NCBI GenBank assembly: GCA_003439945.1
Contig: QVRM01006574.1
Location: 683,501-747,500, forward strand
DNA length: 64,000 nucleotides
Origin: Dermanyssus gallinae
Lineage: Eukaryota > Arthropoda > Arachnida > Mesostigmata > Dermanyssidae
Reading direction: 5' to 3'
Below are positions 1-64,000 of the stretch, one piece after another. A program made the translations under genes and the position numbers. Every line of letters starts with the position of its first letter. Positions within the stretch are counted from its first letter, which is position 1. The notes under the pieces were generated by a model. It saw only the letters and a list, made by a program, of their open reading frames with translations. It searched no databases and had not been told where the DNA came from.

Positions 1-1
1 T

Positions 2-1470
2 TTTCCGAGGCTGTGGAAGAAGGCTAACCTGGTCCTGATCCCGAAAGGGGGAGGGAATGCCCCTGCAGGAGAGCCTGCCTACCGTCCCATATGTCTTCTT
101 GACACTATGGGTAAGATCTTTGAGAACGTACTGGTTGACCGGCTCAACGCCGAGATCGAAACCAAAGGTGCTCTATCAGAAGCACAGTATGGCTTTCGGA
201 AGGGACGGTCCACGTTCGACGCCCTGGCAAGAGTACTGAGACGGGCAGGTGAGCAGCTAACGAAGACCCCCAAAACACGGGACTTTGTGCTGCTCATTCT
301 CCTAGACGTCAAGAACGCCTTTAACTCGATGAGCTGGAAAGTGGCAAGCGATGGAGCACAAGGGCATCTCGCCCTACCTTCGTCGAATCATAGCATCGTA
401 CCTGTCGGAGAGAGGCCTGCTGGCCGGCGATCAGAGCTACGCAGTTACTGCAGGGGTCCCGCAAGGATCGGTTCTGGGACCGGTCCTGTGGAACCTCTTC
501 GGTCGGTTATGCCGACGACTTGGCCCTTCTGGTCACGGCCCGTAGTACGGGAGCACTAGAGTCAGCCGCCAATGAGGCCTTGCTGATGGTGACAGACTGG
601 ATGGAAGACCATTTATTAAAACTGGCACCGCACAAGTCTGAGGCGCTGTACCTAACAGGCAGAAAAATGACCAAAAACATACAGGTCGAAGTAGCAGGTC
701 ACCCAATTGTTTTGGGAAAAAAGGCAAAGTACCTCGGGGTGATACTCGACAAGGGACTGACTGGCGCAGCGCACATACAGCACGTGTCCGCAAAGGCCCG
801 AAAGGTGGCCAGCAATCTGGCGCGCCTGATGCCAAGAGTCGGAGGAGTTGGAGAAGAAAAGCGCCGCCTTTTGGCAACTGCTGCAGAATCCGTCGCCCTT
901 TACGGAGCACCGGCATGGGCAGACAGGGCCCTTAGGACGGCATGCAACAGGAGAAAGCTGAGGTCGGCGCAACGGCCGGTGGCCATAAGGGTCTGCCGCG
1001 CATTCCGTACCGTGTCGACTGAGGCACTACTTGTCGTGTCCAAGATGCTGCCATGGGATATGCTGGCCGGGGAGCAAGCAGAACGAGCGCTGGACGGTGA
1101 TCTAGACCCCACACGGGCTAGATTAGCTACTTTGGACTCTTGGCAGAAAGAATGGGTGAGGGTAGCAGCTCCTGGGGGGGTCATCAAGGGTCGCTGGACC
1201 AAAAGTCTGATCCCGGACCTACGACAATGGTACGACTGCAGACACGGCGAGCTATCTTATTATGCGTCCCAGGTGCTGACCGGCCACGGTCAGCTCCAGA
1301 CGTATATGGTTAAGATTAACAAAGTTCAAGTCGACTCCTGCGTACTATGCGACTCGGGGGAACCGGATGATGTAGAGCACACTGTTCTGCATTGTGGGGC
1401 CCTCCGGGAAGCGCGGGACGCGGGGGCGGCCGCTGTGCGAGGCCGACCAGTCAACGAATTTTGCAGCTAG
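2..1470 (+). pseudogene. R1-like LINE reverse transcriptase, broken, 5' end outside window
   Basis: This is the RT and C-terminal part of ORF2 of a non-LTR retrotransposon, which would copy element RNA into DNA at a nicked target. Reading is open in frame 2 from base 2 to about 345, through the LIPK, GFRKGRS and LLDVKNAFNS motifs. It shifts to frame 3 at about 345-505 (VPQGSVLGP). It shifts again to frame 1 from about 505 to 1470, with the catalytic YADD at 508-519. Compared with the intact relative at 23.8-25.36 kb, roughly 19 residues are missing just before YADD and a few bases near 345. A C-terminal zinc finger (CVLC...EHTVLHC) lies at about 1339-1395. After GRPVN the copy leaves the family alignment; one more frameshift could extend it to about 1500. 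R1 clade is inferred from the YADDLAL block and the tail. It is a dead copy. Confidence 0.85.
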
Positions 1471-2390
1471 TCTTCTGACGCGTATGGATCAACACGTGTA
1501 GAATAGCAGTTGGTTAAGCAGCGCGGGCATATACAGCATCGGTTGGCTGCAATGCCGAAGCCAACTAAAAACGTGGCGCCAAATAGAGGATGCCGCCAGC
1601 CCTGTAGCAAAGACGCGGGAAGTTACAAATATGTGATATAAGAAATGCATGCGACGCTTGTTGTTTGAGCGAAAGAATGGCGATCTTGTAACGGTCGCCG
1701 GCAAGCTATGGGGGTGGTGGACACTACAACACTGTTACAACTGATCCATAAGATATCTCCAATTTCTCAGCTGTCTCCCTGATGGTAATTCGGCGATTGT
1801 TCAGTTTGATATCACATTTTTCAACGTTTTTTCGTGTTATTGGCGTAGACAAGGTCTTTCCAAAAGGGGGTTTTCTCGTTCGTCGCAAAATCCACAGTAC
1901 CAAGTATGCACAGTGTTTCGCTACCTTGTTTGATAACCATAACGAGTTCGTACCAAGCCCACCACTTTAGTATATATGATTTGGTTTTCAACATATAACT
2001 TAGTGCAGATTCGTTGCTCTTCCATTTTCGGCTCCGCTAAAAACCGCCGAACCTCGTTTTCTTCACTTTTTTTTAACTTAACTCAATAAACTTCGCCACC
2101 TACGGATCGACTTGGTGGGCGCCATTTATTCTAGTACTGCTTCTGTCGAGTACGTCTTTAATAAATGTTTACCGGTTTATACAGTGTTTGTCAATGCGTC
2201 CCACGTATACAAAGCTGCTATATCTAATTAGCGGCTTAACGGTGAAATACCGCTTTTCTTGCTTTTTTTGTAAACTAAACGAAAAACTTCTTTTATCTTG
2301 AGTTTATTATTTTTTTTTATTTATTTAAAATGCACTCTGTTTGGGTATGTAAATACGAACATGACATATATAACAAACATGGTAAAATGA
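1471..2390. other. No gene recognised
   Basis: This AT-rich stretch lies between two LINE remnants. I see no convincing reading frame and no repeat shared with the rest of the window. It may include the decayed 3' untranslated region of the preceding R1-like copy. Confidence 0.5.
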
Positions 2391-2391
2391 A

Positions 2392-3335
2392 TTACAAGCA
2401 TTCTCGCTGAAGCTGAGAAAGCGACACGGATTCCGTACAATCAGGTAGGTGGTAGAGGGGACATGGGCCGCCACAACGACGGCATCTGCAGTTCTCCTTG
2501 GGTTCATGAAACCCAGCAGACCGGCATAGTAGATGATGAAATCCGTGAACACTGTAGCGAGTAGTGAGGTGACGACATGGCCGGAGAGAGTCCTTCCAGG
2601 CCTGGTTAGTCATAGCTGGTGTTAGATAAAACTCTCTGGGAATTAGAGACACTTTTTGAGAATACTCATGCCGAAACGTTTCCAGAGCGACTGTCTGCGA
2701 CAAATTAAAGCGGTCTACGAGTTATCAATGAATGATACTGAACCCGCGAGCATGTACACTAATCTGTTGCGCGAATTTGGCGGAAGGCCAAGTACTCGTT
2801 TCAAGAAGGCTGGCTTCACCCTATCCAACTGCCATAACTGCGAAGTGCTAAGATGTTTCCATGTCACTTGAATTCCGTAAGCAGCTACGGATGCCACTTT
2901 GAGCGTAAATAATGTCATGGCCGTCCGGACGGACAACTGTGTTGGGTTTCTGATACCCGCTGCCGCGATAAGCGCTTTTCTACAACGCTCAGTTACATGC
3001 TGTGAAAAAGTTGTACCTCGAGACGAGAAAATTACCCCGAGATAGCAAAAGGTCTCTACAAACTGCACTTGCTCACCGTGAAATCGCAGTTTATCTGCGC
3101 GGGCTCGCTGCCCGCCACGCCGAAACTTAACAGCCTTGGTTTTTGACACGTTTACTATGAGGCCATTCTGCGAGAAATATTCATCCAGTGTACAAAGAGC
3201 AGCCTGCAGGTCAGTACGAATTCTGCTGAATATTACCAGATCATCTGCGTAGAGCAGGGTCATGACCGTTGAGTGTCGCTCTTTCATGATGCGTGGCAGA
3301 TCACTGAGTAATGTTATAAATAATAATACAGACAA
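2392..3335 (-). pseudogene. LINE reverse transcriptase, 3' half (catalytic to C-terminal part)
   Basis: The minus strand encodes the second half of a non-LTR RT. It begins in the middle of the palm (LSVLLF...SDLPR), has the catalytic YADD followed by LVIFSR, then GLIVNVSKTKAVKFRRGG, FCYLGVIFSS and the thumb motif LDRVKPAFLKRVLGL. A frameshift near 2700 joins the first frame (3335-2715) to a second (2703-2392), which ends in a degenerate Cys-rich tail. The start is not a Met: base 3335 is where the RLE LINE at 3336-8010 begins. The matching N-terminal RT half lies on the far side of that LINE at 8011-8525, so this looks like a target element split by the insertion. A relative is at 40871-41164. 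The clade is uncertain (jockey/CR1-like by motif style). Confidence 0.8.
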
Positions 3336-3382
3336 GTTGAAGTTTATTTATACATTATACACAGCATAATTTTAATACGTAA

Positions 3383-6033
3383 TCAGAGCAGACCCGGTAG
3401 ACCACTGTCTGAGGGCAGCGAACCTAGCACTGCAGCCGCATTTCCACGTTGCACTTCAATTGATATTCTTTGTAGCAGAAATTCCCCTGCCCTTTTCTCA
3501 TCCTTCTCACTTGCCGCTCTTTTCCCAATTTCTTTCAGAAATTTTACTGTTGATTCGCCTATTACTATGACTCCCATTGTTTCTATGGCAACTGGCTGCA
3601 CTATAAAAGATGCCTCAAACTCGCGGTACTTCAAACTTTTCCGCTGCTCCGCTAAATTAGCAACAGCACCTGCTGATCTTGAAGCTCGGCTTCTATAAGA
3701 CGGCGCCAGCGTGTCCCACACGGTTGCGTCCCGTACAAGGGCCTTTCCGGAGGACCACGGAACCAAGGTCATTCCGTCTGGACGTAAGGCTGAGTCCGCT
3801 GCTAGTCCGACTGGCTCTTTTCTGCAGGGTACGTTAGCGGATTACAACGCTCTTAAAATCACTTCGTTGAGGGCGGCGTGGCACGAATGTCTTCCGCAGC
3901 TCTTAGGACAGCTGAGGCCGTGCTCTCCCGTCGGCGACACCGGTGTGTTGCACAGGGAGCAACTATGGGGCGCACACACAGCCTCCCCTAACCGCAGGCC
4001 GGCAACGATGCGGAGTGTTGTCCAGCATCGTTCCCAGCTGCGGCGAGGGGATGGCTTGAAGCCATTTTGCGCTCGTATCGTTGAAAGCTGCTAGTAGGCG
4101 TGCCTTGCCGAGTGCATCAGCCGTGTTGTTCAGGAGCTTCTTTTGAATGGCTTCGACTGCCACAGCATCCAGAGCATGCTGGCGTGTGTCGTCAAGCACC
4201 GCGCGGTGATATGCGGCGAACTCCTCTTTTTTGGACTCCATGATCCGTTCTAAAAAGGACTTGACGTTCGAAGGAGATATAGATATAATCAGTTCCTGAA
4301 GTGTGGTGATTGAACCCAAGAATGCGGTCTGGGCCAGATCGGTTGCACGTCGTATTCCTAGACCTCCGGCTGTTGTAGGAAGGGTAGCCTGGTCCCAATT
4401 AGCCCCGTCCAGATTCAAATTTAACACCCGATCCACGCACTGTCTCAGCCTATCGTCAAATTGTTGTAGAATGTTCTTTTGGGCCGATGCATCTATGCAG
4501 CGAAGGATATAGATTAGCCTTGGTGTCGAGAGGCTAGTTCGCATCAAGAATAATGCAGGATGCGCATCGAGGGATTTCAACCTGGAACACCAGAGATTCA
4601 TTAGCTCGCACTTCCTGTTTAGGGCGAGTTTTGCGGAGGCCGTTGTGAGGGGAGCTCCTAAAAGCTCGATGTTTTCATCAGTGCAGAGCTTGATGTCAGG
4701 AAGCAGGCCCTGCGCCCGGCGTAAACACTCGTCACGAAAGGCGTAGTCGGATGACAAGACGTACAGCTCACACTTTGAAGCATTTAGTTGCAGTCCAGAG
4801 ATGACGCCGAACTCGATTATCTTTTCCACATCACTAAGGGCGGAATCAAGGGTACCTCCAATTGTGCCATCGTCTAAGAACCACGGCTTAAATTCCGACT
4901 CCAAAGCAGAAAGCAATTGGCAAATCGCCAGACAGAAGAGGGCCGGGCCACAGAGGTCCCCTTGCTGTACCCCACATCTGGAGAGTACGATCTCTTCCCC
5001 CCAAAAGAGATTGGATGGGCTCCTGCACATTTGGTAGACTGCGGGGTACATTGCTGGAAAGTTTGATTTGACGGCTTCAAGAATTACATCCCTTCTCAGC
5101 GAATTAAAAGCATTTTTAAAATCGAGTTTTATCAGCACCTTATTGGACGCCGAGTTAGTATTTACAAAGGCACTTGCCGCGTGGACAGCAGCCTCGCAGC
5201 CTCCTTTAACTCCACAACCCAGTTGAACGGGGGCAATCCTGTCGATAATCGGCGCCATGTATTTGCGGATTAGCACTTTACACGCTAGCCGTCGCAGGGT
5301 ATTCCCGACTGCTATCGGGCGGAGACCACCGTTTTTCTTTAAAGCTATAAGATTCGCTCCATAGAAGTTACTAAGTGCGAACCCTGGTAGGCGGCCATTC
5401 ACGACAAGGTTGCAGAAGTCCGTCAGAGCAAAAAGGAGGGGGCAGATCTGGTCACCCTTTCCAATAAGGTTTTTTAGGTGTCTGGGCTTGAGACCGTCAG
5501 GGCCTCCACTTGAGCTATTTAAGAATGCGCGCTGCTGACGAAACATCCCCCTGAGCCAGTTTTGCCTGTGCCACCCGAGCTCTTTGTCTATCATCGTTTG
5601 TGTTAGTCTTCGGCGCCGCGACATGGTTAGCATTGATGGCAGCATCGAGTGGGGCACGACTCCTGAATCGACTGAGGTTGTCCCGAATAAGTGAACACAG
5701 AGACTTTCCTTTTGCCTTTTGCCGTGGGATGGTGAGGACCGTTGTTGCAAAATGAGCCAGACGAGACCACGAGTCCAGATCATTCACTGAGCAAATCGAC
5801 TTGATTGTGTTGGTCAGTTCGGCAGCAACTATGGGTCTCACGCCTCGAGGAACGATCGAGAGCATCTTGAGATTTTGGCGAACAGCGGACAGTCGTTGAA
5901 CGGTGCGAGTGAGGGCAGTTGACGGTGAGATCGGCGCCGGAAGTCGTGTTGACGACGTCATGGTTGGCGTCTCAGTGTTGCTGTGCGTCAGCGGTGTTGT
6001 CCACTGACGAATGTCTAGTTGTCTATTGGTCAT
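3383..6033 (-). pseudogene. RLE-type LINE ORF2: reverse transcriptase plus restriction-like endonuclease
   Basis: The ATG at 6033 starts a conserved N-terminal region (VPRGVRPIVAAELTN..., then AKLAQGDVSSAARILK) that ends near 5515. A deletion and frameshift there lead into the RT frame (about 5530-3963). The RT begins GGPDGLKPRHL and has KLDFKNAFNSLRRD, GVQQGDLCGPALF and the catalytic FLDDG at about 4881-4867, in place of the usual F/YADD of LINEs. After the thumb (ELLGAP, AGGLGIRRA) comes [12 protein letters not shown]. The frame then breaks near 3965 inside the zinc knuckle, and an in-frame TAA lies near 3842. The last part (3772-3383) encodes RPDGMTLVPW followed by a D-A-T strand, the P-D...D core of an RLE nuclease, and ends EVQRGNAAAVLGSLP. 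A more complete relative is at 57150-58503. The exact clade (R2, R4/Dong or NeSL) is undecided. Confidence 0.82.
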
Positions 6034-7852
6034 TAGGATCAGAAGAAGGCGACCCCGTATTGACACCTGTTCCGTAGCCAGTGTTCGTCGAAGGCGACGA
6101 TGTCTGGAGTGCATGGAGCGACGGCGTCACTGCGGAAGTCGTTTGTGGAGCCTTCGGCTGAGGTTGCTGTACCATGCTCAACTCAAGTGCTGAGCGGAGA
6201 GCCAGTTCCAGCTGGCCGCGAAAGCCGTCCGACAACTCAGAGACGTTGCCAGGCGCTATAGGTGGGCCGCTTGAATGTGCAAGCTGGGGAGAGCAGTCGA
6301 AAGTGCTCTTTGGATTGCTGTTCCGATTTGCGTGACTATGACGTCGATTATAATTGGAACTATTTTCTTTGTGACGCATTGCACCACCTTGTCAATGTTG
6401 TTGATTTGGTGTACATCATTGGTGACCTGGTTTTGCTTTTTGATCACTGTGCTGAACCTTGGGTGTCGCCGCGGGTACTTTAACCCCGTTCTGAACAACG
6501 GCAGAGAAAGACCGCTTGGAAAAGGAGGACGACGGCTGAATATCGGCCACGGGTGCGCAGATCTTGACCGGCGTGGCCTCAGGCTTCCTCTCTATAACCC
6601 GTATTGCTGACTTCTTTAGCTGCTCCATACGGCGAAGTCGATGCGGGCAACTGCCGGAAGTAGCTTCATGGTTTGATTTACATAGGCAACACTTCGCCGC
6701 TTGGTTGCAGTCTTTCCGGAGATGGTTCGTGGAACCACAGCGGCGACAGCGAGGTGCCGCCCAGGGGTAGTCCGGCTTGATGTGGTCCAAGCTATAACAC
6801 CGGTAGCACTGGTGTGGCTCTCTATAGAGCATCACCCCGTGTGTTTTAAGGCCCAGACAAACTTCCGTCGGAAAATCAATTCCGACAAAAGTTAGGATTA
6901 CTTGGTCAGTGGCCATAACTATGCCAGTTTGTGCGTTCTTCGCTCTGACTCGAATGGCCTCTGTGACACCTAAAGACCCCAACGCGTTAATAATAGTTGT
7001 GTCGCTGAGCGACGGATGCACACCGCAGATTTTTCCATTTACTGTCGATCTTTGGCCACTCACTCTAGACTGAACCGGGATACGTCCGACTGAGGTTAAA
7101 CTCAGCAATGTTGCTCTGTCTTCAGCGTCCTCGGCGACGATAACAAGTTCGCCGGCTCGTGTAAAACGAGGTTCCTCAACTTTTCCTTTAAGATGTCTAG
7201 CGACGTCATCGCAAACAGCGTTAAAATTGGTCTCCAGCAAATTATTGTCGGCGGCAAAAATAATCGCCTCAGGTCGCTCATTTGTTTTAACCTTTGGTAT
7301 TGCCTCCTTTCTAATAACTTTGCCACCCGCACCAACTACGCTCCAACTCTCGGTGTCTTCCTCGTCGTGCGTCTCACCGGAGTCCCCGGTCGGCCGCGCT
7401 GTGGCACCGCTCTCCATGGCTTCCCTTTCAGCGCTATCGTTACTAGCGCCAGAGGATTCCGCTAACGTTGTCAGCTTTGCACCGCTCTTTCCGGCCGCTC
7501 TTGTCTTCAATGGTTTCTCCCGTTGCGGCGGGCTGGTGGCTTGCCGTTTGATAGCTGCCGCTGTGACAGCGGTGTCGATGCCGACGACATCCCCTCCACC
7601 GGCTGTACGTTGCGGCTGCTTTCTCCTTACCTCCTTTCCACTTGTTGACATTTCTGCTGCTGCCTCAGTCTCTTGACCGGCTGCAGCTTTTCGAACGTCT
7701 CCCGATGTTTCCGCGTCTGCGATAGAAGGCCGATCATGGTCGCCGCTCGAAGCGTCTGGTGGCGACGTTGTTGTTGTTGTCGTCGTCGATGAGCAAGGTT
7801 GAATGTCCTGCCGTGGTGTTTGTGCCGGCGTTGGCGAACGTATCACACCCAT
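6023..7852 (-). pseudogene. Gag-like ORF1 of the RLE LINE (CCHC zinc-knuckle RNA-binding protein)
   Basis: A true ATG at 7852 opens a frame of about 610 codons. The first 200 or so residues are low-complexity (poly-Thr, Ala, Gly, Glu). A folded gag-type region follows, then three zinc knuckles at about residues 348-405: CYRCYSLDHIKPDY (last Cys replaced by Tyr), CRRCGSTNHLRKDC (intact CCHC) and CCLCKSNHEATSGSC. Such proteins coat LINE RNA. Two compensating frameshifts break the C-terminal part: the frame stops at 6416, the sequence is carried by another frame over about 6480-6300, then returns to the first frame down to the TAG at 6023. This path is supported by the homologous fragment at 19.86-21.12 kb, which aligns to each frame in turn. 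The style resembles jockey/I-clade ORF1. Confidence 0.8.
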
Positions 7853-8010
7853 CTTGATGTCACTCCACCATACAAGTGTTCACCGGATGTTGAAGTTATT
7901 GCTCGACAAAAAACAGCACTGGGCGAGGTCAGCAAAATCACCAAATCACAGTTTTTCACAGAGCTCGAAGAAAGTCGACTGCACCACTCGAATGATCACG
8001 TTCGAAAAGA

Positions 8011-8525
8011 ACCGCAAACAACGGGAGTTCTTTCCGGTTTAATGAGATTGTGATCTGCTCGAGAAGTACTTCGCAGGCTGAGATAGTGGAACGCCCGGTC
8101 CTGAAGCCATGCTGCTCATCTGGAAGGAACCCCAGTGCTGTCAGAAAATCCGTGAGACGTCTTGTCAGTATGCTTGAGAGTAGTTTGTAGACACAACTTC
8201 TTTTGGATATCGGCCGCCACGCAGCAGGGTCCGAAGGATCTCCTTTTTCTTTTGGAATTACTTTAAGAAGGCATTCATACCACTTGGCTGGCAGAGCGCC
8301 CTCAGAGAGGCATCTGTTAAAAAGGGACTGCCATATAGGCACGAGGAGATGTCCCTGCCGAAGGTGTTCATTCCTTACAAGATCTGGCCCGAATGCCTTG
8401 TTATTAAGGGCAACATTGACTTCGTCTGGACTAAACGGTTCATCAAGGGCCTCAGAGAAAAATTTCTCGGGAGTTTCGAGCTCGTACGAAATAGGAATCG
8501 CCATATCGAAAGCGAAGGCATGCAT
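8011..8525 (-). pseudogene. LINE reverse transcriptase, N-terminal half
   Basis: The minus strand encodes the start of an RT domain: FSPDEVNVALNNKAFGPD, LFNRCLSEGALPAKW, VIPKEKGDPSDPAAWRPIS, CVYKLLSSILTRRL and EQHGFRTGRST, ending at KELPLFAVLF just before the expected catalytic Asp block. After that the sequence becomes the 5' leader of the RLE LINE. A stop upstream of 8525 shows that the 5' side is truncated. The reading direction and position suggest that this and 2392-3335 are two halves of one target copy. About 70-80 residues of the RT between them are missing. Confidence 0.78.
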
Positions 8526-8540
8526 ATTTCCATAGGGCGT

Positions 8541-10140
8541 ATGAGAAAGTTAGGTACATATTTTGAGGTTTGGTAGAACTCAACAAGAGAATAAATTTTC
8601 CTAGTGGAAGGAGGGGGCGGAAACGTCTTGGCAGATTTTTACGGTTCTGAACGTGAAAACTTGCACGTAAAACATAACAACTATGACTGTCGAAAAAGCT
8701 TAGTGACTTGACAACTACGTAACGCAGCACCATCACCTTGATACGAAAATGATGGGCATTAAATTTGCTATTGCGTGAGAGTGGTCTTTCGGACGTACAT
8801 TTTTGGTCGCAATGGAAGAATTTTACGATTTTTCATGAAAAGGCGTTAACGTAACATATCGACTTTTCATGACTTTCCGTAATCTGGGTATTAGCTTTTT
8901 GCTGCTCAAGCTAGTGAAGTGTCTTCCGTGCAGAATTTTCCTCCGAACACGCCGGTGTAATCGGTTCCTTCATGCGTTGACTGGTTCTCCCGCAAACAGA
9001 GATTTCGCACAACTATGTAGGAAAAAAAAGGCAGAAAAACTACTTTTATAAACTTCACTCTCTCTCCTAAACAAGACGTTTCCACGTCTTCCCTCCATAG
9101 GGAAAACTTATTTTCTTGCCGAGTTTTATCAAATCTCGAAATGCGTGCACAACAATATGAATGACCCTGTATATATACGCCAAAAAGTGATATTCATTAA
9201 ATAAACATACTTTTATTTCATTAAACACCTATATGGCTATATTGACGTTAATGACCTATGCTGTGCCTATATAGTTCAGATTTGATAGCTTGTGAGCGTC
9301 AGCTAGTTTATTGGAATTTGTTCAGCGTTGCCTTACTGAATTTGGCTGCGCATTTTTCGCGTGCCGTAGACCTGTACAATTATTGTACAGGATTCTGCTC
9401 GCTTTGCCGTCACTATTTAGAGCTGTTGTAATTGCTAACACAAGTCGCGTCGCAACAACGCCCCAAGTGACGTTGCCGCCTGCTCGAAGTACGTGAGCAC
9501 CGTTGTCCACTGTTGCTACATCACTAGATCACAATAACAGCCTTGGACCAATCACGTTGAGCTGGTGGATTGGAGAATCTTGAAAGCGGTTTTCAGCATA
9601 TGCTGTGCGCAACCCCCGGGTTCCATGACCCTCCGACTCATGCGTGTGCCTTCGTTGCAAACTCCATGCGGTGGATACCATGCTAGCTCCTGTAGCCTAG
9701 TCCCCTCGCTAGCCAGTCTAGAGAACCAGGCCCACGTCGTACCTTCATACCTTTACATATCTATTAGTTTATATGACTAAATGTGTGTATGTAAACATAT
9801 GCACATATCTTAACTGTACTAGTTCTACACAACACGTGTGATAATAACCAAATTGTTTGTTTGAATCTTGAAAGCGATCTAAATTTATAGGCGCACAACT
9901 AGACAAAGCGCTGTGTTTTGCGTACAAGATATTTGCTGGGGCTGGAGGCTGTCGTACCGATTTTGATGCCGATGTACTGTTCTCTCACCAGTCCTGTTTG
10001 AATTTACTTCGCTAGCCGACGTCGGGTTGTATGCGGCTCGTTCGGATGGCTGGCTGTGCGATCACACTGTTGACAACGACAACCCCAAGCGACGTCAGCA
10101 CCACCACCACAACCACCACCACCACTTCAGTAAGGCCACT
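8541..10140. other. No gene recognised
   Basis: This 1.6-kb stretch is AT-rich and has only short meaningless frames. A run of CCA/CAC trinucleotides near 10100-10130 lies just downstream of gene 1. I see no domain motif and no terminal repeat. Confidence 0.5.
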
Positions 10141-10143
10141 CGT

Positions 10144-11973
10144 TTAGCCGGTCTGCTTTCCGTTTGAGGAGCCTTTGCCCTGCGTAGGACCATTTTTCTT
10201 TCCTGTGTTGATCTTTGAAAGAGCTTCTGCTTTGGCGTCCTTCGAAATCGGAGCGCCCGTAGATGGCTGGCCGGTTTTCGGTGCAGAACACTTGGGCGGG
10301 ACCAAGTTTGCCTTCGGCACAGCATTGGCTGCTGTTGCTGCTGCTGCTGCAGCAGCTGTCTGACTGCTGTTCAGGCCACCACCCGTTGTCTGGACGGGCG
10401 GCCCTTTTCCAGGGCCTGCTTTTGCGCCGTTGGCCACTTGGCCACCTTTTGACAAGTGCTTGCTAGTGGACGGGTTCAATGTCGCACAGGCTGACACCGC
10501 CTGACCCGCTTTAGGCGGCGGGGGCGCCGAATGCTTCGGAGGAACTGTTGACGGCTGACCGACCTTTGACGCGGTGTCCTTCGTTTGATTGCCGCCGCCG
10601 TCCGACGGAGTGGCCGTCTGCGTATTTGCTGGGGCGGCCACTCTCTTTGACAAAGGTCCCTTTGGTGCGGCCTGGCCCGCACCTGGCACCGGCGCCGCTC
10701 CTGGTACCGTTGCCGCCCCTGGCTTCGCCGCAGTCGCTCCTGGTACCGTTGTTGCTCCTGGCTTTGCCGCTGCTTCTGACTTTGCCGCTGCCGCCGCTCC
10801 TGGCTTTGTCGACGCTCCTGACTTTTCCGCCGCTCCTGACTTTTCCGTTGCTCCTGACTTTTCCGTTGCTCCTGACTTTTCCGTTGCTCCTGACTTTTCC
10901 GTTGCTCCTGACTTTTCCGTTGCTCCTGACTTTTCCGCCGCGCCAGACTTTTCCGCCGCGCCAGACTTTTCCGCCGCTCCAGACTTTTCCGCCGCTGCAG
11001 ACTTTTCAGCTGCTCCTGACATTTCCGCCGCTGCAGACTTTTCCGCCGCTCCAGACTTTTCCGCCGCTCCTGACTTTTCCGCCGCTCCTGACTTTTCAGC
11101 TGCTCCTGACTTTTCCGCCGCTCCAGACTTTTTCGCTGCTCCTGGCTTAGCCGCTGCCACCGCTCCTGACTTAGCCGTCGCGGCTCCTGGTGCCGCTGCC
11201 GCTTCTGGCACTGCCGCCGCTTTTGGTACCGCCACCGCTTTTGATACCGCCGGCCTTGATACCGCCGCCGCCGCCGCTGCTGCCGCCGCTGCATCGGGTT
11301 TCGTTGCCATGGGGACCGCCTTTGCCGAGGGGACCGCCTTTGCCGAGGGGACCGCCTTTGCCGAGGGGACCGCCTTTGCCGAGGGGACCGCCTTTGCCGA
11401 GGGGACCGCCTTTGCCGAGGGGACAGCCTTTGCCGAGGGGACAGCCTTTGCCGAGGGGACAGCCTTTGCCGCGACCTTGGCCGGAACGGCACTCTTTGCC
11501 GGTTGGACCTGTTTGGACGGACCTTTTGCAGGCGGCATTGCGGGCACTTTGGACGTGGGACGCGCTTCCGCTGCTGTGATCGGCTTAGCTGGGGCTGGGG
11601 GCTCAATCGGTTCTTGCGCGCCGCTCTCGACGGCCACTGGAATCGGCTCGGCCGGAGCTATGACGCCCTCTTCTTCCGGCTGCGGCTCGACTTCGGCTTC
11701 GGCTTCAGCCTGGAGGCCGGCCGCACCCTCCTGCTGCTGCTGCTGCTCAGCGTCAGCGGCTTCACGAGGTGTAACCTCTGCTGGTGCGGCCTCGGCCGGT
11801 GCTTCAGCGTCCGCCGCCTCAACGGGAGCATCGGTAATCGAATCGTTTGTCGGCGGGGGACACGCAGCCTCCGCGTCCTCGTCAGGCTTCACATCTGCCA
11901 GCGGATCGCATTGCTGTTGATCGTTTGCCGTACCCTCGGCGTTACCGATCTCCTCTGCTACCTCCGTCGACAT
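10144..11973 (-). CDS. Ala/Pro/Lys-rich hexapeptide-repeat protein (gene 1)
   Basis: This is a single open frame for a protein of about 609 residues with no recognised domain. The frame stays open upstream to 12006 but has no ATG there. The ATG at 11973 (MSTEVAEE) is chosen because the same ATG-TCG-ACG-G context starts genes 2 and 3. The N-terminal 130 residues are acidic (Glu/Asp/Ala, with a Gln run). The middle holds nine AKAVPS units, a poly-Ala stretch, then about 18 units of KSGAAE or KSGATE. The C-terminal 170 residues are Pro/Gly/Lys/Ser-rich and basic. There is no signal peptide and no membrane segment, so an intracellular disordered protein is the simplest reading. Its function is unknown. 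Gene 2 at 21.1-22.2 kb is a clear paralogue in N-terminus and upstream DNA. Long antisense and alternative frames exist because the 18-bp repeats lack stops. Confidence 0.68.
   Translation of the reverse strand: MSTEVAEEIGNAEGTANDQQQCDPLADVKPDEDAEAACPPPTNDSITDAPVEAADAEAPAEAAPAEVTPREAADAEQQQQQEGAAGLQAEAEAEVEPQPEEEGVIAPAEPIPVAVESGAQEPIEPPAPAKPITAAEARPTSKVPAMPPAKGPSKQVQPAKSAVPAKVAAKAVPSAKAVPSAKAVPSAKAVPSAKAVPSAKAVPSAKAVPSAKAVPSAKAVPMATKPDAAAAAAAAAAVSRPAVSKAVAVPKAAAVPEAAAAPGAATAKSGAVAAAKPGAAKKSGAAEKSGAAEKSGAAEKSGAAEKSGAAEKSAAAEMSGAAEKSAAAEKSGAAEKSGAAEKSGAAEKSGATEKSGATEKSGATEKSGATEKSGATEKSGAAEKSGASTKPGAAAAAKSEAAAKPGATTVPGATAAKPGAATVPGAAPVPGAGQAAPKGPLSKRVAAPANTQTATPSDGGGNQTKDTASKVGQPSTVPPKHSAPPPPKAGQAVSACATLNPSTSKHLSKGGQVANGAKAGPGKGPPVQTTGGGLNSSQTAAAAAAATAANAVPKANLVPPKCSAPKTGQPSTGAPISKDAKAEALSKINTGKKNGPTQGKGSSNGKQTG
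10808..11131 (-). repeat. 18-bp minisatellite coding KSGAAE/KSGATE, about 18 units
   Basis: Direct tandem repeat inside gene 1 with an 18-bp period, so each unit adds six residues without breaking frame. Variants occur at the fifth residue (Ala or Thr), with occasional KSAAAE and MSGAAE units. Five consecutive Thr-bearing units look like a local unit expansion. Confidence 0.9.
11308..11469 (-). repeat. 18-bp minisatellite coding AKAVPS, nine units
   Basis: A second tandem array in gene 1 with the same 18-bp period but unrelated unit sequence. The units are almost identical; the three nearest the N-terminus share one silent change. This suggests recent expansion. The array is absent from gene 2, which has only a single related stretch (AKSVPT). 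Confidence 0.9.
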
Positions 11974-12006
11974 GACAAGGCTGCTGAACACCGGCTCCTC
12001 ATTCAA

Positions 12007-13240
12007 TTGTCAAACGATGATTTTGTTAGACCTCTATTTCTTTATATATATATATATATATATATACATGCACGGAACTATTTTACGCCACTGCCTAAAC
12101 AAAACATATCATTCAATAAAAATGATTCATTTTGAAAACCGATTTTTATTACACAATTACTCATATATTTTAATTGACACTCAACAAAGTTGAGTACAAT
12201 GGATTCGTTTGCAAGAAACTGAGAAGACGCCCACTGCCCAGAGAAGATTTTTGTATGAAATAGCGTTATAACAGACTCTCCTACACCGTAAAGTCTCAGT
12301 ATTGGCAAATAGTAGCCAGGCCACGCGTCCAAAATGGCTGTAGAGGAGAAGATACACCAGGCGTCGCCCCTTGGAACTCTCTCACTGCAACGCTCCTAAA
12401 CCTTTCCCCTTTCGAAACCACTGAGTGTCCGACCCAATAAAATTGTTAAACACGCTGTTGGACCAAGTTAACGCAATAGTAAATACGAAAACTATGGAAA
12501 AGCTGAACACGCAGGCAAAATAGTTTAGAAGAACACATGTAGGAACTTATCTGATTATCAAGGACTAACCCTTCCTATTTCTTAAAAATATGACAACATA
12601 CCTACTAGATATCAAAACGACGCATATGTTATAAAAATACAAAACGTTCAGCGGAGATTGGTGAAGCGAATTATCATCGCATATGCATGCAATCCAGGCG
12701 TTTATACCCGGCTGAAATATTTCAGCCTCTACATCTGAGTGGCTCATTTAAGCACATATGCATTTACTAGGCGGGGTAAGTGTGGTTATACTACATCGAA
12801 GGGTTTTGAGACAACAATTAATCTAGCGTTTTGCTAGTTCTGCTATGGATCGAACCGCTGGACGGAAAAAGTCGTAGTTAGATTTCGATTGCTCACCTCT
12901 CAGGCCCGCCATTTAGTTCTCCTCATTGTTTCAGAAATGTGTATGTCCACCACACTTATTTTTATTCGCTAGCCCATCATGTATACGTTATAGGCGCACG
13001 TTTATTTTAGACTATATCGTTTTCGTAGATTTTCCTTTTAGCAAGAAAAACCTAATGCCAATCATTAAAGTTTGTTTCCTTTGAGAACTCTTTCCAGTAT
13101 CTTGGCCTTCGGGTTTATCACACAAGAATTTTATATTTTAACCAGCTGTTTTACCTACCAAGATTTTAAACCAGAAAACCAAAAAACATTAGCCAGCTTA
13201 AGAGATGCTTTTTATTACATATTAAGCGAGTGCCTTTTTT
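12007..13240. repeat. Upstream region of gene 1, duplicated upstream of gene 2
   Basis: The 5' leader and upstream DNA of gene 1 align by eye with 22.25-23.05 kb. Shared blocks include the leader before the ATG, an (AT)n run at 12042-12066, a segment around 12110-12310 and another around 12570-13060. Bases 13070-13240 align with 25.54-25.69 kb and 28.60-28.75 kb, beyond the insertions in the second block. No gene is seen. The AT run about 70 bases upstream of the ATG could contain a TATA element, but this is unproven. Confidence 0.7.
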
Positions 13241-13689
13241 TAAAGTGCGTTTTATTTACAGTATCTTATGTGTATTACAACATTATAGTCGTGTAGTTCG
13301 TAAGGATGAAAGCCCGTGTACGCAGCACTGGAACATCCAATACATATGATTTTGTTTCTCTTCTTCTTCTTAGCACCGTGTTACCTAAATCTTATATTCA
13401 TGTTTTAAATAATAGTAGTTAAAACAATAGTAATAATAATAGCCAGTAAATAATATTTTGCTTGAGTGTTCAGGGATCTGGTCAAAATATATAATATTAG
13501 TGGTCGCTCTAACTTGTATTTCATGGTCTTCGTGGATAATCAGATATGGCCACCTGCTTCGGCCATGGACAGTACGCCTAAAGGTCGCCAAGTGACGCAA
13601 TGTGTAGGCTCGCGTCGCTGTCTCCCACATGTCACGTCTTCGGAACGCATGACTATGGCACCATGTACAAACACATATATATATACATA
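13241..13689. other. No gene recognised
   Basis: Short AT-rich interval between the duplicated upstream block and the Tc3-like transposon. It contains a CTT run at about 13358-13372 and a TATA-rich stretch at its end that was the insertion site. Confidence 0.4.
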
Positions 13690-13691
13690 TA

Positions 13692-13886
13692 GAGTGTGTT
13701 GCAAAAAATTAGCAATTCATGTTTTTTGGTGATAATTTCGGCTTGGTTTATTTGAATGGCTTGAAATTTTAAGCGCATGATGTACATGGCGATTTGGTGT
13801 TAATTTCGTTGCAATCTCACAATCGGTTCATACAAAAAAGAAAAAAGTGTGAAAAAACAGTGTTGCAAAATATTAGCAACAATAAC
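13692..13886 (+). repeat. Left terminal inverted repeat of Tc3-like element
   Basis: Begins GAGTGTGTTGCAAAAAATT right after the TA. An inner copy of the transposase-site-like motif lies at about 13859-13882. It pairs with 15015-15212 in reverse complement, with scattered mismatches and small indels. Confidence 0.9.
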
Positions 13887-13927
13887 GCCTTATTCGGCGT
13901 ATTCGATTCTTAGCAGGGCTGTATGAC

Positions 13928-14935
13928 TTATTTGAAACTACATATTCTATTCTTGAAACGGGGTTTTTGTTCCTTCTTCTGAATCAAATCGTAAACTTGG
14001 TCTTTCATGGAGTTAATGAGCTGTTGTAAGTACGAAAGTGGAATATTAGTCCATGCTTGCTGGACAGCTTCTTTGAGGTCCGATAAATTATCATATTGTC
14101 GACCATTTGCTTAAATCTGCTTCACCAAATGTCCCAAAGATTTTCGATGGGACTCAGGTCTGGACTCAATGCCGGCCAGTCAAAAAGTGGCACTCCTTGT
14201 TCTCGAAAAAAGGCTATAGTGCTAGCCGAGGTATGAAATGTGGCGCTGTCTTGTTGAAAAACTGCGTCAGGTCCCCCAATTCTTCTGAAATGGGCTTCTA
14301 ACTGGGAACCGACGATACGCTGGAACTTGTCGGAATTGTTTCGGCCCACAATCGCGACTAGATCAACCTTCCCATTATATCCAAACGCGCCCCAATATTT
14401 CACAGAACCACCACCGGCCACACGTTTCACACCATTTAGGTTCCTTCCGTAAGTCGTGCCAATAGTACTGACAGCCGTCAGGGCCATCGAGATTAAATTT
14501 CTTTTCATCCGAGAAGACCATGTTTTTCCACTCGTTATCCCAAGTTTGGTAACTATGCGAAAATTCACGCCGTGCGACAATGTGTTTCGGTTGCAGTCGC
14601 GGCATAAGCTTCCTTTTCGCGTATCGCACGTTTTTGTCAGAACTTAACACTCGGTACACTGTGGATCGGTGCACTGGCACTCCCAAAGTAGTCCTGATCC
14701 TGGAAGAAGACATTTGGTCATGAGTAGCCAACTGTATGATCCTTCGCCGATCTCGAATAGTCAAAACTGGCTTACGCCCACTGTTAGATCTGCACCTTTG
14801 GTTCACTCCAGGGTGTAAGAACCTGCTGATGGTGCTCTTATGCCGTCCTAATCTGGTTGCTATAGCAGTTACTGTATGACCGAGCTTATCCGAGGGATCA
14901 TTTGTACGACACGATTGATTTAGCTAGACAATATT
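13928..14935 (-). pseudogene. Tc3-like transposase (DD34E), frameshifted
   Basis: A cut-and-paste transposase. An N-terminal helix-turn-helix (TVTAIATRLGRHKSTISRFL) is followed by a second DNA-binding region (GRKPVLTIRDRRRI, VPVHRSTVYRVL). The DDE domain follows with VFSDEKKFNLDGPDG (first Asp), FQQDSATFHTS (second Asp) and SPDLSPIENLW (Glu), 34 residues between the last two. The coding path crosses at least two frameshifts: near 14440, between the WHDLRKE and VKRVAGGG blocks, and near 14110, just after ENLWDIW. The final third-frame segment ends at the TAA at 13930-13928. The SDEKKFNLDGPDG block is why I call it Tc3-like. No clear initiating Met was found; 14935 is approximate. Confidence 0.88.
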
Positions 14936-15014
14936 CCTGACATTTGATCCCCGGGATCGAATATTAGCTGTAGTATCGACTATCCTCTACAAACAAGAGC
15001 TGTGTTGTTAGCAT

Positions 15015-15212
15015 GTTATTGTTGCTAATATTTTGCAACACTGTTTTTCACTTTTTTTTATTTTTTGTATGAGCCGATTGTGAGATTGCAACGAAACATC
15101 ATACTCGTGTTTCGTCATGTAAATCATGCGCTTAAAATTTCAAGTTATTCAAATAAACCAAGCCGAAATTATCACTAAAAAACATGAGTTGCAAATTTTT
15201 TGCAACACACTT
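15015..15212 (-). repeat. Right terminal inverted repeat of Tc3-like element
   Basis: Reverse complement of the left TIR. The tip reads GCAACACACTT before the TA. The inner motif lies at about 15019-15043. Confidence 0.9.
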
Positions 15213-15246
15213 TACATACATATATATATATATATATGTATGTAAA

Positions 15247-15351
15247 GCTTCCCCAGTGTTGTTCTGCCAATTTCTTTCATCGCCTCCTCAAGTGCGATCA
15301 CCCTCCATATACAGACCCTCGCTTTCTCTGCGGCCTGACTCGACGGGCCTT

Positions 15352-15353
<2 letters not shown>
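15247..15353 (+). repeat. 107-bp repeat segment, copy 1 of 4
   Basis: Nearly identical to 17317-17423 and similar to about 26428-26540 and 29487-29600. Here it stands alone between two (AT)n tracts, directly beside the Tc3-like element. In the other three places it is part of a longer 1.55-kb repeat. Confidence 0.85.
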
Positions 15354-15433
<80 letters not shown>

Positions 15434-15480
15434 CATACATACATACATATACATACATATGTACATATACACATATGTAT
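15354..15480. repeat. (TA)n followed by (CATA)n microsatellite
   Basis: About 75 bases of pure TA, then several CATA units and a diffuse purine/pyrimidine tract. This is the longest pure dinucleotide run in the window. Poly-Tyr/Ile reading frames over it are artefacts. Confidence 0.95.
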
Positions 15481-15746
15481 CTCTGCACACGTGTGTCTGC
15501 ATGCGTGTAGCTGTGCTGTCTCATGGCTGCTGAAATGTGTGTGTGTGGGCGTTCATGTGGAAACTCGTTACGGTAACCACATGTTGTCTGTGTTTGCATT
15601 TTAGGTCATGATGTGTTTGTGCGTATTGCGAAGTTTTTGAATGTTATCCACTTTGTGTTATTGGAATGGTGGTTTATTCAATTAAACTGGACAGTTGCTC
15701 CTGGCTGAGTGATGTAATGTGTTCTCGTATTTGTTTCTTGATTTGT

Positions 15747-16822
15747 CTAGTGGGTCTCGTTTGCTTGTTGTCGTATGTTATCAGGACAACTATTGAACAG
15801 CTTAATAAAATGACTGGCGACCCGTCTTTTCATGGTTTCGCTTGTTATGTTTTCCATATTGAAAGTGCCATGTTGGCCTGCTCTGGTAAGATATTGATGA
15901 CTTGATTTTTGTCTCTCTTGTATCTCACGCCTAACATGTGCCTTTCTCAGAAGAAAATGGGAGAGCACTGATTCTGCGTACTGATGTCGAAAAGGCAAAA
16001 CCTTTAAACTGTCCATAAGTGTCGCTGCATCAACGCTGCGTTCAGCACCGCAGACCAATCTTATGGCTTTCTCCTGCAGGACGATGGTTGTATTGTTGTC
16101 AGATAATAACCACTGTATAGCGTCAGTCCATATCGATAGTAACTCTTCACAAGTGCACGATATACCTCGAGTTTTAGTGTTACTGTTGCTGAGTTTCTTA
16201 TCTGGCTTAATATTGCCACGCCCTTCCTCATTTTCTTGGCAATATAATTGACGTGTGGTTGCCAAGATAGGTTACTCGAAATCATCATTCCCAAATATTT
16301 TATCGTGTCAGTTCGTTCGATTAAGGGGGAGTGACAATGCATAGAACTGGTTATATCGAGATGGTTGTGTAGTTGTATAGAATTCATGTGTGCTATAGCC
16401 GGACGACTTCTGAGTTCAAACTGTATGAACTTAGTTTTGCTGTGATTTATCACAAGTCCGTTTTGTTTCACCCACGTCCCGATTTTACTTAAGCTTCGTT
16501 CTATGTGTTGCGTATCCTCAAGTGATTGTTGTGTATAGATAAGTGCTGTGTCATCCGCGTACATGTATTTAGTAGAGCAGTCTTTCATTTGAAAAAAATC
16601 GTTGCAATACAAAATGTATAAAAGAGGACCCATCGTCTGTTTTCTGTTATTTAGATATGTTTCTATCACGGTTAGCGCTTTTGCAGTAATTGCCATACGT
16701 TGCACTGTATGCAATAAGCGGCAATGTGGAATGCTGTCGAAAGCCTTAGACAAATCTAAAAACACACCTACTGGCCTGTTACCCTTATTTATCTCTTGAG
16801 CTAGTGTTTCATGCACAGCCAT
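15747..16822 (-). pseudogene. CR1/L2-like LINE reverse transcriptase, broken
   Basis: The minus strand encodes VGVFLDLSKAFDSIPH, then the catalytic MYADDTAL, QNGLVINHSKTKFIQF, TIKYLGMMISSNLSW and, in another frame, QEKAIRLVCGA with a typical CR1/L2-type thumb (LPFRHQYAESVLSHFLLR). Two defects are visible. The region between LNNRKQT and GPLLYILYCND has lost the usual VGVPQGS segment. A frameshift near 16100 moves the reading from the 16822-16061 frame to the 16265-15747 frame. The 5' side stops near 16850, where the duplicated segment resumes, so the copy is 5'-truncated. The RT clade is inferred from motif style. Confidence 0.85.
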
Positions 16823-16849
16823 TACCGCCGACTATGTGCTTTTGCCATA

Positions 16850-18420
16850 CCTAAACCCAAACTGGTACCTGCCGGTTCTGCCTGCAGAGATGTGCCAATT
16901 ACCGTGCAGTGGAATGCACAGCACTGGAACAAGAATCGTTGCATCACTTTTCTTGCCGGAATAATTGCATTTATAAGTACCATACATACACAGCATATAG
17001 GCATCTCCTCCACCGGAACAGCGTATCCGTTATTGCTCCAAGCAGCTCTCCGAGTGCTGAATGAGTTTATCGCTCTTTTCTAAATCCGTGCTGTTTTTCC
17101 GGTTATGCCCCCCTCCGCCACGAAAAAAGCCTCGTCTACATGCTATAATTCCCAAGTAACTCTTCTACGGGCAGCTTTCTATTGCCATTCCCCTCCAAGT
17201 CTCTCGTTTCGTATTAGTCGTTTTCCTTTATGAATGACCTTAAGCTTATAAGCATTATGCAAAAACCAAGATATCCTTCATGTGTTCATTTCTTATTAAA
17301 TCCCTCCCGTGCGCTTCCCCAGTGTTGTTCTGCCAATTTCAATCATCGCCTCCTCGAGTGCGATCACCCTCCATATACAGACCCTCGCTTTCTCTGCGGC
17401 CTGACTCGACGGGCCTTCATATTTTAGCAGCACTCTCAGAATTGTGCCCAATCCGGCCAATATTTTCCTCAAATGCTCAACCAGCCTGCCTGTCTCTACT
17501 AAGTATTGTCTTCTTTTCTTTCTTCTCATTTTCGCCTCTCTTATTGCTGCTTACTTTTTGTTTTCCCAGTACCTTTGCTACTTATCTTCATACGATCTTA
17601 TACGTAACTGTTTAACTATCGCAGACAACGCCTAATCACCGGAACTGTTTTTCCGTATTCTCGCGTCAACTTACTAGCTTGCTTGGCCGCCCTGCACTAC
17701 TCGTTAAACCAAAATCTCTAGCTCCTCTTCTGCGGTGGCAGCATCGCAGACCTTAATGAGCGTACCAGACTGCGTTAGTTGGAGTCTACCTGGATTGTTC
17801 CTGACATCGGCAGGACTCTGTCAAGTCTCTGTTAGAGGACTATAGACAGATATATTATTTAATAGAAAGGAGGTACGAATATGATGTGCGTCGAACGCAG
17901 GACAAGTGCAGAAAATAAACACATACCAATGTTTTTTCACCAGGGAAGTGAGCTACCTTGGTCTTGGCATAGTCTGTGTTTGTTCTTACCTTAGGTAAGC
18001 TCGCGCAGTAAAGCTAATCGATGTTTTGGGCCCCGCAGCCGTACGTCCGTTGGGTGTTTCCCAGTTGGCAGCGTGAAAATGCTTCGTTTTTGCATACATA
18101 TGGATTGCCAAACCTTAATTACAAACGTTGTTTAGTACGACATTAAAAAATGCTTTAGTCTCTTCGAGGCGCAGGCATATTTTTTTCGATACATGTGACG
18201 CTATGTATGCGTTCCAGGCTGGCTTGTGCAATTGAATTAGATCATACTCACTCGCAACGTCCAGGTTACTGAGTTGGGAGTCACGGCTTACTAAGATTGT
18301 ATAGGGAAGATTTCGATTATTGTTTAAGGCATAATATTGCTTGACACTTGGGTTCGATCCCTAAGGCTGCTGGTCTCATCATTTGAGTTCATTCACCTGA
18401 GTGGAATAAATAGTTCTATT
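16850..18420. repeat. 1.55-kb dispersed segment, copy A
   Basis: Colinear by eye with 25.98-27.53 kb and 29.04-30.59 kb. Landmarks are the ACCTGCCGGTTCTGCCTGC start, the 107-bp segment (17317-17423), a block around 17640-17830 and a block around 17920-18130. Divergence from the other copies is moderate, whereas those two are almost identical to each other. Coding function is unclear; short frames are not conserved. A GGTTCGATCCC sequence at about 18350 resembles a Pol III B box, but no matching A box or cloverleaf was found. Confidence 0.75.
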
Positions 18421-19858
18421 AATTGACGATAAACATGCTCCTTTAAGTCGACTTTTATTCTGAATAGATGATTACGTGCTTTTAAGCCGCTTGCTTTTAT
18501 CTTTCAAAATCATTGTTGGACTTTCTACACCAGGCCGTCCAGGTCAACCTCTAGGTTTGATCAGCTTTCTTTCACCCAAATCATTTGGTTTTCGTAAGTT
18601 GTTCAAATAAATTGCATTGCAACACATATTTGGAATAACGTTGTTGCACTGATTTTCCTCGGCCCTTTTTTTACGTTTGATTGCCTAACTGTGTACGACA
18701 TTTGACATTCTGGAGTGTCTGGATTAAAAAATCTCACCGTGGACATGTTTCAAGTATATGTAGTACTCCAATAGGGAACAATCTGTGAAGGTTGGAGAAA
18801 TTGAATTTACATTCGAGATTCTATTTATTGCTAGAATATCTAACAGCCATGCCTCTGATCACTGCTAACCGACGGCGGCCTGGGACTCCCTTATAGACGA
18901 GTCTTGATCACTCGCCTGAGCAAGGGTTTTTGTGCGCAGTGTATCAAACATATATACTCAAAAAGTAACTGCAATGACTCGGTTCATCATTCAGTTCATT
19001 CACCATATCATTAGTAGTTACAAGTAATCTACTTGTCTGATAGTAATAAAATACCACACATAACAATGGATTATAAGACATGTACTTACTTACCTACATG
19101 TCTTATAATTCACTGTTTAAGTACTAAGCAAGTAATCCACCCGTTTCTGCAGTGATTGACGGTCCTCGTGTCAAGTGGTAGCGGTTTATGTTACATTCTA
19201 TACAAATTTTGCACCGAATTCCTCAATTGCGTAACACACTCCTTTCAGACGTTTATAACGATGGTAGCCATGTTAGGTTATCCTACATAACGGTTACGCA
19301 GGATGGACGCAACCGAAGGATCTACGAATACCTAGCAGATAGGCAGACAAAGTGTAGCTAAAATTTCAGTTCCGTTTTTAAGTGTGTACTAATAGTAATA
19401 GTGGCGTCTAATAATGAATTATAATATTAAATAATTCGGTTTTGAAAACGAATTCTGATATCATTAATAGTCATTTGCTATCCGTCGAGCACGGCCATGC
19501 TAGCGACCTCTACCCCTGCCAAACTGCTAATAGTATTTAGCTGAGTCTTATACAAAATGGTTAGGTTGGTGTTCTAGCTCTTCGCCAATTCTACCTTTCC
19601 TTGTGCTGGTGACGATGACTTAGCAAACTCTCACAGCCCAATGAGAATGCTTACGGGTCTTGTATTAAAGGATGGCAGTAATAAAAATGGATTAGCTCTT
19701 TTTTCATTTCTCTGTTGTTTGTGCTGCCGAACTTGTAACATAACTTTCTCTTGCTCATATAGGCCTAGGCTTTGGGATGACAATATGTTACATAGAACAA
19801 ATTTTCAGTCATTTACTAATTGTACCAATGAAGACCCCCGTAGCAAAGGTATGCAAGC
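18421..19858. other. No gene recognised; contains a perfect hairpin
   Basis: AT-rich DNA without a convincing reading frame. The only distinct structure is the inverted repeat at 19070-19109, listed separately. Confidence 0.5.
19070..19109. repeat. Perfect 15-bp inverted repeat with 10-nt loop
   Basis: Left arm ATTATAAGACATGTA at 19070-19084 and its exact reverse complement at 19095-19109. It could form a hairpin in DNA or RNA. No repeated flank or terminal duplication shows that it is a transposon end. Confidence 0.85.
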
Positions 19859-21117
19859 ATGGACGATAACAGCAAAACAAATGAACAGGGCAATGGCGCA
19901 GCAATCGCTACGGTTGGTGTTTCGGCCGATAAATGTCATCAGTTACCCAGGGGGACAAAATTTAATTGGGGAGGAATTAAGTCGCAGTGCAGGGAACACC
20001 CGTTAAAGAGGAGGATGATGTTGCATGGAGTAAGGTGGGGTCTGGAGATAAAACTATTGTCGCTGTGCTGAAGGCCATTGCTAAAGACAGACCGGAGGCA
20101 GGACCGGAGGAAATTAACGCTGTGCGCGATGCTCTTGCCGGCCACATAATCTGCCGGGAAGGTAGAGGAACCACGATTTACCCGAAGTGGGCAACTTGTT
20201 ATTCTTGTGGAGGAGAACGAGAACAAGGCTGTCCTGCTTAGTTTGCAGTCTCTGACCGGAGTGCTGGTCGCATCAAAATTAAGTGGCTCTCCTTCGTCAG
20301 TAAAAGGGCAAACTACCGGAGTCCAACCAACGCTGAATGACGCGGAAATATCCAGTGCCCTGAGGCCCTACGGGGTAGCAGAAGCCGTCAGGGTACGCGC
20401 TCTGAGAAGGTTAGAACGGGCATTGTCATGCCAATCGACAATGGTATTTTTATCTTTTTGTGGCTGCGATCTTCCAGTGGAGGTGGGTCTTGGCGTTAAA
20501 ACCCGCGGAGTTCTCTTGTACCGTGACTCAACCATATTAGACCCAATTGCCCATTGCCGTTTCCGCGCTGCCAAGGACTGCACTAATATGCCGCACGCTG
20601 CTGCTGCCGCTGCAAGAGTAATCATGAAGCCAGCTACAGTTCTTGTCCACATTGATTGAACCGCATGGAGCTTCTTAAGCGGTTTGCGAAGAAAACTATC
20701 CAGCCGCAGGCTGAAGTCGCGCCTGTGAAGTTATGCGCCTGTGAAGTTATGCGCCCCGTTGCAGATATTCAACCCGCTGTTTAATCATTAACTACACGGC
20801 ACTAAATCTGGTTGGTTCACGACGCCAAGTCTGCCCCTTGCGCTTCGGCTGCTCACTCCGTGTATGAGGTGGATCTACTAGTAGAGTCGATCACAAAGAA
20901 TATTATTCCTTGTCTGGTGGAAACGATCGTGGTGAGAAAAAAATGGGTGCTGTTATCAAATCAGTGCTGTCGTCGCTCCTCCTCCTCCTCCTAGGGTTAA
21001 GTCACGATGCTTAGACCAAACACGTTTCGGAGGTTACGCCTCAAGTTGAGAATTCACTCATTGGCAGTGACCTTCGCCGCCGAATTGAGGCGGCGATAAG
21101 TGCTGCGCTTTTCCCGG
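19859..21117 (+). pseudogene. Gag-like ORF1 fragment of RLE-type LINE, second copy
   Basis: Plus-strand fragments align with ORF1 at 6.0-7.9 kb. The shared blocks are EEDDVAWSKVGSGDKT, TTGVQPTLNDAEISSALRPY, VEVGLGVKTRGVLLYRD, MELLKRFAKKT, VDLLVESITKNIIP and finally GSDLRRRIEAAISAALFP. The zinc-knuckle segment is badly eroded. Several frameshifts are needed. A 16-bp unit (GCGCCTGTGAAGTTAT) is duplicated in tandem at 20719-20750. The fragment stops abruptly at about 21117 against the repeat array of gene 2, with no ORF2 following. Loss of the 3' side is unusual for a LINE and points to a rearrangement. Confidence 0.75.
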
Positions 21118-22218
21118 TGACAAAGGTCCCTTTGATGTGGCCTGGCCCGCCCCGGGCACCGGCGCAGCCGCTCCTGGTACCGTTGGTGCTCCTGACGTTG
21201 CCACCCCTCCTGACGTTGCCACCCCTCCTGACGTGGCTACCCCTCCTGACGTGGCCACCCCTCCCGACGTGGCCACCCCTCCTGACGTGGCCACCCCTCC
21301 TGACGTTGTCACCCCTCCTGACGTTACCACCGCTTCTGACGTTGCCACCGCTCCTGACTTTACCACCGCTCCTGACGTTGCCGCTGCTCCTGACTTTACC
21401 ACCGCTCCTGATGTTGCCACCGTTCCTGACTTTACCACCGCTCCTGACGTTGCCACCGCTCTTGATTTTTCCGCTGCTCCTGATTTTGCCACTGCTGCCG
21501 CTTCTGACTTTGCCGCCATCACTGCTGGCCCTCCTGACTTTTCCGTCGCCACTGCTGGCGCTCTTGACTTTGCCACTGCAGCCGATCCTGACTTTGGCGC
21601 CGCTACCAGCCTTGCCGCGTCCGGTCCTGGTGCCGCTCCTGGCACCGCTGCTGCCGCTTTTGATACCGCCGGCCTTGATACCGTTGCCGCTGCCGCTGCT
21701 GCTTTTGCTTTCTCCTGTGGCGCTTGCGACGCTGCATCGGGTTTCGTTGCCGTGGGCACAGACTTTGCCGCGACTTTGGCCGGAGCGGCACTCTTTGCCG
21801 GTTCGACCGGTTTGGACGGAACCTTTGCAGGCGCCATTGCGGGCACTTTGGATGTGGGACGCGCTTCCGCTGCTGTGATCGGCCTAGCTGGGGCCGTCGA
21901 CTCAATCGCTTGTTGCGCGCCGCTCTCGACTGCCACTGGAACCGGCTCGGCCGGAGCTAGGACGCCCTCTTCCGACTGCGACTCGATATCGGCTTCGGCT
22001 TGAGGCTGGAGGCCGGTAGCGCCCGCCTGCTGCTCAGAGTCAGCGGCCTCTGTTGGGGCGGCCTCGACCGATGCTTTAGCTTCCGCCGCCTCAACTGGAA
22101 CACCGGCAATCGAATCGTTTGTCTGCGGGGCACACGCAGGCACCGCATCCTCGCATTGCTGGTGATTGTTTGCCGTACTGTCGACGTTACCGATCTCCTC
22201 TGCTACCTCCGTCGACAT
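21058..22218 (-). CDS. Ala/Pro/Ser-rich repeat protein, truncated paralogue (gene 2)
   Basis: An open frame of about 386 residues starting at the ATG at 22218 (MSTEVAEEIGN), paralogous to gene 1. The acidic N-terminus, the VPVAVESGAQ...TAAEARPTSKVPAM block and the GAGQATSKGPLS block all match gene 1. The repeat region differs: units of TSGGVA, TSGAVV and KSGAVA replace KSGAAE, still with an 18-bp period (about 21185-21480). After GPLS, at about 21118, homology to gene 1 stops, and the last 20 or so codons are antisense to a LINE gag fragment. The C-terminal 170 residues of gene 1 are therefore missing. It may be a pseudogene or a shortened functional gene. No signal peptide is present. Confidence 0.6.
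   Translation of the reverse strand: MSTEVAEEIGNVDSTANNHQQCEDAVPACAPQTNDSIAGVPVEAAEAKASVEAAPTEAADSEQQAGATGLQPQAEADIESQSEEGVLAPAEPVPVAVESGAQQAIESTAPARPITAAEARPTSKVPAMAPAKVPSKPVEPAKSAAPAKVAAKSVPTATKPDAASQAPQEKAKAAAAAATVSRPAVSKAAAAVPGAAPGPDAARLVAAPKSGSAAVAKSRAPAVATEKSGGPAVMAAKSEAAAVAKSGAAEKSRAVATSGAVVKSGTVATSGAVVKSGAAATSGAVVKSGAVATSEAVVTSGGVTTSGGVATSGGVATSGGVATSGGVATSGGVATSGGVATSGAPTVPGAAAPVPGAGQATSKGPLSPGKAQHLSPPQFGGEGHCQ
21185..21480 (-). repeat. 18-bp minisatellite coding TSGGVA and variants
   Basis: Tandem hexapeptide-coding array in gene 2. It has the same period and position as the KSGAAE array of gene 1, but the units have diverged to Val/Thr-rich forms. This indicates independent homogenisation of each array after duplication. 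Confidence 0.85.
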
Positions 22219-23045
22219 GACAAAACTGCTGGACACCGGCTCCTCATTCAATTGTCAAACGATGATCTTGTTAGATCTCTATCTTTACATATATATATAT
22301 ATACTAGAGATAAATATATATATATATATACTAGAGATAAATATATATATATATATACTAGAGATAAATACATGCACGAATATTCTACACCAGTGCCCAA
22401 ACAAAACATATAATTCAATAAAAATTATTCATTTGGCAAACCGATTTTTATTACGCAATTATTTATACATTTTAATTGACACTCAACAAAGGTGAGTACA
22501 ATAAATACGTTTGCAAGGAACCAGGAAGACGGCCATTGTCTAGAGAAGACCGGTTGTTATATGAGATAGCGTTATTACAGACTCTCGTACACTGTATAGT
22601 ATCAGTATTAGCAAATAGTAGCCAGACCATGCTATTCCTATTTCTTTAAAGTATAACAACATACCCACTAGATATCAAAACGGCAAAAATACAATTGAAA
22701 ATGCTCAGCGGAGAGTGGTGAAGTGAATTATCATTGCAGCAATCCAGGCGTTTATACTTGGTTGAAATATTTCAGCCTCTACCTCTGGGCGGCCTATTGA
22801 AGCACAGATGCATTTACTAGGCGAGATATGTGTGTCAATGCTACATCGAAGGGTTTCGAGACAACCATCAATCTAGCTAATACGTAGGCTGCAAAAGCCG
22901 TAGTTAGATGTCGGTTGCTCACCTCTCTGGCCCGCAATTTCGTTTTTCTCGTTGTTGCTGTTTCATAAATTCCTATGTCCCCTCCACTGTTTTTTTTCGC
23001 CAGTTTTTTATATATACGTTAGCAAGAAAAACCTCATCCCATCGA
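22219..23045. repeat. Upstream region of gene 2, copy of the gene 1 upstream region
   Basis: Aligns with 11.97-13.06 kb in the same orientation. It contains a 27-bp unit (an AT run plus ACTAGAGATAAA) repeated three times at about 22288-22371, where gene 1 has a simple (AT)n run. About 240 bp of the gene 1 region (near 12330-12570) are missing here. No gene is seen. Confidence 0.75.
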
Positions 23046-23096
23046 TAAAATCAACCAAAAGCCATTAGATTATTAATTAAAAAATGTAGCCATTAA

Positions 23097-23290
23097 ATTG
23101 GCTCAGCTGCGATGATTTCCTTCTTGACCCTCTCCTGGATATGAGTTTGAAAGCCGCTTGTTGACGAGGTGATCCCTAGGCACGTAAACTCGTTTACAGA
23201 TTTTGTTTTCGTTCCCCTGATTTAAAACACGGCAAGGCAGTCGCCCCTTCGAAATTTCATGGCTACTGTTATTCCCCAGTTAGCCGCCTT
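23097..23290 (-). pseudogene. Short LINE reverse transcriptase fragment
   Basis: The minus strand reads VAMKFRRGDCLA, then NEFTCLGITSSTSGFQTHIQ and ERVKKEIIAAEP. It matches the KAVKFRRGG...FCYLGVIFSS...ERCRKALIAA part of the RT at 2.4-3.3 kb, with one stop. It is a small decayed piece of the same or a related LINE family. Confidence 0.6.
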
Positions 23291-23549
23291 CGACAGCCCT
23301 CCTCATCCATGAATGCAGTTCTCATCCATGACTGTAACTAGTCAACCCATGGCTTGTTTTACCCTGGAAATGGTCTAGCTAATACACCTAGAAGTACGGA
23401 TACAGTAGAAGACTCAGGCTTCATCGTCTTGCGCGGCACCTTTGGTCTGACTCACCTCCCCCGCCATGTCGACCCAGTTTACACCGTGCTCTGTTATAAG
23501 ATGCTGAAAAGTAACCTTAGGTGGTTATGTACGCAGATTATATCAAGGT

Positions 23550-23564
23550 TGCTCATCGCGACCT
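23550..23564 (+). repeat. Target-site duplication, left
   Basis: TGCTCATCGCGACCT, identical to 25356-25370. It directly precedes the T run that is the minus-strand A tail of the R1-like element. Confidence 0.92.
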
Positions 23565-25355
23565 TTTTTTTTTTTTTTTTTTTTTTTTGTTCTGGGAGGT
23601 TTCGGTAATGCATCATGCACATGCGCCACTAGCAGCCTGCGTGACTAGTGTGAGACTCGCAAACCCACTAAACCCGGATTCCTCCCCACCCCCCCAGGCT
23701 CGGTATTACTTTGGCATTACATCGAAACCGTGGGAGAGGCGTCTCTGCCGTTCTCCTTCAATCAGCTCTATCCCTGACTATCATCCCGCATGTCTACCTG
23801 CGGTTGGATAGGGGGATGCCATTTTGTAATCCGTCCTGTGAGGGTGCGTCGAGACCATGAGGGCCTGGCTGCTCCCCACCCCCTCCCCCCTCCCTCGGCT
23901 CCTCGTCTCGACCACTCTCCCGAGAGACCCGCTCAAACATCTCCCGCCTGGCCGTTTCCTTGGCTGTCTTGAGTGTCAAAACAGCGTCGAACAAGTTCGT
24001 CGCCTCCCTCCATGCCTCCGCCGAAGTCATCATATGGGAGACCACCTCCTTGATGGGTCGGCCCCTCACAGCGGTTGGTGCTGCGTCCCGTGCTTCCCTG
24101 AGAGCATCACACCGCAGAACAGTATGCTCTACGTTGTCCGTTTCTTCAGAGTCGCACAGTACGCAGATATCGCTGATGGCCTTCTTGATCCTTGACAGGT
24201 AGCTCTGGAACTGGCCGTGTCCGGTCAGAACCTGAGTCGTCCAGTAGGAAAGCTCCCCGTGTCGGCGGTCATACCATGCCCTGAGGTCCGGTATCAGACT
24301 CTTGGTCCAGCTCCCTGTGGTCACACCGGGTCTTACCTGCGCCCATTCCTCATGCCAGGCCGATATGGTGGCACTCCTGGCCCTGGTGAGATCCAGACCT
24401 TCGTCTAGATACATTTTACTTCGTTCAGCCACTAGGAGGTCCCATGGCAGCATTTTGGCTAGGACCAGGAGAGCTTCGGTCGAGACTGTTCGATACGCCC
24501 GGCTTACCCTGATTGCCAGCGTTCGTTGGGTCGACCTTAGTGCCCCCCTATTTTTCGCCGTCCGCATTGCCATGTCCCCCCAGACTGGGGCTGCGTATAG
24601 CGCCGTTGATTCGGCCACCGAGGCCAGGAGCCTTCTTTTCACCTCAGCCACCCCACCGACCCTAGGCATGATCCGCGCCAGGTTCAGGGAGACCCTTTGG
24701 GCCTTTTCGGCCACGTACTTAACGTGTGCCGATCCGGTCAGTCCGGTGTCTAGCATGACCCCAAGGTACTTTACCTTCTTTCTGATTTCTATCGGGTGGC
24801 CCGCCATCACGAGGTTAATGCCGGTCGTCCTCTTTCTGCCTGTTAGGTACATCGCCTCCGTCTTGTCGGGTGCCAGTTTCAAGTGATGGGACTCCATCCA
24901 CTCGGACACCATTGACAAGGCCTCATTGGCGGCGCTCTCCAGGGCTCTTTCGGTCCTGGCCGTTATCATGAGTGCAAGGTCATCGGCGTACGCCAACGTC
25001 TCCACCCCATACGGGAGACCTGGGATCTCGAGCACCCCGTCGTAAGCTATGTTCCAGAGCACGGGTCCTAGAATCGAGCCCTGTGGGACTCCGGCAGTAA
25101 CCTCGTACTCCTGCCCCCCTGCAACCAAGCCTCTGTCATCCAGGTAGGATGAAATCATTCGACGGAGGTAGAGGGAAAAGCCCTTCCTCTTCATCGCCTC
25201 CACAAATACTTTCCAATTCATTGTGTTGAAGGCATTTTTGACATCCAGGAGGATCAGGAGCACGAATCCCCTTGTTTTAGGGGTCTTCATAGTCTCCTCA
25301 CCCGCCCGTTTCAGAACCTTCTTTAGAGCCCCTATTGCGGATCTGCCCTTCCGGA
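23565..25355 (-). mobile_element. R1-like LINE insertion, 5'-truncated, recent
   Basis: A minus-strand LINE copy with the marks of target-primed insertion: an A tail (about 24-25 T on the plus strand ending at 23588), perfect 15-bp target duplications, and 5' truncation within the RT. The reading frame it carries is undamaged. The first 280 bp or so of its 5' side were later copied by the 3.06-kb tandem duplication at 25.08-31.19 kb. Confidence 0.93.
23794..25355 (-). CDS. R1-like LINE ORF2, C-terminal 520 residues, open
   Basis: RT and tail of ORF2, uninterrupted. It has IRKGRSAIG, FVLLILLDVKNAFNTMNWKV, AGVPQGSILGPVLWN, catalytic YADDLALM, LAPDKTEAMYLTGRK, KVKYLGVMLD, the thumb region, and a C-terminal zinc finger (CVLCDSEETDNVEHTVLRC). 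It ends with a Gly/Glu-rich tail. The N-terminal APE endonuclease and the start of the RT are absent because of 5' truncation. The ATG just upstream (25362) lies in the duplicated target site, not in the element, so this is not a natural start. It is the best reference here for the broken copies at 1-1470, 36140-36952 and 39740-40240. Confidence 0.88.
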
Positions 25356-28135
25356 TGCTCATCGCGACCTAGGTTCTATCAATCGCATTACCTTAATGAT
25401 GACCTTAATGAGGCGTTCCTTGGCTCAAAGGGATTTTAGATAGACACTAGGAAGACCAAAGCTATTGAATTCTGGTATGAAGGTCGATTGGCTGCCATAT
25501 ACGCATACGTTGCTGTGGCCACCCATAAAAATCTGTTTATTTTTTAGAACACTGTCCAGTATATTGGCTTCGGGTTGATTACACAAGAACTTTTCATTTT
25601 AACCAGCTTTTTACCTACCAGGATTTTAAACCAGAAAACAAAAAAATCAATCTTAAGGGGTGGTTTTTATTACATATAAAAGCGAGTGCCTATCCAGAGC
25701 TGCTTTGTGTATCCAATGTCAGGCTGTCCACCAGCTATTGAAACAATCCGACTAAGACTGAAGATGCCGCGCACATTACCTTTCGAACGTTTTATTTCGG
25801 AGTGGAAAGCAAATTCGAACAGGCCAGATGAACGGTCGGGGCTTTGGACGTTTTTAGTGCTTTGCACCTTTGGTCTGGTTCTGTACGTGACAGTCGCCAA
25901 GTCATTGTACATGGTTATCCCTACCTGGTTATCCCTACCTATGTTCAAGCACCGCCTTTCACGAGGCGTATGAGTTGGGCACCTGCCGGTTCTGCCTGCA
26001 AAGGTGCGCCAGTACCATGCAGTGGAATACATAGCACTGGAGCAAAAATTGTTGCATTACTTCTCTTGCCGAAAGCGTAAGGAAGATAGAAGGAAAGACA
26101 CTTATGAACTGTATATTATATATTCATACTCTGAGTAATCCTTTCCTAAATCCGTGCTATTTTTCCGGTTATGCCTTCCTCTCCTCCATGAAAAATCCTT
26201 TTCTATAATTTCATAAGTACATCTTGTACGGGCAGCTTTCTATTGCTGTTCTCTTCCAAGTCTCTGGTTCCGCATTTACTTATTTTCCTTTAAGAATGAC
26301 TATTAACGTTGTTTCCCTCCACGTCTGTGGATTTTTTATTGTTTGTGCGCTCATTGAAGAGCTTATCAGCATTGTGTGAGAACCAAGTAATTCTTCTTGT
26401 GTTCATTCTCTATTAAATCCCTCCCGTGCGCTTTCTTCGTGGTGTTCTGTTGATTGCTTTCATCGCCTCCTCGAGTGCGATCACCCTCCTTATCCAGACC
26501 CTCGGTTTCTCTGCGGTCTGACCCACAAGCTTTCATATTTTAGCAGCGCTTTCAGGGTTGTGCCCAATCTGGCCAATATCTCCCTAAATGCTCAACCAGC
26601 CTGCCTGTCTCTACTAAATATTGTCTTCTTTCCGTTCTCCTCATTCATGTGTGCGGGCGTTCGTCAGCCTTCCTTATTTCTGCCCAATCTTTGTTACAGT
26701 TGCCCAGTACATTTGCTACTCTTCCCTATACGATATCTCAAATAACTGTTTAATTATTACTGCCAACGGCTTAATCACCGGACTGTTTTTTTCCGTATTC
26801 TTGCGTTAACTTACTAGCTTGCTTGGCCGCCCTGCACCACTCGTTAAATCAAAATCTCCAGCTCCTCTTCTGCGGTGGCAGTATCGCAGACCTTAATGAG
26901 CCTACCCGACTGCGTTCGTTGGAATCTATCTGGATTGCTCTTGGCATCGGGAGAACTCTGCTAAGTCTCAGTAAGAGGACTATAGACAATTATTGAACAG
27001 AAAAAAAATACGAATATAGTGTTAGTCGGACGCAGGATAAGTGTAAAAAAATAAACACATACCAATGATTCCACCAGAGAAGTGAGCTACCCTCGTCTTG
27101 GCATAGTCTGTGCTTGTTCTTACCTTAGGAAAGCCCGAGCAGTAAAGCTAATCGATGTTTTGGGCCCTAGTCCGTTGGGTGTTTCCTGTATTGGCAGCGT
27201 AAAAATGCTTCGTTTTTGCATAAATATGGATTGCCAAACCTTAGTTACAAACGTCGTTTAGCACGACATTGAAAATGCTTTAATCTCTTTGAGGCGCGGG
27301 CATATTATTTTGATAAATGTGGGGCTATGTATGCGTTTAAAGCTGGCTTGTGCAATTGAACCAGATCATACTCACTCGCAACGTCTAGGTTACTGAGTCG
27401 GGAGCCATGCCTTACTGTGATCGTATAAGGATAGAGATTATTGTTTAGGCCACAATGCTGCTTGACACTTGTGTTCGATTCCATATTTGGCTGCTGGTCT
27501 CATAGTTACCCGAGGGAAATAAATATTCCTATTAAAAATATGGGATATGCTACTAAGTTTGGGAGCAGAGTAAACTCACCAGTTTCAAGGATCAGGTTAG
27601 AAAATGAGTAATTCGTCTCAACATCTCACGGAGTGACAAATCAGAGCTGATCGTAGCGTTGATTGCTCAATGTGCGTGCATTTAATTGGAACATGCGTCT
27701 ATCGAAGGGACCAAGGTGAGGTCGAAACGGTTAGAGAAGGTCCGCTCATGAGCCTTTATGAGCCATATGGTAGTGTGGATGCGTCTGAACTAGTTAAGAT
27801 CGTGTGGTGATGCGAGTGCGATCTTCTCGACGTCTTTGGCGGCCACCGAAGGCACGTAAGCTAATTTTGCCTCAAGTCAAGAGCTGAATGTATTTCGGGT
27901 TGGCCAGAGAGTCGCTCACATACCTAAACGAGCAATGAAACAGAAAGAAGTTCTTGAGCCTCCGCGAACTTTACATCAAAAACTAAAATGAAGCTCACAG
28001 TAGGAAAGGGTATCAACGCCAGAGCGATCTGTATCAAAGGTCAAAGTTCATATAAATTAATATGTTCCCTTATCTAGCAAATCTCCTCGGAAGTGCTTGT
28101 AGAAATTCGTTTGAGATGGCCCAGATTAAATCTGT
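25078..28135. repeat. 3.06-kb tandem duplication, unit 1
   Basis: Unit 1 begins inside the RT of the R1-like insertion (GCCCTGTGGGACTCC) and ends at AGATTAAATCT near 28133. Unit 2 follows at once with the same GCCCTGTGGGACTCC. By eye I find only about eight single-base or one-base indel differences over the unit. It contains copy B of the 1.55-kb dispersed segment (25.98-27.53 kb). No confident gene lies outside the RT part. Confidence 0.92.
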
Positions 28136-28420
28136 GCCCTGTGGGACTCCGGCAGTAACCTCGTACTCCTGCCCCCCTGCAACCAAGCCTCTGTCATCCA
28201 GGTAGGATGAAATCATTCGACGGAGGTAGAGGGAAAAGCCCTTCCTCTTCATCGCCTCCACAAATACTTTCCAATTCATTGTGTTGAAGGCATTTTTGAC
28301 ATCCAGGAGGATCAGGAGCACGAATCCCCTTGTTTTAGGGGTCTTCATAGTCTCCTCACCCGCCCGTTTCAGAACCTTCTTTAGAGCCCCTATTGCGGAT
28401 CTGCCCTTCCGGATGCTCAT
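28136..28420 (-). pseudogene. R1-like RT fragment carried by the tandem duplication
   Basis: Exact copy of the first 95 or so codons of the truncated R1-like RT (IRKGRSAIG to AGVPQG). The frame then runs out of the duplication junction into unrelated residues and stops at 28070. It is a by-product of duplication, not a separate retrotransposition. Confidence 0.9.
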
Positions 28421-31191
28421 CGCGACCTAGGTTCTATCAATCGCATTACCTTAATGATGACCTTAATGAGGCGTTCCTTGGCTCAAAGGGATTTTAGATA
28501 GACACTAGGAAGACCAAAGCTATTGAATTCTGGTATGAAGGTCGATTGGCTGCCATATACGCATACGTTGCTGTGGCCACCCATAAAAATCTGTTTATTT
28601 TTTAGAACACTGTCCAGTATATTGGCTTCGGGTTGATTACACAAGAACTTTTCATTTTAACCAGCTTTTTACCTACCAGGATTTTAAACCAGAAAACAAA
28701 AAAATCAATCTTAAGGGGTGGTTTTTATTACATATAAAAGCGAGTGCCTATCCAGAGCTGCTTTGTGTATCCAATGTCAGGCTGTCCACCAGCTATTGAA
28801 ACAATCCGACTAAGACTGAAGATGCCGCGCACATTACCTTTCGAACGTTTTATTTCGGAGTGGAAAGCAAATTCGAACAGGCCAGATGGACGGTCGGGGC
28901 TTTGGACGTTTTTAGTGCTTTGCACCTTTGGTCTGGTTCTGTACGTGACAGTCGCCAAGTCATTGTACATGGTTATCCCTACCTGGTTATCCCTACCTAT
29001 GTTCAAGCACCGCCTTTCACGAGGCGTATGAGTTGGGCACCTGCCGGTTCTGCCTGCAAAGGTGCGCCAGTACCATGCAGTGGAATACATAGCACTGGAG
29101 CAAAAATGGTTGCATTACTTCTCTTGCCGAAAGCGTAAGGAAGATAGAAGGAAAGACACTTATGAACTGTATATTATATCTTCATACTCTGAGTAATCCT
29201 TTCCTAAATCCGTGCTATTTTTCCGGTTATGCCTTCCTCTCCTCCATGAAAAATCCTTTTCTATAATTTCATAAGTACATCTTGTACGGGCAGCTTTCTA
29301 TTGCTGTTCTCTTCCAAGTCTCTGGTTCCGCATTTACTTATTTTCCTTTAAGAATGACTATTAACGTTGTTTCCCTCCACGTCTGTGGATTTTTTATTGT
29401 TTGTGCGCTCATTGAAGAGCTTATCAGCATTGTGTGAGAACCAAGTAATTCTTCTTGTGTTCATTCTCTATTAAATCCCTCCCGTGCGCTTTCTTCGTGG
29501 TGTTCTGTTGATTGCTTTCATCGCCTCCTCGAGTGCGATCACCCTCCTTATCCAGACCCTCGGTTTCTCTGCGGTCTGACTCCACAAGCTTTCATATTTT
29601 AGCAGCGCTTTCAGGGTTGTGCCCAATCTGGCCAATATCTCCCTAAATGCTCAACCAGCCTGCCTGTCTCTACTAAATATTGTCTTCTTTCCGTTCTCCT
29701 CATTCATGTGCGCGGGCGTTCGTCAGCCTTCCTTATTTCTGCCCAATCTTTGTTACAGTTGCCGAGTACATTTGCTACTCTTCCCTATACGATATCTCAA
29801 ATAACTGTTTAATTATTACTGCCAACGGCTTAATCACCGGACTGTTTTTTCCGTATTCTTGCGTTAACTTACTAGCTTGCTTGGCCGCCCTGCACCACTC
29901 GTTAAATCAAAATCTCCAGCTCCTCTTCTGCGGTGGCAGTATCGCAGACCTTAATGAGCCTACCCGACTGCGTTCGTTGGAATCTATCTGGATTGCTCTT
30001 GGCATCGGGAGAACTCTGCTAAGTCTCAGTAAGAGGACTATAGACAATTATTGAACAGAAAAAAAATACGAATATAGTGTTAGTCGGACGCAGGATAAGT
30101 GTAAAAAAATAAACACATACCAATGATTCCACCAGAGAAGTGAGCTACCCTCGTCTTGGCATAGTCTGTGCTTGTTCTTACCTTAGGAAAGCCCGAGCAG
30201 TAAAGCTAATCGATGTTTTGGGCCCTAGTCCGTTGGGTGTTTCCTGTATTGGCAGCGTAAAAATGCTTCGTTTTTGCATAAATATGGATTGCCAAACCTT
30301 AGTTACAAACGTTGTTTAGCACGACATTGAAAATGCTTTAATCTCTTTGAGGCGCGGGCATATTATTTTGATAAATGTGGGGCTATGTATGCGTTTAAAG
30401 CTGGCTTGTGCAATTGAACCAGATCATACTCACTCGCAACGTCTAGGTTACTGAGTCGGGAGCCATGCCTTACTGTGATCGTATAAGGATAGAGATTATT
30501 GTTTAGGCCACAATGCTGCTTGACACTTGTGTTCGATTCCATATTTGGCTGCTGGTCTCATAGTTACCCGAGGGAAATAAATATTCCTATTAAAAATATG
30601 GGATATGCTACTAAGTTTGGGAGCAGAGTAAACTCACCAGTTTCAAGGATCAGGTTAGAAAATGAGTAATTCGTCTCAACATCTCACGGAGTGACAAATC
30701 AGAGCTGATCGTAGCGTTGATTGCTCAATGTGCGTGCATTTAATTGGAACATGCGTCTATCGAAGGGACCAAGGTGAGGTCGAAACGGTTAGAGAAGGTC
30801 CGCTCATGAGCCTTTATGAGCCATATGGTAGTGTGGATGCGTCTGAACTAGTTAAGATCGTGTGGTGATGCGAGTGCGATCTTCTCGACGTCTTTGGCGG
30901 CCACCGAAGGCACGTAAGCTAATTTTGCCTCAAGTCAAGAGCTGAATGTATTTCGGGTTGGCCAGAGAGTCGCTCACATACCTAAACGAGCAATGAAACA
31001 GAAAGAAGTTCTTGAGCCTCCGCGAACTTTACATCAAAAACTAAAATGAAGCTCACAGTAGGAAAGGGTATCAACGCCAGAGCGATCTGTATCAAAGGTC
31101 AAAGTTCATATAAATTAATATGTTCCCTTATCTAGCAAATCTCCTCGGAAGTGCTTGTAGAAATTCGTTTGAGATGGCCCAGATTAAATCT
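28136..31191. repeat. 3.06-kb tandem duplication, unit 2
   Basis: A direct repeat of 25078-28135 at an offset of 3,058 bp. Differences seen include base changes near 28886, 29106, 29180, 29709, 29763 and 30311, and one-base indels near 29581 and 29850. It ends at AGATTAAATCT near 31191, after which the sequence is unique. Apart from the RT fragment at 28136-28420 no gene is recognised. Confidence 0.92.
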
Positions 31192-32380
31192 CCTCGCTTT
31201 ATGACCCTGCTTTCGACTGAAACCGATACGCGTTGTGGAGAGCAACGAACTCACTTAGTATTTGGCGAACGCCATTTCTCTGTGCGCGTGCTCTATCAGC
31301 ACCGAGCTATCCATATACAGGTCGACATAAAAGATAGTCTGAGGCATTGTGGCGACAAAAAGAAAAAAAAACACAATATAACAGACTCATTCCTCCAGTC
31401 GAACTCTGTGCTTCTCATTGTTTCCGGCTCAAAGCAAGGTTACTGATAAGGTGGCTCCTCCGTAGTCTTGAGATCTAACGGATGCGTCATGCATACTTGC
31501 AAAGTCTGATACAACATGTCCGGCCTGAAAATTTACACAGATGCTATCGAACAGTGGCCCGACATGAAAAATAAAGTGTGCAAATGCTACAATATTTTAA
31601 AGCGCTTTTATGTTTGACACGATAAACTAGGCAACACACAAGTAGAATTTAGCAAAAGATTCCGTGCTGGGCATTTTTTGTATGATCATTTACATATATA
31701 TATATATATATATACATATATAGGTTTCTTAATGACTCGTGTTGTGATTGTTTTACAACCAGCGTTCTCTTCTATTAGCTAGACGCATTATCTAAATCAT
31801 AAATGTTATTTTGCTAAGAATTGCCACTTTATTAGCATTTATTTAGCATTGCCTGGCTTTGAACTTAATGGTTGTTTGTTTGGTCGCACGTCAATCTCTG
31901 TTCGGTGAATCATCCAACAGTCTCCTGCTTGCTCGCCTTGCTTGGATTCGGTGTGATGGCCAACACACAAGTTACTTCGATCGACTTCTGTCATATCTTG
32001 AAGTACATGAATGCTATAGTCTACCGCTATTACGTCACCACTGGGTCCCCCACACACCGGCATCCTTAGACCCACGTTAGGCCGATAGAGCTAACAGCTT
32101 AAAGACGGTCCCCGTATTTGCGGTACGTACAAACGGACAGCAGATCGCTCTGCGCTAGGCACAAGATGCTTGCTTAAACAAGTTGTCATGTTAATTTTGA
32201 CGCCCATCGTTAGACTACAGGTTGGCTAGCTAGATTGCGTTTAGCTGCTTAACCCGACCCACCGATGTCCCTCTGCCCAGCTCTAGTTAAAGTGGCTGCA
32301 CGAGTGGGCCCCTGACCAAGTACGCCCTAGCCCTCCCCGTCCTCCCACCGCCAGCTCTCTTGAAGGCCGGCTACTACTAT
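31192..32380. other. No gene recognised
   Basis: Unique sequence between the tandem duplication and gene 3. It includes an A-rich tract near 31360-31376 and an (AT)n microsatellite at about 31692-31722. No conserved frame is seen. Confidence 0.5.
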
Positions 32381-32381
32381 T

Positions 32382-33830
32382 TTACTCAGTGGCATGCATT
32401 TCCGAAGAGCTTTTGCTTGGCGAAACGCCAGGCGCTCTACTTGGTGCTGCTTCTGAGGGCGCCGCTGCTGGGGGCGCCGCTGCTGGGGGCGCCGCTCCTA
32501 TTGATGCTGCTGGGGGCGCCGCTCCTACTGATGCTGCTGGGGGCGCCGCTCCTACTGATTCTGCTGCTGGGGGCGGCGCTGCTGCGGGTGGTGCTGGGGG
32601 CGCTGCTGCTGCGGGTGGTGCTGGGGGCGCTGCTGCTGCTCCTGGGGGCGGCGCTGCTGCTGCTCCTGGGGGCGGCGCTGTTGCTGATGCTCCGGGGGGC
32701 GGCGCTGTTGCTGATGCTCCAGGGGGCGGCGCTGTTGCTGATGCTCCGGGGGGCGGCGCTGCTGCTGATGCTCCGGGGGGCGGCGCTGCTGCTGGTGCTC
32801 CCGGAGGCGGCGCCCCCGCCGGTGCTTGACCGGTCTTTTGAGCAGAGGGCTTTGTCTGGGCGTGGTGTCCCTTCGGTGAGGCGACCTTGGCTGCGCCTGA
32901 CGGTGGTGGTGGTGCTCCTCCTGCCGCCGCCGCTGCTGGCTGGCGACCCGGTGCTTGGCTGGGCACTTTTGCGGGACCTCCCTTGTTGTTCAACGCGGCT
33001 TTTTGAGCGCCGGCCTTGGGCAAGACCTGAGTCACCGGCGGCGGAAGGTGGACGACTCTGCCCGCCGTGGCCGCCTTGGCGCCCCCCGGCACACCGGCTA
33101 GTAGCGGATCGACCTTGGGCGGTGGAAGCGCCGCGATACTGCCCTTTGGCGGAGGAAGGGCTTTCTGTCCGTCGTCTTTGTGGCCGGCTTTCGACTGTGG
33201 TTTTCGTGCGGCTGCTTTCGAGCAAACGCCCTTCGGGGCGGCGAGCTGGTCCGCTTTGGCGTTCACGGACAGTGCAACGGCCTTTGCAGCAGCAGCCGCC
33301 GCCGCCGGCCCAGGTGCGGCGCCGGGCTTCGCTGCTGCTGCTGATGGTTGTTGTCGCTGCTGCTGCTGCTGGGACTTTGACAACTGAGAAACCTTGACGG
33401 ACGAAACCGCCGGTGCTGCGCTTATTTTTGGCGCCGCGGGGGGAATAGCATTTGCCGGCGCCATAGCTGCAATCTTGCTTAGGTCTTGCGCACCTGCTTC
33501 GGCGCTCGCCAACTGCGCGGGCGATGTTCCTGCTGCTGCTGCTACAACCTTTGCTGCCTGTTCCATGCACTCCTTTGCTAACATATCTATTATTGCCGCT
33601 TTTGGTGGTGGTGTATACACGACAATTGGATCGTTACTAAGAACAACAGGAGCTGCAGCCTCTGCAAAGCCTACAGCAGCTTCCGCTTGTACTGGCGCTT
33701 CCGCTGGCGCCGCCTCTTCCGCCTCAACGTCCACCGGAACATCGGCCTGCGGAGACTGTGCAGCCTCCCCGTCCACGTTTGCAGCGACACCCTCTACGGG
33801 GGCAGTATCTTCTGCTCCTCCCGTCGACAT
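32382..33830 (-). CDS. Ala/Pro-rich low-complexity protein (gene 3)
   Basis: An open frame of about 482 residues. The upstream frame to 33845 begins with GTG, so the ATG at 33830 (MSTGGAEDTAPVEG) is the better start. It matches the ATG position of genes 1 and 2, and the leader (CTAACAAAATCAT..., GCCGGTGT) is also shared. The N-terminus is acidic and Ala/Val-rich. A less repetitive stretch follows (PIVVYTPPPKAAIIDMLAKE, residues about 75-110), then Gln-rich and Lys/Pro-rich parts. The last third is built of 9-residue units such as APPPGASAT and SVGAAPPAA (about 32430-32810). No signal peptide or known domain is seen. It is probably disordered and of unknown function. Antisense and alternative frames are open only because of GC-rich repeats. 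Confidence 0.65.
   Translation of the reverse strand: MSTGGAEDTAPVEGVAANVDGEAAQSPQADVPVDVEAEEAAPAEAPVQAEAAVGFAEAAAPVVLSNDPIVVYTPPPKAAIIDMLAKECMEQAAKVVAAAAGTSPAQLASAEAGAQDLSKIAAMAPANAIPPAAPKISAAPAVSSVKVSQLSKSQQQQQRQQPSAAAAKPGAAPGPAAAAAAAKAVALSVNAKADQLAAPKGVCSKAAARKPQSKAGHKDDGQKALPPPKGSIAALPPPKVDPLLAGVPGGAKAATAGRVVHLPPPVTQVLPKAGAQKAALNNKGGPAKVPSQAPGRQPAAAAAGGAPPPPSGAAKVASPKGHHAQTKPSAQKTGQAPAGAPPPGAPAAAPPPGASAAAPPPGASATAPPPGASATAPPPGASATAPPPGAAAAPPPGAAAAPPAPPAAAAPPAPPAAAPPPAAESVGAAPPAASVGAAPPAASIGAAPPAAAPPAAAPSEAAPSRAPGVSPSKSSSEMHATE
32430..32810 (-). repeat. 27-bp and related repeats coding APPPGASAT / SVGAAPPAA
   Basis: In-frame tandem units of nine residues at the C-terminal end of gene 3, with Pro and Ala runs between. 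The 27-bp period differs from the 18-bp arrays of genes 1 and 2. Confidence 0.8.
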
Positions 33831-34051
33831 CGCAGAACTGGACACCGGCGTCTCAATGAGTTGGCAGATGAAAATGATTTTGTTAGGTGCCAGGTCTGTC
33901 TCTCTGCCTCTAAAAAATAACTATTTATATAAATGCAATGCGTACGTATATGAACGGACATTTTGTGTTATCTATGTTCAGACGTAACACGCATGTGTAT
34001 GGGATAGAACATGATTGTTATATATTTCATATTTCCTTTCATATATATATT

Positions 34052-34086
<35 letters not shown>

Positions 34087-34480
34087 CCTATGATATAGGC
34101 GGATAAAACCTCTGTGCAAAATCATTGCTGCACTTTCAAGGCAAACATGTTATTTGTCATGAGTATAATATCAAGTTCTTCGCTTATTAGTCTATGCCAA
34201 AACTCCGCATGAATAGCGTTTGTTAGATGCTGCTGACTTTGACAGAATTTGGACTGCTATTACGATCCCAGCCAGCCTGTGTTGTACTACAACATATTCA
34301 GGTTTCAGTATTTTCAGGTTTATATATATCCACCTGGGTCTGTAAAATCTTAAGCTTGAGGCGCCTTTTGTAGAGCCCCATACAAAGGACTGTGAGAATT
34401 CAGAGTTATGCTCTTCAAGAACAGGATCTCAAGCCATGCCGCCATGAAAAGCAATCTCGTGCGGCAATTAGCCTTGACCA
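33831..34480. other. Gene 3 leader and AT-rich upstream DNA
   Basis: The first 60 bases upstream of the ATG are shared with genes 1 and 2 (leader). An (AT)n microsatellite lies at about 34053-34085. Nothing else is recognised. Confidence 0.55.
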
Positions 34481-34840
34481 TGTTCTTTCGTAAACCCGCC
34501 TGGCCTGCACCTCAGAGATAAGGGCTACCCCGCTAGAAAGAGGCTGGGCTTTGGAACAGAAATAATACAGACTCCTGAAAACCTGTATTCTTGGCCTTAA
34601 TGCACACCGCCCGGTACGCGTTTACGATAGCCGTGCAGAACGAGACACCTAGGTGCTTGGAACTGCGAGGAACGCACGATTTCCTTCCTACATCTGAGCT
34701 TTAAGGGGCTAAGTTTCCATCCAACCGACGTACCGTGACAGCCAAGAAGAGTAGAGAGAGATAGGAGCATTGTGGGTGCCTAGACACAGTGGCGAAGTAG
34801 TAACGAATCTGGCGAGGGAAATAGGAAGCTGATAAAGGCA
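34480..34840 (+). pseudogene. Possible decayed LINE C-terminus with RNase H remnant
   Basis: The plus strand reads LLKTCILGLNAHRPVRVYDSR near 34570-34640, like the end of a LINE thumb. Further on, near 34760-34830, it reads ALWVPRHSGEVVTNLAREIGS, which resembles the last RNase H motif (WxPGHSGxxGNxxADxxA) found in I-clade and related LINEs. Stops and frameshifts lie between. Identification rests on these two short matches only. Confidence 0.35.
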
Positions 34841-36130
34841 CACGCATCCTACGTAAAATGTTTGTATGCTTATTCCAAACTCTTGAAAGGACTAACAATT
34901 TCTGATCCAGACGAGGCATGATGTTTGTTGGGTCGCCTAATAGGTAAGACAATGTTTACTCTAAAACCAGTATGCTAGGCAAGTGCTGAGTCTTTGTCAG
35001 TAAACGAATTTCCGCTCTGACAGCACAGAACACATTTTGAAGTTGCCACATATGCACAATGCGAAATGAGCGTAGTGTGGAACTAATCCTTCATCGTAAG
35101 TACTCGAACATTGAGAATCAACGAGATCGTTGGCTCAATGTTTTTGAGTTGCAAAACAAAACTACACTAAGGTTAAATATGTCCTTAGTTTATTTCCAAA
35201 TTAATATTAAAGTATTTGAACAAGCGTGAGTGTTTTAATAGTCTAATAAAGTGCTCTAATATAGGAGCTATAGTAGAACAGAAATATATTACTTTGTTTT
35301 CTCGTTTGCGCTCAATCTATTAGCCTGATTAAACAAAATGTTTTTAATTATTATCGTGAAAGTGGCCAAGCATACACAAATAAATGATGCCACATTACCT
35401 ATGTGACCGGCTATTGCACTAGTTGTAAACTTCGAAACTACAATGAAAAACATTGTTGTTATCCGATGGTGTGGTCGCTGTAGTTCTTGCTGCTGTTTCT
35501 GGCGTTGTTAATACTGATTTTGTTCATTTTGTGTCGAGCCGAACTGCAAAGCCGCTGATTGGAGACTCTCACAATTTTCTGCCGTTAGATATATGCAGTT
35601 TCTTAACGTGCGACACTCCGATAGTCGTTATCTTACTACGAAATTCACCGCGCTTTTCAATTTGAAGCTTTCAAATTCGTTGTATGGTTTGCCGCGGCTC
35701 ACTAGGCTCATACACGTCACTGCCCAAAGCCTAAGCCTCAACGCGTCCGGCCCCAACGTCGGTACCGCAATAGGCCATTCATCATTTGACCTTATTTATC
35801 TGCCGTCCGTTTAGCTCTCTCTCTCCAGCAGTCGGCTCTTGGGAATATTTTGCGTATGCATCTTTTACTGTGGGCATGTGTATATGTTGTTGTTGTTGTT
35901 GTTGTGTTCGTTGCCAAGTTGTTTGCCACGCTGCGTGCTCATTCGTCCGTTGTTTCGTCATCCTCGGACGATCCCATCTCAGTTTGCCTGCGTTCTCCAG
36001 ATATATTATCAACCTGTCTGACTTGCTTGCACCCACAGGTTGAGGCTTCCTGGGAGAGCTACCTGAAAGTGCCACGTGGGATGTCACCGGGGGATACCAC
36101 CTCGAAGCAAACTGATGGAGAGATTTAAAC
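34841..36130. other. No gene recognised
   Basis: AT-rich DNA without a convincing frame. A short TTG run lies at about 35887-35905. Confidence 0.45.
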
Positions 36131-36139
36131 AAACTTTTT

Positions 36140-36952
36140 TTGCATACAATCGCTAGGGCAATGGCTAAAATCCTGCCTCGGTTGGGGGGCGCGGATTTGA
36201 AGAAGAGAATATTGATAGCGTCGGCGGCGGAGTCCACGGCACTATACGCAGCGTCAGTGTGGGCTGACATGGCCCTCCGCACGATCAGCAACAGGCAGCT
36301 CCTTAGGTCGGCTCAAAGATCAATCGCGATACGTGTCAGCAGAGTGTATAGAACCGTCAGCACGGAGGCTGCGCTAGTACTAGCCAGAATGCTCCCATGG
36401 GACCTCCTGGCAGGACAGAGGGGCACCAAGCGAAGGAACGGATATACTGACTACAACGAGGCAAGGGAGGCAACGATGCAGACTTGGGCGGAGGAATGGC
36501 GTGCCCTATTCTCGCGTGCGGGCTGGACCCGCCACCTCGTCAGTGATTTACATGAATGGTATAACGGCCCAGGTCAAGGCTCGTTATCATTCTACGCCAC
36601 ACAGGCTGTAATGAGACACGGCCAATTCTAAACGTACATGATGAGAATAGGCAAGTCTAACTCAGACATCTATGTTTTGTGCACAACTGGGGAACCTGAC
36701 GACGTGGACCATACGGTCGCAGGATTCCTAAGACTTTCGAACCTCAGGCAAACCTCCAAATATGTACTAGTTGGAGCTGACACTAAAACTATCATAACAT
36801 CAATGTTGACGTCAGGCCAATCATGGAGAGAAGGAGCGTCATGCCTCGACCGGATCATCAGAGAAAAAACTTGCCTAGAAAAGGAAAGACTCGCTTCACT
36901 CGCTAGAGGAGATTGCGAGAAGTCCTTAAAGGACTCGGAGGCCATGCCGTAG
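36140..36952 (+). pseudogene. R1-like LINE ORF2 C-terminus with one nonsense codon
   Basis: The plus-strand frame matches the thumb and tail of the intact R1-like copy: LKKRILIASAAESTALYAASVWADMAL, RTVSTEAALVLARMLPWDLL, HGELS-like GQGSLSFYATQAV, then the zinc finger CVLC-type block YVLCTTGEPDDVDHTV and a tail (TSMLTSGQSWREGA). One TAA at 36629-36631 interrupts an otherwise single frame. The zinc finger has lost its last Cys. A 3' UTR with a GGGTTTTTATTGGGTAACCCC-like segment follows to about 37090. The 5' boundary near 36140 shows 5' truncation. No A tail or target duplication was found. Confidence 0.82.
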
Positions 36953-37090
36953 ATGTAGAGCGGACGACTTCCCCTAGGGCCTTGAAGAACTGACAAACAG
37001 TACCGAACCCTGGGGGGTAAATGTGAGGACTAGGGTTTTTATTGGGTAACCCCATGCCATCGGGGAATCCCACACTACCTAAGCGCTTAC

Positions 37091-37960
37091 ACACGTCCAG
37101 ACAGTGATATCTGCGCTAGGTGTGCATAAAGCATTTTTCTCCAACCTCACAAAAAAAGACCATACCATGAGCCATGATCGCTACTCTCAGATCGTTCGTA
37201 TAATCATTTGAAAAGCTACAATAGACAACGTTAGGAAGATTCATATTCACTGTACGTCTAAGAGGCCACAGAAAGCCGGTCCACGCCGTCACAGAAAAAG
37301 GTCCACGCCGTCAAGTCCCGTAATTCCTCTGCCAAGCCCAGTTGATCATAAACAATTTTTACATCTAGTATAGAGATTCATCGAGCCCATTTTGAGCTCC
37401 GCCAGCAAGTTGTTGAATGAAGGGTTCGAAGAGGCGTTTAGAATAATGGTTTTAATTATCTTTTGCAGATCCGTGTATTTTTGGCCGCCACCGTCATCGT
37501 GCAAATCCACTCGGATCAAATCCACAAAGGAACTCCATCGGCACTAGTACGTTTTTAAGCGCACACACAACTTTGGAATGTCTCTGGAATGCGCTCTGCG
37601 TGGACTACTTAGCGGGCCTATTTCTTTAACTTGACAATTTCATACTACAAAGGTTTCTAGGTTTGTCGGGTATAAACTGACCTTGTTGAAGTACAAGAAT
37701 GTCTGCCTCCTGCCGGCTAAAAAGTGTCAACATGGCTAGTTTTGTTACGATAACACCTACTGATCTGATATTAAGCATGATCTTGCTCGCGAAGAGTCAA
37801 AAGATGGGGTAATGTTGCTTGGATTCCTTCTCAGTAGGTCAATAGTATGTGGAACGGGAATCGTTCTTCTGTTTTATACCATTTTGCTGTGAAAAGCCCA
37901 TATACGTCCCGAATATGACCGCAGTGGCCTGCTATGGTAAACATAGAAATAAAGTAAATT
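37091..37960. other. No confident gene
   Basis: A minus-strand stretch near 37370-37540 reads openly (HDDGGGQKYTDLQKIIKTII) and faintly resembles the RT N-terminal block of the LINE at 46-48.8 kb, but it is too short to call. The rest is unassigned. Confidence 0.3.
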
Positions 37961-37962
37961 CC

Positions 37963-38259
37963 TTAATAAGCCGGCGACAAAAAGAAATGGGTAGCTCCCG
38001 CTCCATCGTCTTCGTTCAGTAGAGCAGCAGAGTTCAGTTCTTGGCGAAGACGCGACTCAATGTTGTGTACCCTCCGTTGGTATTTGGCCATGTTCGCGCA
38101 CGCAGCACAAACTCTGTATGCCAGGTGAGCGTCTCTCGGCGCGTTGAGCTTGAAACTAGATTTAAAACCATCAAGCCGGCGACCACGACGCTTGACGACG
38201 TTGCACGGTCGATCGAAGATAAGTACTTCGCAGTAGCCGCCGCCGCATTTCTGCTGCAA
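37963..38259 (-). CDS. Possible small coding fragment, unknown
   Basis: A 98-codon frame containing KRRGRRLDGFKSSFKLNAPRD, then HLAYRVCAACANMAKYQRRV with three cysteines. The composition looks protein-like, and CxxC with nearby His could be part of a zinc site. No paralogue in the window confirms it and no family is recognised. It could be an exon, a decayed LINE part, or chance. Confidence 0.25.
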   Translation of the reverse strand: MQQKCGGGYCEVLIFDRPCNVVKRRGRRLDGFKSSFKLNAPRDAHLAYRVCAACANMAKYQRRVHNIESRLRQELNSAALLNEDDGAGATHFFLSPAY

Positions 38260-38349
38260 ACTCGTTTTCTGTTTGTGCCAAAAAGACTTTGCACACTCCC
38301 AGGACTTCCAATTGATTTGAGTAGCCCAGTATGCAATTTGTAGGCTCGC

Positions 38350-39730
38350 TGTGAATTACATTAGCTTTAGTTTTCAGTGCGCGTGATCTCCTCCAGCAGC
38401 AGCCGCAGCACCAGGTTGATACTCAAAATCAAACGGTCCAGGCAGTCCGTGACGGCGTCATGGTGGGAGAACAAAGCGGCAGGTCGTTTGTAGTCGTCAG
38501 CTGTGCCTTTTTAGTAGAATACTGTGGAGAGCGCAGTACGGTAGCTCAGTGACCTAGGCGAATATAATGCTTAATTACACGAGACCCGCTATTCAGTTAT
38601 TATGCTGCTATTCGGTTTATTCGGTGTGTACGTCGATCCTCTTGTTTTCTGCTCGTCGTAGTACTCCGATGACGATTCTGTTACTGCTTTTGATGGTGCT
38701 GATTTCCACCTTAGGGTTAAAGTCGTTGTCAGTTGGCCGTGGTCGCAGTATGGAGTTAGCTTTCTCTTCGGTAGAGCAGTCATTGTTGGAAGTGTAGTGA
38801 TCATGATGATAGTAAACCGCATGGCCAGGCATACACATCATGAGCAACTAATAATGAATGGGATCTCATGTACATTGCGAACCTAAGCATCGTGAGTAAC
38901 ACACCAATACTTACCAACGAGTCTGCCAGGAAAGAAGGTCGTCTTGACTCGTGATGCACTCCTGTTGTGCGTTACTTGAAGTTCCTGCACAGTGAATTTT
39001 AATTAGTCTCGCGCCGCTCCGACGCTACTCCTGGCTGGGTATTTTGCTTGGCAGAACGAAATTGCTTCGTTTTTGCCAGAAAGTGGGCTGCCAATCGTCA
39101 GCTATAATTATTGTGAAGCACGACAGAAAAAGGTTGTCTTGGTTTTTTCAGGCGCAATTACTTCATATTTATTGACTATTCAAATAACTATATCAATCTG
39201 GGACCATCATGCCATGCCACCAGTGACAATTTGTTTCTTTAGATCTACTGCGAACTAACATTATTACTACAACTAAGCCAAAGAGCCCTTACTTTAGCGC
39301 CTAGGGTTTCAGATCGTGAGCATTCAGCAAGCCAGGCGGGTCTGTTTGCCCCATAGCTTTATATTTAGCTCTTCATAGAATAACGCTAAGATCACAGTGC
39401 AGCTGGGTGCCACCGTTGTCGCCAAATTTGACTTTAGAACCCACCTACGACCTGACCACCAACTAAAAACAGTGCAAGCAGAATGACCAGATGCGGCTCT
39501 ACTTGTCGATCAGGAATATATGTCCAAATCGAAACTCTCACCTCGCAAAAACAAAATTATTATGCTGCTCAAGCTCAACCTATCAAAAACGAGCTTTTGC
39601 ACAAGGGCAAATGTAATCTGCAAAGTCTCGAGGCATCCTGTTAAGTATGCAATTTAGCAGAGGCTGCCAGTATGACACAATTAGAATTTCAGGTCGAGTT
39701 GGCCGTCTTAGAGGACTAACTGAAAAGTGA
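38350..39730. other. No gene recognised
   Basis: Mixed-composition DNA. A GGTAGCTCAGTGACCTAGG sequence near 38540 resembles a tRNA A-box region, but no B box or cloverleaf follows. Confidence 0.45.
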
Positions 39731-39739
39731 CACTCGTTC

Positions 39740-40240
39740 CAGTACGATCCCATCATTTTATTGATGAACTCCCATAGGTTAAGATGCTTATCATCTAAAA
39801 GCTCCAGAATATGTGTGTACTACTTCTCTTATGCTGGACACCTCAACACGGTGTGTTCCGGGGTGTCATCGAGTCTATCGCTCTGGACTGGATCTGTTTT
39901 AGATTGTCCCACTTCGCCTACTAAAGCCTATGTTCTGACGTTTCTCGTCTCTTTTGGGGTCGGGGTTATCCCATAAGCGGGGGCGCTCGGCTGTCCTTAG
40001 ATCCCACGGCAGCGTTCCGGCGGGAACAAGAGCCGCCACCGCGCTAACCATTATCTACGCTGCGATTACCCTGAGAGCTCCGACCCTCTGGGTCCGACGC
40101 AGGCAAGTTTTGTGTGGCTGTAGGCCAGGCTGCAGCTACGTACAGGGCGATTGACTCGGTCGCGGATATAATAATTCGTCTTCTTAGCTGCCGTGGCCCA
40201 TAGATATAAAATGTGCAAAATCATTGGCGGTCTTTCTTGC
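39740..40240 (-). pseudogene. Heavily decayed R1-like LINE copy
   Basis: Minus-strand pieces in different frames match the R1-like tail: RQLRRRIIISATESIALYVAAAW (near 40190-40120; compare LKKRILIASAAESTALYAASVW) and DDTPEHTVLRCP (near 39880-39840, the zinc-finger end). A piece with LNLWEFINKM follows near 39750. Many stops are present. Short but ordered matches make the assignment reasonable. Confidence 0.5.
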
Positions 40241-40249
40241 CTTTTCCGT

Positions 40250-40860
40250 CACCCGCCGCACGTTCAGGGCCAGGACGGTTAGAATCAGATCATCATCAGA
40301 CATTTCTAGGCGGGGCATCGGGGAGGTGCTCAACCTGCGTCTGAGACCGCTTGGGCGCCTGTAGCTGCGTGGCCCCTACGAAATCCGTGTTGGACGACGG
40401 ACAGCAGGGTGCTCCCCTCCACAAAGTCCCGGAGTCTGCATCCACGGTGAACTTGAATGCTTTAACCGGGGAGCTAAGTGAGAAGGTCAGGCGGTAGGAG
40501 CCAGGGTTCCTGGGCTGCGCCGTCGCCTCGTAAGACTAAAACTAGTGCAACTATTTGTTTAATACAAAATTACTTAGTGTATTGGCTTTATATGAAGACG
40601 GTTACACGTTAATTTTATTATTATGACGTTTATTATCACCTTTGTTAGGTACATTACGTATTCAAATATACATCGAGGACAATTTCCTTTCCGATGTACT
40701 CATGATAAAATAATACGCTATCGGAACCCCTCCATTAGAGCGAGACTCCCTAGCGAAGTCACTTCTTGGCATGACGCTGCGTGGTATCTGGCACAAAAGT
40801 TCCCGCACCTACTGCAAATACAGGTATCACACGGGACATGAAATACTAATGTTCCGCAGA
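40250..40860. other. No gene recognised
   Basis: Unassigned sequence between two LINE remnants. It may include more of the decayed R1-like copy, but I could not align it. Confidence 0.4.
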
Positions 40861-40870
40861 GAATGTGGAC

Positions 40871-41164
40871 TTACCCATGAACCGTAAAACGTGTTACTAT
40901 ATGCCTATTGGTCCTGTCAAGTCCCTTCCATGCGTCGTTGGTCATTGCACCCGTATCATAGAATTCAGGGTCGATTTCTGCCATCTTCCGCTTCCATAAG
41001 CTAATGAACTCTAAGTAAGCTGAAGTAGTCGGAAGGTCGAAACGTCGTTTAAGATATTCTATAAAAAGCGGCGTGCCACCTAAGAGGTAAACTAATCTGT
41101 TTTGTGTTGAGCGGTGCAGCCCCATGACACGTTTGAGAAATGCTGGCTTTATACGATCGAGCAC
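40871..41164 (-). pseudogene. LINE RT thumb fragment, same family as 2392-3335
   Basis: A 97-codon minus-strand frame: LDRIKPAFLKRVMGLHRSTQ, NRLVYLLGG, then AMTNDAWKGLDRTNRHIVTRFTVHG. It matches LDRVKPAFLKRVLGL...NRLVYMLAG and MTNQAWKDSLRPCRHLTTRYSVHG of the copy at 2.4-3.3 kb, and links the two frames of that copy. It is a 5'- and 3'-truncated remnant. Confidence 0.8.
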
Positions 41165-41489
41165 CTCAAGCTGCGACGCCGAAAGGTACTCTCAGATCTC
41201 TTGACACACGTTAATTTTGTTTACGTTAGTTTTCCTTGTAGATTTTGATTTTTGGTTACACCAGTGGCTGCATGGATTGGTGGTTAGTGGACGTTGTAAA
41301 AATACATTTCTATACCTCTACTTCCAAAGTACTGTACCTAAGCCGGTCCGCAAATCTTGACTGCAAGCTCACTTCGAAGGGGTATGTGTTGCGGCGGTAT
41401 GAAACGCCGGACGGACAACTCTTAGTGCAGAGTGGCCGGCCATGTCCTGTGATAGTGAGAAAAACTAACCTGGGGCTCGTCGATAGCAA

Positions 41490-41866
41490 CACTTCTATGA
41501 AAGCGGTATTCATGTTGCGAATGAAAGTCGTGATGATGTCGTGTTCTCACACGTAGTTCTGAGTGACGGCGACTACGCAAAACACAGCAAGATGTATGGT
41601 TATGATCCAAAATGTATTCTGTTCCGTCGTTGGGCTGGAGGTGCTCCCAACGAGAAAATTGTAATGGAAAGCTTTATACTTCTGTCTAGCGGTCCGGCTT
41701 TTCGCAAGTGACTAAACATATCTAGGGATGCCGACGAGGAGTCTCTGCGGCAGCTTCTTGGGAACTGTGAGGGACTTCGAAAACGAGAAGTAGACCTAGC
41801 GCCAGTTGACATAGTTACGTTAGTGGACACCGCACAATACCTTACGAAGGCTTATCGGCGGTAGGC
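41490..41866 (+). pseudogene. Unknown conserved coding fragment with one stop
   Basis: A plus-strand frame of about 120 codons, open except for one TGA near 41712. It reads FSHVVLSDGDYAKHSKMYGY, ILFRRWAGGAPNEKIVMESF and, after the stop, RDADEESLRQLLGNCEGLRK, REVDLAPVDIVTLVDTAQYL, ending AYRR-stop. The first half is matched on the minus strand at 48830-48665 (VLLDDGDYA..SK, MLFRRCAGDAP, MAMKRFIAP). Conservation between two places suggests a real protein domain, from a host gene or an unrecognised transposon. I do not recognise the family. Confidence 0.5.
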
Positions 41867-42067
41867 ACTACATAAACGTATATTTAGTTGTTAAGACGCA
41901 AGGGAGATGCGCAAGCATGCATCCTTATTTGACTTATATTTTTCTTGGTGGAATATTAATATTAGTTTCGTCAAGAACCAGAATGAAATCCTTCCAGCAT
42001 AGAAATAAATCCATCTATCCACAAAATAATTTCTAAAATAATGTACTTATGGTATTGGCTGCAGTGG

Positions 42068-42203
42068 CCCGGTGGCGTGGCGCAATAGCGTGCGCCACGG
42101 GCTCGAGCCCCACCGTTGCACATTCGTATTTATGGGGTCCATCTCACAAAGCAATGCGAAAGCAGTCCCGTGGACGTTAAATGTTGGCGGAAGGCCAGCC
42201 CAA
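42068..42203 (+). mobile_element. tRNA-derived SINE, copy 1
   Basis: It begins GGCCCGGTGGCGTGGCGCA and has a B-box-like GGGCTCGAGCCCC, giving a shortened tRNA-like head. A body follows (TTGCACATTCGTATTTATGG ... GTGGACGTTAAATGTTGGC) ending near GCCAGCCCA. The body aligns along its length with the copy at 48162-48337 in reverse complement. About 35 bases of the head between the A-like and B-like boxes are missing here. No clear target duplication was found. Confidence 0.7.
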
Positions 42204-42979
42204 TGTGCTTTGTATTGTTACAATGTGTTTTGTATTGTTCTGTTGTCGTCTGCCAAATTCGAACCTCTGCGAATCTATACTAGGCGAGCAAGGCATCTTG
42301 GCCAAGGCCATAGATGGGAACAGTAATGTGCAGTGGTGCGCCGACGTATTGAGGAAAAGCGCAAAACTTTGTCCACAGGCGTGCCGCGCAAAGAAATACC
42401 CGTTATCGTACAGAAACGAAGTGGCCATATGTCAACTAAATTGAGAAGGCGTATTGTTTCGACGCGGACGCGTAGAACTCAAATCAGCGTTCTCTTGAGG
42501 ATTGTGCGACCGTGTTGGTACACTTGACTAACTGTTGCTCTGCCGACGCCTGTAAGTAGCAGTGATACTACGATTTTACATGGCACTGCTCTCTCTCTCT
42601 ATATATATATATACATATATACAAGTTGCGACTGCAACGCTCTCGATTTGAGAGTCTTCTCTTCGAATAGCTTTGCGTGCTTTGACATGATATGACGATA
42701 CAAGGGTTCGGAGCGCCACACTTCACCGTGGGAAGGAAGAGCGCCATGATGAAATTTCTAGCTACGATACTACAAAACATCATGTGTCGTTAGTTACGCG
42801 TTGGTTTCATGTACGTTGGTGATTGGGCGTATGTTGTATGTATAATGGCAGTGACAATAGTTTCGGCCCGGGCGGAGCCGGTGGAAAAGGGGAGGTTTTA
42901 GCTGAGAGCCCTTTAACCACTGTATTACCGAAGACGGTGTAAGTGTCTCTCTATCTTCTCTTTGTTTCTTTGTACGTCG

Positions 42980-43029
<50 letters not shown>

Positions 43030-43231
43030 TACCTTAAATGCTTTATTAAAAGCCTGATTGGGTAAGTTTCCTTTGCGTTTACATCGATTTACCCTCGGGA
43101 CTCGATAATCGAGAATAATTCTGTCAAACTAGCTCAGCTATAAAGTAAAACGCCGAGTGTCCGTCACACTTAGTCAGGATGCCGATGCATCTGCAGCCAG
43201 AACAGCCAGAGACATCATTAGATGCCCGCCT

Positions 43232-43273
<42 letters not shown>
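42204..43273. other. No gene; several microsatellites
   Basis: Contains a (CT)n(AT)n tract at 42590-42622, a longer (CT)n(AT)n tract at about 42979-43028, and an (AT)n tract at about 43236-43270 directly beside the mariner. No conserved frame is seen. Confidence 0.55.
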
Positions 43274-43274
<1 letters not shown>

Positions 43275-44580
43275 GGTGTTCAAAACGTATCGCGACTTTT
43301 GTGTTTTTCAAAAATTATTCATTTATTCATGAATATCTATTTTGTCCCCTTCAAAGTAATCCCCATGAGATATTATACACTTGTGCCAACGGTTTTTCCA
43401 ATCTTCGAAGCACTTTAAAAAACCATTTTTTTTAATCTTGTTCAGCTCCTCCTTCGATGCCGTCTTTATCTCGTCAAGCGTAGCGTAACGTCGTCCTTTC
43501 ATGGGCCTCTTCAGTTTAGGGAACAAGAAAAAGTCACAGGGGGCCAGATCTGGGGAATACGGTGGCTGCGGCATCATTAGTGTGTTGTTTTTGGCCAAAA
43601 ACTCGCGCACAAGCAACGATGTGTGAGCAGGGGCGTTATCGTGGTGCAAAAGCCAATTTTTGTTCTTCCACAAATCCGGGCGTTTCTGGCGGATTGCTTC
43701 GCGCAAATTGCGCATAACTTGCAGGTAATATTCCTTATTGACCGTTCTACCCTGTGGCAAGAACTCGTGATGCACCACGCCCCTGCAATCGAAGAAAACT
43801 GTCAGCAAAACTTTCACATTCGACCGAACTTGGCGCGCTTTTTTCGGTCTTGGTTCGTGCGGCAGCTTCCATTGAGATGATTGAGCTTTGGTTTCCACGT
43901 CATAACCATAAACCCACGATTCGTCACCAGTTATGACCCTCTGGAGCAAATTTGGGTCGTCGCGGACAGAGTCCAACATCTCATTAGCAATGTTCATGCG
44001 ATGCTGTTTTTGGTCGCAATTGAGCAATTTTGGTACGAATTTCGCGGCGACCCGTCTCATGCCCAAATCATTGATAAAAATCGAATGGCACGAGCCAATC
44101 GATATGTTTAGGTCCTCAGCAACTTCTCTAACGGTTATTCGACGATTGGCCAATACCATTTTCTCCACTTCATTAATTTTTTCGTCTGTTGTTGAAGTGC
44201 TCGGGCGTCCGGCACGCTCTTCGTCGTTCACATCTTCTCGGCCTTCTGAGAACATTTTGTACCACCGATAAACGTTGCTTCGGTCCAAGGTAGCTTCTCC
44301 GTATGCCACAGTCAACATTCGGAATGCATCCGCGCACTTAATTTCGTTTTTCACACAAAATTTGATACAGGTTCTTTGATCCATTTTTTTGAATAGGTAA
44401 AAATCGAAGACGATCCAAAACACGTGCAAGCAAAGCAGCTGTCAACAATTAAGTGAACATTCAAAATGGCCGAGCTTGTCGGCATAAGTGAGAGACATGA
44501 GTACCAACATAACGCCACAAAAAATCGAAATTCGAATATACGTAACCCGCGAAAATTCAAAGGAGGGGGATTAACTTTTC
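43274..44580 (-). mobile_element. mariner transposon, one TIR not found
   Basis: A mariner copy on the minus strand inserted at the end of an (AT)n tract. The left end is TA followed by TGGTGTTCAAAACGTATCGC, a plausible TIR start. I searched the right flank (44385-44760) for the reverse complement of this tip and did not find it. The sequence up to about 44570 (ACGTAACCCGCGAAAATTCA) looks like mariner 5' UTR, then changes. The right tip therefore seems to be missing or strongly altered, and the right boundary is approximate. Confidence 0.8.
43323..44384 (-). CDS. mariner transposase (DD34D), intact frame
   Basis: Cut-and-paste transposase of 353 residues, close to the usual 345-355 for the family. 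The ATG at 44384 (MDQRTCIKF) is chosen because upstream codons to 44429 contain no family-like sequence and lie in the UTR. The N-terminal paired-type helix-turn-helix region (RSNVYRWYKMFSEGREDV) is followed by the linker GRPSTSTTDE and a second HTH (ITVREVAEDLNISIGSCHSI). The catalytic domain has TGDESWVYGYD (first Asp), HHDNAPAH (second Asp) and YSPDLAPCDFFLFPKLK (third Asp), with 34 residues between the last two. It ends shortly after HKCIISHGDYFEGD. All three catalytic Asp are present and no stop or frameshift was seen. Sequences like this are often labelled SETMAR-like in arthropod annotations. Confidence 0.94.
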   Translation of the reverse strand: MDQRTCIKFCVKNEIKCADAFRMLTVAYGEATLDRSNVYRWYKMFSEGREDVNDEERAGRPSTSTTDEKINEVEKMVLANRRITVREVAEDLNISIGSCHSIFINDLGMRRVAAKFVPKLLNCDQKQHRMNIANEMLDSVRDDPNLLQRVITGDESWVYGYDVETKAQSSQWKLPHEPRPKKARQVRSNVKVLLTVFFDCRGVVHHEFLPQGRTVNKEYYLQVMRNLREAIRQKRPDLWKNKNWLLHHDNAPAHTSLLVREFLAKNNTLMMPQPPYSPDLAPCDFFLFPKLKRPMKGRRYATLDEIKTASKEELNKIKKNGFLKCFEDWKNRWHKCIISHGDYFEGDKIDIHE

Positions 44581-44589
44581 CTTGCGCAG

Positions 44590-45240
44590 TGTCTTACTGG
44601 TCATGGTCATTTTCAAAGCTATCTCTTTCGTATAGGCTAAGCTCTCCTGAAAACCTGCGTGCACTGTGCGGACGGCGTCGACGATGGCCCCTAGCACACT
44701 TTCCTGAAACCAACCGCCATAGCGCTGCCAAGATTAAAATGGGCTAGAAAAGAAAAACGAGGAGCCAGAACCTTAAACCTGCCAAAAAGTCACATGAGGA
44801 TGTTTGTGGAAAACATATGTAGCATAGCATCAGCATGGAATCTGGGCGAGGAATTAGCAAGTTAGCAGTGATGAAAAGTAGAGTCGAGCTCGACCGGTAC
44901 AGAAATAAACAAATAGCAGTTGCGACGTCAAGAGCTGGCGTGGCCTGTAATCACACGGGTTTGCAGATGTTGGGACAAGCACATCGGGCCAATGGGGGCT
45001 CCCGTGAGTTCGTGAGTGACCTCGGCCGTATCTATGGATATGTGGGTAATTAAGAGTGAAGCCTAAGGTGGGAGGCGTATTTTGCGGGTAAGGGTCTTGG
45101 CGGACCAACATTCATTATCTAGGGCCGAGTTCCACACGGCTTGAGAGGGGGAACACCTCGCACTCGCTGCTAACTTAAAACTATATATATATATATCGTA
45201 ACGGTCGTTTCAACTCCTGTAAAATATGTGTTCACATTTA
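44590..45240. other. No gene recognised
   Basis: A plus-strand frame at 44835-45053 has no recognised motif and no paralogue. An (AT)n tract at 45183-45196 lies about 55 bases upstream of gene 4. CACATTTACAG ending at 45242 could be a splice acceptor for gene 4. Confidence 0.4.
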
Positions 45241-45250
45241 CAGAGCAACT

Positions 45251-45775
45251 ATGGTAGAAGGTCTGGGCGGCGAAACCGCTTCGGCCGACACTCAACAACA
45301 ACAACAACAGCAGCAGCAGCAGCAGCAACAACAACAACCAAACGAACCAAGTCTATCGCAGGGTGGCGAGCAAGATGAACCCCCGCAGCCGAACCCGCAA
45401 GAAGGTAGCAACAACGTCGACCAGCAGAAAGGAGGCATCAGTAAAGTCGCAGACAGCGAGGTGCCGGCGGCCGGCTCAAACAGTCCCGTCGAGATCATCG
45501 TGAAGATTGCCGAGTGCCGTACAAGTCAAACGATTTCACCTGGTACTGCTGCTGCGGCGTTTACGAAATTCCTCGAAATAAATGCCGAGCGAAGACCTTC
45601 GCCGCCAAGTGACGCGTATCGGTCACTGCCCGCTACGCCAGGAGTAACGCCGTCCTCTTCACTTCTTCCAGGTATCCATACCGGTTTCAATCAATATCGG
45701 AAACGAACGGCAGTTCGCTCTCGCAGCAAAAATAACCATAAGACTAGCAGTCCACGGGCACCAAAATCTCCCTAA
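45251..45775 (+). CDS. Gln-run, Pro/Ser-rich small protein (gene 4)
   Basis: An open frame of 174 residues from the ATG at 45251 (MVEGLGGET). A run of about 15 Gln (CAA/CAG repeat) follows the first 14 residues. Then comes a Pro/Gly/Asn-rich acidic part, a more regular stretch (PVEIIVKIAECRTSQTISPG, AAAFTKFLEINAERRPSPPS) and a basic Ser/Arg/Lys tail. It has no signal peptide and no known domain. Its overall plan of acidic, Gln/Pro-rich N-terminus and basic C-terminus resembles genes 1-3 and 5, but I find no clear sequence homology. It may be the last exon of a spliced gene, since an acceptor-like AG lies nine bases upstream. Function is unknown. Confidence 0.5.
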   Translation: MVEGLGGETASADTQQQQQQQQQQQQQQQPNEPSLSQGGEQDEPPQPNPQEGSNNVDQQKGGISKVADSEVPAAGSNSPVEIIVKIAECRTSQTISPGTAAAAFTKFLEINAERRPSPPSDAYRSLPATPGVTPSSSLLPGIHTGFNQYRKRTAVRSRSKNNHKTSSPRAPKSP

Positions 45776-46099
45776 TCTAACTGTACTAATTCAGAGAGTG
45801 AAACACGACTGTTAGTAATAGTAGAACAACTAGTCATAAGCACAATGATAGTAATTACTAGCAGCAGGGTCGTCCTAAAAGACCCGCCGTGTGGCACGTC
45901 GAGCTTCGGCTTCAACAATCGGGGACATATGCATCATTAGAACGTGTGTTTGCTCTTGCGGAACGAGTGCGATATGTGGCACGTGACAAGCAACATTTAA
46001 CACAGTGAGGAGGATGGATGTTGCCGTCTCGTGAAGTTCTTACGCACCAGGGCCAGGGCACTCCCCTCCCCCCCCCCCCCCCCCTACACTATACTTATT
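45776..46099. other. No gene; poly-C tract
   Basis: 3' side of gene 4. A run of about 17 C ends at 46084. No polyadenylation signal stands out. Confidence 0.5.
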
Positions 46100-46215
46100 A
46101 TTATTCCTTTAACTGATAAACGAGCCCCATGGCGCTTATAATAAAAGCCGCGTTTTCTTCACAAGCAGCCAATGACTTCACCTGCCTCTCTCATTGCTTT
46201 GTGACGGTCTTCCAT
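46100..46215 (-). mobile_element. 3' end fragment of RLE-type LINE
   Basis: The minus strand reads RQVKSLAACEENAAFIISAM, matching the C-terminus of RLE LINE ORF2 (LRQLLSLAVCRGNAGCIVGS at 57.2 kb and LRQMMSLAVCRGNVASIIGA at 56.9 kb). It is followed on the 3' side by (AAT)3 on the minus strand. It is a short, strongly 5'-truncated insertion. Confidence 0.65.
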
Positions 46216-46629
46216 AACAGCTACCGTACGTTTTGCACTTATCATCATCATTAAATTGATTTCACTTATATGGAGTATGCATACAACATTGTCACTCACA
46301 CAGCTGTCAGCTGCTCGCGGCATGTTATTCGAGAGGGGCAGATTGAGTGCGTGTGAACTTTTCGCAAGGGCCAGGCAGGCAGACGCATGAAACTTCGTGC
46401 ATGCCTAAGCGCGACTGTTAGAGACGCACTCCATGTACTCCTCGTGGAAGTTTGTATTTGAACAGACCAAGTGACGATAGCCATGAACTAATTCTCTGGT
46501 ATAGACGTGGCAATTGTCACATGCAAGCCTAGACCAGAGGTGAGAGGCAATCCAGGTCTACAACCTCTCGTCAGAGTTGTTCAAATGTATCTTCCTATTC
46601 CGAAATAAAGCTCTTTATTGGTACTGTAG

Positions 46630-46700
46630 GCGGCGTCTTTAACCTCAATCGAATTATCGCAACCTGAAGGCGGCGTCTTACACCTCAATCGAATTTTTTC
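46630..46700. repeat. Imperfect tandem duplication of about 43 bp
   Basis: GGCGGCGTCTTTAACCTCAA and GGCGGCGTCTTACACCTCAA start two adjacent units that both end in TCGAATT. The related copy near 62250 has only one unit. Confidence 0.7.
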
Positions 46701-46720
46701 AACAATCGGTGTACAGCCTG

Positions 46721-46815
46721 ACATTAGGTACACAAAGTGGGTGTGTAACCCGCTTAATGTACCTAATGTAATTTTTTACTTTTGCCTGTCAAACCCGTGT
46801 TCACAGGCAAAAGTA
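46721..46815. repeat. Two adjacent perfect hairpins
   Basis: The first pair is ACATTAGGTACA (46721-46732) with its exact reverse complement at 46758-46769. The second is TACTTTTGCCTGT (46777-46789) with its reverse complement at 46803-46815. Only the left arm of the first hairpin is present in the related LINE copy near 62290, so the rest was gained here or lost there. Confidence 0.8.
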
Positions 46816-48161
46816 CTTGCTTTATGCACATTGTGAAAGACCTTCAAGCAAACCAAAGTTTGCCCGAGTCAGATGCTCCCATACTCTGTCAAGACCATAC
46901 ATCACCCTTGGAGCAATCTTGAGATAGAAGAGTGCCACTGTTGTCGGACATCGCATATCTCGCCATAAAAGAAGATTAGAAGAGCTCTGCGCATTGCCTC
47001 GACGAAGGTCGTCCCAGCGTAATGAAGCCGAAACCCCAGTTACCGAAAAGAGTCGGCGAATTCCAAGGATAAGTCGCCGCAACGTAAAACGTCTTTAGCA
47101 GCCAGTTGACCCAATTTTCTGCATTTCACAGCCTCAGTGTTTATGGCGTCTATTTACACCTTTTCTAGAGAAGCGATGTGCTTGATGGCACCAATATCGT
47201 GAAGAGCTGTGGCCTTCTGAAAGTCTTGTTGAGTATAGCCGACAATATTGTCAAGCAGAAAAGTGAAGGAGACGCAGCTCACTTGGTCGCCTTGCGGGGT
47301 TCCCACATTTTGCCTCACCCGCAAAACTTTCTGCTTGCCTTGTAGCAATAAAGTGTCCTCATAATTCCGCTTAGAAGATAGTCGCTAACCCCTGCGTGTC
47401 GAAACGACTTTACCAGAAGATTTCGAAATGCTTTGTCGAAGGCTTCAACGCAGTCTATAAAAACTGCATACAAATGGCTTCCAAATTTTGCCGTAGCTTG
47501 TTTATCTCTGACAGAATTACATGGATTGCATTAAGCGTTCCCCGACCCCTCCGAAAACCGAATTGCTTCGGCAGAAGGGTCTGACCGACGACGTACTCGA
47601 TCCGTTTTATAACAAATTTGCAGAAGATCTTCTTTGTCGTTCTTTCAGACGCTGTGCCGCGGTATAGGTTTGGGTCTCATCTGTCATCGCAATGCTTGCC
47701 CTTAAACGGCAAAGAAAGCCTGGCGGTATGCCAGACCCCTGGCACTTGTCCTCTTTTCATATAGGTCAAGTAGTCAAGTTTGCGTCTGGTTAGCAGCTGC
47801 GGGGGTGCTATTACCTTTGCTTGACATAAGAGCTTAAGCACCCCACGGTGTGCAAGATAGCAAGCCAGAGAAAACCACTGTCGTGATTTCCTCTGCCCCG
47901 GTCTTCTCCACCTGACTGCACTTCTCATGGTTCTCTGTAGAAGTTCACAACACGTATTTACATCGCAGCCCACCTAGAAGCTATAAACGCTAAAAGTGAA
48001 TGGTCAACATGCATCGTAGCAAATGCGTGTAGATCGCCTCACTGTTTTGTCTAATTATCTAGAATATTTGCAACTGCTGACACGGGTAGGTGCTTCCTGG
48101 TACCCACCTCGAGAACGCCAAAGCGTTTAACTTCACCATAAACAAGGTTGTGAAACAATAT

Positions 48162-48337
48162 TTTTTTCGGGCTGACTCTCAGCCAATATTTAACGTCCAC
48201 GGATTTGCTTTCTCACTGCTTCGTAAGACGGGCCCATAAATAGAAATGTGCAATGGTGGAACTCGAACACCCCCCCCCCCCAATGTGTCTCCTACGGTCG
48301 CAAGGCGCACGCGAATGCACCACGTCACCGGGCTTAA
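48162..48337 (-). mobile_element. tRNA-derived SINE, copy 2, with target duplication
   Basis: On the minus strand it begins GCCCGGTGACGTGGTGCATT, continues with a tRNA-like head containing a G run and the B box TGTTCGAGTTCCACC, then a body (ATTGCACATTTCTATTTATG ... GTGGACGTTAAATATTGGC) and ends with an A7 tail. Flanks TTGTGAAACA (48149-48158) and TTGCGAAACA (48338-48347) look like a slightly eroded 10-bp target duplication. It sits inside the endonuclease region of the LINE at 46.2-48.7 kb. A run of 13-14 C interrupts the head on the plus strand. Confidence 0.8.
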
Positions 48338-48664
48338 TTGCGAAACAGTAGATCAGTGGTTCTGCTTCCGTTATGGTTTCTTTCCTTTATCGTAAGTAGC
48401 CCCACCATCATACGGGCATTGAAGTCGCCACCTATAGGCATCGTATAAGCAACCCTTGCTGAGTTAAAATTTTGGGAAGAAGACAACTACATATATTTAA
48501 CCTCATAGACAAGAGACCCACAAATCGTTTTTCCTCACACATTGCGCCGGCGGTAAACGTCTAGATATGTAAATTAATAATCCACCCCCTGGTCTACCAC
48601 GGTCTCCTGCAGCTTGAACTGCCAGCCGGTGGAGCCCTTGCATATTCTCGATATATCGACCTCC

Positions 48665-48830
48665 AGGCGCGATAAAGCGTTTCATAGCCATTGTAGTCTT
48701 GTAGGGAGCATCACCAGCACAACGACGAAACAGCATACCTTCGAACCAGTATTCACGCTTGCTGCACATTGCGTAATCGCCGTCATCCAACAGTACACAG
48801 AACACGGCATCATGCCCCTGGGTTTCCCCG
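48665..48830 (-). pseudogene. Second copy of the unknown domain seen at 41.5 kb
   Basis: Minus-strand frame DAVFCVLLDDGDYAMCSKRE, MLFRRCAGDAPYKTTMAMKR, FIAPGGRYIENMQGL. It aligns with the plus-strand frame at 41.5-41.7 kb. It passes directly into the endonuclease motif GRPGGGLLIYIS of the LINE, so a junction probably lies near 48655. Whether the domain belongs to that LINE or to an older host sequence is open. Confidence 0.45.
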
Positions 48831-48839
48831 CGTTTTAAA

Positions 48840-51235
48840 TACTGCCTTTACAGAAATGCTCTTGCTAACGAGCCTGTGTACAGGCTGACAGCTGACGATT
48901 TGGCCGCCAGCCGTGCTACTCTCAGCTCGCTGAACCTGTCTGGCCCAAAATACTTCTCCCAGAGATCTGCCACTCCATCAGCGGCCAATTGCTCCCCTCT
49001 CCGCTAGTCCCCATTGGCGATGTTGTGACCGCTGCTGTAGCACTGCGCTGGCACCGCTGTAGCACTGCCCTTGTCGTTCTCTACGGTGGCGCTGTGCCTT
49101 TTACTATTTCGCTTTCCGTGATATTCTACCCGAGATACTTTCTTTGCCTTTCTTCGACTCTGCGTGCTATTCAGCCCAGCTTCACTAGACAGATCTGTAG
49201 CGTAGAGGTACGACAGCTCCATCAGGTCGGAACTCAACGCTTTCGCTCAGATTCTTGGCTTGTTTAATTAACTTAACGTGTATAGACCGTCGGAACCAAT
49301 CAGTCCACTATACGACATACATGATAACGACAAAACGATGGGTGCGCGCCAACCTTAAGAGCCGACACCATAGATGCGCAAGAGGTAAGAATTCAGCATA
49401 ATGCCAAATTGGCAAGAACGCAGGGCTTAAAACCATCCCCGCTAAAGAAACCAGCTGGGCCACTAGAACGGCATACTCAGTTGTTGGTGCAACGTCACCC
49501 ATATGATATTCCTTATCGATTTCTTACCTCTTACTTTCTTACTAAACGCCGGCGGATTCTTACAAAGGCTTCTCGTTTTGGACAAACAAAGCCCGTGGGA
49601 TTCGTTTACACATGACGGGACCACTCAGAGAACCTAGATGTTATCCTGTGTCGTGTGAATCATTCTGGGAAGTGGTTGCATGACCGTTTAGACAGCTTTT
49701 ATTTGCTCTTGTGGATTGCCTCCTATGGCTAACACCTCATACCGAGAAGCGTAGAGTATCAGCCCTTTCAGTGATTCCAATTGTAGCACGGCCTGCACAC
49801 TGGGCCACCATTTTGGACCCAGACTAGAGGGAGTTATACACACTAGATCAGATTTTACGCCAAATCCGAATTGCCAAGACAAAACAACGCTGGCCCAGTG
49901 GCGCTCTCTGTTGAATGCCGGTTTTGTCTATATAGTTATATTTGTGATCTAAGCGAGAGAGAGAGAGAGAGATCTTGGGAAACCTACTACACACCATCGG
50001 TAGGAGATTTGGAGCCTTTTCACACCTCGAAAATGATCTCTTCTTATTATATAAGGCGCATTTTTGAAGGTGTAGTTTAACTTTTTGCCGCGCGTAGCAT
50101 TTACGGTGGCTTCTGCTCCTCGTATGGCAACCCAAAGTTATTGAGGAGAGATGGCTGCTACAATAGTTTTTTCATTCACAGCCATGGCAAATGTCTCATC
50201 ACGCAAGCTCTAACTTCCTGATTTAGGAAATCATTCTTCGTAAGGCCAGTTCACGCGGTTATAGATCTAGTTAAGTCTTATGAGGGTAGTGGGGCCAGGA
50301 ATAAAAATGCATAACGCATACCCTTTGGTCTAAGTAGTGTGGGACTCTCAAACCCACTTCGACAAAGCAAATTTGACCTTTTGAGAGTTTTATTTTTGCT
50401 TAATGAACACTATTTCGATCCCTATTTAAGTAATGAATCTTGCCGATCGTGCTCAGTGCAGTCAAGTCGACAACACACTGAAGAGCGCTGAATTTATTTC
50501 AGCTGCATTAACATGAATAATTTTGGACAGCATTATTTCTTAAAGGGTCTGACAAGGTAATATACACATTAGCAACGGGAGCGTTGTGAGATAATTCTAG
50601 TCCTAAGGTCAAGCCTCGAGTTAAACTTGTTCAATGCTGTAGTGTATTCTGTGGCGCAGCATTGGGCAGAATGCTCCGTGGGGTTTAAAAGTCTTGCGGG
50701 CACGTGCCAGAACAAGTACCAACAAATATATATTGAATATCAAATTAGAAGCCGGACCGGGTAGACTTCTAGGATGAATCGGGGAGCGGAGGCAAGTGAT
50801 GTGAGCTTTTAGTCCTTTAAAAATTCTTACTCAACGACCACACTGCGTGCAAACATAAGAGAGAGAGGAAAAGACGTTGTTGTGTTGTTATCGGTGGACT
50901 CAGTTGTGTTTTGAGATTGTTGACTAGTGATTTGAAACCTTTATTAACTGTGATCAATGAAGTGCTGGGAGCTCTTTATATCCAATTCATTTTCCGCAAG
51001 CTCTGTTGATTGGCTTCAGCAACCGGTTTTTCAGTGCACTGGACCGCGAGAGATTGCAGAGCACTGTATTGCTATTGTTGCGCAGCATCTGCCTAAGGCT
51101 TTTTTTAATCTGGTCGAGCGATTCCTGCGTGAAACTTCTATCAGTTTAGTTTAGTTTATTACTTTCAAGCACACGTTCCTTACAGAAAATCCGTGTTTCA
51201 TACATCGTTGTACTGTCATTCCAGTTATCTGTAAT
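48840..51235. other. No gene recognised
   Basis: 2.4 kb of unassigned DNA. A (GA)n tract lies at about 49953-49972. Frames near 49004-49267 and 49848-50135 have no motif and no paralogue in the window. Confidence 0.45.
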
Positions 51236-51236
51236 G

Positions 51237-51990
51237 TTATTTGTACTTATTGGCAATCAATTTAAACTGTAAGTAATAATAATAATAATGGCCTGCATGT
51301 CGTTGAAATGTCTTATTGGTCGAGGCATTGTCAATTTTGTAATTTATGATGCCATCTTTTCTTGAATAACTTAAGTGATGTACAATCCCGTAATTCGTTA
51401 TCGAGAGCGTTCCATATTTTGGCCATAGACATATCAGGTGAGTTAGGAGAGGGGTGGGCTGAGGTGGGCTGTTGCGATTCTTGTTGGTGTTGGATGTACA
51501 ATAAAACCATACATCTGGAGGTAACATGCCACGGAAGTTTTTATACGCAAGAACGCCTAATTCAAATTTATAAAATGATGGTATTTAAAGTAATTTGTGA
51601 ATAGCATAATAATGAGATACACTTTCACCCCTCCTGTAGCCAAAAATTGCCCTTAAGGCATTATTCTGTGCAACATGTATCTTATATGTAAGTGTTGAAA
51701 GCGTTGACCCAAACGGTGGCAAGCAATATGTTATAAAACAGAGGACTAACGATTTATCTACAATCAACATCACATCAGGGGATACGCCAATATTGCTTAG
51801 TTTGCTTAAGTGAGGCACAATCTGTTCAAGTTTGGTAATTAAGGTTTTTTATGTGATTTCAGTACGTCAGTGAGGGGTCAAGTGTTACACCCAAGCATTT
51901 ATATTCAAATGCTTGTTGTATATTAGTATTATCGAATGTAATTGGTACATTTCTATAATTCGCCAGACTTAAAACAGACATCGTATGGAT
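51237..51990 (-). pseudogene. CR1/L2-like LINE, RT C-terminal remnant
   Basis: On the minus strand, FEYKCLGVTLDPSLTY (near 51915-51870, compare tfkYLGvtlDp.L of CR1/L2 elements) is followed by SLVLCFITYCLPPFGSTLST and VAQNNALRAIFGYRRGESVS (51760-51610), the usual thumb block. A tail frame ends near 51240. Several stops are present. It is a decayed, 5'-truncated copy of a family different from that at 15.7-16.8 kb or a very diverged member. Confidence 0.65.
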
Positions 51991-52680
51991 TTTTCTATAT
52001 CAGCGATGGAAGATCATCTGAGAAATGAAGACGCGCGGACGCATTCGTTTAGTCTATCTCGTTCGGCTTCTTGGTATACTTTTGCAACCGTGCGAGGTTA
52101 AACGAGAAGTAATTGCGACACGAGACGACGGGGCAGAAAGCACAAAAAAGGCGTGAAAAAAGTCAGCCAGAACAATTCAACCACCGAACCCCTGCAATTT
52201 TTATCATTGGATGCATGGGCACCCCACGGTTGACGCAATAAGCCTTTCTTTGGCATTCCCGCGTCTCGTGTCTAGGACAACCGCATTTCCTGCAGGCGGG
52301 GTAATTTTGTTTTTGACACTGTGAGGTTCTGTGCTCCCATACCTATGACATCGTAATCACTGCAGCGGAGACCTTGCACACAACGTGGCGTCAAGAACTG
52401 GGATCGAGTCCCACACTGCTTGGGAGGGGTAGCGTGACCCTTCTCGCATCAATACGACGTAACCATCTTTTACCCTTCCCCATTAAACAAAAGGTTTTTA
52501 TTAAAGTAGTAGCAACTTACTCGGTTCAGATTATGGTGGTACGAATAGTAATGTTGAAATTACACTGCCTTTCATAGCACAGCATTGACGATAATGACGG
52601 ACATATTGCGACACCGCAAGTGAGTCTTTGCTTAAGATAATACTTAGTTAGATAATACGACTTCCCATACGATACAAAAA
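51991..52680. other. No gene recognised
   Basis: A GGGATCGAGTCCCAC sequence near 52400 resembles a tRNA B box, but no head or body of the SINE family described here is present. The rest is unassigned. Confidence 0.45.
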
Positions 52681-52712
52681 ATATATAAATATATAAAAAA
52701 ATATATATATAA
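52681..52712. repeat. (AT)n tract upstream of gene 5
   Basis: Imperfect AT/AAT repeat about 105 bases before the first residue counted for gene 5. Confidence 0.8.
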
Positions 52713-52816
52713 ATCCCGATTATAGTGCACCAGAGTTAAACGTCGTTTACTTACGAAGCTATCTTGTTCTGCGCACAGATATTGATCCTTATAGACATGT
52801 CCTAAAACCGGCTGGA

Positions 52817-55310
52817 GTGACGGAGGTCCCGTGGACAAAAGATGCAGCGGCTGCTAAAGGCCCAGAATTGCTCGAAATCGATGTAGCACCACCAGAACCG
52901 CCGCACACTGGGCAAGAGCTTCAACAGCCTAATATCTTAGTTGCTGAAGGCGACGCCGTCGTGAACAATGTCATGCAAGGAGAGTCTGCCGCTCAAATTG
53001 ACATAGACAACGAGCAACGTGTTAAATCTGATAGAGACGCAGAAGCTGCCTCATCTGCGGGTGTTGCTGAAAATGTACCGCACATTAGCGAAACTCGGTG
53101 CGCCGATGCTCGCAGTCCTGTTAGGTCGGTAAAAGGTCTCCAACGCGAGGTAAGTTCTTTTCGTAAAGGTGCCCCAGACGTCAAGGCTGCTTTGTCTTTA
53201 CAAGACAGCGTGCTCTTCGAGGCTTTCCCGGAAGGGCCCGTGACGCAGCGAGAACCTGTGGCCACTATCGATAGTGACTTGGCCGTAATGCTGGATACAG
53301 TCGATAGCGCTCTACTTCGATCCAAGCACGTGCTGTCGGCTGGCCGCAGTCCCGCGCCGAGTCGAGTAGAGGGCCCGAACATTGTAGGCCGTCCTGCGTT
53401 GCTTCGACCACGTATTTATGAGGCTCAAAGATATCCGCCGCCTCACAGAGCTTCGCCGAGTCAAGCAAACAGAGCGGCAATCTTGAGAGGCCCCGTAGCA
53501 GCGCCACCACGTGGTCCAGTAGGAGGCTACCCGGGAACAAAGCCTAGTCCTCTGGCCAACGCAGCTAGAATGCCCTCCCCAGTTTGGCGCAGCCCAGCAT
53601 CAGCTGACACAAAAGCACCTCTTGCTGAATTGAAAGTACGTGCGGCAATTCCCAGACTGCGCGGTTCTCCAGCAAAAGTAATGCTAGTCTCACGTAGTTC
53701 AAATGCAACTCGACCAAAAGTACAAATGACCAGTCCTCAACTGGTTCGCGCGAAGTTGGGAGCAGCTCCGTACGCTCCAGTACCACCTCGGGAAGCAGCA
53801 CCTATACAGATATCGCCAGCAGCACAGGGTCTAAACAGACCTGCCGGGACAAAGATGCTGATCCTGAGACAAGGTGTAATTCTAGGCCGACCTACTGGCG
53901 GTTATTCGGAGAGGTTCCCGTTGAAAAAGGGTTCCCCACTGGGGACGCCGTTACATAAAAAAAATCCAGCGCTAGTTTATCGTAAAAGGGCTACTGCAGT
54001 TGATTTTAGGCCAATTCAACCCAAAGAGGTAACTGCCAATATTGCGGCGCCAACTCACACAGTTGAGGCTGCTTCTTTGCCAGCGTTGTCTTACCCTAAG
54101 TTACCTTATTTTAAAGTGGGCTCTATGCCTAAGAGGATGCCTGTGCCTGCAAAAGCAGGAGCTGCGTCGCCAACAAATGGGCCACGACCTAACAGGAATC
54201 CTATTCTATCTCCAACAAAGGCGTCTCCGCATAGGCTGGAAATGGCACCAGCTCCGTCAAAAGCATTCTCTATTCATATGACTCCTGAGCAAAGTGCAGC
54301 AAAGATACAATCACCCAACATTGGTGCAAAGCAGATGCCAATGAAACTGATCGTAGTTAGATCAAGTCCCAGGCTTGCAAAAGCGCCTATAGCTAAAGCA
54401 AAAGCGCCTAGAATCGCAAACCGATGTGAGGCTCCTGACAGTGGCCCTCCTGTACAGCAAATGAAACCAGCCACCGCAAAAGTATCCATCCCCTCATCGG
54501 CCAAAGATGCAGCACCTTCAAGCAGTACGGCGCGAAAACAGCCGGACTACAAAAAACGTCCGGGTCAACCCAGGCCAAAAATACCGGCAAAGTTAAGCGG
54601 TTCGGTGCCATTAAAAGTAAAAGGACTACCAGCCCCTAGGGAGAAGTCACCTAAGCCCGACAAAAACTCTGCCCCGGCCATAATAGTGGCTCCTCCCAGT
54701 GCAGGTAGTCACACGGCTGCAGGGCAACCTGTCCCGCATAGAGAGAATCCTGCAGCAACTAAGGAACTTAGGCAGACTGCCCGTGCTTCAGGTTTGGCAA
54801 ATGTACACATGCCTGCAAATAGTTCTGCAAATATACAGCAGGATGTGCCCAATGCTGTGGGAACATCCAGTACTCAAGCAAAAAAACGACGTAGTGTGCC
54901 AAAGTTCAACAGTAGTAAAAAAAACAGCGACTGCCAACATCTCTACGGATGCCAAATCAGCTCAGGCTCAGCCAAAGACAGCTGTTTGCAAATCGTCAGA
55001 AAGAGAGCACTTGGTAAAACCCAACGCCAATAATGCTCCAGAAATTTCGCTTGATGTCTCTAGCCCAGAAAAGGTAGATCCGAGCACCGAGCATCCTGTG
55101 CGCGCTCATCTAAACGGACGGACCATAGGATACGATCAACAGAAAAAGGCAGCAACGCTTACAAATACTGCGTCGTCCTCATCAGCAAAACAAGAAGTTA
55201 GGCCAGACATGGATTCCCTACCTAAAACTCAAGCAACAGCGACGGTCCCGCATAAAGCCCAACAAACTTGTGTCTCAGCAGCGAAGAAACCTAACGAAAG
55301 TGTGCCTTAG
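52817..55310 (+). CDS. Ala/Pro/Lys/Ser-rich disordered protein, frameshifted (gene 5)
   Basis: A long plus-strand frame (52817-54920 or so) continues in the next frame to the stop at 55310, for about 830 residues. The join lies in A runs at 54880-54886 or 54917-54924, where one extra A explains the shift. Composition and codon choice stay protein-like on both sides. There is no ATG at the start: the frame is open upstream to 52697 without Met, and TTGTTCTGCGCACAG at 52777 looks like a splice acceptor, so a first exon may lie upstream. The protein starts acidic, then is Pro/Ala/Ser/Lys-rich with many SP and KAP motifs and a KKRR basic cluster near residue 690. No signal peptide or known domain is seen. 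It resembles genes 1-3 in composition only. If the frameshift is real, this may be a pseudogene. Confidence 0.55.
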
Positions 55311-56630
55311 CAGCCCCCGTTGTTGCCCAGGAATCGTATCAGGAACTAGAAGCTTTTATTTAACGCCAGAGAAGAGCAAGGCTGACAATCGCACCGCACG
55401 TTCTGCTGCATGCAAAATGATCAGTACCTATAAATCTAACCTGAGCCCCGAGAGAGAGAGAAAGTACTGAAAATAATTTCGCCCAAGCCAGGGCTCTACC
55501 TAGAAATTTAATTCCTATTTTGCTAACGCCCAACAACGCTTAACCATCGAGGGGGGAGCCGCTAGAAGTGACAAGGACGGCACGCGTGAAAGCGGCAAGA
55601 GCGGCACGAGGTAGCGACTTTCACAACTAGGTCACAAGTTCAACATAGTAGTGACCATCATAAATTTTCCCGCCCTTTCAAGCACGCATTCATTTGCATT
55701 GATTATTGTGAGGAAAAGTATGGGAGGAGGGTTGTGGATGTTACGAACCCCGAGACCCAAGAAGTATGTATAAGATTCCCTGACTCTCCATGGTTGTTAG
55801 TTAACAATTGCATTTCTGTACCCTTTTAAAACCGCACATATCTTATTAAATTGGTTTACAGCTATGTAGAAATGAGTTACCTCGCTTTTTAATTTAGTTT
55901 TAGTTCACATTCAAGCATTCGGTTATGTATGATATGCGACGGCCATTTACGGATAACACGTTGTCTCTGCGCAACTTAGGGGATCTCGCATCTTCGCTTC
56001 GCAATAAGATTCAGTACAATGTTTTCTTGTAATCCAATGATGTTTCCTCTAAGTTCAGCCCTAAATATTCGTTGGAGATTGTTTTTGTTGAAGATACCTA
56101 CGAACGTAAGGTTACCTATTTTATGAGTAGGTTAAGCTAGATTAAATACTTAGTCTAGTATTTATTGCTAGACTAAATACATTTATGCCACATTTCTTTT
56201 GTATATTTTACTGCTATTTTTAACTGGAATATACAAACGCATTGTATATTTAGACAACTCCTATGCGAGCTCCGCCAAAAGCATATTCTATTCATGCAAC
56301 TCTCTTCAAAACACACTAAATGTCCATACTATTTAAGCACTTTATGAATAATAAGAGATTGTGTGCGCTACTTCACAGGCAACATCTTATTTTTAATAGT
56401 CGTTAAATCATTTAATGTAAGCGTATTGACAGACACAGTCAAATGAGTACCCCACTACTGTATCCTATACAACAAGCCGATAAGAGTACCATTACGCTAC
56501 AACTGGATTGGTATAGGCTGCGTGGCTCGTTTCACTATTGTATCCGTACTAACTGCTTTTGCACAGATATTTCACATTTTTCCTTCGGGGTTTCTCTTGT
56601 CGAGCCTCGTCGGAATCACATGACCGTATT
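55311..56630. other. No gene recognised
   Basis: AT-rich 3' flank of gene 5. An AG run lies at about 55448-55462. No conserved frame is seen. Confidence 0.5.
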
Positions 56631-56705
56631 ATTATTATCATTACTATTATTTATTACATGTTAAACAATGTTACAGTTGTGAGGTCTGAACGTATTATTG
56701 CAAAG

Positions 56706-56707
<2 letters not shown>

Positions 56708-56793
<86 letters not shown>
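56708..56793. repeat. (ATT)n microsatellite 1
   Basis: About 85 bases of near-perfect ATT on the 5' side of the first LINE 3' UTR piece and the 3' side of the next. Poly-Leu frames here are artefacts. Confidence 0.95.
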
Positions 56794-56794
<1 letters not shown>

Positions 56795-56869
56795 TATTTA
56801 TCATTATTTAGTTAATACAATTGTGAGGTATGAACGTTTAAATCATGTTTATCCTGCTCTGTTCGCTTT

Positions 56870-56972
56870 CTGTCAGTTCATGGCGCCTATAATGGAAGCC
56901 ACGTTCCCTCTACACACGGCCAAAGACATCATCTGTCTCAAAAACATGGCCTCGCGTCGATCGCCCGTAACG
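56870..56972 (-). pseudogene. RLE LINE ORF2, last 30 codons
   Basis: The minus strand reads DRREAMFLRQMMSLAVCRGN then VASIIGAMN, the C-terminus of the RLE LINE protein. It starts directly at (ATT)n array 2, so it is strongly 5'-truncated. Confidence 0.8.
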
Positions 56973-57078
<106 letters not shown>

Positions 57079-57149
57079 TTAATATTGTTTAAATGTTACA
57101 ATTGTGAGGTGTGAACGTGTACTCCTTGTCTTCTTCTAACTCCTAAATA

Positions 57150-58503
57150 TTATTCCATGGAACCGACAATACAGCCGGCGTTTCCTCGGCACACAGCAAG
57201 CGACAGCAGTTGCCGTAGAAACTCGCCTTTGCGCCGATTCCCTGTGAGATCTGTAATCCGTTGGCCCAGCTCACTGATGAATCTCTTGGTTCCCTTGCTT
57301 ACCGGGCCCATTGTTTCCATCGATATTGGCACTACGATATAACTTGTCTCCAGTTCTTGGTACTTGCGTTTTTTCCCATTATCTGCGCGCTCGGCAACCC
57401 ATCCCGCTTCTAGTGAACTGTGGCGTATATACGAGGGAGCCACTGTACAGGACACTGTAGCATCCCATACCAAGCATCTGCCGTTAGCCCATAGCGGGAT
57501 TGTTACACCGTCTGGTCTTTTGTCGTCATGAAGTCCTAATATGGGCTCGAGCGTGCTTGGTATACCAGCTTTGCGTAAGGCTCTTTTTATAATTGCATTG
57601 ATTTCAGCGTGTCTAGAAACTCTACCATGGCTTTTGATGCAGCTAAGAGGGTGAAGTCCATCCTCAGTTACTGTGGTACCACATGCGCGGCAACTGTAGG
57701 GGTTGCAAACCGGAGCACCTATTCGAAGAGCTGTTACCATGCGGAATGAGGTGTTGTCCAGCATGGTACCCAGCTGCGGGGAAGGGAGACACTTTAGAAA
57801 GCCTCCACTAAATGTGTCCCGTGCTGCCAGAAAGACAGCTTTTTCCACTGGAGATTGGAGGTTGTCTAACAGCTCTCTAGCTGCAGCGCTGCATCTGTAG
57901 GAGTCCAATGTATGCTGTGTGGGACGTTCTTGCCAGGGGCCTGGTCCAATTGCGTGTCTAGCTATTAGCTCTGCAGCATCTTTGGCTCTTGTGATTCCTT
58001 GGCGGATGTCTGGTTCGACCAACGTTTTTGCAAGTTTACCAAATTCCAATAGAGACGCGGCATAGCACATGGGAGCCAGCTCCGCCGCTGATCTAATACC
58101 AAGTCCTCCTTCGGCAATTGGAAGGGTTGCTCTTTTCCAAGTGTCATCATGCAGGTTGACGTTTAATACTTCACCTAAAATGCTTCTTGCGGTATCGTCG
58201 TAAGCTTGAAGATCTTCGTGGCATTTAATAGCTGGTGAAGTGCGCAGAGTATAGTTAAGCTTCGGCGAGCCCAAGCTGTATCTCCAGATGCACAGAGCTG
58301 CTTGCGAATGCATCGCCGTTAAGCGAGAGCGAATTTGCTTCAGTCCAGTGCACTTTTCTTTAAGGGTCTTTGAAATCGATCGTAAGCTTATTGGGGCTCC
58401 CAGAAGCTCCAGCTCGTCTAAGTCAACGCGCCTAGATTCTGGCAAGACATTCGAAACCGCCCTAAAAATTTCATCCTGTTCTTGGGCATTACCTCCCAAT
58501 GTA
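57150..58503 (-). pseudogene. RLE-type LINE ORF2, C-terminal half with complete RLE domain
   Basis: An uninterrupted 449-codon frame without its own start (the first codon is TTG beside the (ATT)n array). It begins after the RT catalytic motif, at the thumb (ELELLGAPISL, EGGLGIRSAAELAP), then [13 protein letters not shown] zinc knuckle follows (CRACGTTVTEDGLHPLSC). The RLE core is RHAEIN, then KRPDGVTIPLW and VWDATV, that is R-H, P-D and D in the order known for R2-type nucleases. It ends GEFLRQLLSLAVCRGNAGCIV. This nuclease nicks the DNA target for reverse transcription. It is clearly related to, but diverged from, the ORF2 at 3.4-6.0 kb, so two families of the clade are present. Only 5' truncation is visible. 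Confidence 0.88.
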
Positions 58504-58631
<128 letters not shown>

Positions 58632-58710
58632 TTGAGTTCCTTGTGTTTTTGTTGTAAACAGTACCGCATTATGGGCGCCACATTGTTTTCTGGCTAGTCC
58701 ACACCTTATT

Positions 58711-61180
58711 AGAGTAAGCTTCATTGGAAAGGTTATACACTGCACGTAAGCTAATTGTGTCCACAGACAACAAAATTCCCGTTTGACAAAGGCCTAGAAA
58801 TGATGCAGTCACTATCTGTACAAAATAACCTGCGATTCGCAATAAGAAGTGCAAAAAGTCTTCCTAAATTTAAAATCAGACTGAACAGTGATTTGCTGCG
58901 TGATTAAGTCACCGCGGGTAGGGAGAGATGCCAAGGCATATACAAGAGTAGTCCTCTTATTATTGTAAATAAAGTACGTTTCTCGATTCAATTCAAGCGT
59001 AGCCACAGTTTTGGCTGCCAGGCTGTCAATGTGAATGTATCATCCTGCGGACGGTCATTGGCTTTGCAGAAGAAATGCAACTAAATTGTAATCTCAGTTA
59101 TTTTTACCGTACATTCGTTTTACTACAAGGATGCTTACTTGCTGACGTCACTTTATTAAGTATAATTTTATTAGTCAAAGAAAATACATTTATAAACATA
59201 ACCCTTCGCCACAAAAACAAAGCTTAAAATTAATATTGAAAACAAAAATTATATCTAACGTAAGGGCCGAAACTGAAGTAAATATCATAACTATTACTAG
59301 AATCAGAATTGGAATAAAAATGTTGAATACAATTTAAGCTAAGAATAACAATCAGAGTTACGGTTTGGAATATTACTAGGTTTGGAAATAGGATAAGTGA
59401 TATTTAAATAATAAAATTAAATTAGAATTGTGATAAGTAAAGAGAATGCAAATTTAGATGAATTAGATGTAGGTTATGATTTCACGTCAAATTAATTTTA
59501 TTTTAGTTTATGACACTTAGAGCGCGTTGGCTCAGCGATTTCTTTCGTTTGTACTCTATTTCCGGGCCACGTGCTATTTCGAAACTTGTATGCTTAAGCT
59601 GCATCGAAAGCAAACCAAACTTAAATGCCTTTTAACGACAAAAATCGCGATACCTTGCATCCCGCCACCGCCTCACCGGTATGGTAAGGGCTTGCAGAAG
59701 TAAGACCACAGCTTGCAGCCGGAAACGTTTGCACATTGCTCCTTTTTTTTACATACCGGCGAGAAGTGTTTTTGCCTGCGTGAAGACGTTTACCGCAGAA
59801 CAATTATGATTATATCGTCGCACGGGTAAGGCTACCAAATCGATCGAAAGTTGTTGCCCCACTCTAAACAGTGCAACAGTGGCATTAAAAATACCCCACG
59901 AGCAGCAGCAGCAGCGTAAAATATGCACTTCTAGAAAGCTTGCGAACATTTAAAAAGCAGCAGTGTGAACATCATATGTGCCGCGCGACAACCACAGTCT
60001 AAACGTCGTGTACACTGCACATAGAGTCCGACGCAACGCCAGCGTAAACAACAGCGACGCGTAAACAGTATGGCTATGGCAGAGGAGAGGGGTCGTGCCG
60101 TTCTACTAATAAAATTAAGCTAAATAAAGGCCATTTTGTATGAAATTCGCTGCGCATGCTAGGGCCGCGCTTCAAATAGACGCACCGCTGTCAACGAATA
60201 AAAAAAACTGTGCCTATATATATATATATACATATTGCCCAGATGCGACTTCTATGGTGCTAGTCTAGAGACAATTCAGTGGACCGCAACCCGAAACACG
60301 GCTGCAGAAGAAACAAAACAAAATAAATAGGCTTCTATACAGTAAGGAAGAAGAAGACACCAGAGTGCACACTACAGCTGATCAACACAGTCTAACCACA
60401 AATTTGTGAGCTTTATTCTGTCCTGATCAGCAATCTTGCGCGTTAATTTAACATGGCCATATTGTTGTTAACGAATGCCTCTTATACAATTCCTATGTTG
60501 TAAAGCTAATAGACTTGATTCGCTTCATTCGCTCCTCTCCGGTCTCAAGCACGAACCAGTAGGCCAGTAGGTTCTTCGTTTCTTCTTTGACGAGAAAACA
60601 TTTACCGTAAATGCAAAAATCGATGCACAGAAACGACCGCTGGCTTGCCCACGATCCAGGTGATTGCCCTGTTTTGAGAACAAGCTAATTCCCGGCCAGT
60701 GTTCGCGTTCTGAGTACGATGTCCAGTAAAGGCGACTCCTTGCCGCCGTACTCTCTTCCGACAGGCGAAACCATAACAAACAAGGTTTACTTGCGTGTCA
60801 AATACGTTGACTACTATGTATGGGACGTGAAGAAGCTACAGTTCAACGAGTATCGACATACTGACTGGTAGACTTGCTGTTTACCGCCATTAAGAACGCG
60901 TTGAACAATTTAGATGGGGACATTTTGGCACGAACTTGTGTGCAGGGTGTTAAAACCCTGAATTTGAAAACAAAAGCGTTAGCGCGTTAGCGGGGGTTAT
61001 GATAAATAAAAACACTTGTCAGGAGTTCCTCTGTAGGCTTACGCAAAAATGCGTTATCTAAATATATATTCCCATTTAGGTACGGTTTCCAAAAGGGGGC
61101 GAGATAAAGTACGTGTCAGATTCGGCGATACGTTTTGTATATATCTTATAGATCTGTCTATGCTGATATCCGCAACTCTT
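58711..61180. other. No gene recognised
   Basis: 2.5 kb, AT-rich in 59.0-59.5 kb. A GTTGGCTCAGCGA sequence near 59527 resembles a tRNA A box without a B box. A short (AT)n tract lies near 60217-60231. No supported coding frame is seen. Confidence 0.45.
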
Positions 61181-61187
61181 TATCATA

Positions 61188-61266
61188 ATTCGATCGATGG
61201 CTCGAACCCGTGCACCTATGTGTTTCGTCCGGTCGCGAGGCGCACGCGAATGCATCACGCCGTAGG
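61188..61266 (-). mobile_element. tRNA-derived SINE, head only, copy 3
   Basis: On the minus strand, GTGATGCATTCGCGTGCGCC matches the head of SINE copy 2. CTCGCGACCGG follows, and GGGTTCGAGCC is a good B box. The body seen in the other two copies is absent. It could also be a decayed tRNA-related sequence. Confidence 0.55.
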
Positions 61267-61269
61267 ACT

Positions 61270-61840
61270 CGACAACCCTAGTGAGACCTACGTCTTCGAA
61301 AAACTCGTGGTCGCTCAGTGAAGCTGCGTTACATTCTATAATTAGGGCGTGTTGACCGTTTTCGGTTTAATATCACCGACGACACCATTCGGTCCGTTCA
61401 AATAATGTCTTCCCCAGTATATTACGGGTAGAGTCCTATGGTAGGGTCCTGCCCGCACCGTGGCTAGATGTGAACTCCCGCTAGATTGCTGCTGTAGATT
61501 TATGCGGTCTACAGACGTGTTGTACGCGATGAGACTTATCGTTGTTATCCGACGCGATAGACTTGCGAACGCTGTCTCGCGATGTCCATTGTTGTCTTGT
61601 CTATTTGTCGGTTGTAGAGGCACTGTGTATATATTAGTAAGTCGCGCATTGTATTCCCGCACAAGATGTCTCGCTTTTCGAAGTGTTCTTTTTAAGACCT
61701 GCTAATTTAGGTAAAAAAAGTACATATATAAAGTGCGGCAGCTAGAGTCTTATTTTAAAAGAGCGTCCAACGCCCATGAACCGAAAAATGGAGTTTACTG
61801 GTATAGCAGCATATTTCCAGAATTCTTCTAAAGTTCAAAA
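61270..61840. other. No gene recognised
   Basis: Unassigned sequence between the SINE head and the LINE 3' region. Confidence 0.4.
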
Positions 61841-61849
61841 ACTAAATTC

Positions 61850-63190
61850 TCATTCTGCCCGCGTTTCGCCTTTACTTCATCATCACATTTACTTTACTCA
61901 TATTGAATATGCACATAACGTTGAAACTGTTGCCAGCTGCTCTTTGCAACGTCATTCGAGACAAAAGACGGTGCACGTCTTTGTAATTGTCAGGTAGGCA
62001 GTCGCATAATGCTTTATACACGCTTGAGAACACAATCGACATAGTGTGTACTTCTCGTGGGGGTTCGTATTTGAACAAATCATATGATGAATTATGTATC
62101 TGGTATAGACGTGGCGATTGTCACATGCAAGACCAGATGGGAGGATAAAGGCACTGAAAACATTTAGGTCTCCAACCCAGCGTCGTACTTTTTCAGCTTT
62201 TATTCCCATTTCGTGACAAAGCTGTCGAATGGTACTGTACGTTTTCAGATTCAATCAAATTATTTTAACAACCGGTACACAGCCTAATATTAGGTACACA
62301 AAGCGACTCTTTAACCCCTTTGACAGCAACGTATTTGCTTCATGTACATGGTAAAGATTTTTTTTATTATTTTTTATGTCGCAATGAGTTTGTATTTCAA
62401 GATGACACATAATTTGAATAAAATTGCCATTATATTAAATTCGAACAATTCAGCGACCGTTCCACCAGGCGGAAAAAGGTCAGAGATCGCCAATGCATCT
62501 GGCAGAACGCTGTATGGAATTTGGCGCACTCAGAGCGGAACCGGCAACGACATTGAACGCCAACTTTGTTAAATCCTTGGGTCGAACATGCAAAGGTATG
62601 GCAGTTATTCACAATGCACCTTCGGTACACGTGGCGACTAGTGCATGTCATTCTCTCCCAAAGCTCCCTGAAGAGGTACACATCTAACTGCGCTACCTCT
62701 GCCGAAGCCTCCGCCACATTACTCCCTCATTCCAACAGATTGCTAAAATGGTCCCGTAATAGATGACTTAAGTCTGACTCTGCTACTGCACTTGCGCAAC
62801 CCACTAGCAGGTACACAAAGCGGTTTTATTGCATTTCGCAGTCAGCAAAGACCAAGCTTCGTATATGGTGTGGAGCGTCTTTTTAGCTGGCATGACACAA
62901 TAAAGGCGGCGTACAAGTGACCCCTAGGTGCAGCCAACACCCGCTCAACTTCCGATTGAAGTACATGAATCACGTCATTTGTGCCTGATTCTTTCCTGAT
63001 TTTAAATTGTTGCGGATAATCAACTCGCCAGAGATTTTCTTAAGAATGTACCTCGTTGCGGCACCACGGTAAAAACCGTCCACGTTGTCGCCATCTTTGC
63101 CTTTGAAGCAGAATAAACCTGGCCTCCTGCCGAGCCTGGGGTATGTGCCGCTAAGTTTCTAGTTAGTTGGGTAGAGGCGTCTGACATTTT
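61850..63190 (-). pseudogene. Decayed APE-type LINE, second copy
   Basis: Minus-strand pieces match the LINE at 46.2-48.7 kb in the same order. The RT N-terminal block (FCFKGKDGDNVDGFYRGAAT, then YILKKISGELIIRNN) at about 63140-63010 is followed by a block like GTNDVIHVLQSEVERV (about 62990-62930). A Cys-rich segment follows (62620-62510), then the tail LACDNRHVYTRYIIHHMICS near 62130-62070 and the shared 3' DNA to about 61850. Much of the RT palm is missing. Stops are frequent. Confidence 0.55.
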
Positions 63191-63756
63191 AGCAGAGAAG
63201 CTGTGTAATCAGTAAAACACTTTTCAGGCAACGTTAGCCCAAACTTTTGTTCCAAATGTCGCCCGAGTTCGGCCATTCACCAAGCGTGCCTTATTGTTCT
63301 TACGCGTCTTCCGTGTTTCTTCTATGCTCTTCAGAACCAACTTTTCAGTTAGCGTGGGGTCCAAACACTTCTCAATGGTTTTGAATTGTGGAAGTTGTTG
63401 CAAAGAAGTCGCTTTATCATTGGCGACCCTTTGTTGAAGCTCGGTGCGTAATGCCCACAGTTTTACTAAATTCTACTGTAGTACACATAAAAGCTTCTTC
63501 ATCAGGGCCAAGTTGTGTTCCTGTGATTCACAGGACTCGTACGACACAAACTGCGTGTTCTCCAGGAGTGCGGGCTCTTAATCCCCCCGTGAAAAACTAA
63601 CCTTTCGCTTGCGCCTGAAACGACACTGCCCGGAGTTTTCTCCCGCTCGCCCACAACGGCTGACTCAAAAACCTTTCAAGCTAATGTATTACTTGCAGCA
63701 CACCATGAACTTTAAAAAACGCCCATGAAAACTCCACAGAGTTAGGGTCAATTGAT
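63191..63756. other. No gene recognised
   Basis: Unassigned. It may include the 5' side of the preceding LINE copy, but I could not align it. Confidence 0.4.
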
Positions 63757-64000
63757 ATTTAATTCATAACACATTTTTTGACATAAGAAGAAAAGTAGAA
63801 ACGTTTCACTCAGATATTTTGCGGCGCTATAATATTTCGGTTAGTGGCGTGGGGAACTCTTCGTGGCAGAATTATATCAGAGTATATTGGTCATGCCCGC
63901 TAAAGGTTTTTAAGACTTTGACCAATAGACTGCTTAGAGAAGGGACGCTACCCAGGCTTTTAAAAGCAAGTTTTGTACTAATTCCTAAACCCGGAAACAA
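63757..64000 (+). CDS. L1-like LINE reverse transcriptase, start of RT, cut by window end
   Basis: A plus-strand frame open from 63757 to the window edge. It reads SGVGNSSWQNYIRVYWSCPL, KVFKTLTNRLLREGTLPRLL, then KASFVLIPKPGN. This is the LINE RT entry region (Gx(D)G, LLREGxLP, LIPKPG), closest in style to the L1/Tx1 group. No stop is seen in this frame after 63757. No Met anchors a start, so this is part of a longer or truncated ORF2 continuing beyond the window. Confidence 0.7.

Follow-up and report, generated by a model that had tools for sequence, protein, structure and literature searches.

A dispersed LINE family of Dermanyssus gallinae with a gag-like ORF1 ahead of an RLE-bearing ORF2

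The element and its copies

The window analysed here is a stretch of 64,000 nucleotides from the Dermanyssus gallinae genome (GCA_003439945.1, contig QVRM01006574.1, positions 683,501 to 747,500). On its minus strand, a LINE occupies 8009-3323. It is a copy of a dispersed family (fam1) and consists of a 5' UTR, a gag-like ORF1, a short overlap, ORF2, and a 3' UTR (Table 1). An earlier note on this DNA had placed the element at 3336..8010; the location was right, and the ends are corrected here to 8009 and 3323. The CCHC gag-like ORF1, the RT with FLDDG, and the RLE with RPDG...D-A-T that it described are all present, and no APE was found. The window copy is damaged, however. ORF1 occupies the region 7852-6023 as claimed, but it is not a single open frame: it is open from 7852 to 6416, continues in another frame at about 6498-6256, and then returns to the first frame down to 6023. 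Likewise, ORF2 has the ATG at 6033, the RT, and the RLE, but its frame is broken. About 172 bp of the other copies are missing at 5520/5521, the frame changes between 4018 and 3975 according to the profile of relatives, and there is an in-frame stop near 3843.

The copy was inserted within the RT gene of another LINE, of which L031:1-1290 is an uninterrupted copy. The match of the window to L031 breaks off after base 254 and resumes at 463; thus 208 bp of the host (measured on L031) were replaced by the element and its 19-nt tail.

Table 1. Features of the window discussed in the text.
Feature	Coordinates	Strand	Basis or remark
Host LINE, RT N-terminal half	8010..8525	-	flanks the element
Host LINE, RT C-terminal half	2715..3322	-	flanks the element
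Whole element copy, about 19-nt 3' tail included	3323..8009	-	ends common to other copies; host LINE matches break off at 8010 and restart at 3322
5' UTR, start (T)nCGAACGTGATCATTCGAG	7853..8009	-	start within 7996-8018 in 17/20 copies
ORF1, gag-like	6023..7852	-	ATG at 7852; two compensating frame lesions in the window copy
Three ORF1 CCHC zinc knuckles	6647..6808	-	Pfam zf-CCHC; pattern scan of other copies
11-nt overlap, ORF1 stop / ORF2 ATG	6023..6033	-	sequence; exact in 17/20 copies
ORF2	3383..6033	-	RT, CCHC knuckle, RLE; broken in the window copy
ORF2 RT domain	4656..5339	-	Pfam RVT_1 6.7e-15; FLDDG at 4880-4866
ORF2 linker end, CCHC knuckle, and RLE	3383..4018	-	RPDG at 3783-3772; D-A-T from 3730; 120-relative profile, alignment, R2 in PDB via relatives
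Decayed gag ORF1 fragment of a related family, without ORF2	20008..21117	+	
Sister RLE family: truncated copy (58508-57153), fragment (56973-56809), and 3'-UTR remnant, all beside (TAA)n arrays	56640..58630	-	

The overlap between ORF1 and ORF2 exists, but it does not carry the argument against chance nesting that the note built on it. An out-of-frame ATG lies at most 20 nt upstream of the stop in 1419 of the 5709 stop codons of the window (25%), and so a tight overlap alone is weak evidence. Therefore, the overlap was dropped as proof of a gag/RLE unit, and the proof was taken from other copies and families.

To find copies of fam1, the genome (958.7 Mb in 7160 contigs) was searched with a 2.5-kb query over the gag/ORF2 junction, which gave 82 matches from the 40 scored of 991 candidates. 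Twenty copies from the top of this list were fetched. They are 95-98% identical to the window copy, and their median pairwise identity is 98.5%. The outer 5' end (7996-8018) is common to 17 of the 20 and the 3' end (3324-3355) to all of them, and L018, L020, and L027 are 5'-truncated. Flanks are distinct for all copies except L033 and L034, and thus the 20 copies represent 19 insertions. All 20 run unbroken across 6030, so that a breakpoint there, with a different 5' region ahead of the RLE ORF2, was not seen. This continuity comes partly from selection because the query spans the junction, while the shared outer ends are unaffected. The gag-like ORF1 and the RLE ORF2 are dispersed together, as a unit about 4.85 kb long whose ends are fixed.

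Exact flank-to-flank repeats of at least 10 bp were found in 10 of the 20 copies, compared with 13 of 380 mismatched flank pairs, and the clear ones measure 11, 12, 14, 28, and 93 bp. The insertions thus look like products of TPRT and, with differing flanks and repeats of varied size, are tied to no one site. Thus, fam1 inserts without an evident fixed site, and the target specificity that is usual, though not universal, in RLE LINEs was not found.

Both ORFs are open in five of the 20 copies, with ORF1 of 614-618 aa and ORF2 of 960-968 aa. In one of the copies, L025, the open ORF2 of 968 aa starts from an upstream ATG at the position equivalent to 6114. With the overlap excluded, ORF1 has a pN/pS of 0.218 and ORF2 one of 0.216 (10 pairs of the five open copies), values that are somewhat lowered by the choice of open copies.

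Domains of ORF2 and ORF1

A profile of 120 relatives, those listed of 943 matches, matches the window ORF2 in three frames: an N-terminal part (5910-5518), the RT and linker (5531-3975), and the CCHC-RLE part (4018-3398, 254 bits). When a 17-sequence profile covering RT, linker, CCHC, and RLE was compared with PDB, the best match was the R2 protein (E 7.6e-27). The open ORF2 itself also has R2 as its best PDB match (E 1.2e-11, versus 5.7e-7 for L1). A structural model of the relative P0021, which is not the protein of the window, can be aligned to R2 across 708 residues, with 3.8 A; among the families that VIA-align lists for it, L1 ORF2p stands above R2. Exo_endo_phos was absent from ORF1 and ORF2 of L025 in a Pfam search up to E 10, which found only zf-CCHC and RVT_1. 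ORF2 has the RT, linker, CCHC knuckle, and PD-(D/E)XK-like RLE in the order of RLE-type LINEs, no APE was found in it, and it is not the APE-bearing ORF2 of Jockey, I, and R1. It differs from the RLE type as single-ORF elements, the form given in the available text of PMC3636483, in having two ORFs in one unit.

A tree was built with 60 of the 97 relatives that exceed 700 aa and have RPDG near the C-terminus, taken from the 120 listed of 943 matches. The alignment behind it has 958 columns and spans the proteins from end to end; four of our five own rows fill 22-47% of these columns. The tree was rooted at its midpoint, with SH-aLRT as its one measure of support. In viral contigs, no RLE relative was confirmed among 18 pattern matches. 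Bacterial genome contigs contained nine RLE-relative loci with 27-45% identity, most of which are perhaps eukaryotic contamination. One of these loci (L004) is a single frame of 3809 aa, and another (L002) has an RT frame of 1382 aa with a further frame ahead of it.

ORF1 has three gag-type CCHC knuckles, as the type I ORF1 of Jockey does. A pattern scan of other copies gave the spacings CX2CX4HX4C, CX2CX4HX4C, and CX2CX3HX6C; in the window copy, Tyr replaces one of the knuckle Cys residues, and the scan therefore misses it. The AlphaFold2 model of the ORF1 core has a pLDDT of 32, which is too low to read for the RRM that lies immediately upstream of the knuckles in type I ORF1s. The gag had no match in the protein database at E 1e-3.

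Gag and RLE ORFs in related families

Three diverged families, with ORF1 identities to fam1 of 82% (L040), 52% (L038), and 53% (L039), have an RLE ORF2 directly behind the gag ORF1, the middle of ORF2 being lost in L039. Their ORFs overlap by 11 nt (L040), 7 nt (L038), and 4 nt (L039). The fam1-related families also have a common ORF2 start, M-[T/L]-[N/S] followed by two or three residues and D-I-R-x-W, and divergence of ORF1 and ORF2 is parallel among the gag families.

A search with ORF1 only gave 79 matches at 69 places (71 of 12,671 candidates scored). An RLE-ORF2 match lies downstream on the same strand at 45 of the 69 places in the scored lists. Nine of the remaining 24 places were fetched, and eight of them have an RLE ORF2, although the middle of the element is lost in L039 and L053. 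In total, an RLE ORF2 stands behind the gag at 53 of 69 places, with 15 others outside the fetched set. The ninth fetched place, L055, has neither an RLE nor an APE ORF2 in 801 bp. The earlier note had named a gag followed by an APE ORF2 as evidence that would count against its reading. None was seen among the fetched gag copies, and an APE-ORF2 query had no match on six stretches downstream of gag. It had also proposed checking whether the two ORFs are always adjacent with the same overlap: an RLE ORF2 follows the gag at the 53 places, and the overlap is exact in 17 of the 20 fam1 copies and varies from 4 to 11 nt across families.

The second gag copy that the note reported at 19.86-21.12 kb of the window is present. 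It ends at about 21.12 kb ahead of any ORF2, and thus it says nothing on the adjacency of gag and RLE. An RT match at 20805-20870 (E 0.75) sits in the tail of this gag and was taken as chance.

The sister RLE family has three 3' ends in the window, which lie head to tail in (TAA)n arrays. Besides the window copy, 39 scored matches are 99% identical (40 of 3552 candidates scored), and the family is very young. Eleven sister copies were chosen by the RLE end alone. In six of them (L042, L047-L051), ORF2 is directly preceded by a gag ORF1, and the two overlap by 4 nt in L042; the rest are truncated or unmatched upstream. At its start, the sister ORF2 has a likely C2H2 finger, with an E of 3.5e-4 that stays below the cut-off of Pfam; Pfam did not find this finger in the fam1 ORF2. 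Judging from this one contrast, the (TAA)n preference may go with the finger. The order of gag and then RLE is common to at least four families, with ORF1 differing by up to about 48%, and to the sister family.

Origin and comparison with known LINEs

Fam1 is almost certainly a real two-ORF family of RLE-type LINEs, in which gag ORF1 and RLE ORF2 make up one unit. One mRNA would carry both ORFs, ORF1p might coat the RNA through its CCHC knuckles, and ribosomes that terminate on ORF1 could reinitiate on ORF2 at the 4-11 nt overlap. The copies, the related families, and the ORF1-only search support overall the reading of the earlier note, a chimeric or little-described lineage. A chimeric origin of gag and RLE is plausible but unproven.

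The genome also contains an APE LINE, adjoining L033 and L034, that combines a gag of the same three-knuckle type with Exo_endo_phos_2 (E 4e-20). Its gag matches the sister gag with 28% identity over 353 aa (E 1e-46) and the fam1 gag over 177 aa (E 4e-14), and the fam1 and sister gags match with 29% identity over 187 aa (E about 4e-16). Identities are 27-30% in all pairs, and the fam1 gag is about equally distant from the other two.

Chances are about even that the two-ORF state is ancestral, that is, that the common ancestor of this RLE subclade, and perhaps of a wider set of RLE LINEs, already had a gag ORF1, which was passed on together with ORF2. ORF1 precedes ORF2 in L038-L040 and in the six sister copies, the two ORFs diverge in parallel, and the relatives in databases, among them ones from a tardigrade, moths, and metagenomes, are ORF2 proteins without upstream context. 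However, the sister gag is nearer to the gag of the APE LINE than to that of fam1, and RLE clades are described as single-ORF in the available text of PMC3636483. A somewhat less probable origin is repeated capture, in which type I gag ORF1s passed from APE LINEs to RLE LINEs of this lineage on two or more occasions, via template jumping or recombination. The same gag occurs in an APE LINE of this genome, the sister gag matches it more strongly and over a longer stretch that includes the C-terminal region, and the part of PMC4120745 available to us proposes that APE clades have exchanged ORF1s. Three gag groups are too few to show a branching order, however, and ORF1 evolves fast. Moreover, since the identities of the shared core are alike (27-30%), the fam1 gag may simply have diverged more outside it. 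The gag comparisons hint at more than one capture, and three groups cannot settle the order.

A wider reading, tentative and in our opinion rather unlikely, is that RLE and APE LINEs trade the packaging protein, with at least two captures of type I gag ORF1s by RLE LINEs in this lineage. ORF1 and ORF2 would then be interchangeable modules across the deepest LINE split, and two-ORF RLE LINEs might be widespread and overlooked as only ORF2 is catalogued. It is most improbable that the gag of an APE LINE was left beside an independent RLE LINE at a single place: LINE nesting does occur (the window copy is inside another LINE, and L033 and L034 are inside an APE LINE) and overlaps of such size are frequent by chance, but chance nesting is ruled out by the outer ends common to 20 copies in 19 flanks and by the ORF1-only search, which gives the same arrangement as the diverged families.

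In the usual account of LINEs, single-ORF RLE elements came first and two-ORF APE elements with gag came later. Fam1 breaks this link between gag and APE: it is a young RLE LINE whose gag ORF1 and ORF2 are under equal constraint and are both open in some copies. It offers a setting in which the contribution of ORF1p to an R2-like enzyme can be studied. Gene-insertion tools are being developed from R2 enzymes, and for such tools a natural partner that packages RNA could be of interest.

R2, R4/Dong, CRE, NeSL, and Hero have the same order of RT, linker, CCHC knuckle, and RLE as fam1, in which no APE was found. They have a single ORF according to the text of PMC3636483 at hand, whereas fam1 has a preceding gag-like ORF1 and dispersed insertions. 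The RLE group is contrasted with two-ORF APE LINEs in the accessible part of PMC5678591. Type I ORF1s are listed for I, Jockey, R1, Tad1, plant L1, and some L2/CR1 elements in that of PMC4120745; like fam1, these elements have three CCHC knuckles in an ORF ahead of the RT ORF, but their ORF2 has an APE and that of fam1 an RLE. Dong elements lie in (TAA)n, as the sister family does, and the R4/Dong N-terminus is Myb-like without zinc fingers, whereas a gag ORF1 and a likely C2H2 finger occur in the sister family (PMC7998251 and PMC3774820, as far as their text was available). No description of a gag-type ORF1 with an RLE was found in the available text of the literature searched, which was mostly without subscription papers and included PMC5405496, PMC5753468, PMC10294476, PMC4640811, PMC5348765, PMC12503042, and PMC6895275, with Repbase and Dfam outside the comparison. 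The part of PMC3118788 at hand deals with ORF1 and ORF2 of Entamoeba LINEs and cites a restriction enzyme-like endonuclease for EhLINE1, which like fam1 has an ORF1 plus an RLE-bearing ORF2, a likeness by description. Thus, a two-ORF RLE LINE is not unheard of. The ORF1 of EhLINE1 is not known to be of the gag CCHC type. Two ORFs with an RLE are therefore already known, and it is the joining of a gag-type ORF1 to an RLE that, provisionally, appears to be new.

Ends of the fam1 copies

In fam1, the family of the gag + RLE LINE of the window, the element opens with a T run in L028, L031-L035, L037, and the window copy (8009). The run lies between the target repeat and CGAACG, and its length differs among copies, from about 4 to 30. 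These T runs may come from untemplated addition or priming. At the 3' ends of the 20 fetched genome copies (L018-L037), a few to about 70 nt separate AATAAA from the target repeat. This stretch is copy-specific and is closed by an A run in some copies (L023, L024), as if short read-through tails had been polyadenylated and then carried along. Both flanks of L023 share a 93 bp string that includes the first few letters of the element, far longer than the 7-28 bp of the other 19 copies, some of which are doubtful.

Sister RLE family and other features of the window

The sister RLE family has left three 3' ends in the window, arranged head to tail within (TAA)n arrays. They share the 3'-UTR motif GTTCANACCTCACAA, and the arrangement looks like one microsatellite targeted repeatedly. 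Of the two related tandem-repeat genes, the second has its 3' end adjoining the decayed gag fragment at 20-21.1 kb. The frame at 44441-43326 (minus strand) is presumably a Mariner-like transposase, judged by eye from a motif.

Positions of features in the window and in locus L002
Feature	Position	Strand
Sister-family 3' ends (three) within (TAA)n arrays	56640-58630	minus
Pair of related genes containing long tandem repeats (AKSGAAEKSGAAE-like)	10144-12006 and 21061-22254	minus
L002 RT frame, 1382 aa	578-4726	
L002 upstream frame, at least 200 aa, runs off contig	1-603	

RLE relatives on contigs labelled bacterial

L002, on a contig labelled Verrucomicrobia, is a distant RLE relative (30% identity) and possibly another two-ORF RLE element. 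Its upstream frame overlaps the RT frame by 26 nt, and no CCHC was seen by eye in the part of the upstream frame that lies on the contig. On another bacterial-labelled contig, L004:13-11442 holds a single 3809-aa frame with an RT (YLDDG) and an RLE-like end; this contig is likely to be eukaryotic contamination.
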